Shown one piece after another: positions 1 through 28,835 of a stretch of DNA of 28,835 nucleotides. The DNA is from a virus: positions 1 to 28,835 of IMG/VR virus record IMGVR_UViG_3300047300_000522; one strand, given 5' to 3'. Both the position numbers and the translations under genes were made by a program. The first letter of the stretch is position 1, and the number at the start of each line of letters is the position of its first letter. Below the pieces are notes generated by a model. That model was not told the origin of the DNA and searched no databases. It was given only the letters and a program-made list of their open reading frames with translations.

Positions 1-127
1 TCTCTCTCGCTTTCTCCTTCAAAGATTCCATTTCACCTTTGGTTACAGGCGTTGTATCTTCGCTTTGACGAGAAACCAAGTTGCCGTTATCGTGTTTATA
101 CAACAAAGACGGATATAACTCAACCAT
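1..127. repeat. 127-bp terminal direct repeat (contig overlap), left copy
   Basis: Bases 1-127 are identical to 28709-28835. The repeat lies wholly inside one open reading frame that continues across the join. The length, exactly 127, equals a common assembler k-mer size, so the repeat most likely reports a circular assembly rather than a physical terminal repeat. The non-redundant genome is 28,708 bp. Confidence 0.95.
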
Positions 128-376
128 TGTCCACCAAATGAGTAACTTTAAAACATACTCATTCAACAAGATTTCATAGTTACCCGATAACGTGCCATTG
201 GCTACATCGTCTTTTAATTTGTTGGTCAAGTTAGTACCCAAAAAGTTCTGCAAGTACATATCTTGTGCCACGTAAATGCAAGGGCGAATTAAGTTCGGAT
301 CAACTGCATCGGTTAAAGGTGTGTATTTCTTTAACACATCCTCGTTTATCAAAAGTATCTCTTGTGGTATTGGCAT
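1..376 (-). CDS. DUF6712-like head-tail connector candidate, N-terminal part (gene crosses the contig join)
   Basis: This is the 5' part of a 191-residue gene that starts at the ATG at 376-374, runs to base 1 and continues in frame at 28708, ending with TAA at 28509-28511. The N-terminus begins MPIPQEILLINEDVLKKY and the part seen here includes TDAVDPNLIRPCIYVAQDMY. It resembles, from memory, the DUF6712 proteins of Bacteroidota phages, which sit next to the portal and may be head-tail connectors. The portal gene ends only 4 bases upstream, so the two are probably co-transcribed. An internal methionine at 127-125 would look like a start only if the contig were treated as linear. Function is inferred from family resemblance and position. 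Confidence 0.7.
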   Translation of the reverse strand, partial: MPIPQEILLINEDVLKKYTPLTDAVDPNLIRPCIYVAQDMYLQNFLGTNLTNKLKDDVANGTLSGNYEILLNEYVLKLLIWWTMVELYPSLLYKHDNGNLVSRQSEDTTPVTKGEMESLKEKARE

Positions 377-380
377 TTTT

Positions 381-2510
381 TTAAGCGTATTTAATTGAAC
401 CTCTGGATGGTGTGTTTATTGGTGCAGTTCCTTCTACACCCTTCTTTGGAACATATGGATTATTACCAACTCTCTTATCGTTATTTAAACCTTCGTTTGG
501 TAGGATTCTACCTTTTGAATCTCTCTTTCTCATATAGATTTGTCGCTTCCAAAAATGGTGACAAAATGCACCACCTTTATATACAAAAATATCATAAGTA
601 GAGCGACCTTCAGGTGCGAAATCTCCATTCACTCCCCTATCACTCATATTATTTATATCTTCATAACGGAACACCGCACCTGCTATCGACATTGCTACCA
701 TTTCAACACAAAATTCGCGTGAATTAGCGGAAAGGTTTTGAGAATATGCGTAACGTAACTTATATAATCCAACATCCCCCCAATTACTCTTTTCATCACC
801 ATTGGCATCATTCATCGATGGCATCTTGTTGAACATTTCGGAAGTAAAACTCAATTCGTTTTCGGGGTCGGTAACTTCTTCTTCGCTTATCAATTCCCAT
901 TCTTCTTCATCAATATATTCCGCTTTGTCTTTAAGTTCACTTATCCATTCTCTCCCTTGCTCATCGGTGAAATCGTTTGAACTTTGGCAAACGTGGGTTG
1001 ATTGAGTCGCTTTTACTCTTTCAATGATTCTCTTTGCCCAATCACGACCCGCATCACCGCCCCAAAGTTGCCAGGCTATTCTTCCTGCAGTAGGGAAACC
1101 TTCCTCGCCATCTTCCCAACCGATTGCCTCTTTGTCAATCTCGTGTCGTGAAAAGTAACTATTCATTCTTTGCACGGTATCAAAAGACAAATTTCTTTTA
1201 TTACTGATATCCCTTGCACGTGCTACTCCTACTTCAGTACCACCCCTTCCATATTCCTCGCGCCATTTTAAACCTAACTCGGCTTCTGCTGCCATTTCGT
1301 TAGTTGGCTCAAAACTTTCTTCTGCTTGAGAAACGTGCGAGTGTTGGCACTCAACTTTTTTTTTTTGGTTGCTTTGTGTTACAACCTCAACTTGTTCCGC
1401 TTCCATAAACAAGTCGTTTTCAACTATCGAAACATCCGAAGGAATACCAATCGCGTTAAATAGTGTATCTACTCCATCGCAGATAATACGTTGGAACGGA
1501 TCAATTACTTGTTTTGAGAACAAACGGAAAGCCGTTTTCATTTCGTCCGTGTTAGAACCCAAACCGCCACCATCACGAATACCAAACAACAAAGGAGAAG
1601 TAACACGGTGACCTACTAAAATTTGGTTTGTGGCTTCGGTGCTTAAGAACTCATATTGTTTATCCGCATCCGAAATAGGAAAAGCGGAGAACTCAACCCC
1701 TCTATCTCTTTCCTCGTTGAAGAATGTCAACACCTTTCCTGCATTTTCAGCACCTTGAATGCTCATTTGCAGTTGTTGTTTAATCATTCTTTGTTCTTCA
1801 AGTGTTGGTATTCCGTTGTTAAATGATGCAATTAACGAAGGAAAGAATCCGTTCAATATATTGTTTACGTGATATTCGCTAATCTGCCTTGTAAGTTCAA
1901 TCCAGTTAATCGAACCAATGTAATCAGGCTTTGGATAGTACTCACTTCCCACCATCATTGCATGCTGAAATAATACCTGTTTTGGATTTTCATCTTTGGT
2001 ATTTATGTCAAACATCGGAATGTAGTGGGGGTTGTTCTTTTTCTTACGAGTGTCCGACCAATCTCGACTATACCAAACGCCCGTAATATCGTCGTTATCG
2101 TCACTACAAGCCAAACGGCAGTTTTCGTAAGGTAGGTGATTGATTTGAGCAATGGTGCTTCTATCCATTGACCAAATAACTTCCCAATAAAATCCTCCGT
2201 GCAGTTTCAAATCTAAAGCGGTAGCCTTAAGAATCTTGTCAAGTTTCAATCGTTGAATCTCACGAACCGCCAAAGTAGTTGATGCAGTAAATTCTTTTCC
2301 TGCAATCATAAAAGCAATGGAGTTAACCAAAGCACCGTGAACTGGAGAGGTGTTATATAGTTCAATTAAATATTGCGGAAAGTGATTCCCTTCCCCATAC
2401 GCTACCCATCCTTTCCTATCTTCAAACTCAATAGGATCTATTTTAACGTACTTTGCCAACTCTACTTGAGTTGCACTAAAGCGGTTAACGATTGATTCTT
2501 TTTTATCCAT
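381..2510 (-). CDS. Phage portal protein with a ~320-residue C-terminal extension
   Basis: This is a portal protein, the dodecameric ring at the capsid vertex through which DNA is packaged and the tail attaches. I prefer the ATG at 2510, which gives 709 residues and an 8-base overlap with the upstream stop. An in-frame ATG at 2525 would add five residues. Residues 1 to about 380 are the portal domain, including VGHRVTSPLLFGIRDGGG and QVIDPFQRIICDGVD. After a lysine run at about 382-385 come two further domains. One contains ARARDISNKRNLS and GRIAWQLWGGDAG and resembles a module often seen near phage prohead proteases. The last contains LSANSREFCVEMV and YKGGAFCHHFWKR, also a recurrent Bacteroidota phage module. 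The whole is much longer than a usual 400-500-residue portal, so it is a fusion. An 11-A run sits exactly at the boundary. Confidence 0.85.
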   Translation of the reverse strand: MDKKESIVNRFSATQVELAKYVKIDPIEFEDRKGWVAYGEGNHFPQYLIELYNTSPVHGALVNSIAFMIAGKEFTASTTLAVREIQRLKLDKILKATALDLKLHGGFYWEVIWSMDRSTIAQINHLPYENCRLACSDDNDDITGVWYSRDWSDTRKKKNNPHYIPMFDINTKDENPKQVLFQHAMMVGSEYYPKPDYIGSINWIELTRQISEYHVNNILNGFFPSLIASFNNGIPTLEEQRMIKQQLQMSIQGAENAGKVLTFFNEERDRGVEFSAFPISDADKQYEFLSTEATNQILVGHRVTSPLLFGIRDGGGLGSNTDEMKTAFRLFSKQVIDPFQRIICDGVDTLFNAIGIPSDVSIVENDLFMEAEQVEVVTQSNQKKKVECQHSHVSQAEESFEPTNEMAAEAELGLKWREEYGRGGTEVGVARARDISNKRNLSFDTVQRMNSYFSRHEIDKEAIGWEDGEEGFPTAGRIAWQLWGGDAGRDWAKRIIERVKATQSTHVCQSSNDFTDEQGREWISELKDKAEYIDEEEWELISEEEVTDPENELSFTSEMFNKMPSMNDANGDEKSNWGDVGLYKLRYAYSQNLSANSREFCVEMVAMSIAGAVFRYEDINNMSDRGVNGDFAPEGRSTYDIFVYKGGAFCHHFWKRQIYMRKRDSKGRILPNEGLNNDKRVGNNPYVPKKGVEGTAPINTPSRGSIKYA
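1356..1366 (-). other. 11-A homopolymer at the portal domain boundary; possible -1 slippery site
   Basis: On the coding strand the codons are CAA AAA AAA AAA GTT GAG, so A_AAA_AAA lies in the phase needed for -1 slippage. A slip would read AGT TGA and stop at 1353-1351, giving a portal of about 386 residues without the C-terminal extension. This is seen in the sequence. That slippage occurs, or has a role, is inference. The run is also a place where sequencing length errors occur. Confidence 0.35.
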
Positions 2511-2910
2511 TATATTCGATATCACTTGGAATGACTATGTTAGGTTGGTCATAATAGTTGACCAATGTTTCAAACTGAATAAATCCCCTCTTTATTTCTC
2601 CCACCACATCCGCATTCGTTGGGTCAAGGTTTGTATCCGAGTTTTGACCATAAACCACAAAGTTATACCTTCCACCATTAAGAACAAGAATAGAACCATT
2701 AGTTGGATCATCACTATTTGTACTAATTGCCAAAGTCGTGATGCGGTCGTTTTCGCTGATTGTAGAAGGGATAACATAAAAGTTTTCTAATGTTATTTCG
2801 TTTTGTATAACTACAAGGTAGTTACTATAAGTTGTCGCAAATAACAAACTCCCCGACTTAAGATTAAGAAGGAGAGTTTGAGATGCGGTATTCGTTTGGA
2901 GATAATTCAT
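2503..2910 (-). CDS. Conserved Bacteroidota phage virion-associated protein
   Basis: The gene encodes 135 residues starting MNYLQTNTASQTLLLNLK at the ATG at 2910-2908. A reading frame extends further upstream only through a TTG codon, which I reject. The fold looks all-beta, with VVIQNEITLENFYVIPS and NGGRYNFVVYGQNSDTNLD. From memory this belongs to a family found between the tail-tube-like and portal or fibre genes in many Bacteroidota phages. Its biochemical role is not known to me. It sits between the tail-tube-like gene (17 bases upstream) and the portal gene (8-base overlap), which suggests a structural or connector role. No signal peptide or membrane segment is visible. Confidence 0.75.
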   Translation of the reverse strand: MNYLQTNTASQTLLLNLKSGSLLFATTYSNYLVVIQNEITLENFYVIPSTISENDRITTLAISTNSDDPTNGSILVLNGGRYNFVVYGQNSDTNLDPTNADVVGEIKRGFIQFETLVNYYDQPNIVIPSDIEYNG

Positions 2911-2926
2911 CCTAAACAAATATAAG

Positions 2927-3472
2927 TTAAATAGTTGGTGCTACAACTGTAATAGAACCAAAGTTATCGAAAGGAGTTGTAGTATATGACTCCAAGCGGT
3001 AAGCCTTGTTCTTTTCTTCTGCAGTAAAAGTGATAGTGTAACCATTCAAATCACCTTTAGCAGTACCAGTAGCAGTTGACATAGCGGTAACTTCTGCACC
3101 GTCAACTTTACCTACCATCCAAATGTTGTTGTTGTTATCCAATACAAAACAAACCAAACGATTTTTAGCAATGATTTCTAATTGCTTTCTACGTGCAGCA
3201 GAAAGTTGGAAGAAAGTAGCAGTAACGGTTTGAGTGTAGAAAATTGTTCCATTTTCAACCGAACTTTGTACTTCTTCGGTGAAACTTCCTGTATGTTTTG
3301 GAAGGGTAAATTGATAAATGGAAGCCGTTGGCAACGCATCAATTTCTCCACTTGTAGCATCGACAGTTACTCCAGTTTGGAAGTCAGCAAGTTGCTGAAG
3401 ATAGATAGCCTTTATACCACCTACACCTTCTTTACAATCGAGTGCAAATCCTGCGGTTAATTCACAAGCCAT
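2927..3472 (-). CDS. Putative major tail tube protein
   Basis: The gene encodes 181 residues starting MACELTAGFALDCKEGVGG. The pattern of beta strands, the central KHTGSFTEEVQSSVENGT, and the late VCFVLDNNNNIWMVGKVDG and GYTITFTAEEKNKAYRLES resemble the structural proteins annotated as tail tube or major tail protein in Bacteroidota siphophages. It lies directly after the major capsid gene and behind a terminator-like hairpin, and before the connector genes. The length (181) suits a tail tube subunit. The alternative is another abundant virion protein such as a decoration protein. The assignment rests on family resemblance and position, not on catalytic motifs. Confidence 0.55.
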   Translation of the reverse strand: MACELTAGFALDCKEGVGGIKAIYLQQLADFQTGVTVDATSGEIDALPTASIYQFTLPKHTGSFTEEVQSSVENGTIFYTQTVTATFFQLSAARRKQLEIIAKNRLVCFVLDNNNNIWMVGKVDGAEVTAMSTATGTAKGDLNGYTITFTAEEKNKAYRLESYTTTPFDNFGSITVVAPTI

Positions 3473-3505
3473 ATTATAAATTTTTAAGTTGTTATTATTT
3501 ACAAT

Positions 3506-3537
3506 AAAAGGCAGGGGACAAATTCCCCCACCTTTTT
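3506..3537 (-). terminator. Intrinsic terminator-like hairpin after the capsid gene
   Basis: Read on the minus strand, AAAAGG (3536-3531) pairs with CCTTTT (3511-3506), and a G run (3529-3525) pairs with CCCC (3517-3514), followed by a T-rich tail. It lies 15 bases after the capsid stop codon at 3552. A partial terminator here would raise capsid transcripts over the downstream portal genes. The extent of readthrough is inference. Confidence 0.6.
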
Positions 3538-3551
3538 ATCATAGTGAATTA

Positions 3552-4460
3552 TTAGTTATGACCGATAACGCAGTCAGCCAAGAAACCAACTTGAACTCCT
3601 ACACGGAACTTCATAGCCATACGAACCAAGTCAGATGCATCAGTCAAAGACATATCCACAACTTTAACTTCAGCAAAGTCAGAGTTGGCATCAACACCAA
3701 CAAACAAGTTTGTAGATTCAGCAAAAATGATAGTACCGTTTGACATTCCAGGACATACATAAATATCATATCCTTCGAACTGCATATTGAATTCCTTATA
3801 GGCATTGTACTCGAAAGAGTAACCCAAAGCAGCGATAGCTTGACGATACAACTGCGCGGTGTAGCGGTTCATATAACACTTAACTGATGGAGAACCAATC
3901 AAAGCAGCAGGAATAGCGTTTGCCAAAGCAGTCATATCAGCAATGATAGTTGAAGCAGTCAAAGTAGCACCCCAAGTTTGGTCAGCACTTCCGCTCAATC
4001 CTGCTTTCAAAATCTTTTCGAAACCATCGAAAGAAGAGTAAGTTCCAGCAGTATCACCTTGCCAAATTGTGTACTCGATGTTTTGAGCAACGTTTGCAGC
4101 AGCATAACCGATTAAGAAATCTTGGAAGTTTGCAGGAACTACATCGTTAGCAAAACCACGACCAGTTTGAGCAGCTTCCCAATCTTTAGCGAACTCGGAC
4201 TTACAAACTTCAAGGTTAACCTTCAAATCAGTTACAGTCAATACCGCTTCAGTCAAAGTCAAATCAGTAGGATCAGCGAAATCACAAGAGAAAGCCTGAA
4301 CCAAGTTTGCACTTGACAACTTCTTAAGAACTGCTTTGTATTTTACGCCCTCTTTCAAAGTAACGTATCCTTTTGCAAGAGTGTCGCCACTCAATAACGC
4401 TGCGTGGATATATGGTAATGCTAACTCACCAGCGTATGTAGATGTAATGCTAATAGCCAT
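3552..4460 (-). CDS. Major capsid protein
   Basis: The gene encodes 302 residues starting MAISITSTYAGELALPY. It is a phage capsid protein of probable HK97 fold: an alpha/beta protein with an A-domain-like stretch around PSVKCYMNRYTAQLYRQAI, followed by FEGYDIYVCPGMSNGTIIFA and a final strand region ending in GVQVGFLADCVIGHN. The gene directly follows the scaffold (6-base gap) and a prohead protease, the usual neighbours of a capsid gene. It is followed by a hairpin terminator, consistent with high expression. The length (302) is within the range of small HK97-type capsids. No N-terminal delta domain is obvious, in keeping with a separate scaffold protein. Confidence 0.85.
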   Translation of the reverse strand: MAISITSTYAGELALPYIHAALLSGDTLAKGYVTLKEGVKYKAVLKKLSSANLVQAFSCDFADPTDLTLTEAVLTVTDLKVNLEVCKSEFAKDWEAAQTGRGFANDVVPANFQDFLIGYAAANVAQNIEYTIWQGDTAGTYSSFDGFEKILKAGLSGSADQTWGATLTASTIIADMTALANAIPAALIGSPSVKCYMNRYTAQLYRQAIAALGYSFEYNAYKEFNMQFEGYDIYVCPGMSNGTIIFAESTNLFVGVDANSDFAEVKVVDMSLTDASDLVRMAMKFRVGVQVGFLADCVIGHN

Positions 4461-4466
4461 TTTTTT

Positions 4467-5069
4467 TTATTTTTTAGAATTGATTAGTTGATATGCGCGT
4501 GAACGTGCATCCATTGCTCTAAATGGAGTTGATTCAACCGCGTTTTGTTTTTGTGCAACTGGAGTTGTCTTTTTTACCGACTCGGTAGCAGGTGCTTTAG
4601 ACATCTTCTCGATTGTTGCAGATAGCTCTTGCTTTTCAGCGTTCAACGCGTTGATTTTAGCCTCAAAGCCTTCAATCAATTTGTTGATAGTAGTTTCGAA
4701 CTCCTCGCGAGAAACGCCATCAAAAGAAGATTGCTCTTCCTTTTGAACTTCGATTTCTACGCTTGGTTCTTCCTCCATAGGCTTGTCTTTTACTTCCGTG
4801 ATTTTACCTTCTACTACAACCAATATCTTACCTTCGGCGGTTTCGTGTTCTCCGTCAGGTGCAGGGGTTGGGTTACCTTCCGCATCCATAACAAAGATTT
4901 CAGAACCTACTCCGAATTCAGCATCGGGAGAGTAAACTTCAGTACCATCAGCAAGCACAGCCATAGCCATTTGCTTTTGTTCAACCGCTTCCTCTACTGC
5001 AGAAAGGCTGATGCCAAATGACTTCAACTTTTCAGCGTACTTGGAAACGATATCGTTTACTTTGCTCAT
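4467..5069 (-). CDS. Capsid scaffolding protein
   Basis: The gene encodes 200 residues starting MSKVNDIVSKYAEKLKSF at the ATG at 5069-5067. The frame is open further upstream to about 5237 but without an ATG of coding quality, and it would cross a strong hairpin, so I reject the longer form. The N-terminal half carries ADGTEVYSPDAEFGVGSEIF and GNPTPAPDGEHETAEGK, a module I recognise from Bacteroidota phage scaffolds. The second half is acidic and helical with a coiled coil (about residues 120-160, including EEFETTINKLIEGFEAKI), and the tail is basic with RAMDARSRAYQLINSKK, which probably contacts the capsid. It would guide procapsid assembly and then be degraded by the protease encoded upstream. 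Confidence 0.75.
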   Translation of the reverse strand: MSKVNDIVSKYAEKLKSFGISLSAVEEAVEQKQMAMAVLADGTEVYSPDAEFGVGSEIFVMDAEGNPTPAPDGEHETAEGKILVVVEGKITEVKDKPMEEEPSVEIEVQKEEQSSFDGVSREEFETTINKLIEGFEAKINALNAEKQELSATIEKMSKAPATESVKKTTPVAQKQNAVESTPFRAMDARSRAYQLINSKK

Positions 5070-5180
5070 AATTGTTAATAAATGATTTTGTATTAAGACG
5101 CAAAATTTCATTTTTGTTTGTACTTTTGATTCATCAGTTATCCGTAATTGTGTTTTTGTTGTTTGTTTAAGTTTTAGTTC

Positions 5181-5214
5181 AAGAAGAAAGCCCCTAACGA
5201 GGGGCTTCTTTTTT
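5181..5214. terminator. GC-rich hairpin between protease and scaffold genes, possibly a terminator
   Basis: AAGCCCC (5188-5194) pairs with GGGGCTT (5201-5207) around a 6-base loop, and the stem can extend with one bulged A. On the plus strand it is followed by CTTTTTT (5208-5214), a good terminator tail, but no plus-strand gene ends here. On the minus strand the tail is TCTTCTT, weaker. It may terminate antisense transcription or attenuate or process the late transcript before the scaffold gene. A smaller inverted repeat, TACACC/GGTGTA, lies at 5227-5244. Confidence 0.5.
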
Positions 5215-5249
5215 GTCGGGTAAACATACACCTGCACCGGTGTAATCTA

Positions 5250-5837
5250 TTACAACCCTTTCAACTCTCCTTCGAGTTCCTTTATTATCTTTTCAATCTC
5301 TTGCTCGGCTAAATATTCCTCACTCATTTCGGTAAAGAATCCCTCAAGTGAAAAGCCTTTGACATTCCCTTGTTTGATGTCACCCCACACCTCATCGTTG
5401 TCAACCTTCATTCCAATGCACCAAGTACCATCAGGGAAGTTAAATCCAAAATTTTGGCTCTTATCGTGTGCGCCTTCTTTGATCCACGATTCAACAACTA
5501 CACAACCGACAACAGGGATTTGATGTTCCAAGTTTGAATTGTGGTGCATATTGCGTTTGAGATATTCTTGCGCTATCTTGTTGATCGTTTCTTTTGAGTA
5601 CTTACAATAATAAGCCTCACCCATTCCGTTAACTCGGTAAATAAGTTGGTCGGGAATCATTACCGCACCGTACAACATCTTGCGTTCTCCTTCCTCTACT
5701 GCGGCTTGTTTTACTTGCGTTTTCGACAACGCTACAAAGTCAACTTCGATAGCAGGATTTTCTACAAGTGAAATTGCGTTTACTCCTAAATAACCACTAT
5801 CATCTATAGTGTATTCGATAACTTTTACTTCTTCCAT
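5250..5837 (-). CDS. XkdF-like prohead serine protease
   Basis: The gene encodes 195 residues. It resembles the putative phage serine protease family named after XkdF of the PBSX element, which matures the procapsid by cleaving scaffold and sometimes capsid or portal. Visible signatures are MLYGAVMIPDQLIYR (from residue 54), the histidine H105 in NLEHQIPVVG, ESWIKEGAHDKS, and S163 in VKGFSLEGFFTE, which I take as the catalytic His and Ser by analogy with S78-type proteases. The C-terminus is a charged helix (EQEIEKIIKELEGELKGL). It lies upstream of the scaffold and capsid genes in the same direction, its expected substrates. Two bases separate it from the tape measure stop. Confidence 0.8.
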   Translation of the reverse strand: MEEVKVIEYTIDDSGYLGVNAISLVENPAIEVDFVALSKTQVKQAAVEEGERKMLYGAVMIPDQLIYRVNGMGEAYYCKYSKETINKIAQEYLKRNMHHNSNLEHQIPVVGCVVVESWIKEGAHDKSQNFGFNFPDGTWCIGMKVDNDEVWGDIKQGNVKGFSLEGFFTEMSEEYLAEQEIEKIIKELEGELKGL

Positions 5838-5839
5838 TT

Positions 5840-7408
5840 TTATTTTATTATTCTTGATTGGTCTTTTATTTTTTGCTCGGCTTCCTGGGCATTGCTTACG
5901 TTAGTTGCAAGTACATAAGTTTGAATCGGTTGTGATTTATTACTACCTTGATTAAGGAAAGATAAATCCACAGCAGGGGCAGGAGTAGCACCGCTACCAA
6001 CTCCGCCACCTCCTGCGCTTGGCTTGGGAACGTTACCGCCACCTCCATTAAATTGTTGCGCTCTAATTGATGCGATACGTGCAATACCAGCCGCAGCCGC
6101 TATACCTGCTTGGATAAATGGATAAGCAGGAAAGGCAGTTGTGATTGGTGAAGCGGAAGCCGTTGTAAATGCGTTTTGAGTACCCTCAATAGTTGAGATT
6201 GTGGCTTGTGCAATACCCAAAGTTTTAGCAATTTGGAATCCTTTTTTTGCATCTATTATACCACTATCAACCAACGCGCTATTTAAGTCCATAAGACCGC
6301 CAACTGTTTGTTCTGCTATTTTATAACGTGCCGCATATAAAGCCTCTTGTGCTTCTTGTTCTTTTTTAAGATTCGCTAAATACGCATCAACTTCTTTTTG
6401 GTTGGTTTTTAATACAATTCCAGAAGTAGTTGTTGCAGAAGTTACGCGAGTAGCATCACGCATTGTTATCTTTAAACTTTCTTCATCTCTAATCCTTGCG
6501 ACTTCCGTTTGATACCATTCTTCAAGCAATCTCAAAGCCTCCGCATTTCCGTGCGCTAACTTCTTTTTTTCTTCATATTGTAATTGCGCTTGGCGTACTA
6601 ACTTGTCATCATTGGCTAATGAATCTTGGTAGCGTTTCTCATTTTCCGCTTTAAGAAATTCCGTTAATGCCTTTTGGTCATCCTTTATTTTCTGCAACCT
6701 TTCCGCTTCTTTCTTCGCGGCTTCTTTGGCTAATCGTTCCTTTTCTGCTTCAACTTCTTTCTGCTTTTTGAGTGCTGCTTCTTGGTCTTTCTTTGCTTGT
6801 TCTTGGCGTTTCTTTTCATTCTCCGCTCTTTCTTCCGCTTTGGAATCAGTAAGTCCTATCCAGTCCATAAAGTCCACAAGACCTTGCGTTACTGAATCAA
6901 TGGTTTGTTTGATGAATCCAAACATCTTTCCAACCAATCCACCTGCTTTTGTCAGTTCTTCAAAGTTGGCAACAATCAAAGCAATGATACCACCGATTAA
7001 AAAGATAGGGTTAGTCATCAAAGCCTTACCCAAATCTAACATCGTCTTACCGAATCCCTTTGCAGCGTTGGAAAGGTCACCAAACTTGAAATCTTTAATT
7101 GCTGATGTAACCCCTTGCAATCCCGTTTGAGCCGCCCCAAAATCCAATGAAAGAATGGAACTACCAATTAACCCAAAAGAGTTATTCAATCGCTCCAATG
7201 GATCACCTGCCAATGTGTTGACCGACTTACCCAAGTCGCCCATCTTGTCGGTGAGTTCTCCGAGTTGTCTTTGTACCTTGTTAAATTCTGCAGTACCTTC
7301 TGGCAACCTTGCTAACTCCTCACGAAGTTTGCGCATTTGCGTACGCATCGACTCGACTCTCTCCGTGCCTTGAACGTCAACTTCTATAACCGTTTTTTGT
7401 GTTGCCAT
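5840..7408 (-). CDS. Tail tape measure protein
   Basis: The gene encodes 522 residues and sets tail length in a long-tailed phage. The N-terminal helical region contains VESMRTQMRKLREELARLPEG, a typical tape-measure start. A hydrophobic segment spans about residues 130-149 (ALMTNPIFLIGGIIALIVAN). A long charged coiled coil rich in K, E, A and Q covers about 195-310. Near 385-450 there is an Ala/Ile-rich hydrophobic stretch with FPAYPFIQAGIAAAAGIA, and the end is a Gly-rich linker (GGGGNVPKPSAGGGG) plus a short tail. At about 0.15 nm per residue, a rule of thumb, 522 residues predicts a tail of roughly 78 nm. The start ATG shares one base with the stop of the small membrane gene upstream. Confidence 0.85.
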   Translation of the reverse strand: MATQKTVIEVDVQGTERVESMRTQMRKLREELARLPEGTAEFNKVQRQLGELTDKMGDLGKSVNTLAGDPLERLNNSFGLIGSSILSLDFGAAQTGLQGVTSAIKDFKFGDLSNAAKGFGKTMLDLGKALMTNPIFLIGGIIALIVANFEELTKAGGLVGKMFGFIKQTIDSVTQGLVDFMDWIGLTDSKAEERAENEKKRQEQAKKDQEAALKKQKEVEAEKERLAKEAAKKEAERLQKIKDDQKALTEFLKAENEKRYQDSLANDDKLVRQAQLQYEEKKKLAHGNAEALRLLEEWYQTEVARIRDEESLKITMRDATRVTSATTTSGIVLKTNQKEVDAYLANLKKEQEAQEALYAARYKIAEQTVGGLMDLNSALVDSGIIDAKKGFQIAKTLGIAQATISTIEGTQNAFTTASASPITTAFPAYPFIQAGIAAAAGIARIASIRAQQFNGGGGNVPKPSAGGGGVGSGATPAPAVDLSFLNQGSNKSQPIQTYVLATNVSNAQEAEQKIKDQSRIIK

Positions 7409-7584
7409 TAGAATATTAAATTAAATACGTAAATAGTGCCTACAACTAAAGACGCAAAAACTGCAAAATTTATGGTCTTGGTTGCGATATTTGACAACTT
7501 ATTTTCATTGCTCGGTAAGTCCTTGCCCATTCCTTGAGCAAGTAAGAATCTTACATTTGTAAATGTGTCCTTTGGGTTATGCAT
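7408..7584 (-). CDS. Small single-pass membrane protein before the tape measure
   Basis: The gene encodes 58 residues, starting MHNPKDTFTNVRFLLAQGMG and ending in a hydrophobic helix (about residues 38-57, FAVFASLVVGTIYVFNLIF). It begins at the ATG at 7584-7582, overlapping the end of the 990-residue tail gene by 8 bases, and its TAA overlaps the ATG of the tape measure gene by one base (TAATG). Such tight coupling on both sides supports a real gene. A single C-terminal membrane segment is seen. Function is unknown. A role in tail assembly or as a holin-like factor is only a guess. Confidence 0.7.
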   Translation of the reverse strand: MHNPKDTFTNVRFLLAQGMGKDLPSNENKLSNIATKTINFAVFASLVVGTIYVFNLIF

Positions 7585-10549
7585 ATGTGTATTGTGTATA
7601 ATTTAACTGCGCTGAAATGTTGATATTGTTATACGGATAAGATGCACCGTTGTCGAGTACAAATGTTATAGCAAATGTACTACCGCTAACATCCAAATCT
7701 ATAACAAAGTTGCCATCTATATCAACCGCTGTTTCGTCTATTGTAGTGACATTCTTTAGCGTTATTGTTCCAGCACTTTGTACAATATGTAAATTATACT
7801 CACCGCTTACACTTGCATCAATCAATGCACCCACTTGACCTACCATAACACGCAATTTGACAAGCCAAACGGAGTCATCAGGCATATTGATAAAGTTTGT
7901 GCCATAAGCCAACAAACGAATGGTAGTCGAACTTGTAGTAAAATCGCCCTTTCCCCACATCGGTATTAAGCCGTTCTGCATTTCCCCTTGGTAAGTACCA
8001 CCACTTCCGATAGTAGCTCCTCCATTTATCACGGATGAATTGTAACCCATAACAAACACGGAATCCAAACCGCTATCCAATCGGTTTCCACTACCCAAAA
8101 CTATTGAATTGTCATTACCCAACCCCACAAAGTTGTTATCGGATACAACCAATCCCGACTTTGGTAATGGGTCTTGGCTCAATACTTTAGGTGTGCTTAA
8201 TTGTGCGCTCTTTGGCTTTCCTGTTCCATCGGAATCAGGAACAAAGGCATAACACGCGCCATCTCTCCAACTATAATTGTAAACATCACAACACGCTTCC
8301 GTTGCACTTGCAGGATTACCATCGGAATCGACAAATAAAACCGCTCCAAGTGAATTAATATAATCGGGAGTTAATAGACAATCAGGCTCTGCGGTTACTT
8401 GCTTTATCAATGTAACTTTAACCGTGTCTTGTGTACCTACAACGTAATCACTAATTGACAAAATACGCCAATAAGAATCTTTGATGAATATCTTATCATT
8501 GAAATTAAAGTTGTAAATGTCCGCAAATTCAAGCGAAAAGAACGCTTCTAAAATACGCGCGTCAGGTGCGTAAATGTTTTGTATATACTCATTCCAATAC
8601 CTTGAATATAACGTCTTAAATGGTATTGATGCAACACTACACAAAGGTGTTTCTTGTCCAAAATTCAAGTCCCTACTTTGAATATCCGGAACGAAGTCAC
8701 TATAATGGCTGAATAAAAATGTTTCAACTTGGTTAACACCGCCAGTTGTATCGTTGTAAACATTGAATTTTATAGTATCTCCTACTTTATAAAGTATTCG
8801 TGGGTTTGGTGCTGAATAAGAATAGTCATCGTTAACGAATTTAGGGATGGAATAAGTAGTTCCATTTATGGGAACAATAGGAGTTGCACCAAAATACAAC
8901 TCAACCTTGTTTTCTTCGGTTGCAAAATCGTTTTCGGGATCAATCAATTCAAGCCTACCATATACGCGGTTTCCTTGCGTGTTGTAAATGTTGTTGAATA
9001 GGTCGGTTGATTGCTTATAAGTCCACGTGTTTTTCCTTGCTTGGTAGTCATTAGTTGACATTAATGTGATGTCCTTACTGATGTCAAGTAATGGTGTCCA
9101 ATCTTTACTAACCCCTTGCGCGATGTATTCTTGGAATGGGATGAAGTCGATTAACTTTTGATTGAACTTATTTGGAACAACCACCAAGTTGTACATCTTG
9201 AAAAGTGAATCAATGAACTCTGTACATTTCATCACAGGCGCATTTGCAGTCCAATCGATTGTATTACCATACAACGGTTTTGAGATTTCAACCGATTGAA
9301 AGTTAGCGGTTTTTATTGTAAATGTTCCTGCGAAGTCAATCCAATAACCAAAGTTATATTCGAATTGTTGAAGAACTGGCTCAATCGTTTCACCTTGTTG
9401 TAAAAAGATATTTGTTTGTCCTATATTACCAAGTACATCTTCGTTAATTATATTGATTGTGTTACCATCATAAGGGTCATAATTTGTAAAACCAACACCA
9501 CCACTTGCATTTATAAATGTCTTATTGCCTAACAAATCAGTTTTTAAAAGTCGTAGTTGTAATGATCCATTGAACGCATCATTAACTTGAATTGTTATAT
9601 TAAAAGCAAATTTATAACTACCGCTAAATGGCGCAGTATATACGTTACCAACTACATTTCCTCCAGGGTCTTGTGACTCGGTTAAAGTTGGCAAATGATA
9701 CAATGAATTGTTGTAACCATTAACAACCTCTAAACCAAAATCACCCACTACAAATGTTTCATCTGGTGTATATCCCTCAAGCAAAAACTTTGCAGTTTCG
9801 GGGTTTCCTCCTGTTTGTTGGATAGTTTGACTTTCACTAACCCACGGAATGTACATAAAGTCAAGTTCACTTGTAAGTGTACCCGAATCAGTACCCAAAC
9901 TGAAACCACTCAAAGACATTATCTTATTGAAGATATATCGAGCGGAAACGAATGGCGTTAATTCCCCTGCCTTTGCTACTACACTTGGATTCGTGGAGTT
10001 AATGCCTCGCCCATTGTCTACATTTACATTGCCTACCCAATTTTGCCCTCTATCCGTTAACCCTAAATAAACATCCGTTTCGGAATTAATACTTGCAATA
10101 GTATCGTATTGAATGACAAATGGATAATCGGTTTGAAGTTGTGCGCCTATGTAGTTTTTGAAATCAGCATCCCCAATGTTTTTAAAGAAGTCGATTACGT
10201 TGCCAAAGAATACAATTTCGTATTCGTGGTTTTGTCCATCTTGCGTATACACCGCTTTGAATTGCACCGAACCTTCCAAAGTTGGGATTGTGTCAACGGT
10301 TATAATCGCGTTGAGTTTTCGTTTTGGATTGAAGTTCGCAAATTGGTAGGTATTCTCCTGAATGAATCCAAATATCTTCGCGTTGGTAGGTGTTGCAGGA
10401 ATGCGAAATGTACGCGAATAACTACCGCGAGGGCGCAAGTCCTTTATGTCCGTGAAGTTGTATTGTAACGAAATCGATTCGTTCTCGTAAAGGTCAACCA
10501 ACGTAGGTACGTTGTCGCCTTGACTATATATAATTAAAGCTGTTTCCAT
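7577..10549 (-). CDS. Large tail tip / baseplate-associated virion protein
   Basis: The gene encodes 990 residues starting METALIIYSQGDNVPTLVD. The N-terminal motif LRPRGSYSRTFRIPATPTN resembles a family of Bacteroidota phage tail proteins near the tape measure. The middle is long and beta-rich. Residues about 808-858 contain short repeats of the form NSIVLGSGN and DSVFVMGYNS ending NGGATIGSGG, which look like the left-handed beta-roll head repeats of trimeric adhesins. The final ~130 residues (including NMPDDSVWLVKLRVMVGQV) look like a receptor-binding or trimerisation domain found at the end of many tail proteins. It probably forms part of the tail tip and may bind the host. It lies between the 608-residue tail protein and the tape measure. 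Confidence 0.65.
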   Translation of the reverse strand: METALIIYSQGDNVPTLVDLYENESISLQYNFTDIKDLRPRGSYSRTFRIPATPTNAKIFGFIQENTYQFANFNPKRKLNAIITVDTIPTLEGSVQFKAVYTQDGQNHEYEIVFFGNVIDFFKNIGDADFKNYIGAQLQTDYPFVIQYDTIASINSETDVYLGLTDRGQNWVGNVNVDNGRGINSTNPSVVAKAGELTPFVSARYIFNKIMSLSGFSLGTDSGTLTSELDFMYIPWVSESQTIQQTGGNPETAKFLLEGYTPDETFVVGDFGLEVVNGYNNSLYHLPTLTESQDPGGNVVGNVYTAPFSGSYKFAFNITIQVNDAFNGSLQLRLLKTDLLGNKTFINASGGVGFTNYDPYDGNTINIINEDVLGNIGQTNIFLQQGETIEPVLQQFEYNFGYWIDFAGTFTIKTANFQSVEISKPLYGNTIDWTANAPVMKCTEFIDSLFKMYNLVVVPNKFNQKLIDFIPFQEYIAQGVSKDWTPLLDISKDITLMSTNDYQARKNTWTYKQSTDLFNNIYNTQGNRVYGRLELIDPENDFATEENKVELYFGATPIVPINGTTYSIPKFVNDDYSYSAPNPRILYKVGDTIKFNVYNDTTGGVNQVETFLFSHYSDFVPDIQSRDLNFGQETPLCSVASIPFKTLYSRYWNEYIQNIYAPDARILEAFFSLEFADIYNFNFNDKIFIKDSYWRILSISDYVVGTQDTVKVTLIKQVTAEPDCLLTPDYINSLGAVLFVDSDGNPASATEACCDVYNYSWRDGACYAFVPDSDGTGKPKSAQLSTPKVLSQDPLPKSGLVVSDNNFVGLGNDNSIVLGSGNRLDSGLDSVFVMGYNSSVINGGATIGSGGTYQGEMQNGLIPMWGKGDFTTSSTTIRLLAYGTNFINMPDDSVWLVKLRVMVGQVGALIDASVSGEYNLHIVQSAGTITLKNVTTIDETAVDIDGNFVIDLDVSGSTFAITFVLDNGASYPYNNINISAQLNYTQYTYA
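9686..9703. repeat. 18-bp repeat, copy 1 (encodes SLYHLPT)
   Basis: The 18 bases AGTTGGCAAATGATACAA occur here and at 11597-11614. On the coding (minus) strand both copies fall in frame to give SLYHLPT in two neighbouring tail genes. The identity suggests a shared conserved structural motif or recombination between the genes. Confidence 0.7.
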
Positions 10550-10558
10550 TCTTTGTTA

Positions 10559-12385
10559 TTAAGGACAATTTCCAAATCCAACAGTTACGTAAATGTTACC
10601 AGTCCAAGTTCCCGAACTCCATGCAGGAAGTTTGAGATAAAAGTAATTTGGATTAGTACCCGTACCCCATACACCACTTGCAACAATAGGCGTTCCCGAA
10701 CTTTGCATATCAAACGAAGTACGTGTTCCGCCACCCGTTGTTACGTTACCCAAATCAATGTAGCCATTCTTAATCGGTGTTGGTACATTCGATGTGTATT
10801 CAATACTTACATAATAAGTTTGTCCTGCGATTGGCGTAGCACCTAAAGTATCTGCAACGCTAACCGTGATGTAACGAGCGGAAGCTGCCGCAGTTGAAAC
10901 AATGTTACACGCATTACCCACGTTTACGCCTACGGTTAACGTAGATGAACCGCTTGTTTTTGCGAATGTATCAAAGTAAGTACAAGCAACAGGTTGAGGG
11001 ATTGGATATTCACTCGCGATAATGTTTATTGTTTCGTTATCGTTGGCTATTTGCAATCTAATGTTTTGGTTGTACTTGTGCGAGTTACGTTCTCTACGCA
11101 TCAAATAGTTATTGTCCTCAACTACAACAGGCACAACGGAATATCCATCGGTGTTATCGTCTACCATCCAAACTGACTTTGAACGGAACAAGTCCTTTAG
11201 ATACTTAAATTCTGACTCCGTTAACCAATCACTTGTAAGGTTTAAATATGTTTTAACTATTGGTTCGCGCTCGGTTAGTGAACGTGAAAAGGCTTCCGTT
11301 TTAAATGGATTGTCGGTTGTCGCATTGTTGTAGTCACCTTGGTAGGTCTTGTATCTTTTGCGCTCTACATCGATACTACGTTCATTCTTTTTGATAAAAC
11401 TGAAACTATCCCAACCACCCAACTGATTAAGCCAATACAAATGCACTGGATTGTACTTACAATCTTCGTCAACCCAATAGCCATACTTCGCGGTCACTTC
11501 CACATCGCTAATATTTACCCCTACCACCGTGTAATACTTGGTGCTATCCGCGATTGATTGCGTGATATACCCACCATTAACAAGGTTTTTAAGTCCAGTT
11601 GGCAAATGATACAACGAACCGCCTAACGTAGTGTAAGCAATGTTGAACGTGCTGACTATTGTATTTGTTTCATCGTACAACTTGAATACGAAATGATCCG
11701 TTGTTAAGATTGGATAATTTGAATTGATAAATGTTGAATCGTCAGCTATGAACGAAAGTATTGAATATGCAGAACTTTCGTCACCCGTTACATTTGAACG
11801 TGAAATCTTGCGCCAATTTATCACCTCATTTTGAAGGCTCAATGGTAAGTTCAATTCAGTTGCAACCGTTTCTGCATTAAAGCCTATTGTGTTATCATAC
11901 ATCTGCGATAATGCTAAAGGTGGCGTGTCATTGCTACCCATAACGATAAAGTTCTGCTTACCGCTTCCGTAAACACTCATTAAATCGTATTGATTTGCCA
12001 AGGTGTCATCTTCCGTAAACACACCGCCTATCTCCCAACCTTCATAGCAAAACACTCTAAACTGATTGACATTTAATTGAGCCTCGTTAATCGGTGCGCT
12101 AATGTGCATCAATACATTTGTTGTATTATATACCATATTCGTTAGCGTTAACTGATTAAACAAGGTCTTTAAATTGAATACCCCATTGAGTTGCGCATTT
12201 GGTGCAACGTAAAACTTGTACTCATTGCCCGTGTTATAGTCACCAATTCGAAATATATATTTGAATCCAGGCTCGGTTACATTGCTCGATAACATCGTTA
12301 CCGCTACATCGTTATTACTATACGCAAGACCCGTAAACTCGGTTGAGCCTTGCGCTGAAAGTCCTGTTATCTTTGTCGTTATCAT
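10559..12385 (-). CDS. Virion structural protein, probable distal tail / baseplate component
   Basis: The gene encodes 608 residues starting MITTKITGLSAQGSTEFTG. The first ~440 residues are a mixed beta protein with features I know from tail-associated proteins of Bacteroidota phages: YHLPTGLKNLVNGG, VHLYWLNQLGGWDSFSFIK, and a charged stretch around SFIKKNERSIDVERKRYKTY followed by LTSDWLTESEFKYLKDLFRS. The last ~140 residues (from about ACTYFDTFAKTSGSS) form a Ser/Thr/Gly-rich beta-sandwich-like domain that could bind carbohydrate. It overlaps the upstream gp10-like gene by 4 bases (ATGA) and is 9 bases from the 990-residue tail gene. The role is inferred from position and composition. Confidence 0.6.
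   Translation of the reverse strand: MITTKITGLSAQGSTEFTGLAYSNNDVAVTMLSSNVTEPGFKYIFRIGDYNTGNEYKFYVAPNAQLNGVFNLKTLFNQLTLTNMVYNTTNVLMHISAPINEAQLNVNQFRVFCYEGWEIGGVFTEDDTLANQYDLMSVYGSGKQNFIVMGSNDTPPLALSQMYDNTIGFNAETVATELNLPLSLQNEVINWRKISRSNVTGDESSAYSILSFIADDSTFINSNYPILTTDHFVFKLYDETNTIVSTFNIAYTTLGGSLYHLPTGLKNLVNGGYITQSIADSTKYYTVVGVNISDVEVTAKYGYWVDEDCKYNPVHLYWLNQLGGWDSFSFIKKNERSIDVERKRYKTYQGDYNNATTDNPFKTEAFSRSLTEREPIVKTYLNLTSDWLTESEFKYLKDLFRSKSVWMVDDNTDGYSVVPVVVEDNNYLMRRERNSHKYNQNIRLQIANDNETINIIASEYPIPQPVACTYFDTFAKTSGSSTLTVGVNVGNACNIVSTAAASARYITVSVADTLGATPIAGQTYYVSIEYTSNVPTPIKNGYIDLGNVTTGGGTRTSFDMQSSGTPIVASGVWGTGTNPNYFYLKLPAWSSGTWTGNIYVTVGFGNCP
11597..11614. repeat. 18-bp repeat, copy 2 (encodes SLYHLPT)
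   Basis: This is identical to 9686-9703 and lies in the adjacent 608-residue tail gene, reading as SLYHLPT in its frame. Confidence 0.7.
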
Positions 12386-12987
12386 ACATTAATTTTCTTT
12401 TGTAAGTTATCCTCAATTACAATTTTAATTTCTTTACCCAATGCCTCTGCGAACTTTGGCTCGTAAACATCTATTAACTCATTCACCGCATCACGCCAAT
12501 AGAAAAGCGGTTGTATTCCGCGCCTACGAATTGAGCGCATTATATTGAATGCCATTGACTTTTTAGCATTTTCCTTTGCCTCAACACTTTTAAACGATGC
12601 GAATGATCCGTTCTTATTACGTGGTTTAATTCCTTTGATGCTCATCCAATCGTAAATGGCTTTTTGCATCACTCCCATTCCATCGACCTTTTGCCCACTA
12701 CCGCCACCACTACGAAACGAATAAGGCGAACCAACGCTACTACGCGTACCATTAACACCTTTCTCAACGAAATCAGCATATTTGGAAGATTCTCCTTTGG
12801 CGAAGAACTCTAATTTACCTCTTCTTGCATTATAATAATAAGCAAGTGACTTACGTAAGTTATCCGTTGCAACTGCTCTTCTTTTCTTGCCTTTGACCGT
12901 TCTATAAATACCAAGATTCTGCATTGCCTTTTCGACAACATCAGCACCGAACTGGTTTATTAAATCGTTTAAAGGACTATTAGCCAT
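12382..12987 (-). CDS. HK97 gp10-like tail completion protein candidate
   Basis: The gene encodes 201 residues starting MANSPLNDLINQFGADVVEKA. It is basic and contains SSKYADFVEKGVNGTRSS followed by a glycine/serine loop and PYSFRSGGG. A tyrosine followed by a VEkG-type motif recalls HK97 gp10-like neck or tail completion proteins, which join the tail to the head. The second half is helical and very basic (MAFNIMRSIRRRGIQPLFY). It overlaps the 64-residue gene upstream by 8 bases and the 608-residue gene by 4. The assignment is moderate. It could be another minor tail protein. Confidence 0.5.
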   Translation of the reverse strand: MANSPLNDLINQFGADVVEKAMQNLGIYRTVKGKKRRAVATDNLRKSLAYYYNARRGKLEFFAKGESSKYADFVEKGVNGTRSSVGSPYSFRSGGGSGQKVDGMGVMQKAIYDWMSIKGIKPRNKNGSFASFKSVEAKENAKKSMAFNIMRSIRRRGIQPLFYWRDAVNELIDVYEPKFAEALGKEIKIVIEDNLQKKINV

Positions 12988-13174
12988 TCACGAAAGTATT
13001 AAATGCGGTGTTACTATCTTGGATCAATAGGTCAACAAAGGCATCGATTCCTTTGCTATCTAATGCAACCCGAAATGCATCGTAATCGGTTGAGTCATCA
13101 TAACCGAAAAAAATGTTTTGCTCGATTACGTGAATGATTGTAAGGTTGTCTTTTGTTACTATTTGATATCTCAT
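12980..13174 (-). CDS. Small unknown protein in the tail module
   Basis: The gene encodes 64 residues starting MRYQIVTKDNLTIIHVIEQN. It is acidic and has no Cys or membrane segment. I do not recognise it. It overlaps the fibre-like gene by 4 bases (ATGA) and the gp10-like gene by 8 bases, so it is tightly coupled within the tail operon and probably real. It may be a minor virion or assembly factor. Confidence 0.6.
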   Translation of the reverse strand: MRYQIVTKDNLTIIHVIEQNIFFGYDDSTDYDAFRVALDSKGIDAFVDLLIQDSNTAFNTFVNG

Positions 13175-14286
13175 ATTTCAACCATTATCGAAGTGTTGTT
13201 GATTGTACCGCTTAACACAGTTGCATTATTTACAACCTTAATTGCGCAGTCATCACCTGCGGCATAAGTTGCCGATGTCGCACCGCTATTGGCTTCCGTT
13301 CCTGCGGCACTACCTGCGGCAATGGTTACGACAACCGAAGTATCTGCGCTATTTTTTCTTAACGTGAAAACCAAGCTACCCGTTGCACTTTGAGCCGAAA
13401 ACATACGCACGTAAAAGTTTTTTAGTGTACACGCGTAAGGGATAACCAAGATACGAGCGGATTCCGAAGCGTTCACACCGCTATAATTGAATGAACAATA
13501 AGTAGTTCCGCTCAATGCGACAGTAGCATTTTGGTTAACCGCCATAAATGAACGAGCAACTGGAGTAGATGGAGTACTATTAACCCATAACCCACTCGTT
13601 GAATTATATGTCAATAACTGCCCATTGCTTGGGGTTGTTATTTGTACTCCGTGCAGTTCGTCTAACTCGTAACCATTTTGAATAGCTAAAACCACTCTCC
13701 CTTGTGTTGGGTGAACCCTTGCAACGTAACCAATAAAGACCGTGTGATTAGGTTCGGCAGGTGGTGTATTCGCTACCACTCCCCCTGCGGTTGTTGCACT
13801 TAACCACAACATATCCCCTGCGGTAAATGCAGAAGTATCGATGTCGTGAAGTGTACCATTAACCGCAATATATCCATCGGTATTATTTGGAATATCAGCA
13901 GTAACCATTCCAATCGTTTTGGATGATGTTGCCTCTGCATCTGCTTTGGCAAGTAGAGCATTAGGTCGGTTTCCCGTTGCACCGCTCAAATAAACTATCT
14001 GACCTTTGGTTAGTGTTGAACCTGTGCTATTCCTTACGACTATCTCAATTCGTTCCGCACTATCTACAACCCCATCCACATCGGTATCGTAAACGGAAGT
14101 AAGCATATCCCCAACAGTCCACGTTCTATCAGCCGAAAGGTCTTGCGTTGTTCCGTTAATAGTTAAAGTTCGCGTTGTGGGAACTCCACCACCACCGCCT
14201 GTCATTGGCTTCCACGTATTATCAGCCGCTAAATAATCGGTTGACGCGCTTGGATCATTCGTTGTATATTGAACCTTCTTTGCCAT
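13171..14286 (-). CDS. Putative tail fibre / receptor-binding protein
   Basis: The gene encodes 371 residues starting MAKKVQYTTNDPSASTDYLA. The N-terminus has a glycine linker (TGGGGGVPT) and the repeat-like TRTLTINGTTQDLSADRTW, seen in fibre proteins. Residues about 75-215 form a module with NSTGSTLTKGQIVYLSGATG and GYVARVHPTQGRVVLAIQNG, common in virion fibre-like proteins. The C-terminal ~125 residues (from ARSFMAVNQNATVALSG) form a separate beta domain that may be the receptor-binding tip. The gene shares one base with the tail terminator-like gene upstream (TAATG). It is Ala/Thr/Ser/Gly-rich with few charges, typical of a trimeric beta-structured fibre. The target receptor cannot be told from sequence. 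Confidence 0.6.
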   Translation of the reverse strand: MAKKVQYTTNDPSASTDYLAADNTWKPMTGGGGGVPTTRTLTINGTTQDLSADRTWTVGDMLTSVYDTDVDGVVDSAERIEIVVRNSTGSTLTKGQIVYLSGATGNRPNALLAKADAEATSSKTIGMVTADIPNNTDGYIAVNGTLHDIDTSAFTAGDMLWLSATTAGGVVANTPPAEPNHTVFIGYVARVHPTQGRVVLAIQNGYELDELHGVQITTPSNGQLLTYNSTSGLWVNSTPSTPVARSFMAVNQNATVALSGTTYCSFNYSGVNASESARILVIPYACTLKNFYVRMFSAQSATGSLVFTLRKNSADTSVVVTIAAGSAAGTEANSGATSATYAAGDDCAIKVVNNATVLSGTINNTSIMVEI

Positions 14287-14759
14287 TATTCGCCAATGTA
14301 AGGAATTTCACAAGCGTTCCAAGTGTAATCGACTGACAACTCAATCGAAAGTTGAACTCCAGTAAGTACGTGGCTAAATTCTTCCACGAATGGACTACCG
14401 CTTATGGGTGTAGTTAATACTACCGATTCATCAAAGATATGCCCAAGTTCCAACATATTAACGAAGTCACTTGCCAACAAGATGCAATCGCTTATCGCTT
14501 GTTTTTGGTATTCCGTTTTTTCATCCTTATCACGTGGAAGGTCAGCGAAGAACACATCGAATGTGTAAGATAGTTGTCCTTTATCGAAACTTATACCGGT
14601 AGGAGTTACGTGCATCCAAGGATATTCCGTTTCCTTTTCAAGGTCAGCCTGTGCGATTTGTCCGTGAGTGAATCGTCTTATCAATGCGTGTTGATTAGCG
14701 AAGTCCTGGAACTTGCTAACGACTACGTTGTATGTATAAAGGGATGATGCAGTTGCCAT
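14286..14759 (-). CDS. Tail terminator / completion protein candidate
   Basis: The gene encodes 157 residues starting MATASSLYTYNVVVSKFQDFAN. It contains EYPWMHVTPTGISF, LSYTFDVFFADLPRDKDEKTEYQKQAISDCILLASDFVNML and a beta-rich end. The pattern of a beta strand with an FDVFFADLPRD-type motif followed by a helix recalls tail terminator proteins, which cap the tail tube. Its place beside the tail chaperone gene fits. The assignment is by pattern and context only. Confidence 0.5.
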   Translation of the reverse strand: MATASSLYTYNVVVSKFQDFANQHALIRRFTHGQIAQADLEKETEYPWMHVTPTGISFDKGQLSYTFDVFFADLPRDKDEKTEYQKQAISDCILLASDFVNMLELGHIFDESVVLTTPISGSPFVEEFSHVLTGVQLSIELSVDYTWNACEIPYIGE

Positions 14760-14779
14760 ATATTACAAGACGCTAAAGG

Positions 14780-15519
14780 TTACTTTTTTAGGAGTTGTTT
14801 TTGAAAAGAAAAGTAATCAATCCGGTAAGACAAATGTGCAAAGATGGTACTTGCTTGTGTTTCGGTCACTTGGTCGAACTTGGTAATATCTCTATCCGCT
14901 AACTCCTCGATAACGTGAAACCATCCGTACCGTTCACTCAAATCGCTTGTTGCTTGAGCGCCTCCTCCATCATCTGAATCGCCTTCATCATCTCTTTCGT
15001 CATCGTTGTATCTAAAAACTCGAGGGAACGATTCAGTAATTCTTTTTCGATATTCGAAAAAAAAACAAGCGCACCATTCGCGATTGATAGTGGCATATCG
15101 TTGAAGTCATCCGCATTTGTTAAATGTTCTGCGGTGTAAGGCTCAATTTTGTACTTCGTGCCAATCTCGGAACTAATTGGGCGATAAAGGATTGCAAGTA
15201 ACTTTGTTAAATGTTTGGGAAAGTCTTTGCAATTACTCTCCAGGTCTAACCACTCACCGAAAGAAATCTTGTTAATGTCGGGAACGAATCCGTATCCCTT
15301 CCACTTGTGTTGGTGTTCCGCTTTCGGTTCATCAATGGTTTCTTTAAAAAAGGCTATAACCTCTCCAATGGTTTCGGGTGACAAGTTCCGCGCATCGTCT
15401 TTGTTGATTCTTAATATAGCGGATACCTGTCCAATCTCGTTTCCTTCGTTGGTAATAAAGTCAACGTATTGCTTGACCGTTACTTTGGAATAGTCCTTCT
15501 CTAATTTAATCTTCGCCAT
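14780..15519 (-). CDS. Tail assembly chaperone, long -1 frameshift product (GT-like)
   Basis: From the ATG at 15519 the zero frame is read for 154 codons to the U run. A -1 slip at 15064-15058 then opens a frame of 92 codons ending with TAA at 14782-14780, giving a 246-residue fusion. The extension has no stop and begins FEYRKRITESFPRVF. It carries an acidic/Gly linker (EGDSDDGGGAQATSD) and ends in a domain with YGWFHVIEELADRDITKFDQ, which I recognise as the T-domain pattern of tail chaperones. The extension fills 158 bases otherwise without a gene. The alternative is a separate small gene starting at a TTG that overlaps the short frame's stop. The frameshift itself is inferred from the in-phase slippery run and the known lambda G/GT mechanism. 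Confidence 0.7.
14938..15519 (-). CDS. Tail assembly chaperone, short product (G-like)
   Basis: The gene encodes 193 residues starting MAKIKLEKDYSKVTVKQYVD. The pattern YGFVPDINKISFGEWLDLES, LAILYRPISSEIGTKYKIE and FNDMPLSIANGALVFF matches a family I know as the short tail chaperone of Bacteroidota siphophages. It would coat the tape measure during tail assembly. It is followed by the TTTTTTTTT run that allows the long form. The zero frame runs on for 39 more residues past the run and ends in a basic, Met-rich helix (MTKEMMKAIQMMEEALKQQAI). The gene overlaps the 57-residue gene upstream by 14 bases. Confidence 0.7.
   Translation of the reverse strand: MAKIKLEKDYSKVTVKQYVDFITNEGNEIGQVSAILRINKDDARNLSPETIGEVIAFFKETIDEPKAEHQHKWKGYGFVPDINKISFGEWLDLESNCKDFPKHLTKLLAILYRPISSEIGTKYKIEPYTAEHLTNADDFNDMPLSIANGALVFFSNIEKELLNRSLEFLDTTMTKEMMKAIQMMEEALKQQAI
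15058..15064 (-). promoter_or_regulatory. U_UUU_UUU slippery heptamer for -1 frameshifting in the tail chaperone gene
   Basis: The coding strand reads GTT TTT TTT TCG within a 9-T run (15065-15057). The heptamer T_TTT_TTT is in the correct phase for simultaneous P- and A-site slippage, after which the next codon is TTC at 15058-15056. This matches the established X_XXY_YYZ rule. Confidence 0.65.
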
Positions 15520-15679
15520 TGTCTAACTGCTGACTTAATAGATCAATCCACTCTTGAAAGAGCGTTGTCATTTCGGTGTTCTTTAATCTCTTTCTTTGGG
15601 TTGGTTGCTGTAACCACATTCCAAACATAACACACAACCTATAGGTGTGGTGCATATTTTCATTACGTGCCTCGTTCAT
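15506..15679 (-). CDS. Small basic/aromatic protein upstream of the tail chaperone
   Basis: The gene encodes 57 residues starting MNEARNENMHHTYRLCVMFG, then a Trp/Gln stretch (MWLQQPTQRKRLKNTE) and FQEWIDLLSQQLDNGED. It starts at the ATG at 15679-15677, two bases after the stop of the TerS-like gene, and overlaps the chaperone start by 14 bases. That spacing and a full frame support a real gene. I do not recognise it. It has no signal peptide or membrane segment. Confidence 0.6.
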   Translation of the reverse strand: MNEARNENMHHTYRLCVMFGMWLQQPTQRKRLKNTEMTTLFQEWIDLLSQQLDNGED

Positions 15680-15681
15680 AT

Positions 15682-15972
15682 TTATAGTTTATCACTTATT
15701 ACGATTTGTACTGGCGCATCACCTTCACCAACAATAGTTTGCCTTGCCTGTTTTGGTTTGAAATACTCAAGTGTCTTTAAGTACAACTCACTTGCAATCA
15801 TTTTATCTTCATCATTGCGTGAACTCCACAACTTGTCAAGGAACGCATTGAATTTCTCTGCTTGGTGTCCTGTGATGGATTCGCCAAGTGCTTCCCATTG
15901 AAGTGTCTTAACTCCTTTTGCACCTTTTGGTTTTCCATCCGGGTTACCCGATTTACCTTTTTCAAATGGCAT
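15682..15972 (-). CDS. Putative small terminase subunit (DUF5681-like)
   Basis: The gene encodes 96 residues starting MPFEKGKSGNPDGKPKGAKG. The N-terminal KGKSGNPdGkPKG motif is the hallmark of a family (DUF5681-like) that often stands beside large terminase genes and is thought to be, or to replace, TerS. The rest is helical (FNAFLDKLWSSRNDEDKMIASELYLKTLEYFKP) with a short beta tail. A TerS would recognise the phage pac or cos site and load TerL. Here it is on the minus strand in the late arm while TerL is on the plus strand, which is unusual. The assignment rests on the motif and on the absence of any other TerS candidate. Confidence 0.55.
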   Translation of the reverse strand: MPFEKGKSGNPDGKPKGAKGVKTLQWEALGESITGHQAEKFNAFLDKLWSSRNDEDKMIASELYLKTLEYFKPKQARQTIVGEGDAPVQIVISDKL

Positions 15973-15993
15973 AATGTTGTAATTTATTGATAC

Positions 15994-16350
15994 TTACAAT
16001 TCTAACTTATTTTTAAAGTGATTGATTAACTGCTCCATTTTATGGTCATAATACTTGGCAAAGGTTAAGAACCCTTCCTTATCACTTTCCCATAACTTAT
16101 AAAGCACGTTCCTCAATCTTTGACCATTGGACTTCCTTTCAATCTCAAAGTCGGCTTTAAGGTCTTCAATAATCTCCTTTTCTTTAGACGCAAATTCTTC
16201 TTCTTTTAGAGCAACGTACACATAAGAATTTTGAAGGCTAAATATTTGCCCTGCTTTATCGGGTGTCAGTTCGTTAGTGCCCAATACGATTGCAGTCGTT
16301 CTATCTTTACGACTTTTGATAGATTCAATTTGTGCTGGTAGTATAATCAT
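15994..16350 (-). CDS. Conserved Bacteroidota phage protein of unknown function
   Basis: The gene encodes 118 residues starting MIILPAQIESIKSRKDRTTA. The N-terminal half appears beta-rich with TAIVLGTNELTPDKAGQIFSL. The C-terminal half is helical with GQRLRNVLYKLWESDKEGF and YYDHKMEQLINHFKNKLEL. I recall homologues in many Bacteroidota phages, always without assigned function. The start overlaps the upstream paralogue gene by 4 bases (ATGA). It could be a nucleic-acid-associated regulator, but nothing in the sequence shows that directly. Confidence 0.7.
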   Translation of the reverse strand: MIILPAQIESIKSRKDRTTAIVLGTNELTPDKAGQIFSLQNSYVYVALKEEEFASKEKEIIEDLKADFEIERKSNGQRLRNVLYKLWESDKEGFLTFAKYYDHKMEQLINHFKNKLEL

Positions 16351-16607
16351 TTGCCAAATGTTTTTTTGTAGTATTGTTCAGCATAATTTATTGCTTCTTG
16401 CAGAGGAAAGCCATCAGAAGAATTTACATAACCACGAGCAGATGCTTTGATAATCTCTTTTTGATGCATTGCTTTGGCGGATTCTTGTAAATCCTTTAAA
16501 TTCAAATTTAATGCAATCGCATTCATTTGTTTTGTTTTGAATAGAGTCATCAATCGGTTTGAATGCTTAATATACCATTCAACGCTACTTTGTTTGTTTT
16601 CCATCAT
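16347..16607 (-). CDS. Small helical protein, paralogue of the 24818-25039 gene
   Basis: The gene encodes 86 residues starting MMENKQSSVEWYIKHSN. The motifs KQSSVEW near the N-terminus, AKAMHQKEII in the middle and AEQYYKKTFGK at the end are shared with the 73-residue plus-strand gene at 24818-25039 (KQSSVEW, AKAMHKEEIA, EEYYNKTFNK). The two are clear paralogues on opposite arms. A second in-frame ATG follows immediately. It overlaps the 58-residue gene upstream by 4 bases. The family is common in Bacteroidota phages. Its function is unknown to me. Confidence 0.75.
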   Translation of the reverse strand: MMENKQSSVEWYIKHSNRLMTLFKTKQMNAIALNLNLKDLQESAKAMHQKEIIKASARGYVNSSDGFPLQEAINYAEQYYKKTFGK

Positions 16608-16780
16608 TGTGCACCATTTTTAGAATACCATTCATCTAATAATATTAAAAGTTCATTCGTTGGTATTGTAATGCTATCAATCTCTTTATTACCTGTTGAT
16701 GTGGCATAAGTGAATAATAAAGTAACAATACCTTCATCACGTTCTTTTATAAATACATTAAATTTTTTAGATGCTTTCAT
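16604..16780 (-). CDS. Small unknown protein
   Basis: The gene encodes 58 residues starting MKASKKFNVFIKERDEGIV at the ATG at 16780-16778 and ending LLILLDEWYSKNGAQ. Its TGA (16606-16604) overlaps the ATG ATG start of the next gene. It looks like a small mixed alpha/beta protein (LLFTYATSTGNKEIDSITIP). The end overlap supports translation. A TATATTTG promoter-like element sits only 5 bases before the start, which would leave almost no leader. No function is suggested. Confidence 0.6.
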   Translation of the reverse strand: MKASKKFNVFIKERDEGIVTLLFTYATSTGNKEIDSITIPTNELLILLDEWYSKNGAQ

Positions 16781-16820
16781 ATATCAAATATAAGTAATAC
16801 GTATTTAATAAACTAATTCC

Positions 16821-16876
16821 AAAAGAAAAGAAAGAAAAAGAAAAAAGTTTAAAAAAGAAAAAGAAAGAAAAGAAAA
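16821..16876. repeat. 26-nt homopurine mirror repeat (triplex/H-DNA-forming candidate)
   Basis: The left arm (16821-16846) has A-runs of 4,4,3,5,6 separated by single G. The right arm (16851-16876) has 6,5,3,4,4 separated by single G. The right arm is the exact mirror (not the complement) of the left, around a 4-base spacer GTTT. Perfect homopurine mirror repeats of this length are the known substrate for intramolecular triplex DNA. Confidence 0.8.
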
Positions 16877-16982
16877 AGCTCCCCCACGAAAAACAAACAA
16901 TCACCCTCAAAGGGGTAGTTACCTGAACCAAGCGTTGATATATCGCAAGTTTGCCGTTTGCATCCCCCTTTGGCAATGGAGA

Positions 16983-16998
16983 ATAGATTTAAATCTAT
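16983..16998. repeat. 16-bp perfect palindrome
   Basis: ATAGATTTAAATCTAT reads the same on both strands. It may be a protein-binding site or a short hairpin beside the larger structure at 17018-17052. Confidence 0.6.
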
Positions 16999-17017
16999 CA
17001 TTGGCTATAAAAACAAA

Positions 17018-17052
17018 ATTCCGAAGGGGGTGTGGACTGCCCCCAACGGAAT
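17018..17052. other. Strong hairpin with internal loop
   Basis: ATTCCG (17018-17023) pairs with CGGAAT (17047-17052), then AA/AA forms an internal loop, then GGGGG (17026-17030) pairs with CCCCC (17040-17044) around a 9-base loop. No T-run follows on either strand, so it does not look like an intrinsic terminator. Confidence 0.7.
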
Positions 17053-17141
17053 ATGTATGAAAAACAAATATGTTTAATGCTAATGTCCACGAAGCAAAGA
17101 TGCAATAAAAAACAATGGTTGCCTCAAATTACAAAGAGTAG

Positions 17142-17327
17142 TTATTCACTTTTGTTCAACAATGTTTTGATAAGTACATAGAGCCACAAGGCACTCGCAG
17201 TAAATGCACCCAAGATATTTTCAATTGAAAAAGGAATCCATCTTAATCGCATCTGTATTAGGATAAACCCAAAAAGTGCTAATGCGATCATGCCATACGC
17301 AATAAAACAAAAATGTAACAGGCTCAT
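17142..17327 (-). CDS. Small two-pass membrane protein
   Basis: The gene encodes 61 residues with two hydrophobic segments, about residues 5-25 (HFCFIAYGMIALALFGFILI) and 36-56 (ENILGAFTASALWLYVLIKT), separated by a short charged loop (QMRLRWIPF). The start overlaps the upstream zinc protein by 4 bases (ATGA). It would lie in the inner membrane. It might be a regulator of lysis or of host membrane state. I do not recognise the family. It is the last gene before the non-coding region. Confidence 0.65.
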   Translation of the reverse strand: MSLLHFCFIAYGMIALALFGFILIQMRLRWIPFSIENILGAFTASALWLYVLIKTLLNKSE

Positions 17328-17815
17328 ATTCCTCGTTTTCTTCTTCCACGTTTTTTTGGTTGTGGTTGTTCGACTTCATTTATTACTTCGATTTCCTCGC
17401 GTTTAAGTTGGTGACCTAACTCATCCACTAACTTGGTCACACATCCAACGCAATGGCGAAGTGCCACCGCCTTACTGCCTTGAATGATCCCTTTGAGTTG
17501 TCCGAGAACTTTGCGTTGTTCTGCAGTTACTACACCACTTGCTTTAATTGTCTTTACAAGTTCCTTCGCCTCTTCTATTTTGTCATTATCCACAACCGCA
17601 CCCCATAACCCTGCAGGACATTCTTGTAAAGCCATACGTGCCTTGACATCCATAAAGCATCCGCAAGGTTTAAAACGAACCCCGTTCATCTCTTTCCATT
17701 CTCCAAATGGGTTGAGTTTGTTTAATGGAGTGCCACACGTTCGGGTTGTCTTATTGAAAACCGGACACGCTGAACAAATCTCCATCCGATAATTAAACAT
17801 TTCTTTATTCGTCAT
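17324..17815 (-). CDS. Cysteine-rich zinc-binding protein with basic tail
   Basis: The gene encodes 163 residues. Cysteines at 14, 17, 27, 51, 53 and 66 (CSACP, CGTPLN, CGCFMDVKAR, ECPAGLW) and a pair at 122 and 125 (RHCVGCV) suggest two or more zinc sites. The C-terminus PKKRGRRKRGI is AT-hook-like and probably binds nucleic acid. The ECPAGLWG pattern recurs in Bacteroidota phage proteins. It overlaps the sigma-like gene by 11 bases and the membrane gene by 4, so the four genes at the head of the late arm form one tight operon. A role as a transcription co-factor for the sigma-like protein is a guess from context. Confidence 0.65.
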   Translation of the reverse strand: MTNKEMFNYRMEICSACPVFNKTTRTCGTPLNKLNPFGEWKEMNGVRFKPCGCFMDVKARMALQECPAGLWGAVVDNDKIEEAKELVKTIKASGVVTAEQRKVLGQLKGIIQGSKAVALRHCVGCVTKLVDELGHQLKREEIEVINEVEQPQPKKRGRRKRGI

Positions 17816-18299
17816 ATTTGATACTTTTCTTTATTTCTTCTTTGGCGCGTTTAACGGTATCGTATAGATATGAAACCGGTATTCCAGTTTCTTCGGATAG
17901 TTCGCGATATGAAAAACCACTCATTACATAAAGATTAAACACCTCACGTTCAAAAAATGGTAGCCTACTGATTAGGATATCAAGTTGCTCATTGGTCAAC
18001 CTACTACCTACCCAGGTTTCACCGCTTGTATTGATTGCAATTTCGAATTGAAATGGTTCAAGGTCTTGCCATTGACTTTGAAAGTCACCTACTAACTTTT
18101 TAAATCGTGTACGTGGGCGCGTGAACTCCCACTTCAAAGAACAAATGATGTAATTGTCTTGGTCTTTTATTTCAATGCGGTTTGATTCCAGGATATTTAA
18201 TAGTGTACTATGTAACAACTCGTCACCATCGTAGGTATTACCCGCGATTGACCGAGCAAATGCGCGATACTTGTTATATTGATCCGTTGAAATATCCAT
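17805..18299 (-). CDS. Sigma-70-like (ECF-type) RNA polymerase sigma factor
   Basis: The gene encodes 164 residues. A region 2-like helix bundle around DGDELLHSTLLNILESNRIE and YIICSLKWEFTRPRTRFKK is followed by a linker, and the C-terminal region 4-like helix-turn-helix reads LPFFEREVFNLYVMSGFSY and RELSEETGIPVSYLYDTVKR. The size and two-domain layout fit ECF-type sigma factors. It would direct host RNA polymerase to phage promoters, probably late ones. It overlaps the VRR-NUC gene by 26 bases and lies second in the late arm. It may instead be a non-sigma regulator that has kept only the region 4 fold. Region 2 is more divergent than region 4. Confidence 0.7.
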   Translation of the reverse strand: MDISTDQYNKYRAFARSIAGNTYDGDELLHSTLLNILESNRIEIKDQDNYIICSLKWEFTRPRTRFKKLVGDFQSQWQDLEPFQFEIAINTSGETWVGSRLTNEQLDILISRLPFFEREVFNLYVMSGFSYRELSEETGIPVSYLYDTVKRAKEEIKKSIKYDE

Positions 18300-18669
18300 C
18301 GATTACTTCTTTGGCTTCATCAAAGCCTTTAGATATAGACGCGTAATAGCCTTTTTTGTTTAGAATCTTTATCCATTCCTTTTGTTCCTTACTCGCAACG
18401 CCTTTGGATGTCTTTAATTCAATGAATAATCCGTGATACTTTTCGTTTGGTTCGCAGATTTGTAAGTCGGGAAATCCTTTTACGTATCCAGTAGCTTTCA
18501 TCTTTATTGCTTGTTTCATCGAAGTGAACATCCCACCTGCTGATGCGCAGTAAATAGCACTCGGATAAGCAGATTTTAAGTATTGAATGACTGCAATTTG
18601 CACACCTGCCTCACCTGAATAGGGTTTTTTAGCACGTGGCTTCATTGAATTGAGTATTTTCTGCTTCAT
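18274..18669 (-). CDS. VRR-NUC family nuclease
   Basis: The gene encodes 131 residues. The VRR-NUC fold (PD-(D/E)XK type) is seen as SGEAGVQIAVIQYLK, then SAGGMF, then ATGYVKGFPDLQICEP (catalytic D of the FPDL motif) and GLFIELKTSKGVASKEQKEW (E and K of the ELK motif), then GYYASISKGFDEA. Such phage nucleases process branched or replicative DNA. It is the first gene of the minus arm, 52 bases from a promoter-like element. An internal ATG at 18645 is an alternative start. Confidence 0.8.
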   Translation of the reverse strand: MKQKILNSMKPRAKKPYSGEAGVQIAVIQYLKSAYPSAIYCASAGGMFTSMKQAIKMKATGYVKGFPDLQICEPNEKYHGLFIELKTSKGVASKEQKEWIKILNKKGYYASISKGFDEAKEVIDGYFNGSI

Positions 18670-18720
18670 ATTTTAAGTAAATCTAAAAAAATCTTGCGTC
18701 TAAAACCATTGCAAATCCTA

Positions 18721-18750
18721 CAAAAGTGAAAATAGTTTTATTTTTTTCAA
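18721..18750 (-). promoter_or_regulatory. Candidate Bacteroidota-type promoter for the minus (late) arm
   Basis: On the minus strand TTG (18750-18748) is followed after 19 bases by CACTTTTG (18728-18721), one base from the TAnnTTTG -7 consensus. Transcription would begin near 18714, giving a leader of about 45 bases before the VRR-NUC ATG at 18669. Confidence 0.45.
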
Positions 18751-18758
18751 AGTTTTTC

Positions 18759-18788
18759 TTGACATTATGGAATTTGTGTTTAACTTTG
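18759..18788 (+). promoter_or_regulatory. Bacteroidota-type promoter for the plus (early) arm
   Basis: TTG (18759-18761), a 19-base spacer, then TAACTTTG (18781-18788) is a full match to the known Bacteroidota -33/-7 pattern TTG-N19-21-TAnnTTTG. Transcription would start near 18795, so the ATG at 18767 lies inside the promoter and the true first gene starts at 18821. Confidence 0.75.
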
Positions 18789-18820
18789 CCAAACAAACGA
18801 ACAATTTAAAAAACACAATT

Positions 18821-19024
18821 ATGTATCAAGTACACATCAAAGAAGGAATCAATGCAGAAGTTCGCAATTATGATTCTTTAGCAATGGCTAACCGCTATGT
18901 AATGGAAAAGGCAAGTGAGTTAAATCTTTGCGTAACTGGTTACGACCAAGACGGATTCGCATTCGCTCACGAAGGTTTAGATTCACCTTGCCAAGCAGAA
19001 ATCTTTATCTTTTCAGTTTTTTAA
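18821..19024 (+). CDS. Small unknown protein, first gene of the early arm
   Basis: The gene encodes 67 residues starting MYQVHIKEGINAEVRNYDSL at the ATG at 18821. An in-frame ATG at 18767 is rejected because it lies within the promoter. The protein looks like a small alpha/beta fold (SLAMANRYVMEKASELNLCV, then GYDQDGFAFAHEG). I do not recognise it. As the first gene after a strong promoter it may act very early, for example in host takeover. Confidence 0.65.
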   Translation: MYQVHIKEGINAEVRNYDSLAMANRYVMEKASELNLCVTGYDQDGFAFAHEGLDSPCQAEIFIFSVF

Positions 19025-19026
19025 CT

Positions 19027-19179
19027 ATGGCAAAGAATCAAGACAAATGGATAGTTGAGTTGACTTATACTGAACTTATCTTTTTAAAATCCGCAGTTGA
19101 GAACTATACACCAAGCGGAATCTTTTTAACGGAACAAGACAAAGACACAACTTTAAAAGCCATTAACAATGCAAAGTAA
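19027..19179 (+). CDS. Small unknown protein
   Basis: The gene encodes 50 residues starting MAKNQDKWIVELTYTELIF at the ATG at 19027, two bases after the previous stop. A longer frame beginning at 18928 overlaps the previous gene by 97 bases and would be Arg-rich, so I choose 19027. The protein has the pattern of a short helix-loop-helix (KDTTLKAINNAK at the end). No function can be assigned. Confidence 0.6.
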   Translation: MAKNQDKWIVELTYTELIFLKSAVENYTPSGIFLTEQDKDTTLKAINNAK

Positions 19180-19333
19180 ATACCCAAGAAAGTTTATTTG
19201 CGTTCAATCCGCAAGTTATCCAACTCACGAGTTGAGTTACAACGAGCTCGCGCAGCACATCGCGAATAGTGTACCACGTACACCACTTGAACGAATGGAA
19301 GACCTTTTAACCGAGCGCACTTATGTACGATAG
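19169..19333 (+). CDS. Small unknown protein
   Basis: The gene encodes 54 residues starting MQSKYPRKFICVQSASYPTH, then ELSYNELAQHIANSVPRTPL and ERMEDLLTERTYVR. It starts at the ATG at 19169, overlapping the previous gene by 11 bases, and ends overlapping the next gene by 11 bases. This chain of short overlaps is the same as in the rest of the arm and supports the call. No family is recognised. Confidence 0.6.
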   Translation: MQSKYPRKFICVQSASYPTHELSYNELAQHIANSVPRTPLERMEDLLTERTYVR

Positions 19334-19553
19334 AATAAACCCACCCGATACACCGATTGAGTGGTGCAAATGTCAAAACTGCGGATCAAAGGTTGTAGAA
19401 TACGAACTGCATCAAGTGTGGTTAAGTATCGAAGATTCCGAAGATTGGTGTAAGACCTGCACGGATAACCACGCAAAGATTCATCCGATACTACACCCCG
19501 AATCTTGGGCGATAGGCTCGACCGACACCGAAAACAATTTAACAATTAAATAA
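19323..19553 (+). CDS. Small zinc-ribbon protein
   Basis: The gene encodes 76 residues. Cysteines at 15, 17 and 20 (WCKCQNCG) and at 43 and 46 (WCKTC) followed by H50 form a probable zinc ribbon. Such proteins often bind nucleic acid or other proteins. It lies directly before the SSB-like gene (6-base gap), consistent with a role in early transcription or replication. No specific function can be given. Confidence 0.65.
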   Translation: MYDRINPPDTPIEWCKCQNCGSKVVEYELHQVWLSIEDSEDWCKTCTDNHAKIHPILHPESWAIGSTDTENNLTIK

Positions 19554-19559
19554 ATCAAA

Positions 19560-20054
19560 ATGAAAAAAGCGAAAATCACGCACATCCAAGGAACTGGAAC
19601 TTGGAATGAATTCTTTAAATTCGAAGTTACTATGGATAACGATGACACAGGAACGGTATTCAGTAAGACAAAAGAACCTAAATTCTCGGTTGGTGAGGAG
19701 AAGTCCTATGAAATCACTCCAAGTGGTAAAGGTCATAAGATTAAATGGGTGCAAGAACAACGCACATTTGCTCCAAGCAATGGCGGTCAATCTAACAACT
19801 CACAAGCGAAAGAGGAATCTATTGCACGTGCTGTCGCGTTGAAGGCTTCAGTTGATATGGGGCATAGTGATAACCCATTAAAAGTTATCGAGGTGGCTCA
19901 ACTCTTTGAACGCTATTTAATCCACGGAATCGCACCAACTGATGATGCCAAAGATAACGCGCGAAGCAACGCGAAGATGGATAGTACATCGGGTATTATT
20001 CAAAATTTTAGAGAAGAAGAAATTAGAGGAATGGGAGAAGACCTTCCATTTTGA
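19560..20054 (+). CDS. ssb: Single-stranded DNA-binding protein-like (OB-fold) protein
   Basis: The gene encodes 164 residues. The N-terminal ~70 residues look beta-rich like an OB fold (KITHIQGTGTWNEFFKFEVT, FSVGEEKSYEITPSGKGHK). After a flexible, Asn/Gln-rich linker comes a helical part (IARAVALKASVDMG and VIEVAQLFERYLIHGI). The last six residues GEDLPF match the acidic, hydrophobic C-terminal tip by which SSBs recruit replication proteins. It probably protects single-stranded DNA during phage replication. It is a phage type, not a bacterial SSB by sequence. The gene symbol is by function only. Confidence 0.65.
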   Translation: MKKAKITHIQGTGTWNEFFKFEVTMDNDDTGTVFSKTKEPKFSVGEEKSYEITPSGKGHKIKWVQEQRTFAPSNGGQSNNSQAKEESIARAVALKASVDMGHSDNPLKVIEVAQLFERYLIHGIAPTDDAKDNARSNAKMDSTSGIIQNFREEEIRGMGEDLPF

Positions 20055-20101
20055 AAGCAAGAAGTATTAAGAATTTTAGAACCCCTTAAACCAATAATTA
20101 T

Positions 20102-20230
20102 ATGAAAGAATTACAAGCAGTTTTAGTTTGTGCTTTGGATCAAAGAAAAGAACATTCTTATGATCCCGAAATAGCAAAATTATTCAACCCAATTATTGAA
20201 CTAATTTGTAAACTACAAGATGAAATCTAA
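20102..20230 (+). CDS. Very small unknown protein
   Basis: The gene encodes 42 residues starting MKELQAVLVCALDQRKEHSY and ending LFNPIIELICKLQDEI. It begins at the ATG at 20102, 47 bases after the SSB-like gene, and overlaps the HTH gene by 11 bases. It is helical and has two Cys. The overlap and complete frame favour a real gene. Function is unknown. Confidence 0.5.
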   Translation: MKELQAVLVCALDQRKEHSYDPEIAKLFNPIIELICKLQDEI

Positions 20231-20453
20231 ATGGGAACAATTTGTTTTCGCTTGGTTTGGCAATACGTCAAACCTTGCGAAAGCAATGAACATCAGTTTT
20301 AGCCAAGCTAAACGATGGCACGAACAACCGATGACGATGCACGTTTGCGACATTAGTAAAGTTGCAACATATACCAAAGTCAATATAAAAGAGGTTGTCA
20401 ATATTATACTGGAATCTGAACAAAGAACAATTAAACACGAAGGAGATGAGTAA
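20220..20453 (+). CDS. Helix-turn-helix DNA-binding protein
   Basis: The gene encodes 77 residues. The stretch NLAKAMNISFSQAKRWHEQP has the spacing of a helix-turn-helix with a recognition helix SFSQAKRWHE, followed by MTMHVCDISKVATYTKV and NIKEVVNIILES, as in Cro/CI-like or excisionase-like proteins. It could regulate the early or late promoters about 1.5 kb away, or initiate replication with the DnaA-like protein encoded next. It overlaps that gene by 8 bases. No partner integrase or repressor is present, so I do not infer lysogeny. Confidence 0.6.
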   Translation: MKSKWEQFVFAWFGNTSNLAKAMNISFSQAKRWHEQPMTMHVCDISKVATYTKVNIKEVVNIILESEQRTIKHEGDE

Positions 20454-21063
20454 GCTAATTGACTTTATGGTGAAATATCGCGTTAAGAACGGGCGCGAAT
20501 TACTTGAACTATTTAACAATCAAACAAGACAAGAATTGATTGAGTTCTTGGATGAGAAGGAATTAACTCCAGGTGTTGAATCGGATATAATAAATATCGT
20601 CAGTAATATCTACGATGTAAACATAACCGATTTAAGGTCGAATATCCGCAGACGCGAGATTGTAGACGCGAGGGCAACGATTTACTTTTTGCTTTATGCC
20701 TGTACCAACTATACACTTCGTCAAATTGGTTTAAGCCTATTCAAGCAAGACCACGCGACAATAATACATTCCGTTAAAAAGTCGATAAATCTTTGCCAAG
20801 TTGATCCTGGATTTAAAAATAAAGTTCGCTTGGCTATCATAGAATTGGAACAAATGGGTTATAATTGCAGTAAACTAACAAAACGAATCAATGAACGAAC
20901 AACAACTAAAACAAGAAATCGAATCAATGCGTTCAAGAATATCTGCTATCGAAGAACTGATATCTTCGTTGCATCAAAAGACCCCGAGAACGAGCTTCAC
21001 GATACCAACATCCGAGCAAGTGGCGGAGTATTTTTTACAAAGGATTCCATATGCGTGTTCTGA
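20446..21063 (+). CDS. DnaA domain IV-like DNA-binding protein with an overlapping C-terminal tail
   Basis: The gene encodes 205 residues from the ATG at 20446. Residues 1-60 are helical. Residues about 62-120 match DnaA domain IV: RSNIRRREIVDARATIYF, LRQIGLSLFKQDHATIIHS, with the QDHATI signature (residues 101-106) that reads DNA in DnaA boxes. It has no AAA+ ATPase domain, so it may only recognise DNA, perhaps the phage origin. The last ~58 residues (from about 148) overlap the next gene by 173 bases in another frame. They look less conserved (RINERTTTKTRNRIN) and may be a chance extension. A frame further upstream to 20395 is rejected because it has no start support. Confidence 0.7.
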   Translation: MSKLIDFMVKYRVKNGRELLELFNNQTRQELIEFLDEKELTPGVESDIINIVSNIYDVNITDLRSNIRRREIVDARATIYFLLYACTNYTLRQIGLSLFKQDHATIIHSVKKSINLCQVDPGFKNKVRLAIIELEQMGYNCSKLTKRINERTTTKTRNRINAFKNICYRRTDIFVASKDPENELHDTNIRASGGVFFTKDSICVF

Positions 21064-21265
21064 AGATGCGCTAAATTTCGCAGATGTATTTATTAGCCAT
21101 TACACCAACACGGGGTGGAAGTACGGAAAGAACAAGATGAAAGATTGGAAAGCGGCAATGCGTTCCGCTTGGGATTTAAGTAAATTTGTAACTAAAAACA
21201 ATAATCAAAATGAACAACTTGGTAGAATACAAAGGTCAGCACTACAACAATGGCTTGACGAATGA
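20891..21265 (+). CDS. Probable phage replication-associated protein
   Basis: The gene encodes 124 residues. A coiled-coil N-terminus (MNEQQLKQEIESMRSRISA) is followed by EQVAEYFLQRIPYACSEDAL and FISHYTNTGWKYGKNKMKDW, then KAAMRSAWDL. The YxxxGWKxGKNkMKdWKAA pattern recurs at the end of phage replisome organiser or helicase loader proteins. Its place after the DnaA-like gene supports a replication role. It overlaps its neighbours by 173 and 56 bases, both unusually long for this arm. Only the C-terminal motif of such proteins is present. Confidence 0.55.
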   Translation: MNEQQLKQEIESMRSRISAIEELISSLHQKTPRTSFTIPTSEQVAEYFLQRIPYACSEDALNFADVFISHYTNTGWKYGKNKMKDWKAAMRSAWDLSKFVTKNNNQNEQLGRIQRSALQQWLDE

Positions 21266-21980
21266 CGAAAGAGCCTATTTAGAGGCTGTAAACCAAACGA
21301 AGGTATGTGATTCAACCTTACCGATGTTTAAATCACTAATCGCAAAGGGAATCGTGATAAGCGGTATTAAGCAACTGCCATCACCCGAGGAAACACAAAT
21401 GCTATACGACACCGCACAACAATACTACCGCTTCTTTACTATTGCCGAAATCGGTTTAGCGTTCCAACTCAATGCGGTTGGTCAGGCGTGGAAACGTGTT
21501 GAGCATTACGGTCTTATGTCTATTCAATTTTTGTCCGATGTATTGAACGCGTATAAGATTTACAAGATGCAAATGAACTTGGACATTGACCGAAAGAAAG
21601 CCAAGTTGTCAATTGGTACAACAACCCAAGACGATACTCCAGTAGATTTCAAAGCAATGTTCGAAAGTGATTTGAAAAGATGGAAGGAAGGGCAAAGGGT
21701 TGCGGTTATGTTGTTAGCTCCTGCAATGATGCGGAAGTTTGAGGAACTTGGCGCGATTCATCCCAATTGTTGGAGCGATGACGAATGGAAGAAATTCAAG
21801 TTTATGTCTTACCAAAACATTTGCAATGAAAGACAACTCACTAACTACCAAATAACCAATCTTAAACAGAAGGACAAAGAGAACTTTGATATTGAGGTAA
21901 GGCAAGGGATATTCCGTTTATTATATGCGGATATTATGGATAGTCATATATTACAGGAACGAATTAAAGCGAAGTTATGA
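21210..21980 (+). CDS. Conserved phage protein, replication region
   Basis: The gene encodes 256 residues starting MNNLVEYKGQHYNNGLTNDE. The motif FFTIAEIGLAFQLNAVGQAW and the stretch KRVEHYGLMSIQFLSDVLNA recur in Bacteroidota phage proteins. The C-terminal half is helical and charged with RQGIFRLLYADIMDSHILQE. I cannot assign a function. Position between the replication-like gene and the methyltransferase suggests DNA metabolism, possibly a helicase loader. It overlaps the previous gene by 56 bases and the next by 4. Confidence 0.65.
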   Translation: MNNLVEYKGQHYNNGLTNDERAYLEAVNQTKVCDSTLPMFKSLIAKGIVISGIKQLPSPEETQMLYDTAQQYYRFFTIAEIGLAFQLNAVGQAWKRVEHYGLMSIQFLSDVLNAYKIYKMQMNLDIDRKKAKLSIGTTTQDDTPVDFKAMFESDLKRWKEGQRVAVMLLAPAMMRKFEELGAIHPNCWSDDEWKKFKFMSYQNICNERQLTNYQITNLKQKDKENFDIEVRQGIFRLLYADIMDSHILQERIKAKL

Positions 21981-22153
21981 TTTCGTGCGGTTGTGAAGTA
22001 AAGAAAAAAGATGCGTTTAAATGTACTGGATGTAATGAGAGTTTCTGCGGAAGGCACATTTATTATTACATTGATGAAGCAAATATAGCCATAACGCGAA
22101 ATTCAAAACCATATTGTGAACCGTGCTACAAAATTAAATATAAGAAACTATGA
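21977..22153 (+). CDS. Small zinc-finger protein
   Basis: The gene encodes 58 residues with Cys at 4, 6, 16, 19, 24, 47 and 50 and a His at 27 (SCGCEV, KCTGC, FCGRH, YCEPCYK), a two-site zinc-finger layout. It starts at the ATG at 21977, overlapping the previous stop by 4 bases, and its TGA overlaps the methyltransferase ATG (22150) by 4. Such tight packing supports the call. It resembles treble-clef or AN1/B-box-like fingers. The partner is unknown. Confidence 0.65.
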   Translation: MISCGCEVKKKDAFKCTGCNESFCGRHIYYYIDEANIAITRNSKPYCEPCYKIKYKKL

Positions 22154-23016
22154 GGCACGGAAGTTTATTCAGCGGTATAGGTGGATTCGATTTAGCAGCC
22201 GAATGGATGGGATGGGAAAACGTATTTCATTGCGAATGGATGCCATTCCCACGACAAGTATTACATTATCATTTTCCAAATTCAATAAGTTATGAAGACA
22301 TCACAAAGACAGATTTCACTATTCACCGAGGAACAATTGACATCCTCACAGGAGGGTTTCCTTGTCAACCCTACTCATCAGCAGGAAAGCGACTTGGGAA
22401 AGAAGATGAGCGACATCTCTGGCCGCATATGCTTCGAGCAATTCAAGAGATTCAACCAACATACGTCGTGGGGGAAAATGTTCGTGGAATCACTAATTGG
22501 AACGGGGGAGTGGTCTTCGAAGAAGTGTGCGCTGACTTGGAAAATTGTGGGTACGAAGTACAACCGATATTATTGCCAGCTTGTTCCGTCGGTGCGCCAC
22601 ATCGAAGAGATAGAGTTTGGTTCATTGCTTCCAACACCGACAGTATTCGATTCAACGAATGCGAGTGCGACAATGAAAAGTTCACAGGTCAAGGAAGGAT
22701 CAATGCACTCAATGACATTAACGAGAATGATGGACAAGGGATTATTACCAACACCAATGGCATCCGAGGGAACGAAATTAAGTGGCAATCCAAAAGAAAA
22801 TCAAATGTCAATGACAAAAATTGTTTACGAAATGACTGGCAAAACTTCCCAACTCAATCCCCAATTTGTGGCGGAGATGATGGGCTTCCCACCGAATTGG
22901 ACGGAATTACCTTTTCTAAATGGCGACAAGAATCAATCAAAGGATATGGCAACGCAATAGTTCCACAAGTGGCTTATGAAATCTTTAAAGTAATTCAGCA
23001 ATTAGATGGAAATTAA
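22150..23016 (+). CDS. dcm: DNA (cytosine-5)-methyltransferase
   Basis: The gene encodes 288 residues and methylates C-5 of cytosine in DNA using S-adenosylmethionine. Ordered motifs are clear: I (LFSGIGGFDLA, residues 6-16), IV with the catalytic C72 (GGFPCQPYSSAGK), VI (GENVRG, from 108), VIII (GAPHRRDRVW, 148-157) and X (KGYGNAIVPQVAYEI near 269). Between them is a short target-recognition region, and the segment FPTQSPICGGDDGLPTELDG precedes motif X. At 288 residues it is compact. There is no cognate restriction enzyme nearby, so it most likely protects phage DNA from host restriction. A 222-codon ORF lies within it in the +1 frame (22292-22960). The gene overlaps TerL by 11 bases. The symbol is by function, not by orthology. 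Confidence 0.9.
   Translation: MRHGSLFSGIGGFDLAAEWMGWENVFHCEWMPFPRQVLHYHFPNSISYEDITKTDFTIHRGTIDILTGGFPCQPYSSAGKRLGKEDERHLWPHMLRAIQEIQPTYVVGENVRGITNWNGGVVFEEVCADLENCGYEVQPILLPACSVGAPHRRDRVWFIASNTDSIRFNECECDNEKFTGQGRINALNDINENDGQGIITNTNGIRGNEIKWQSKRKSNVNDKNCLRNDWQNFPTQSPICGGDDGLPTELDGITFSKWRQESIKGYGNAIVPQVAYEIFKVIQQLDGN
22292..22960 (+). CDS. Overlapping ORF in the +1 frame within the methyltransferase gene; probable conserved dual-coding protein
   Basis: This ORF encodes 222 residues entirely inside the methyltransferase gene, with its own ATG. The sequence is not random-looking: RQISLFTEEQLTSSQEGF, RYYCQLVPSVRHIEEIEF, GSLLPTPTVFDSTNAS, a second LLPTPMASEG, and LNPQFVAEMMGFPPNWTELP. I recall closely similar proteins (with LLPTPTA repeats and an MGFPxxWT motif) from Bacteroidota genomes, where they seem to arise in the same overlapping position. 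The catalytic region of the methyltransferase is read here as TSSQEGFLVNP, in the other frame. Whether the product is made is unknown. The alternative is a frame left open by codon bias in the methyltransferase. Confidence 0.5.
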   Translation: MKTSQRQISLFTEEQLTSSQEGFLVNPTHQQESDLGKKMSDISGRICFEQFKRFNQHTSWGKMFVESLIGTGEWSSKKCALTWKIVGTKYNRYYCQLVPSVRHIEEIEFGSLLPTPTVFDSTNASATMKSSQVKEGSMHSMTLTRMMDKGLLPTPMASEGTKLSGNPKENQMSMTKIVYEMTGKTSQLNPQFVAEMMGFPPNWTELPFLNGDKNQSKDMATQ

Positions 23017-24295
23017 ATACCATTCAAAACAAATCGAAGCCTTAAACGCTTTATCCGTAGACAGTAGAATCCGTCAGTTATTATATGGCGGATCTGCTGG
23101 AAGCGGAAAGTCGTTTCTCGGTTGCGATTGGCAAATAAAAAGAAGGATAAAATATCCAGGGACTCGCGGTTTGATTGGTCGTGCTGAATTAAAGAAGTTG
23201 CGATTAAGTACAATGGCTACATTCTTTGAGTTATGCGCTCAATATGGTTTAGTTCCTGGAAAGCATTACACATACAACGGACAAGACCACGTGATTAAAT
23301 GGTACAATGGAAGCGAAACTATCTTAATGGATTTAGCCGATATGCCATCTGATCCCGAGTTTCAGCGTTTTGGTTCAATAGAGATAACAGATGCCTTTGT
23401 TGACGAAGCGGGTGAGGTATCGCAAAAGTGTATTGATATCTTATCATCTCGGATGCGTTACAAATTGGTGGATGACAAGCCAAAGATATTGCTCACTTGC
23501 AACCCTCACAAAGGTTGGTTATATTCAGAGTTCTTTGATGCGAAAAGAAATGGTAGTATAAGACAAGACCGCGACTTCATCCAAGCCTTACCAACGGACA
23601 ACCCACACATTTCGCCAGTATATTTAGAATCATTGCAACTACTTCCCGACATTGACCGCAAAAGGTTGTTAGAAGGGGATTGGGACTACGATGAAACAAA
23701 GGATAGGCTTTATGAATATGATGATTTATTGCGTTGTTTTAGACCTCAACAAACCAAAGGCGATAAGTATATAACTGCGGATATCGCGCGAATGGGTGAT
23801 GATAGAACTGTGATTGTATTGTGGGATGGCTTACACGCTGAAAAGTTCATTGTCCTAAAACACAAACCGATTAACGAAACGGTATCTATTGTTAACGAAC
23901 TTATCCGAACTCACAATGTAAAGTTATCTAATGTCTTGGTCGATGAAGATGGAATCGGTGGTGGTGCGGTTGACTACATCCGATGTAAAGGATTCTTGAA
24001 CGGATCAAAAGCGGTACGCGATAACTATTTAAACTTGAAATCCGATTGTTATTTTAAGTTGGGAGAACTAATAACCAACAACCTTATCACATTTGAACCA
24101 ACTCACAAAGACACAATAGTTAAAGAACTTGAAATGGTAAGACGCGAGAAACTGGATAGCGATGGTAAACTGCGAGTGACTAACAAAGAGGATTTAAAGA
24201 AAAGACACGGACTTTCTCCCGACTTTGCTGATGCCATAATGATGCGCTCATTTTACGAATTAAAAAGAAACTTTGGTAAATATGCTTTTCAATAA
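23006..24295 (+). CDS. terL: Terminase large subunit (TerL)
   Basis: The gene encodes 429 residues, the motor and nuclease that packages DNA. The Walker A-like loop GGSAGSGKS (residues 28-36) and Walker B with catalytic Glu (DAFVDEAGEV, D133-E134) are clear. The coupling motif LLTCNP follows (about 162-167). The C-terminal nuclease domain starts with ITADIARMGDDRTVIVLWDG, where the first Asp would bind metal, and contains LVDEDGIGGGAVDYI and the final GLSPDFADAIMMRSF. It is complete and of usual length. Unlike all head genes, which are on the minus strand, it is on the plus strand beside the methyltransferase, so it is transcribed with the early arm. Confidence 0.9.
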   Translation: MEIKYHSKQIEALNALSVDSRIRQLLYGGSAGSGKSFLGCDWQIKRRIKYPGTRGLIGRAELKKLRLSTMATFFELCAQYGLVPGKHYTYNGQDHVIKWYNGSETILMDLADMPSDPEFQRFGSIEITDAFVDEAGEVSQKCIDILSSRMRYKLVDDKPKILLTCNPHKGWLYSEFFDAKRNGSIRQDRDFIQALPTDNPHISPVYLESLQLLPDIDRKRLLEGDWDYDETKDRLYEYDDLLRCFRPQQTKGDKYITADIARMGDDRTVIVLWDGLHAEKFIVLKHKPINETVSIVNELIRTHNVKLSNVLVDEDGIGGGAVDYIRCKGFLNGSKAVRDNYLNLKSDCYFKLGELITNNLITFEPTHKDTIVKELEMVRREKLDSDGKLRVTNKEDLKKRHGLSPDFADAIMMRSFYELKRNFGKYAFQ

Positions 24296-24304
24296 AAAAA
24301 TAAT

Positions 24305-24312
24305 TATATTTG
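24305..24312 (+). promoter_or_regulatory. -7-like element TATATTTG after TerL (weak promoter candidate)
   Basis: TATATTTG fits the Bacteroidota TAnnTTTG -7 element and lies in the 33-base gap after TerL, 16 bases before the next ATG. The nearest TTG upstream is 29 bases away (24273-24275), outside the usual 19-21, so this may be an internal or regulated promoter, or chance. Confidence 0.35.
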
Positions 24313-24328
24313 CCCAAACAAATAACAA

Positions 24329-24478
24329 ATGGAACTACACAAATTGATTAAAATGAAGGCGGAAATACACGCGCAGTACAACGGTGAGCAGATGGATAAC
24401 ACCGCTTACTTTTCCTTTATAGAAGGTGCAAAGTATGCAATGGAACTAATCTCAAAACAACTTAAAGATGAGCTCTAA
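24329..24478 (+). CDS. Very small helical protein
   Basis: The gene encodes 49 residues starting MELHKLIKMKAEIHAQYNGE and ending YFSFIEGAKYAMELISKQLK plus DEL. It starts at the ATG at 24329, shortly after a TATATTTG element, and overlaps the next gene by 11 bases. The helical, charged pattern and the neat overlap indicate a real gene. Function is unknown. Confidence 0.6.
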   Translation: MELHKLIKMKAEIHAQYNGEQMDNTAYFSFIEGAKYAMELISKQLKDEL

Positions 24479-24821
24479 ACGAACGTTAACTAAAGACGAA
24501 CACGAAAAATTGAAGGTGCTTAACCTTCTAATGTGGACACAAGCGACACTTTACGCATCCGATGACTGCGAACCGATTAAATGGTTTTACAATCACCAAA
24601 CAAAGATGCTACTGAAACGACTTAACGACTCTATCCAACGTGAACACGGCAAGACAATCAACGCACTTTGGAATGTTGAAGGTGTGACAATGCCCGACAT
24701 CACGCGACACCTGGATGAGTTCACAAAAGAGATGGCAGAGTTCGGATATTGGATGTTGCCCGAACTTATTAAATTGATCCAAGAAGCAAAAGTAACCGCT
24801 GAAAAAATAGAAGTAATATGA
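24468..24821 (+). CDS. Conserved phage protein of unknown function
   Basis: The gene encodes 117 residues starting MSSKRTLTKDEHEKLKVLNL. It is helical with LMWTQATLYASDDCEPIKW, FYNHQTKMLLKRLNDSIQ and LDEFTKEMAEFGYWMLPELI. It resembles other Bacteroidota phage proteins I cannot name. It starts inside the end of the 49-residue gene and its stop overlaps the next start by 4 bases (ATGA). No catalytic motif is visible. Confidence 0.65.
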   Translation: MSSKRTLTKDEHEKLKVLNLLMWTQATLYASDDCEPIKWFYNHQTKMLLKRLNDSIQREHGKTINALWNVEGVTMPDITRHLDEFTKEMAEFGYWMLPELIKLIQEAKVTAEKIEVI

Positions 24822-25039
24822 GTAACAAAAAACAAAGTAGTGTTGAGTGGTTAGAACAACAATTAAATGTCATTCTAAAACAATCTAATATCGAAATTGA
24901 AAATGTAATTTGGCAACAAGCCAAAGCAATGCATAAAGAGGAAATAGCGAATGCTTGGAATGATGGACATAGTGAAGGAATAGAGGGTGGGTATTGTACT
25001 ACTTATGAAGAATACTACAACAAAACATTTAACAAATGA
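24818..25039 (+). CDS. Small helical protein, paralogue of the 16347-16607 gene
   Basis: The gene encodes 73 residues starting MSNKKQSSVEWLEQQLNVIL. The KQSSVEW start, QAKAMHKEEIANAWNDGH and EEYYNKTFNK are shared with the 86-residue minus-strand protein at 16347-16607. The nucleotide sequence around KQSSVEW is also similar. It overlaps its neighbours by 4 bases on both sides. The family is widespread in Bacteroidota phages. Its function is not known to me. Confidence 0.7.
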   Translation: MSNKKQSSVEWLEQQLNVILKQSNIEIENVIWQQAKAMHKEEIANAWNDGHSEGIEGGYCTTYEEYYNKTFNK

Positions 25040-25458
25040 AAAAACAAATAGAACAAGTAACCCAATTCCGAAAGGCTTTTAACCTTCCGTTGAATCGTGG
25101 GTACAACTTTGAAAACTGCGTACTGCACGAAAGGTTGATTCAAGAGGAACTGGATGAAATGAAAATGTCGACCAACGTAGTTGATATATCCGATGCCATT
25201 ATTGACCAAATGTATCTTCTTTTCGGTTATGCCATCGACTTGGGAATAAGCGATAAATTGGAGGCTATGTTTGACGAAGTTCACGCGTCTAATATGTCCA
25301 AGTTGGATGCTGATGGAAACCCAATTTACCGCGAGGATGGAAAGGTGCTTAAAAGTGATTTGTATTTTAAGCCAAACCTTAAAGCAATCCTTGAGCCTAA
25401 AACAATGGCGCAAATAATCAATGAAATGAGAGAACAATTTAATGAGAAAATAGAATGA
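25036..25458 (+). CDS. MazG-like NTP pyrophosphohydrolase
   Basis: The gene encodes 140 residues. It has the MazG/PRA-PH fold signatures: QEELDE (E37, E38, E41) and a later DAIID (D53, D57) that bind magnesium, followed by YLLFGYAIDLG and a FDEVHASNMSKLDADG motif and IYREDGKVLKS. It would hydrolyse nucleoside triphosphates, either to change nucleotide pools or to lower host alarmone signals, as proposed for phage MazG. It overlaps the paralogue gene and the membrane gene by 4 bases each. The assignment is by motif, not by structure. Confidence 0.8.
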   Translation: MKKQIEQVTQFRKAFNLPLNRGYNFENCVLHERLIQEELDEMKMSTNVVDISDAIIDQMYLLFGYAIDLGISDKLEAMFDEVHASNMSKLDADGNPIYREDGKVLKSDLYFKPNLKAILEPKTMAQIINEMREQFNEKIE

Positions 25459-25634
25459 GAACAATTTGGTTTTTTTTATTAAGGCTATTGTTTATATATG
25501 ATGTAATAAAAATTATATATAATAATCAGCAAACAGGTGAACAACCTTCAAATATGATGGTATTATTGACTATTTTATTAGCAATCAGTTTAACCCAAGA
25601 AAATAAAAATAATGAATATAACACACGATTTTGA
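25455..25634 (+). CDS. Small membrane protein
   Basis: The gene encodes 59 residues starting MRTIWFFLLRLLFIYDVIKI with a hydrophobic N-terminal segment, then QQTGEQPSN, then a second hydrophobic stretch (MMVLLTILLAISL). It starts at the ATG at 25455, overlapping the MazG-like stop by 4 bases, and overlaps the start of the next gene by 23 bases. It is probably inserted in the inner membrane. No family is recognised. Confidence 0.6.
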   Translation: MRTIWFFLLRLLFIYDVIKIIYNNQQTGEQPSNMMVLLTILLAISLTQENKNNEYNTRF

Positions 25635-25824
25635 CAACTGCCAGAGTGATGTCTACAAAGAAGTAATAAGCGACCTTATAGCGCGTGAGAAAATGGGGCG
25701 AATGAAGTACGGAGTAACCGTTGACAAGGCTAATCTATCTGAAAAGGAATGGTTACACCACGCGTACGAGGAGGCGTTGGACTTTGCTATCTATTTAAAA
25801 CGTATAATGTCCCTAAAAAAATAA
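25612..25824 (+). CDS. Conserved small phage protein of unknown function
   Basis: The gene encodes 70 residues starting MNITHDFDNCQSDVYKEVIS. The middle motif REKMGRMKYGVTVD and the end SEKEWLHHAYEEALDFAIYL are conserved in my memory of phage proteins, sometimes linked to nucleotide metabolism. It resembles the small helical MazG-like or dUTPase-neighbour proteins, but no catalytic set can be confirmed. It lies after the small membrane gene and 4 bases before the lipoprotein gene. Confidence 0.6.
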   Translation: MNITHDFDNCQSDVYKEVISDLIAREKMGRMKYGVTVDKANLSEKEWLHHAYEEALDFAIYLKRIMSLKK

Positions 25825-25828
25825 ATAA

Positions 25829-26086
25829 ATGAAAAAAGTTTTAATTACATCATTGGTTTTATCTATTGCGTTTTCAAGTTGTGTAGATGCACATTTAAGT
25901 AAAGCAATGGGATACGGAGATAAATTCACAATTAAAGTTTTAGGCCCTGATACAATCGTAACCTATCATTCAACTGGAAAAGTAATTAGCGAAAATGGAA
26001 GTGATGGGTATTATTTTACTGATGCTAACACTAATTTATTAGTTGAAGTTAGCGGAACAGTTATAATTGAGCAAGAGCCAAAATAG
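25829..26086 (+). CDS. Small lipoprotein
   Basis: The gene encodes 85 residues. The N-terminus MKKVLITSLVLSIAFSSC is a type II signal peptide: basic start, hydrophobic core and a lipobox ending in C18. The mature part is small and beta-rich (KFTIKVLGPDTIVTYHSTG). It would be anchored to the inner or outer membrane. It is the last gene before a strong terminator and overlaps the convergent spanin-like gene by 26 bases. A role in superinfection exclusion, as for other phage lipoproteins, is possible but unproven. Confidence 0.7.
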   Translation: MKKVLITSLVLSIAFSSCVDAHLSKAMGYGDKFTIKVLGPDTIVTYHSTGKVISENGSDGYYFTDANTNLLVEVSGTVIIEQEPK

Positions 26087-26432
26087 TAAGTACATAAACA
26101 CTACCAAGTAAGAGGGTGGCTTTTTGCCACCTTTTTTTTGCTCTTAATCCCTCATTTAATTCCTCACGTAATCCCTCATTTTGCACTTTTAATTGTGCGA
26201 TTTCTTTTTCATTGTGCAAGATAATGTCCCTTTGAGTGGATATAATGCGCTGATTTAGTCCGTTTAAAGACACATAATACTCAAGCGACTTCACACCAAG
26301 AACAACTAACCGCCTTTCAACGCTTAAAGAATCCAGTTCTTTCGAGTGAACGTAGTTTATCGATTGCTTTTGTGTATGCGCTATCAATGGCAACGCTATC
26401 AAGCATATAAATAGTATCAATGTCTTTTTCAT
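26061..26432 (-). CDS. Spanin-like protein with signal peptide, coiled coil and C-terminal membrane segment
   Basis: The gene encodes 123 residues starting MKKTLILFICLIALPLIAHT at the ATG at 26432, a clear signal peptide without a lipobox Cys. A frame continues to 26459 but the shorter start is favoured. A coiled coil follows (about 55-95, with RIISTQRDIILHNEKEIAQL) and the C-terminus is hydrophobic (ATLLLGSVYVLTILALAQL). Together with the overlapping gene at 26317-26628 it resembles a spanin pair, which fuses inner and outer membrane at lysis. It is the last gene of the late arm. It contains the early terminator in its coding sequence. The assignment is by architecture only. Confidence 0.5.
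   Translation of the reverse strand: MKKTLILFICLIALPLIAHTQKQSINYVHSKELDSLSVERRLVVLGVKSLEYYVSLNGLNQRIISTQRDIILHNEKEIAQLKVQNEGLREELNEGLRAKKRWQKATLLLGSVYVLTILALAQL
26115..26139 (+). terminator. Intrinsic terminator of the early arm
   Basis: GGTGGC (26115-26120) pairs with GCCACC (26126-26131) around TTTTT and is followed by eight T. It sits 28 bases after the lipoprotein stop and lies inside the coding sequence of the convergent spanin-like gene (it encodes part of KKRWQKAT). On the minus strand no T-run follows, so it works in one direction only. Confidence 0.85.
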
Positions 26433-26628
26433 AAATAATTTGTTTAGTGATCCGGTCAACTTCTAACGTGTCAACGTAAGCCTTTAATACAACAACCGTA
26501 TCCAAGTTGGTTACAAATTGTACCCTACTCGGTTTAGGTCGACACAATAAAACACCGATTCCAATTCCGATACTAATAGATACGACCGTTACTAATGCGA
26601 TAGTTCTTAACGTGAAATTCTTTTCCAT
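26317..26628 (-). CDS. Small N-terminally anchored membrane protein (spanin partner candidate)
   Basis: The gene encodes 103 residues. The N-terminal segment (about 9-28, TIALVTVVSISIGIGIGVLL) anchors it, followed by a basic C/RPKPSR stretch and a soluble helix (VDTLEVDRITKQIIYEKDI). It overlaps the metallophosphoesterase gene by 56 bases and the spanin-like gene by 116 bases, in other frames. The overlapping layout recalls Rz/Rz1 gene pairs. Its role in lysis is inferred from the layout and location. Confidence 0.45.
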   Translation of the reverse strand: MEKNFTLRTIALVTVVSISIGIGIGVLLCRPKPSRVQFVTNLDTVVVLKAYVDTLEVDRITKQIIYEKDIDTIYMLDSVAIDSAYTKAIDKLRSLERTGFFKR

Positions 26629-27568
26629 TGCCCCTTGTTATTATTGCGAATCCGTGATTGTATTTTGAATATGGGTTATAGTCAGGACTTAACTCACTCA
26701 AACACCCAACACCCCAACAAGTAATCACCTTACCATTAACATCCCTTTCCGTGTGTTCTGCAGTTTGGTGATGGTGTCCACACATCGCATTCGCTTTTGT
26801 CTTTAAAAACAAACCTCTTGCTACGTTTACCGATGGTATAAATTGCTTACCAAATTCGTGTCCGTGAAATACTGATAAGCCACCGATGTTAATCTTGTTC
26901 TTTCCTTCAACGAACTTAATGTTGTTCTTATCCAAGTGACAAAGCGAAGCGAAATCAAACGCATCAATGTCGAATAGTTCAGGTGCTTTAACTCTCATAT
27001 ATCTCCAATAGCGTTCTTCGTGGTTTCCTTCTTTATAGATTATCTCTGCATTAGGGAAGGTTTGGCGAAGTTCATAGACGAAAGTACGCATAGAATACAA
27101 CTCATCTTTAAATCGTCTTTTCTTTGGGTCTTTCACAAAGTCACTAACCATATGACAATCGAGAGCGTCACCATTTAGAATGATAGTATCAACTTGCTCA
27201 TCCAATCCAGTTTGGATAGCAACGGATAATGCATCAATGTCGTGATATGGAATGTGAATATCGGAAAGAATTAAAACCTTTTTGCCTTTTATGTCAATAT
27301 GGTTTCGACCTTTCGCATATGACTTGGGTAACTTAAAAGGATTCTTCGGTCTTTCATTCAAAGAAAAAAGCGATTTATCAGCTATATTTTTTTGCACATC
27401 CTTACCTTTTTTACCTTCGATTCTACGTAGTGCATCACGTGCATTTTCAACGTTCATATAGGTTTCGGGATGTTCTGCAAAAAGTTTCTTTGCAAGTGTT
27501 AGCGTAGGTGTGTTGGGGAATCTCTCGCGCACTTCACGTGCTAACTTTGTTTTTGCTTGTTCAGCCAT
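26573..27568 (-). CDS. Metallophosphoesterase (calcineurin-like)
   Basis: The gene encodes 331 residues. The metal-binding motifs are present in order: SDIH (D103, H105), NGDALD (D134, with D137), EGNHE (N182, H183, E184), FHGHEFG (about 234-240) and CGHHHQTAEH (about 258-267). The N-terminal ~60 residues are helical with a helix-turn-helix-like look. It probably cleaves a phosphoester in DNA, RNA or a nucleotide. It lies between the endolysin and the spanin-like genes, an odd place for a DNA enzyme. The substrate cannot be told from sequence. Confidence 0.8.
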   Translation of the reverse strand: MAEQAKTKLAREVRERFPNTPTLTLAKKLFAEHPETYMNVENARDALRRIEGKKGKDVQKNIADKSLFSLNERPKNPFKLPKSYAKGRNHIDIKGKKVLILSDIHIPYHDIDALSVAIQTGLDEQVDTIILNGDALDCHMVSDFVKDPKKRRFKDELYSMRTFVYELRQTFPNAEIIYKEGNHEERYWRYMRVKAPELFDIDAFDFASLCHLDKNNIKFVEGKNKINIGGLSVFHGHEFGKQFIPSVNVARGLFLKTKANAMCGHHHQTAEHTERDVNGKVITCWGVGCLSELSPDYNPYSKYNHGFAIITRGNGKEFHVKNYRISNGRIY

Positions 27569-27570
27569 AT

Positions 27571-28032
27571 TTAGAAAGGTTTGTATATTGTTTTACCGCC
27601 TACCTTTAACGCACGTAAAACTTGACCTCTATTCTTACCCTCGTTGTAACTTACGTGAACCCAGTCGGGTGCGTTCTCACTTCCAAACTCCCAAATGAGT
27701 TGGTCAAATATACAATTTTCTTTTATGTAAAAAAACAATTCTTTGTTATTTATGCCACCAAAAATATCGCCATCGATATCCAACGCTTTGCCTTCACAAT
27801 GTTGACTTGTTTTACTACCTCCTATTTTGGCGTTTAATTCAACGGAACGGAAACCACTACTGATTCCAATAGGCTTTCCAAAGTGTTCGCGCACCTTGTC
27901 GAAAACATTACTACAAACTAACCGTAAGTTATTTAACTGCGTAGCGTTTGGAATGTTAGCCAACTTTAAAGCAGTCGCTTGGTTGCTCTTTGTGACCTCT
28001 GAATAGGTTACGTATTTACTTATCTTTTCCAT
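27571..28032 (-). CDS. Endolysin, peptidase M15 family
   Basis: The gene encodes 153 residues and cleaves peptidoglycan at lysis. Signatures of the M15 (zinc D-Ala-D-Ala carboxypeptidase-like) fold are SSGFRSVELNAKIGG, then SQH (H78), GKALDID (D85) and DWVHVS (H126), which together form the zinc site. It has no signal peptide, so it should reach the cell wall through the holin encoded just upstream (17-base overlap). Its length fits single-domain phage M15 endolysins. Confidence 0.85.
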   Translation of the reverse strand: MEKISKYVTYSEVTKSNQATALKLANIPNATQLNNLRLVCSNVFDKVREHFGKPIGISSGFRSVELNAKIGGSKTSQHCEGKALDIDGDIFGGINNKELFFYIKENCIFDQLIWEFGSENAPDWVHVSYNEGKNRGQVLRALKVGGKTIYKPF

Positions 28033-28441
28033 CGGTCATTGCATCGGTTATATCTTCGCTTTTGCGCCCTATAATCGTTTTAATCTTACTCCATAAATCC
28101 TTTCCAGTTACCGCCTCAATAGATTCAATGATTGACTTGAACTCGATAATGGCAATAACGGTGGCGATTAGTTTTGTGATAGGGATCAATTCGCTAATGA
28201 TAAAAGTTTCAATTAAGAATCCGCTCATTATTGCTAATTGATACAACAATAACTTCGTGATTGTGTCCGACATCCTACGTGAGCGAATGCGTTGCCCGGT
28301 CTTGATTGCTTTCCATACACCAACCACTAAATCAGCCGCAACCAAAAAGCCAATGGTTAACATCAACTCTTTGATTGGTAGGAATACTGCAAGTGAAGCG
28401 AACAACCAAACTTTACCTTTCAAAAACATCCATTCCTTCAT
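28016..28441 (-). CDS. Holin
   Basis: The gene encodes 141 residues with several hydrophobic segments: about 10-32 (VWLFASLAVFLPIKELMLTI), 30-45 and 65-110 (LLYQLAIMSGFLIETFIISE and TKLIATVIAIIEFKSI). The VAADLVVGVWKA stretch and the charged tail match the phage holin_4_1 (toxin secretion/phage lysis) family from memory. It forms the membrane pore that releases the endolysin encoded next. It starts 4 bases inside the 35-residue small gene, suggesting translational coupling. Confidence 0.75.
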   Translation of the reverse strand: MKEWMFLKGKVWLFASLAVFLPIKELMLTIGFLVAADLVVGVWKAIKTGQRIRSRRMSDTITKLLLYQLAIMSGFLIETFIISELIPITKLIATVIAIIEFKSIIESIEAVTGKDLWSKIKTIIGRKSEDITDAMTDGKDK

Positions 28442-28545
28442 CTCTTTTCGACTTTCGCTTGTTGTTTTTTAAGATAAACTTTTAGCATCTTTTCGTACTG
28501 TTCTCGCTTTAGTACGTAGGTGGTAGGAAGTTTTTTATTGACCAT
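28438..28545 (-). CDS. Possible 35-residue basic peptide coupled to the holin
   Basis: The ORF encodes 35 residues starting MVNKKLPTTYVLKREQYEK and ending VYLKKQQAKVEKR, very basic. Its TGA overlaps the holin ATG by 4 bases (ATGA) and its first 37 bases overlap the end of the DUF6712-like gene in another frame. The overlap pattern favours translation, but its small size leaves doubt. It may serve only to couple holin translation. Confidence 0.4.
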   Translation of the reverse strand: MVNKKLPTTYVLKREQYEKMLKVYLKKQQAKVEKR

Positions 28546-28835
28546 TTATGACGTTGTGTTTTATAGCTATCTGAAACCAAAAAATTACTCTTTCCGTATG
28601 GATTCATATCGGGAAAGATATTGTTATCCGTGTTATTTGTGTATTCGGGGAATAAAGTTGTATTAAAACGCAAATAGTCAACCATTCTTTTGGTGTAGAA
28701 TCGCGCGTTCTCTCTCGCTTTCTCCTTCAAAGATTCCATTTCACCTTTGGTTACAGGCGTTGTATCTTCGCTTTGACGAGAAACCAAGTTGCCGTTATCG
28801 TGTTTATACAACAAAGACGGATATAACTCAACCAT
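28509..28835 (-). CDS. DUF6712-like head-tail connector candidate, C-terminal part (see 1-376)
   Basis: This is the 3' part of the 191-residue gene that begins at 376. In this window it reads to the right edge. Bases 28709-28835 duplicate 1-127. It includes VELYPSLLYKHDNGNLVSRQ, EMESLKEKARENARFYTKRM and the C-terminus HKWSIKNFLPPTY, ending with TAA at 28509-28511. On a linear reading this looks like a 108-residue gene with a start at the edge, which is an artefact. The head-tail connector role is inferred. Confidence 0.75.
   Translation of the reverse strand: MVELYPSLLYKHDNGNLVSRQSEDTTPVTKGEMESLKEKARENARFYTKRMVDYLRFNTTLFPEYTNNTDNNIFPDMNPYGKSNFLVSDSYKTQRHKWSIKNFLPPTY
28709..28835. repeat. 127-bp terminal direct repeat (contig overlap), right copy
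   Basis: This is identical to bases 1-127. It closes the circle. Confidence 0.95.

Follow-up and report, generated by a model that had tools for sequence, protein, structure and literature searches.

A phage purine mirror repeat as one end of a predicted small RNA gene whose U-rich strands may form a triple helix

Comparison among viral contigs suggests that a perfect purine mirror repeat in the DNA of an uncultured phage forms one end of a small RNA gene that had not been described before and is common to many uncultured phages. We hold it as nearly certain that the tract belongs to a real phage non-coding RNA family, and we think it probable, from the pattern of substitutions in its arms, that a triple helix is under selection there. 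The chances appear evenly balanced for the full reading, in which the selected RNA triple helix would have the DNA of its own gene as partner.

The mirror repeat and its surroundings

The window (the whole stretch of DNA that was analysed) comprises the 28,835 bases of a linear virus record in IMG/VR. Its genes include PHROG matches to portal, head protease, endolysin, terminase, methyltransferase, sigma-factor-like and resolvase proteins. A perfect homopurine mirror repeat had been predicted at 16821-16876, and this is borne out: exact mirror arms of 26 nt lie on either side of a 4-nt spacer (AAAAGAAAAGAAAGAAAAAGAAAAAA-GTTT-AAAAAAGAAAAAGAAAGAAAAGAAAA). This is by far the longest mirror in a mirror-centre scan of the window, where it is listed at five spacer settings; no other centre with at least 11 matched bases and a spacer of 12 or less was found in the 28,835 bases. 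Its purine runs of 28 and 27 nt are the window's longest, the next homopurine or homopyrimidine run being 15 nt, and the tract has the composition, mirror symmetry and short spacer by which H-DNA is defined. The original prediction also held that such a length is not expected by chance. The computed probabilities are indeed low, 1/14,950 for an exact mirror if the left arm's four G's are placed at random and about 0.0017 if the run lengths are sampled from those found in the tract itself, but with values in this range the single copy in the window is suggestive only, and the conclusive evidence is comparative.

The tract sits in a gap (16781-17141) with minus-strand genes on both sides, 61-aa and 163-aa genes upstream and a 58-aa gene downstream; GC skew in the window broadly tracks gene strand. 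A palindrome and a strong hairpin had been noted beside it, and both exist. The palindrome (16983-16998) is absent from the same place in loci L033, L034, L041 and L047 and was dropped as a candidate partner element, while the hairpin (17008-17051) is retained in L033 and L034 with a compensating change (GGGGA../..UCCCC in L033, GGGGG../..CCCCC in the window). The syntenic site in related phages had been named as the place to look for further mirror symmetry. The 163-aa neighbour, used as query, gave 15 loci, 14 of which extend into the site while L027 stops at the gene; the 86-aa neighbour gene product, used in the same way, gave zero relatives. Read by eye, and with the sequence of L032 and L036 stopping about 420 nt in, two of the 14 (L033 and L034) have a different perfect mirror with arms of 20 nt and spacer GTCC (26 nt and AAAC in the window), the other 12 have no such tract, and none has an asymmetric one.

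Most of the 12 loci that lack the tract carry one of two other long non-coding modules in place of the mirror RNA, apparently structured, one set about 200-600 nt after the 163-aa gene (L026, L029-L032, L035 and L036) and the other at the same place (L028, L037, L038 and L040); neither has an Rfam match in the members scanned. The site looks like a slot for exchangeable RNAs. L039 has a reading frame and tRNA genes there; its 107-nt tRNA match at 7096-7202 exceeds the family consensus length and adjoins a second tRNA, and possibly has a long variable arm or an insert. At the start of the intergenic region in L028, L029, L035, L037, L040, L041 and L047 stands a leader reminiscent of a pseudoknot terminator, in which two stems interleave (for example GUUGAAGG../..CCUUCAAC and CCCCAUUUCAUU../..AAUGAUUUGGGG) before a U run; related leader forms stand ahead of all three kinds of RNA module.

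A family of predicted phage RNAs

A pattern made from the core of both arms matched at least 119 viral contigs, and inspection of these made a shared upstream motif visible. A regular expression places this 5' domain in 98 of the 124 loci with the arm pattern (L041-L164) and not in the other 26; the mirror-pattern scan also contains unrelated places. A mirror-free scan, with the 5' domain alone (promoter box, AAACTT and TTGGAWCAG), was chosen against bias. It gave at least 120 contigs and, after duplicates were merged and L177 was dropped for its short tail, 88 distinct tails; 75 of the 88 carry the mirror (score at least 17, often perfect) among the matches listed, and the pyrimidine strand is the RNA-sense strand in 75/75 of these. 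L165, whose arms enter a long T run, and L168, which has a U0-U1 mirror and no U2 (strand names are given below), were left out of the 75. The mirror is absent from 11 of the 88 listed tails; L166, L171, L185, L199, L212 and L215 lack it and look like chance matches. For the window's own lineage, the 5'-domain motif alone found 10 contigs, all 10 with the mirror. A direct-repeat control scan (93 contigs) was a poor control, since 52 of its contigs have the family 5' domain and 41 do not; the 52 fit both patterns because U2 ends in five T's. Two further observations concern modularity. The other five of the 11 tails that lack the mirror, L172, L174, L186, L193 and L224, have a 5'-domain-like stretch joined to other 3' ends (an ordinary hairpin, a G-rich stretch), so that the 5' domain seems modular, and in L168 (reverse strand, near 4667) a U0-G5-U1 mirror, in which a C has some eight T's to either side, suggests that the U0/U1 half is able to occur by itself.

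The order of the element is a TAnnTTTG box, a folded AAACUU-[stem]-UUGGAWCAG domain, and then U0, loop0, U1, loop1 and U2, with loop0 usually G-rich and loop1 mostly 4-6 nt. All of the following window features are on the minus strand. The promoter-like sequence TTGTTTTTTATTGCATCTTTG (17095-17115) has an imperfect -7 box; we take it, and TAnnTTTG generally, to be a promoter of the Bacteroidota type. The predicted RNA leader (17008-17091) is pseudoknot-like and includes a U run after the hairpin UUCCGUUGGGGG..CCCCCUUCGGAA (17008-17051), whose loop GUCCAC can pair with GUGGAC (in 17079-17091), a pairing drawn by reading and not by a fold program. A UCUCC..GGGGGA hairpin region (16954-16979; UCUCCAUUG/CAAUGGGAGA in L041) begins the folded 5' domain in the window's lineage. 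It is followed by the conserved core CAAACUU-[stem]-UUGGWUCAGGUA (16920-16953), a motif common to the family branches inspected, and by a small hairpin, ACCCC-UUUG-AGGGU (16903-16916), in place of which relatives have other hairpins. The first U-rich strand, U0 (UUUGUUUUUC, 16888-16897), mirrors the 5' part of U1 with G opposite C; after loop0 (GUGGGGGAGC, 16878-16887) come the central strand U1 (UUUUUCUUUUCUUUCUUUUUCUUUUUU, 16851-16877), putatively the Watson-Crick strand, loop1 (AAAC, 16847-16850), and U2 (UUUUUUCUUUUUCUUUCUUUUCUUUU, 16821-16846), the exact mirror of U1 and putatively the Hoogsteen strand. Beyond the mirror, a promoter-like box of the next gene (TATATTTG, 16785-16792) can be read in the sequence, and 18 of 73 other members among the matches listed have a same-strand TAnnTTTG within 100 nt after U2 (7.0 expected).

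Among the matches listed, TAnnTTTG occurs at -190 to -80 before U1 in 52 of 87 members, where 0.09 is expected per member; these 87 came from the mirror-pattern scan, whose pattern contains no promoter, and a further group has the box farther out, at about -201 to -260. The predicted start and the end of U2 are a median of 124 nt apart (range 120-152; 73 members among the matches listed), a distance within which the promoter gap is constrained by the search pattern, and the RNA would be about 125 nt long, or about 265 nt in the window's lineage owing to its extra leader. The stem of the 5' domain covaries: in one related branch 126/126 cells are paired, both sides are changed in all four variable pairs, and the covariation score is 0.779, against a mean of 0.202 when shuffled and 0.105 for the best slid version. 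In 31 of 177 loci (some of the 177 are unrelated matches) the RNA is opposed in direction by both of its nearest reading frames, and it is therefore not simply the leader of the next gene. A protein-coding origin of the tract was rejected, since the distance between the beginning of U1 and the end of U2 falls in each of the three frames (28, 26 and 21 of 75), with no frame kept.

The element is seen mainly in viral contigs. A pattern scan of a genome collection, which would miss the window's own lineage (TTGGTTCAG), returned 60 loci, two of them real by inspection: L256, from uncultured Bacteroidetes bacterium isolate AG-901-E05, and L249, from a metagenome bin titled Bdellovibrionota. The two are 90% identical over 684 nt; each has a tRNA-like sequence about 270 nt upstream of the RNA and a 12-13-bp stem (GGACUCUGUCC.. 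and its complement) that closes round the whole module. These chromosomal copies (L256:3320-3860; L249 reverse strand, last 360 nt) stand before a reading frame resembling a small DNA-binding protein and are possibly the remnant of an integrated element. Hosts are probably Bacteroidota, judging by the genome of L256 and by the promoter type. Frequent neighbours by PHROG are a NinG/Rap-type nuclease, a holin and an M15-type endolysin; BLAST of two neighbour proteins led to distant holins for one and to nothing for the other. A very basic 44-aa protein stands beside the RNA in differing gene orders (for example in L143, L079 and L083). It has 79 cluster members among the neighbours in 177 loci and no PHROG match, and is a candidate RNA-binding partner.

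The family appears to be new. Rfam had nothing above the gathering threshold in the element and only two tRNAs elsewhere, in L039; BLAST against named phages gave short chance-level matches for three members and no match for 6 kb of the window; and searches of open-licence PMC papers listed no comparable RNA.

Mirror symmetry and substitutions in the arms

The symmetry is kept while the sequence changes. Among the matches listed, the 75 members have 27 distinct inner-18 arm pairs, 17 of them exact, with a mean match of 17.41/18. When the pairing of U1 with U2 was permuted the mean fell to 12.64 and did not exceed 13.96 in 10,000 trials; as the 75 members were mirror-selected, this shows that U1 fits its own U2 better than it fits the family's other U2's, and the rate at which the mirror occurs is given by 75/88 of the listed tails. 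T-run lengths vary jointly in both arms, and close relatives alter both arms together (run order 6-3-5-5 in L105, 6-3-3-5 in L178 and L181). The third strand follows suit: the T runs on the two sides of loop0 have the same length (4/4, 5/5 or 6/6) in 51 of 54 distinct U0/U1 combinations from the other members among the matches listed (permuted mean 23.3, maximum 36), and the U0 base that faces the C of U1 is G in 27 and C in 27. Since we know of no copying mechanism that makes mirror images, we read the maintenance of the mirror as selection.

The substitutions that do occur point to the rules of a pyrimidine-motif triple helix (L208, whose arm is over-extended, was omitted from these counts, from the U0/U1 and loop-pair counts and from the purine-target counts below). 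Over 34 distinct arm pairs among the matches listed, adjacent C's were found at 0 of 1274 neighbours, with 30 expected. Mismatches between the arms fall on 7 of 104 sites where U1 has C and on 5 of 557 where it has T (P=0.0008, among the matches listed). Where a C site changes, the commonest pair is C in U1 facing G in U2 (7 cells); the other U1/U2 mismatch cells are A/G 2, G/C 3, A/A 3, G/G 2, T/G 2, T/C 2 and T/A 1. A scan that permitted A or G in each arm gave 8 contigs (7 distinct sequences) in two branches, and A is in U1 and G in U2 in 8/8. If U1 is the Watson-Crick strand this polarity corresponds to a G·T-A triplet, which Griffin and Dervan reportedly found in 1989 to be favoured in the pyrimidine motif. 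By the portion of PMC9380742 consulted, RNA·DNA-DNA pyrimidine triplexes lack stability if C·G-C triples are missing or adjacent to one another, and mismatches are poorly tolerated at Z·A-T, whereas Z·G-C accepts many bases. Some cases agree less well. The part consulted of PMC9473520 describes G at a T-A step as poorly bound in one antiparallel triplex structure; three contigs (L191, L206 and L234) have G in U1 and C in U2, which sits poorly with the assigned strand roles; and A/A pairs occur in L169, L173 and L214.

The original prediction of a triplex-forming DNA tract thus stands in part. Its triplex potential is strongly supported by a symmetry kept through sequence change in dozens of phages; the DNA-only view is incomplete, because the tract is one end of a predicted folded RNA gene and its pyrimidine strand is always the RNA strand.

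Possible partner strands and known triple-helix systems

The U strands are almost purely pyrimidine and the loops G-rich, and no A-rich tract matching the arms lies between the promoter and the end of U2 in the members inspected. A purine strand would therefore have to come from outside the RNA. The G pattern required of that partner differs from phage to phage while staying matched, and this, together with the lack of an A-rich segment, makes the template strand of the RNA's own gene, which fits by construction, the most economical partner. We picture a meander of three U-rich strands (U0-loop-U1-loop-U2) in which two pyrimidine strands would share one purine strand, U1 by Watson-Crick and U2 and/or U0 by Hoogsteen pairing, in U·A-U, C+·G-C and sometimes G·G-C triples. 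Such an RNA-DNA triple helix would let the RNA clamp the template (purine) strand of the DNA that encodes it, or remain anchored there, and the anchored RNA might, speculatively, prime, protect or mark phage DNA or block polymerase there.

Two other partners were tried and set aside. Purine targets elsewhere on the phage have longest matches little above those of a reversed control (mean 5.7 against 5.3 over 150 strands), so that nothing beyond control was found in the members' loci of at most about 15 kb each; two long matches, in L169 and L173, are the mirror itself, left unmasked. Antisense purine RNA would need promoters on the other strand, which show no excess (8/73 observed against 13.4 expected, among the matches listed). 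Several points count against the clamp itself: C+·G-C triples are favoured by low pH, U0 and U2 would be rivals for the same half of the purine strand, pairing with the template requires the RNA to displace DNA, for which transcription or supercoiling is necessary, and in L256 and L249 the RNA appears to run past U2 into the closing stem.

That same enclosing stem is what one would expect of a free folded molecule, and it suits a different reading, in which the U strands capture a purine-rich RNA in trans (a tail, or a host or phage transcript), protecting it or sequestering a target, much as ENE/MALAT1-type elements do with two mirrored U-rich strands round a short turn. We nevertheless think this unlikely. 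A plain poly(A) target needs no C's at fixed mirrored places, and the C's are kept, isolated and phage-specific; the loci offer no matching purine target beyond the control; and a fixed target would not favour the differences in both arms that separate the L105 type from L178 and L181. A purely DNA-based account, in which an intramolecular triplex in supercoiled phage DNA stalls polymerase or marks an origin and the RNA gene is incidental, would produce the same substitution rules, and the tract does answer to the classical description of H-DNA. Folding of DNA is indifferent to strand and distance, though, and has no use for U0; with the pyrimidine strand RNA-sense in every one of the 75 listed mirror members, downstream of a 5' domain and at a near-fixed distance from it, we rate this account as distinctly improbable.

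The RNA probably ends near U2, and a termination signal or transcription pause had been named among the tract's possible roles; loop0 could pair with loop1 to leave U2 as the U tail of an intrinsic terminator. Some members have loops that are complementary throughout (GUAGGC/GCCUAC in L170 and L175, GGAC/GUCC in L073), but overall complementarity is only 354 against a permuted 336.5 (P=0.04; 48 distinct loop pairs among the matches listed), and the loop0/loop1 helix is strong in few members only. A terminator scan of the window found one minus-strand site (0.5 expected), at 16902-16917, before U0. L256 and L249 appear to continue past U2, and a plain terminator or pause leaves the U1/U2 and U0/U1 mirror symmetry unexplained, so we think this role very improbable. 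We give hardly any credence to a two-stranded zipper of U-U and C-C mismatches or to a protein that reads UUUUC repeats. The C/G replacements at mirrored sites (27/54 for U0/U1, among the matches listed) can be read as Watson-Crick pairs, as a zipper would have it, yet T sites change in only 5/557 and none of these gives a mirrored A-U set, the C-C pairs kept in 97/104 would destabilise a duplex (both among the matches listed), and a repeat-reading protein has no need of mirror order.

We return to the anchored RNA, and offer as a tentative proposal, with less than even prospects, that widespread phages, probably of Bacteroidota, carry an RNA that locks onto its own gene through a sequence-matched RNA-DNA triple helix, compensatory mirror changes maintaining the match. 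If true, this would be a natural triplex system backed by covariation, possibly serving to prime, mark or shield phage DNA. The case for triple helices in living systems has mostly rested on single sequences and on experiments in vitro; here evolution can test the mirror rule, which holds in dozens of distinct phage sequences. Confirmation of the fold would provide a natural sequence-programmable RNA clamp for nucleic acids and open the question of a selected function for triplexes to direct test in a small phage gene. Should the triplex reading fail, there would still be a common phage RNA family, hitherto undescribed, whose mirror symmetry needs explaining.

Known systems resemble the element in part. 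ColE1-type RNA primers and T4 R-loop origins are cases of a plasmid or phage transcript that stays on its template, as the phage RNA is proposed to do; to our knowledge none uses mirror symmetry. H-DNA mirror repeats share the homopurine-homopyrimidine mirror, the short spacer and, in principle, the Y·R-Y triplex, whereas the phage mirror is the 3' part of a conserved predicted RNA gene, on a fixed strand and at a near-fixed distance, with a third mirrored strand, U0. ENE/MALAT1-type triple helices have two U-rich strands in mirror order that await a purine strand, and so does the phage RNA; it differs in having no A-rich segment (3' A tract), in arms of about 20 nt with isolated C's at phage-specific mirrored positions, and in its three U strands. 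The bacterial ITxF motifs, in the part consulted of PMC4666352, are likewise conserved triplex-capable motifs in prokaryotic DNA; these are G/C-rich and intrastrand, while the phage element has no purine segment in its own strand and is part of a predicted RNA gene. The RNA·DNA-DNA triplexes of human lncRNAs, as covered in the same portion of PMC9380742, follow U·A-T and C·G-C rules that fit the phage substitution pattern; those RNAs are thought to act on genomic DNA, whereas the phage arms covary and the phage RNA would bind its own gene.

Follow-up and report, generated by a model that had tools for sequence, protein, structure and literature searches.

Genomic Context and Gene Layout

The window, i.e., the whole stretch of DNA that was analyzed, is the 28,835-base IMG/VR virus record IMGVR_UViG_3300047300_000522. 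Its plus strand carries a gene for a C5-cytosine DNA methyltransferase, referred to here as alpha, and wholly inside this gene an open reading frame (ORF) of 222 codons in the +1 frame, referred to as beta. The nested ORF had been pointed out in an earlier note made from the sequence alone, and both the ORF and the peptides quoted from it were found at the locus, which has the following features.

22150–23016, plus strand: alpha, C5-cytosine DNA methyltransferase catalytic subunit of 288 amino acids (PF00145, 2.8e-48), with motifs I–VIII and X and without motif IX
22150–22291, plus strand: single-coding 5' part of alpha with motif I (alpha dN/dS 0.08; divergence at codon position 3 of 0.38)
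22292–22960, plus strand: beta, nested +1-frame protein of 222 amino acids, proposed recognition/motif IX subunit (conserved ATG and register, beta dN/dS, match to phrog_1008 at 8e-25)
22351–22371, plus strand: alpha motif IV, GGFPCQP, read from the sequence, with the catalytic Cys codon at 22363–22365
22510–22581, plus strand: stretch of the catalytic overlap in which substitutions are already beta-like (alpha position 1 most variable, codons 121–144)
22613–22852, plus strand: variable region in beta, proposed target-recognition domain; alpha is here an unconstrained open linker (alpha dN/dS 1.32, beta 0.41)
22625–22639 and 22742–22756, plus strand: the two LLPTP motifs of the beta variable region, read from the sequence
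22853–22900, plus strand: motif IX-like segment of beta, LNPQFVAEMMGFPPNW (beta dN/dS 0.09, alpha 0.76; hhalign match to LTPRECARLQGFPDSF, P 0.055)
22909–23001, plus strand: motif X region of alpha, KWRQESIKGYGNAIVPQVAYEIFK (domain 2 of the canonical HMM; alpha dN/dS 0.05–0.10)
23006–24295, plus strand: terminase large subunit (PF04466, 1.3e-9), sharing 11 bases with the 3' end of alpha; context only and not part of the enzyme

The alpha ATG at 22150 overlaps the stop codon of a short upstream ORF. This ORF (21977–22153) encodes a Cys-rich product of 58 amino acids with weak similarity to AN1/LIM zinc fingers (best value 0.00038, under the curated cut-off), meets the alpha start in the form ATGA, and is missing from the nearest relative of the window (locus L013). 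A match to the terminase large subunit was present downstream of alpha in 70 of 80 viral loci, usually at a short distance. An unsystematic look at the neighbors of alpha and beta in the window identified no restriction gene.

A Methyltransferase Gene Lacking Motif IX

Alpha matched the profiles PF00145 (2.8e-48) and TIGR00675 (1e-39) and contains motifs I, IV (PCQ), VI (ENV), and VIII; its matches in the PDB, M.HhaI (1e-19) and M.HaeIII (3.5e-14), extend up to motif VIII. A canonical C5-methyltransferase HMM aligned to alpha in two domains, the first covering motifs I–VIII (residues 5–203) and the second motif X (residues 254–284), the latter with a weak score of 3.5 bits but a conserved GNAIVPQ. 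Motif IX is absent from alpha, the HMM skipping the motif IX positions together with the recognition domain. All motifs that the earlier note had listed for this frame (I, IV, VI, VIII, and X) are thus present; the absence of motif IX had gone unnoticed.

Selection in Two Overlapping Frames

A scan of IMG/VR with beta retrieved 531 relatives, of which the best 80 were kept and 65 distinct ones were compared. The +1 register of beta relative to alpha is identical in all of the best 80 of the 531 relatives. The distance from the alpha start down to the beta start is 142 nt in a large majority of the close relatives, with a conserved ATG; 61 of 66 genes retain the Tyr codon TAT followed by G that creates this ATG. 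When the alpha codons of the window were shuffled synonymously, none of 5,000 shuffles left the +1 frame free of stops over the overlap (mean of 6.5 stops). Such openness is by itself weak evidence, because the catalytic-half +1 frame of the canonical phage methyltransferases L161, L165, and L171, which have no beta, is also open over 114–161 codons and exceeds the shuffle null. These runs possibly reflect codon-context bias or a relic, and it is the selection pattern, not openness, that carries the case for dual coding.

The beta peptides of the 65 distinct relatives have a mean identity of 69% to that of the window, as opposed to 36% in the shuffled null (z 9–15), and conservation of alpha at synonymous sites amounts to 78% in the overlap versus 57 and 52% in the single-coding ends. 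For each frame, dN/dS was calculated from Nei-Gojobori substitution counts over 1461 pairs. Since these values are biased in overlapping frames and the relatives are related to one another rather than independent, contrasts between regions and frames weigh more than absolute values. In the N-terminal part before the overlap, where beta is not coding, dN/dS was 0.08 for alpha and 2.34 for beta. It changed to 0.18 and 0.65, respectively, in the catalytic overlap, to 1.32 (unconstrained) and 0.41 in the recognition region between motifs VIII and IX, and to 0.76 and 0.09 in the motif IX stretch, and returned to 0.05 and 1.54 in the stretch after motif IX and to 0.10 and 1.98 in the C-terminal part outside the overlap. 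The +2 control frame had a dN/dS of at least 1.17 in every stretch. Variation at third codon positions follows alpha as far as about codon 120, beta through most of codons 157–252, and alpha once more from about codon 265; within beta, variation is highest at position 3, whereas at motif IX the other two positions are nearly fixed. Both the dN/dS values and the codon-position patterns thus indicate that function is read first from alpha, then from beta, and finally from alpha again. The last approximately 12 beta codons, after WTELPF, are unconstrained (the beta dN/dS of 1.54 above), so that the functional part of beta ends near 22918.

Across the region from recognition to motif IX, where beta dominates, the alpha frame contained no stop in any of the 66 genes, compared with 3.75 expected per gene from beta-synonymous shuffles; both chains are therefore probably translated through. 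Two kinds of interruption were seen in other loci. In four of them (L283, L284, L286, and L287) alpha is broken by a TAG between motifs VIII and IX, where this frame is unconstrained, and in three viral contigs (L075–L077) a common frameshift ends alpha at 238 amino acids and fuses the beginning of beta to the frame that carries motif X.

The earlier note had claimed that both frames are conserved, and had named stop codons in the +1 frame of close relatives, synonymous-site conservation, and dN/dS in each frame as checks. Every one of its checks that could be run supported dual coding over about 210 codons: beta is stop-free in the close relatives, synonymous conservation in alpha is in excess within the overlap, and purifying selection acts in both frames. 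That the stretch encodes two proteins in overlapping frames is near certain from these comparisons.

The Nested Protein

Beta matched no model in Pfam or NCBIfam and one in PHROGs, phrog_1008, which is labelled “DNA methyltransferase” (8e-25). Beta-like frames have thus already been gathered as a family, the label being silent on an out-of-frame pairing with another methyltransferase gene. A sequence-profile search of the PDB gave no match to beta. In hhalign comparisons with canonical enzymes the only match of beta was that of LNPQFVAEMMGFPPNW to the motif IX sequence LTPRECARLQGFPDSF, which is short and not significant alone (P 0.055); the canonical HMM likewise produced weak and individually insignificant hits on beta, many of which fall on motif IX. 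AlphaFold2 models of beta alone reached a pLDDT of 49.6 with a narrow alignment and of 60.7 (pTM 0.28) with a diverse one, and a Foldseek search of the PDB with the model returned nothing usable. Such a poor model is compatible with, but no proof of, a chain that needs its partner in order to fold.

The segment preceding the motif IX-like sequence varies among relatives in length and in the number of LLPTP-like motifs, from one to five. The nearest relative (L013), compared with positions 21210–24210 of the window, has flanking proteins that are about 97% identical and differs mainly in this segment, which is longer by inserted codons, contains indels of about 100 nt, and has a lower identity to the window. 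By this variability the stretch before motif IX behaves like a target-recognition domain. Taken with the selection data, this suggests that beta supplies target recognition and motif IX, rather than regulation, and that the methyltransferase probably cannot do without this subunit.

Mutual Exclusion of Beta and Motif IX

In a census of methyltransferase loci, beta was missing from every one of the 59 whose alpha frame contains motif IX, none of them chosen through beta. Conversely, all 19 loci with beta lacked motif IX in alpha; some of these were repeat fetches of loci that had been selected through beta, and 11 were independent of any beta search. A further 14 census loci had neither beta nor motif IX as judged by pattern. 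An apparent motif IX in the alpha frame of 14 beta-selected loci was rejected, as these were loose pattern matches located before or at the conserved PTQSP segment.

Among actinophages, split relatives have an MG..W segment located 16–26 amino acids before motif X in the same frame, as compared with the canonical spacing of 16–17 between motifs IX and X. The first gene of Mycobacterium phage Peaches (gp77, followed by gp76) and of Streptomyces phage Sebastisaurus (34, followed by 35) contains motifs I–VIII, and the second gene, in the +1 frame, motifs IX and X. The frame of Peaches gp76 and Sebastisaurus 35 is open well upstream of the annotated start, which may be annotated too late. Mycobacterium phage Babsiella (54/55) has one long ORF with motifs I–VIII, LPTP repeats, IX, and X in a single frame as well as a +1 ORF with LPTP repeats, and possibly represents a fused or intermediate form.

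Distribution

Nested +1 ORFs with an MG[FWYL]..W end were found in phages of Klebsiella (KlebP_265), Mycobacterium (Hades), Salmonella (P22-like), Porphyromonas, and Escherichia coli (Bas77), all of which were drawn from the list of alpha hits with beta not considered. Further nested cases occur in Salmonella phage epsilon15, E. coli phage Bas73, and phages of Rhodobacter, Acinetobacter, Vibrio, Pseudomonas, Xanthomonas, Paenibacillus, and Lactobacillus, and in genomes of Pseudomonadota. Of these, Bas73 and Bas77 are laboratory phages that are easy to handle. Searches with four different betas matched 68, 225, 39, and 30 phage records in partly overlapping sets. An HMM built from betas of Bacteroidota recognized distant betas (e.g., at 3.6e-22, 1.1e-12, 4e-9, and 3e-7), and its matches extend into the stretch for recognition and motif IX, where similarity cannot be a by-product of alpha. 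The +1 frame had earlier been taken for a family of Bacteroidota genomes; relatives in Bacteroidota do exist, but the arrangement reaches far beyond that phylum. Usually alpha alone is annotated. Both genes are annotated in the Paenibacillus phages and in Xanthomonas phage PhiXhv-5, and in BK068099 beta alone is, as a hypothetical protein.

We consider it reasonably probable that these loci represent a widespread and mostly unrecognized class of phage methyltransferases, in which the catalytic gene harbors the whole recognition module in another reading frame, invariably the +1 frame. This class would span phages of Bacteroidota, Bacillota, Actinomycetota, and Pseudomonadota. Evolution of specificity would then take place in beta while catalysis is fixed in alpha, and many of the short “complete” phage methyltransferases in databases would be half-enzymes with an unannotated partner.

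Seven loci in Bacteroides and Parabacteroides chromosomes (L132, L133, L143, and L145–L148) have in-frame TGA codons in alpha and an open beta. Within the conserved parts of alpha, these TGA codons stand at Trp positions (DLAAE[TGA]MGW, DFRG[TGA]RGR, and SFSR[TGA]RQAS). Between L143 and L132, which have the first TGA in common, the single-coding N-terminus has a nearly saturated pS of 0.78 but, with a pN of 0.087, a conserved protein sequence, as though UGA were decoded as Trp. A scan of 5–40 kb around five of the TGA-bearing loci revealed no tRNA gene, and recoding of TGA throughout the element is unsupported for the Bacteroides alpha genes, the neighboring genes being without such codons.

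Proposed Enzyme and Alternative Explanations

The two ORFs, the selection in both frames, the lack of motif IX in alpha, the conserved beta start, and the complementarity with canonical enzymes are observed. We regard it as very likely that they reflect a two-subunit orphan C5-cytosine DNA methyltransferase of a phage, in which the large-subunit gene also encodes, in a different reading frame, a small subunit that contributes recognition and motif IX. In this enzyme, alpha would provide AdoMet binding and catalysis (motifs I–VIII) as well as motif X, and beta the target-recognition region and the motif IX that alpha is missing. Both polypeptides would be expressed from a single mRNA, translation of alpha starting at 22150 and that of beta internally at its own ATG at 22292, 142 nt downstream. 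In the P22-like Salmonella phage the alpha and beta starts are 4 nt apart with one GGAGG-type site ahead of both; a site of this type is also located before the beta ATG of Paenibacillus phage Bloom. From motif VIII to motif X the functional reading of the DNA would be that in the beta frame, with alpha crossing this stretch as an open linker, and the two chains would assemble into one active methyltransferase. As an orphan enzyme encoded beside the phage terminase gene, it would most likely methylate the phage DNA and thereby protect it from host restriction.

Three other explanations were weighed against this two-subunit enzyme. The earlier note had guessed at an accessory or regulatory function for the second protein, and an independent role of this kind (e.g., in anti-restriction or expression control) next to a self-sufficient alpha would agree with the conserved N-terminal half of beta, which has no recognizable domain, and with a predicted structure that matches nothing. 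We nevertheless consider it improbable, because beta appears to carry the very recognition region and motif IX that are missing from alpha. Alpha has neither motif IX nor any constrained recognition region, the most conserved segment of beta resembles motif IX, and beta was found, in the loci examined, only with incomplete alphas and never with complete enzymes. Even less credible is double programmed frameshifting, by which ribosomes would leave the alpha frame for the +1 frame once past motif VIII and return to it ahead of motif X, so that a canonical single chain and neither of the full frames would be the product. The alpha-beta-alpha order of selection is indeed the pattern expected from a frameshifted single gene. 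However, beta is also constrained over the catalytic motifs, with a dN/dS of 0.65 as compared with about 2.3–2.4 in control stretches and frames, its ATG is conserved, a GGAGG-type site is located ahead of the beta start in Bloom and a single one ahead of both closely spaced starts in the P22-like phage, and the alpha frame is open across the recognition region beyond chance. That there is no second protein at all, the frame being open by chance in a conserved gene or constrained by an RNA or DNA element, can practically be dismissed even though the canonical L161, L165, and L171 also have +1 runs longer than shuffles, given the triplet-periodic substitutions in the beta frame with position 3 most variable, the beta dN/dS of 0.09–0.65, and a beta similarity far above the alpha-constrained null.

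Relation to Known Methyltransferases and Implications

The two-subunit enzyme proposed here differs from methyltransferases of the M.HhaI, M.HaeIII, and Dcm type, in which the recognition domain and motif IX are in one frame; the canonical enzymes examined had no beta. It is rare for two proteins of one enzyme to be encoded in a long overlap on the same strand. An experimental precedent from the 1990s is a methyltransferase of a restriction-modification system: Lee, Kam and Shaw reportedly found in 1995 that the alpha gene of M.EcoHK31I also contains, in a different frame, the coding sequence of the beta polypeptide, and that both are needed for activity in vitro.

According to a passage in PMC3404938, the larger subunit of M.EcoHK31I contains motifs I–VIII and X and the smaller polypeptide motif IX, and the recognition domain is predicted in the larger subunit; a passage in PMC3439449 describes the enzyme as naturally split. 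Like M.EcoHK31I (YGGCCR), the window encodes a large polypeptide with motifs I–VIII and X, and its beta is nested in the +1 frame with selection in both frames. M.EcoHK31I is part of a restriction-modification system, whereas the enzyme encoded in the window is an orphan of a phage. The prediction for M.EcoHK31I puts the recognition domain in alpha, whereas selection places the recognition region of the window in beta. As the placement in M.EcoHK31I is itself a prediction, the contrast may stem from a misassignment in that enzyme and not be real. In M.AquI, a C5-methyltransferase in two polypeptides, motif IX is in the second one, as stated in a passage of PMC3404938. That second subunit contains motifs IX and X and the genes are adjacent, whereas in the window motif X belongs to alpha, beta is nested, and the constraint on beta ends before motif X; the Peaches and Sebastisaurus relatives look AquI-like with a partial +1 overlap.

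The literature passages mentioning EcoHK31I describe no phage relatives of it, and neither the breadth of the nesting nor recognition encoded in beta was found in the open literature searched for overlapping, split, or out-of-frame methyltransferases. The nested two-subunit principle is known from one enzyme, to which the present analysis adds a wide distribution in phages and, possibly, a different location of the recognition region. If the proposed enzyme is real, hundreds of phage records would contain an unannotated second subunit, predictions of activity and specificity from the large subunit alone would be wrong, and the recognition domain would have been sought in the wrong reading frame. 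These phage genes would also form a large natural data set from which to learn how two overlapping frames divide selection between them.
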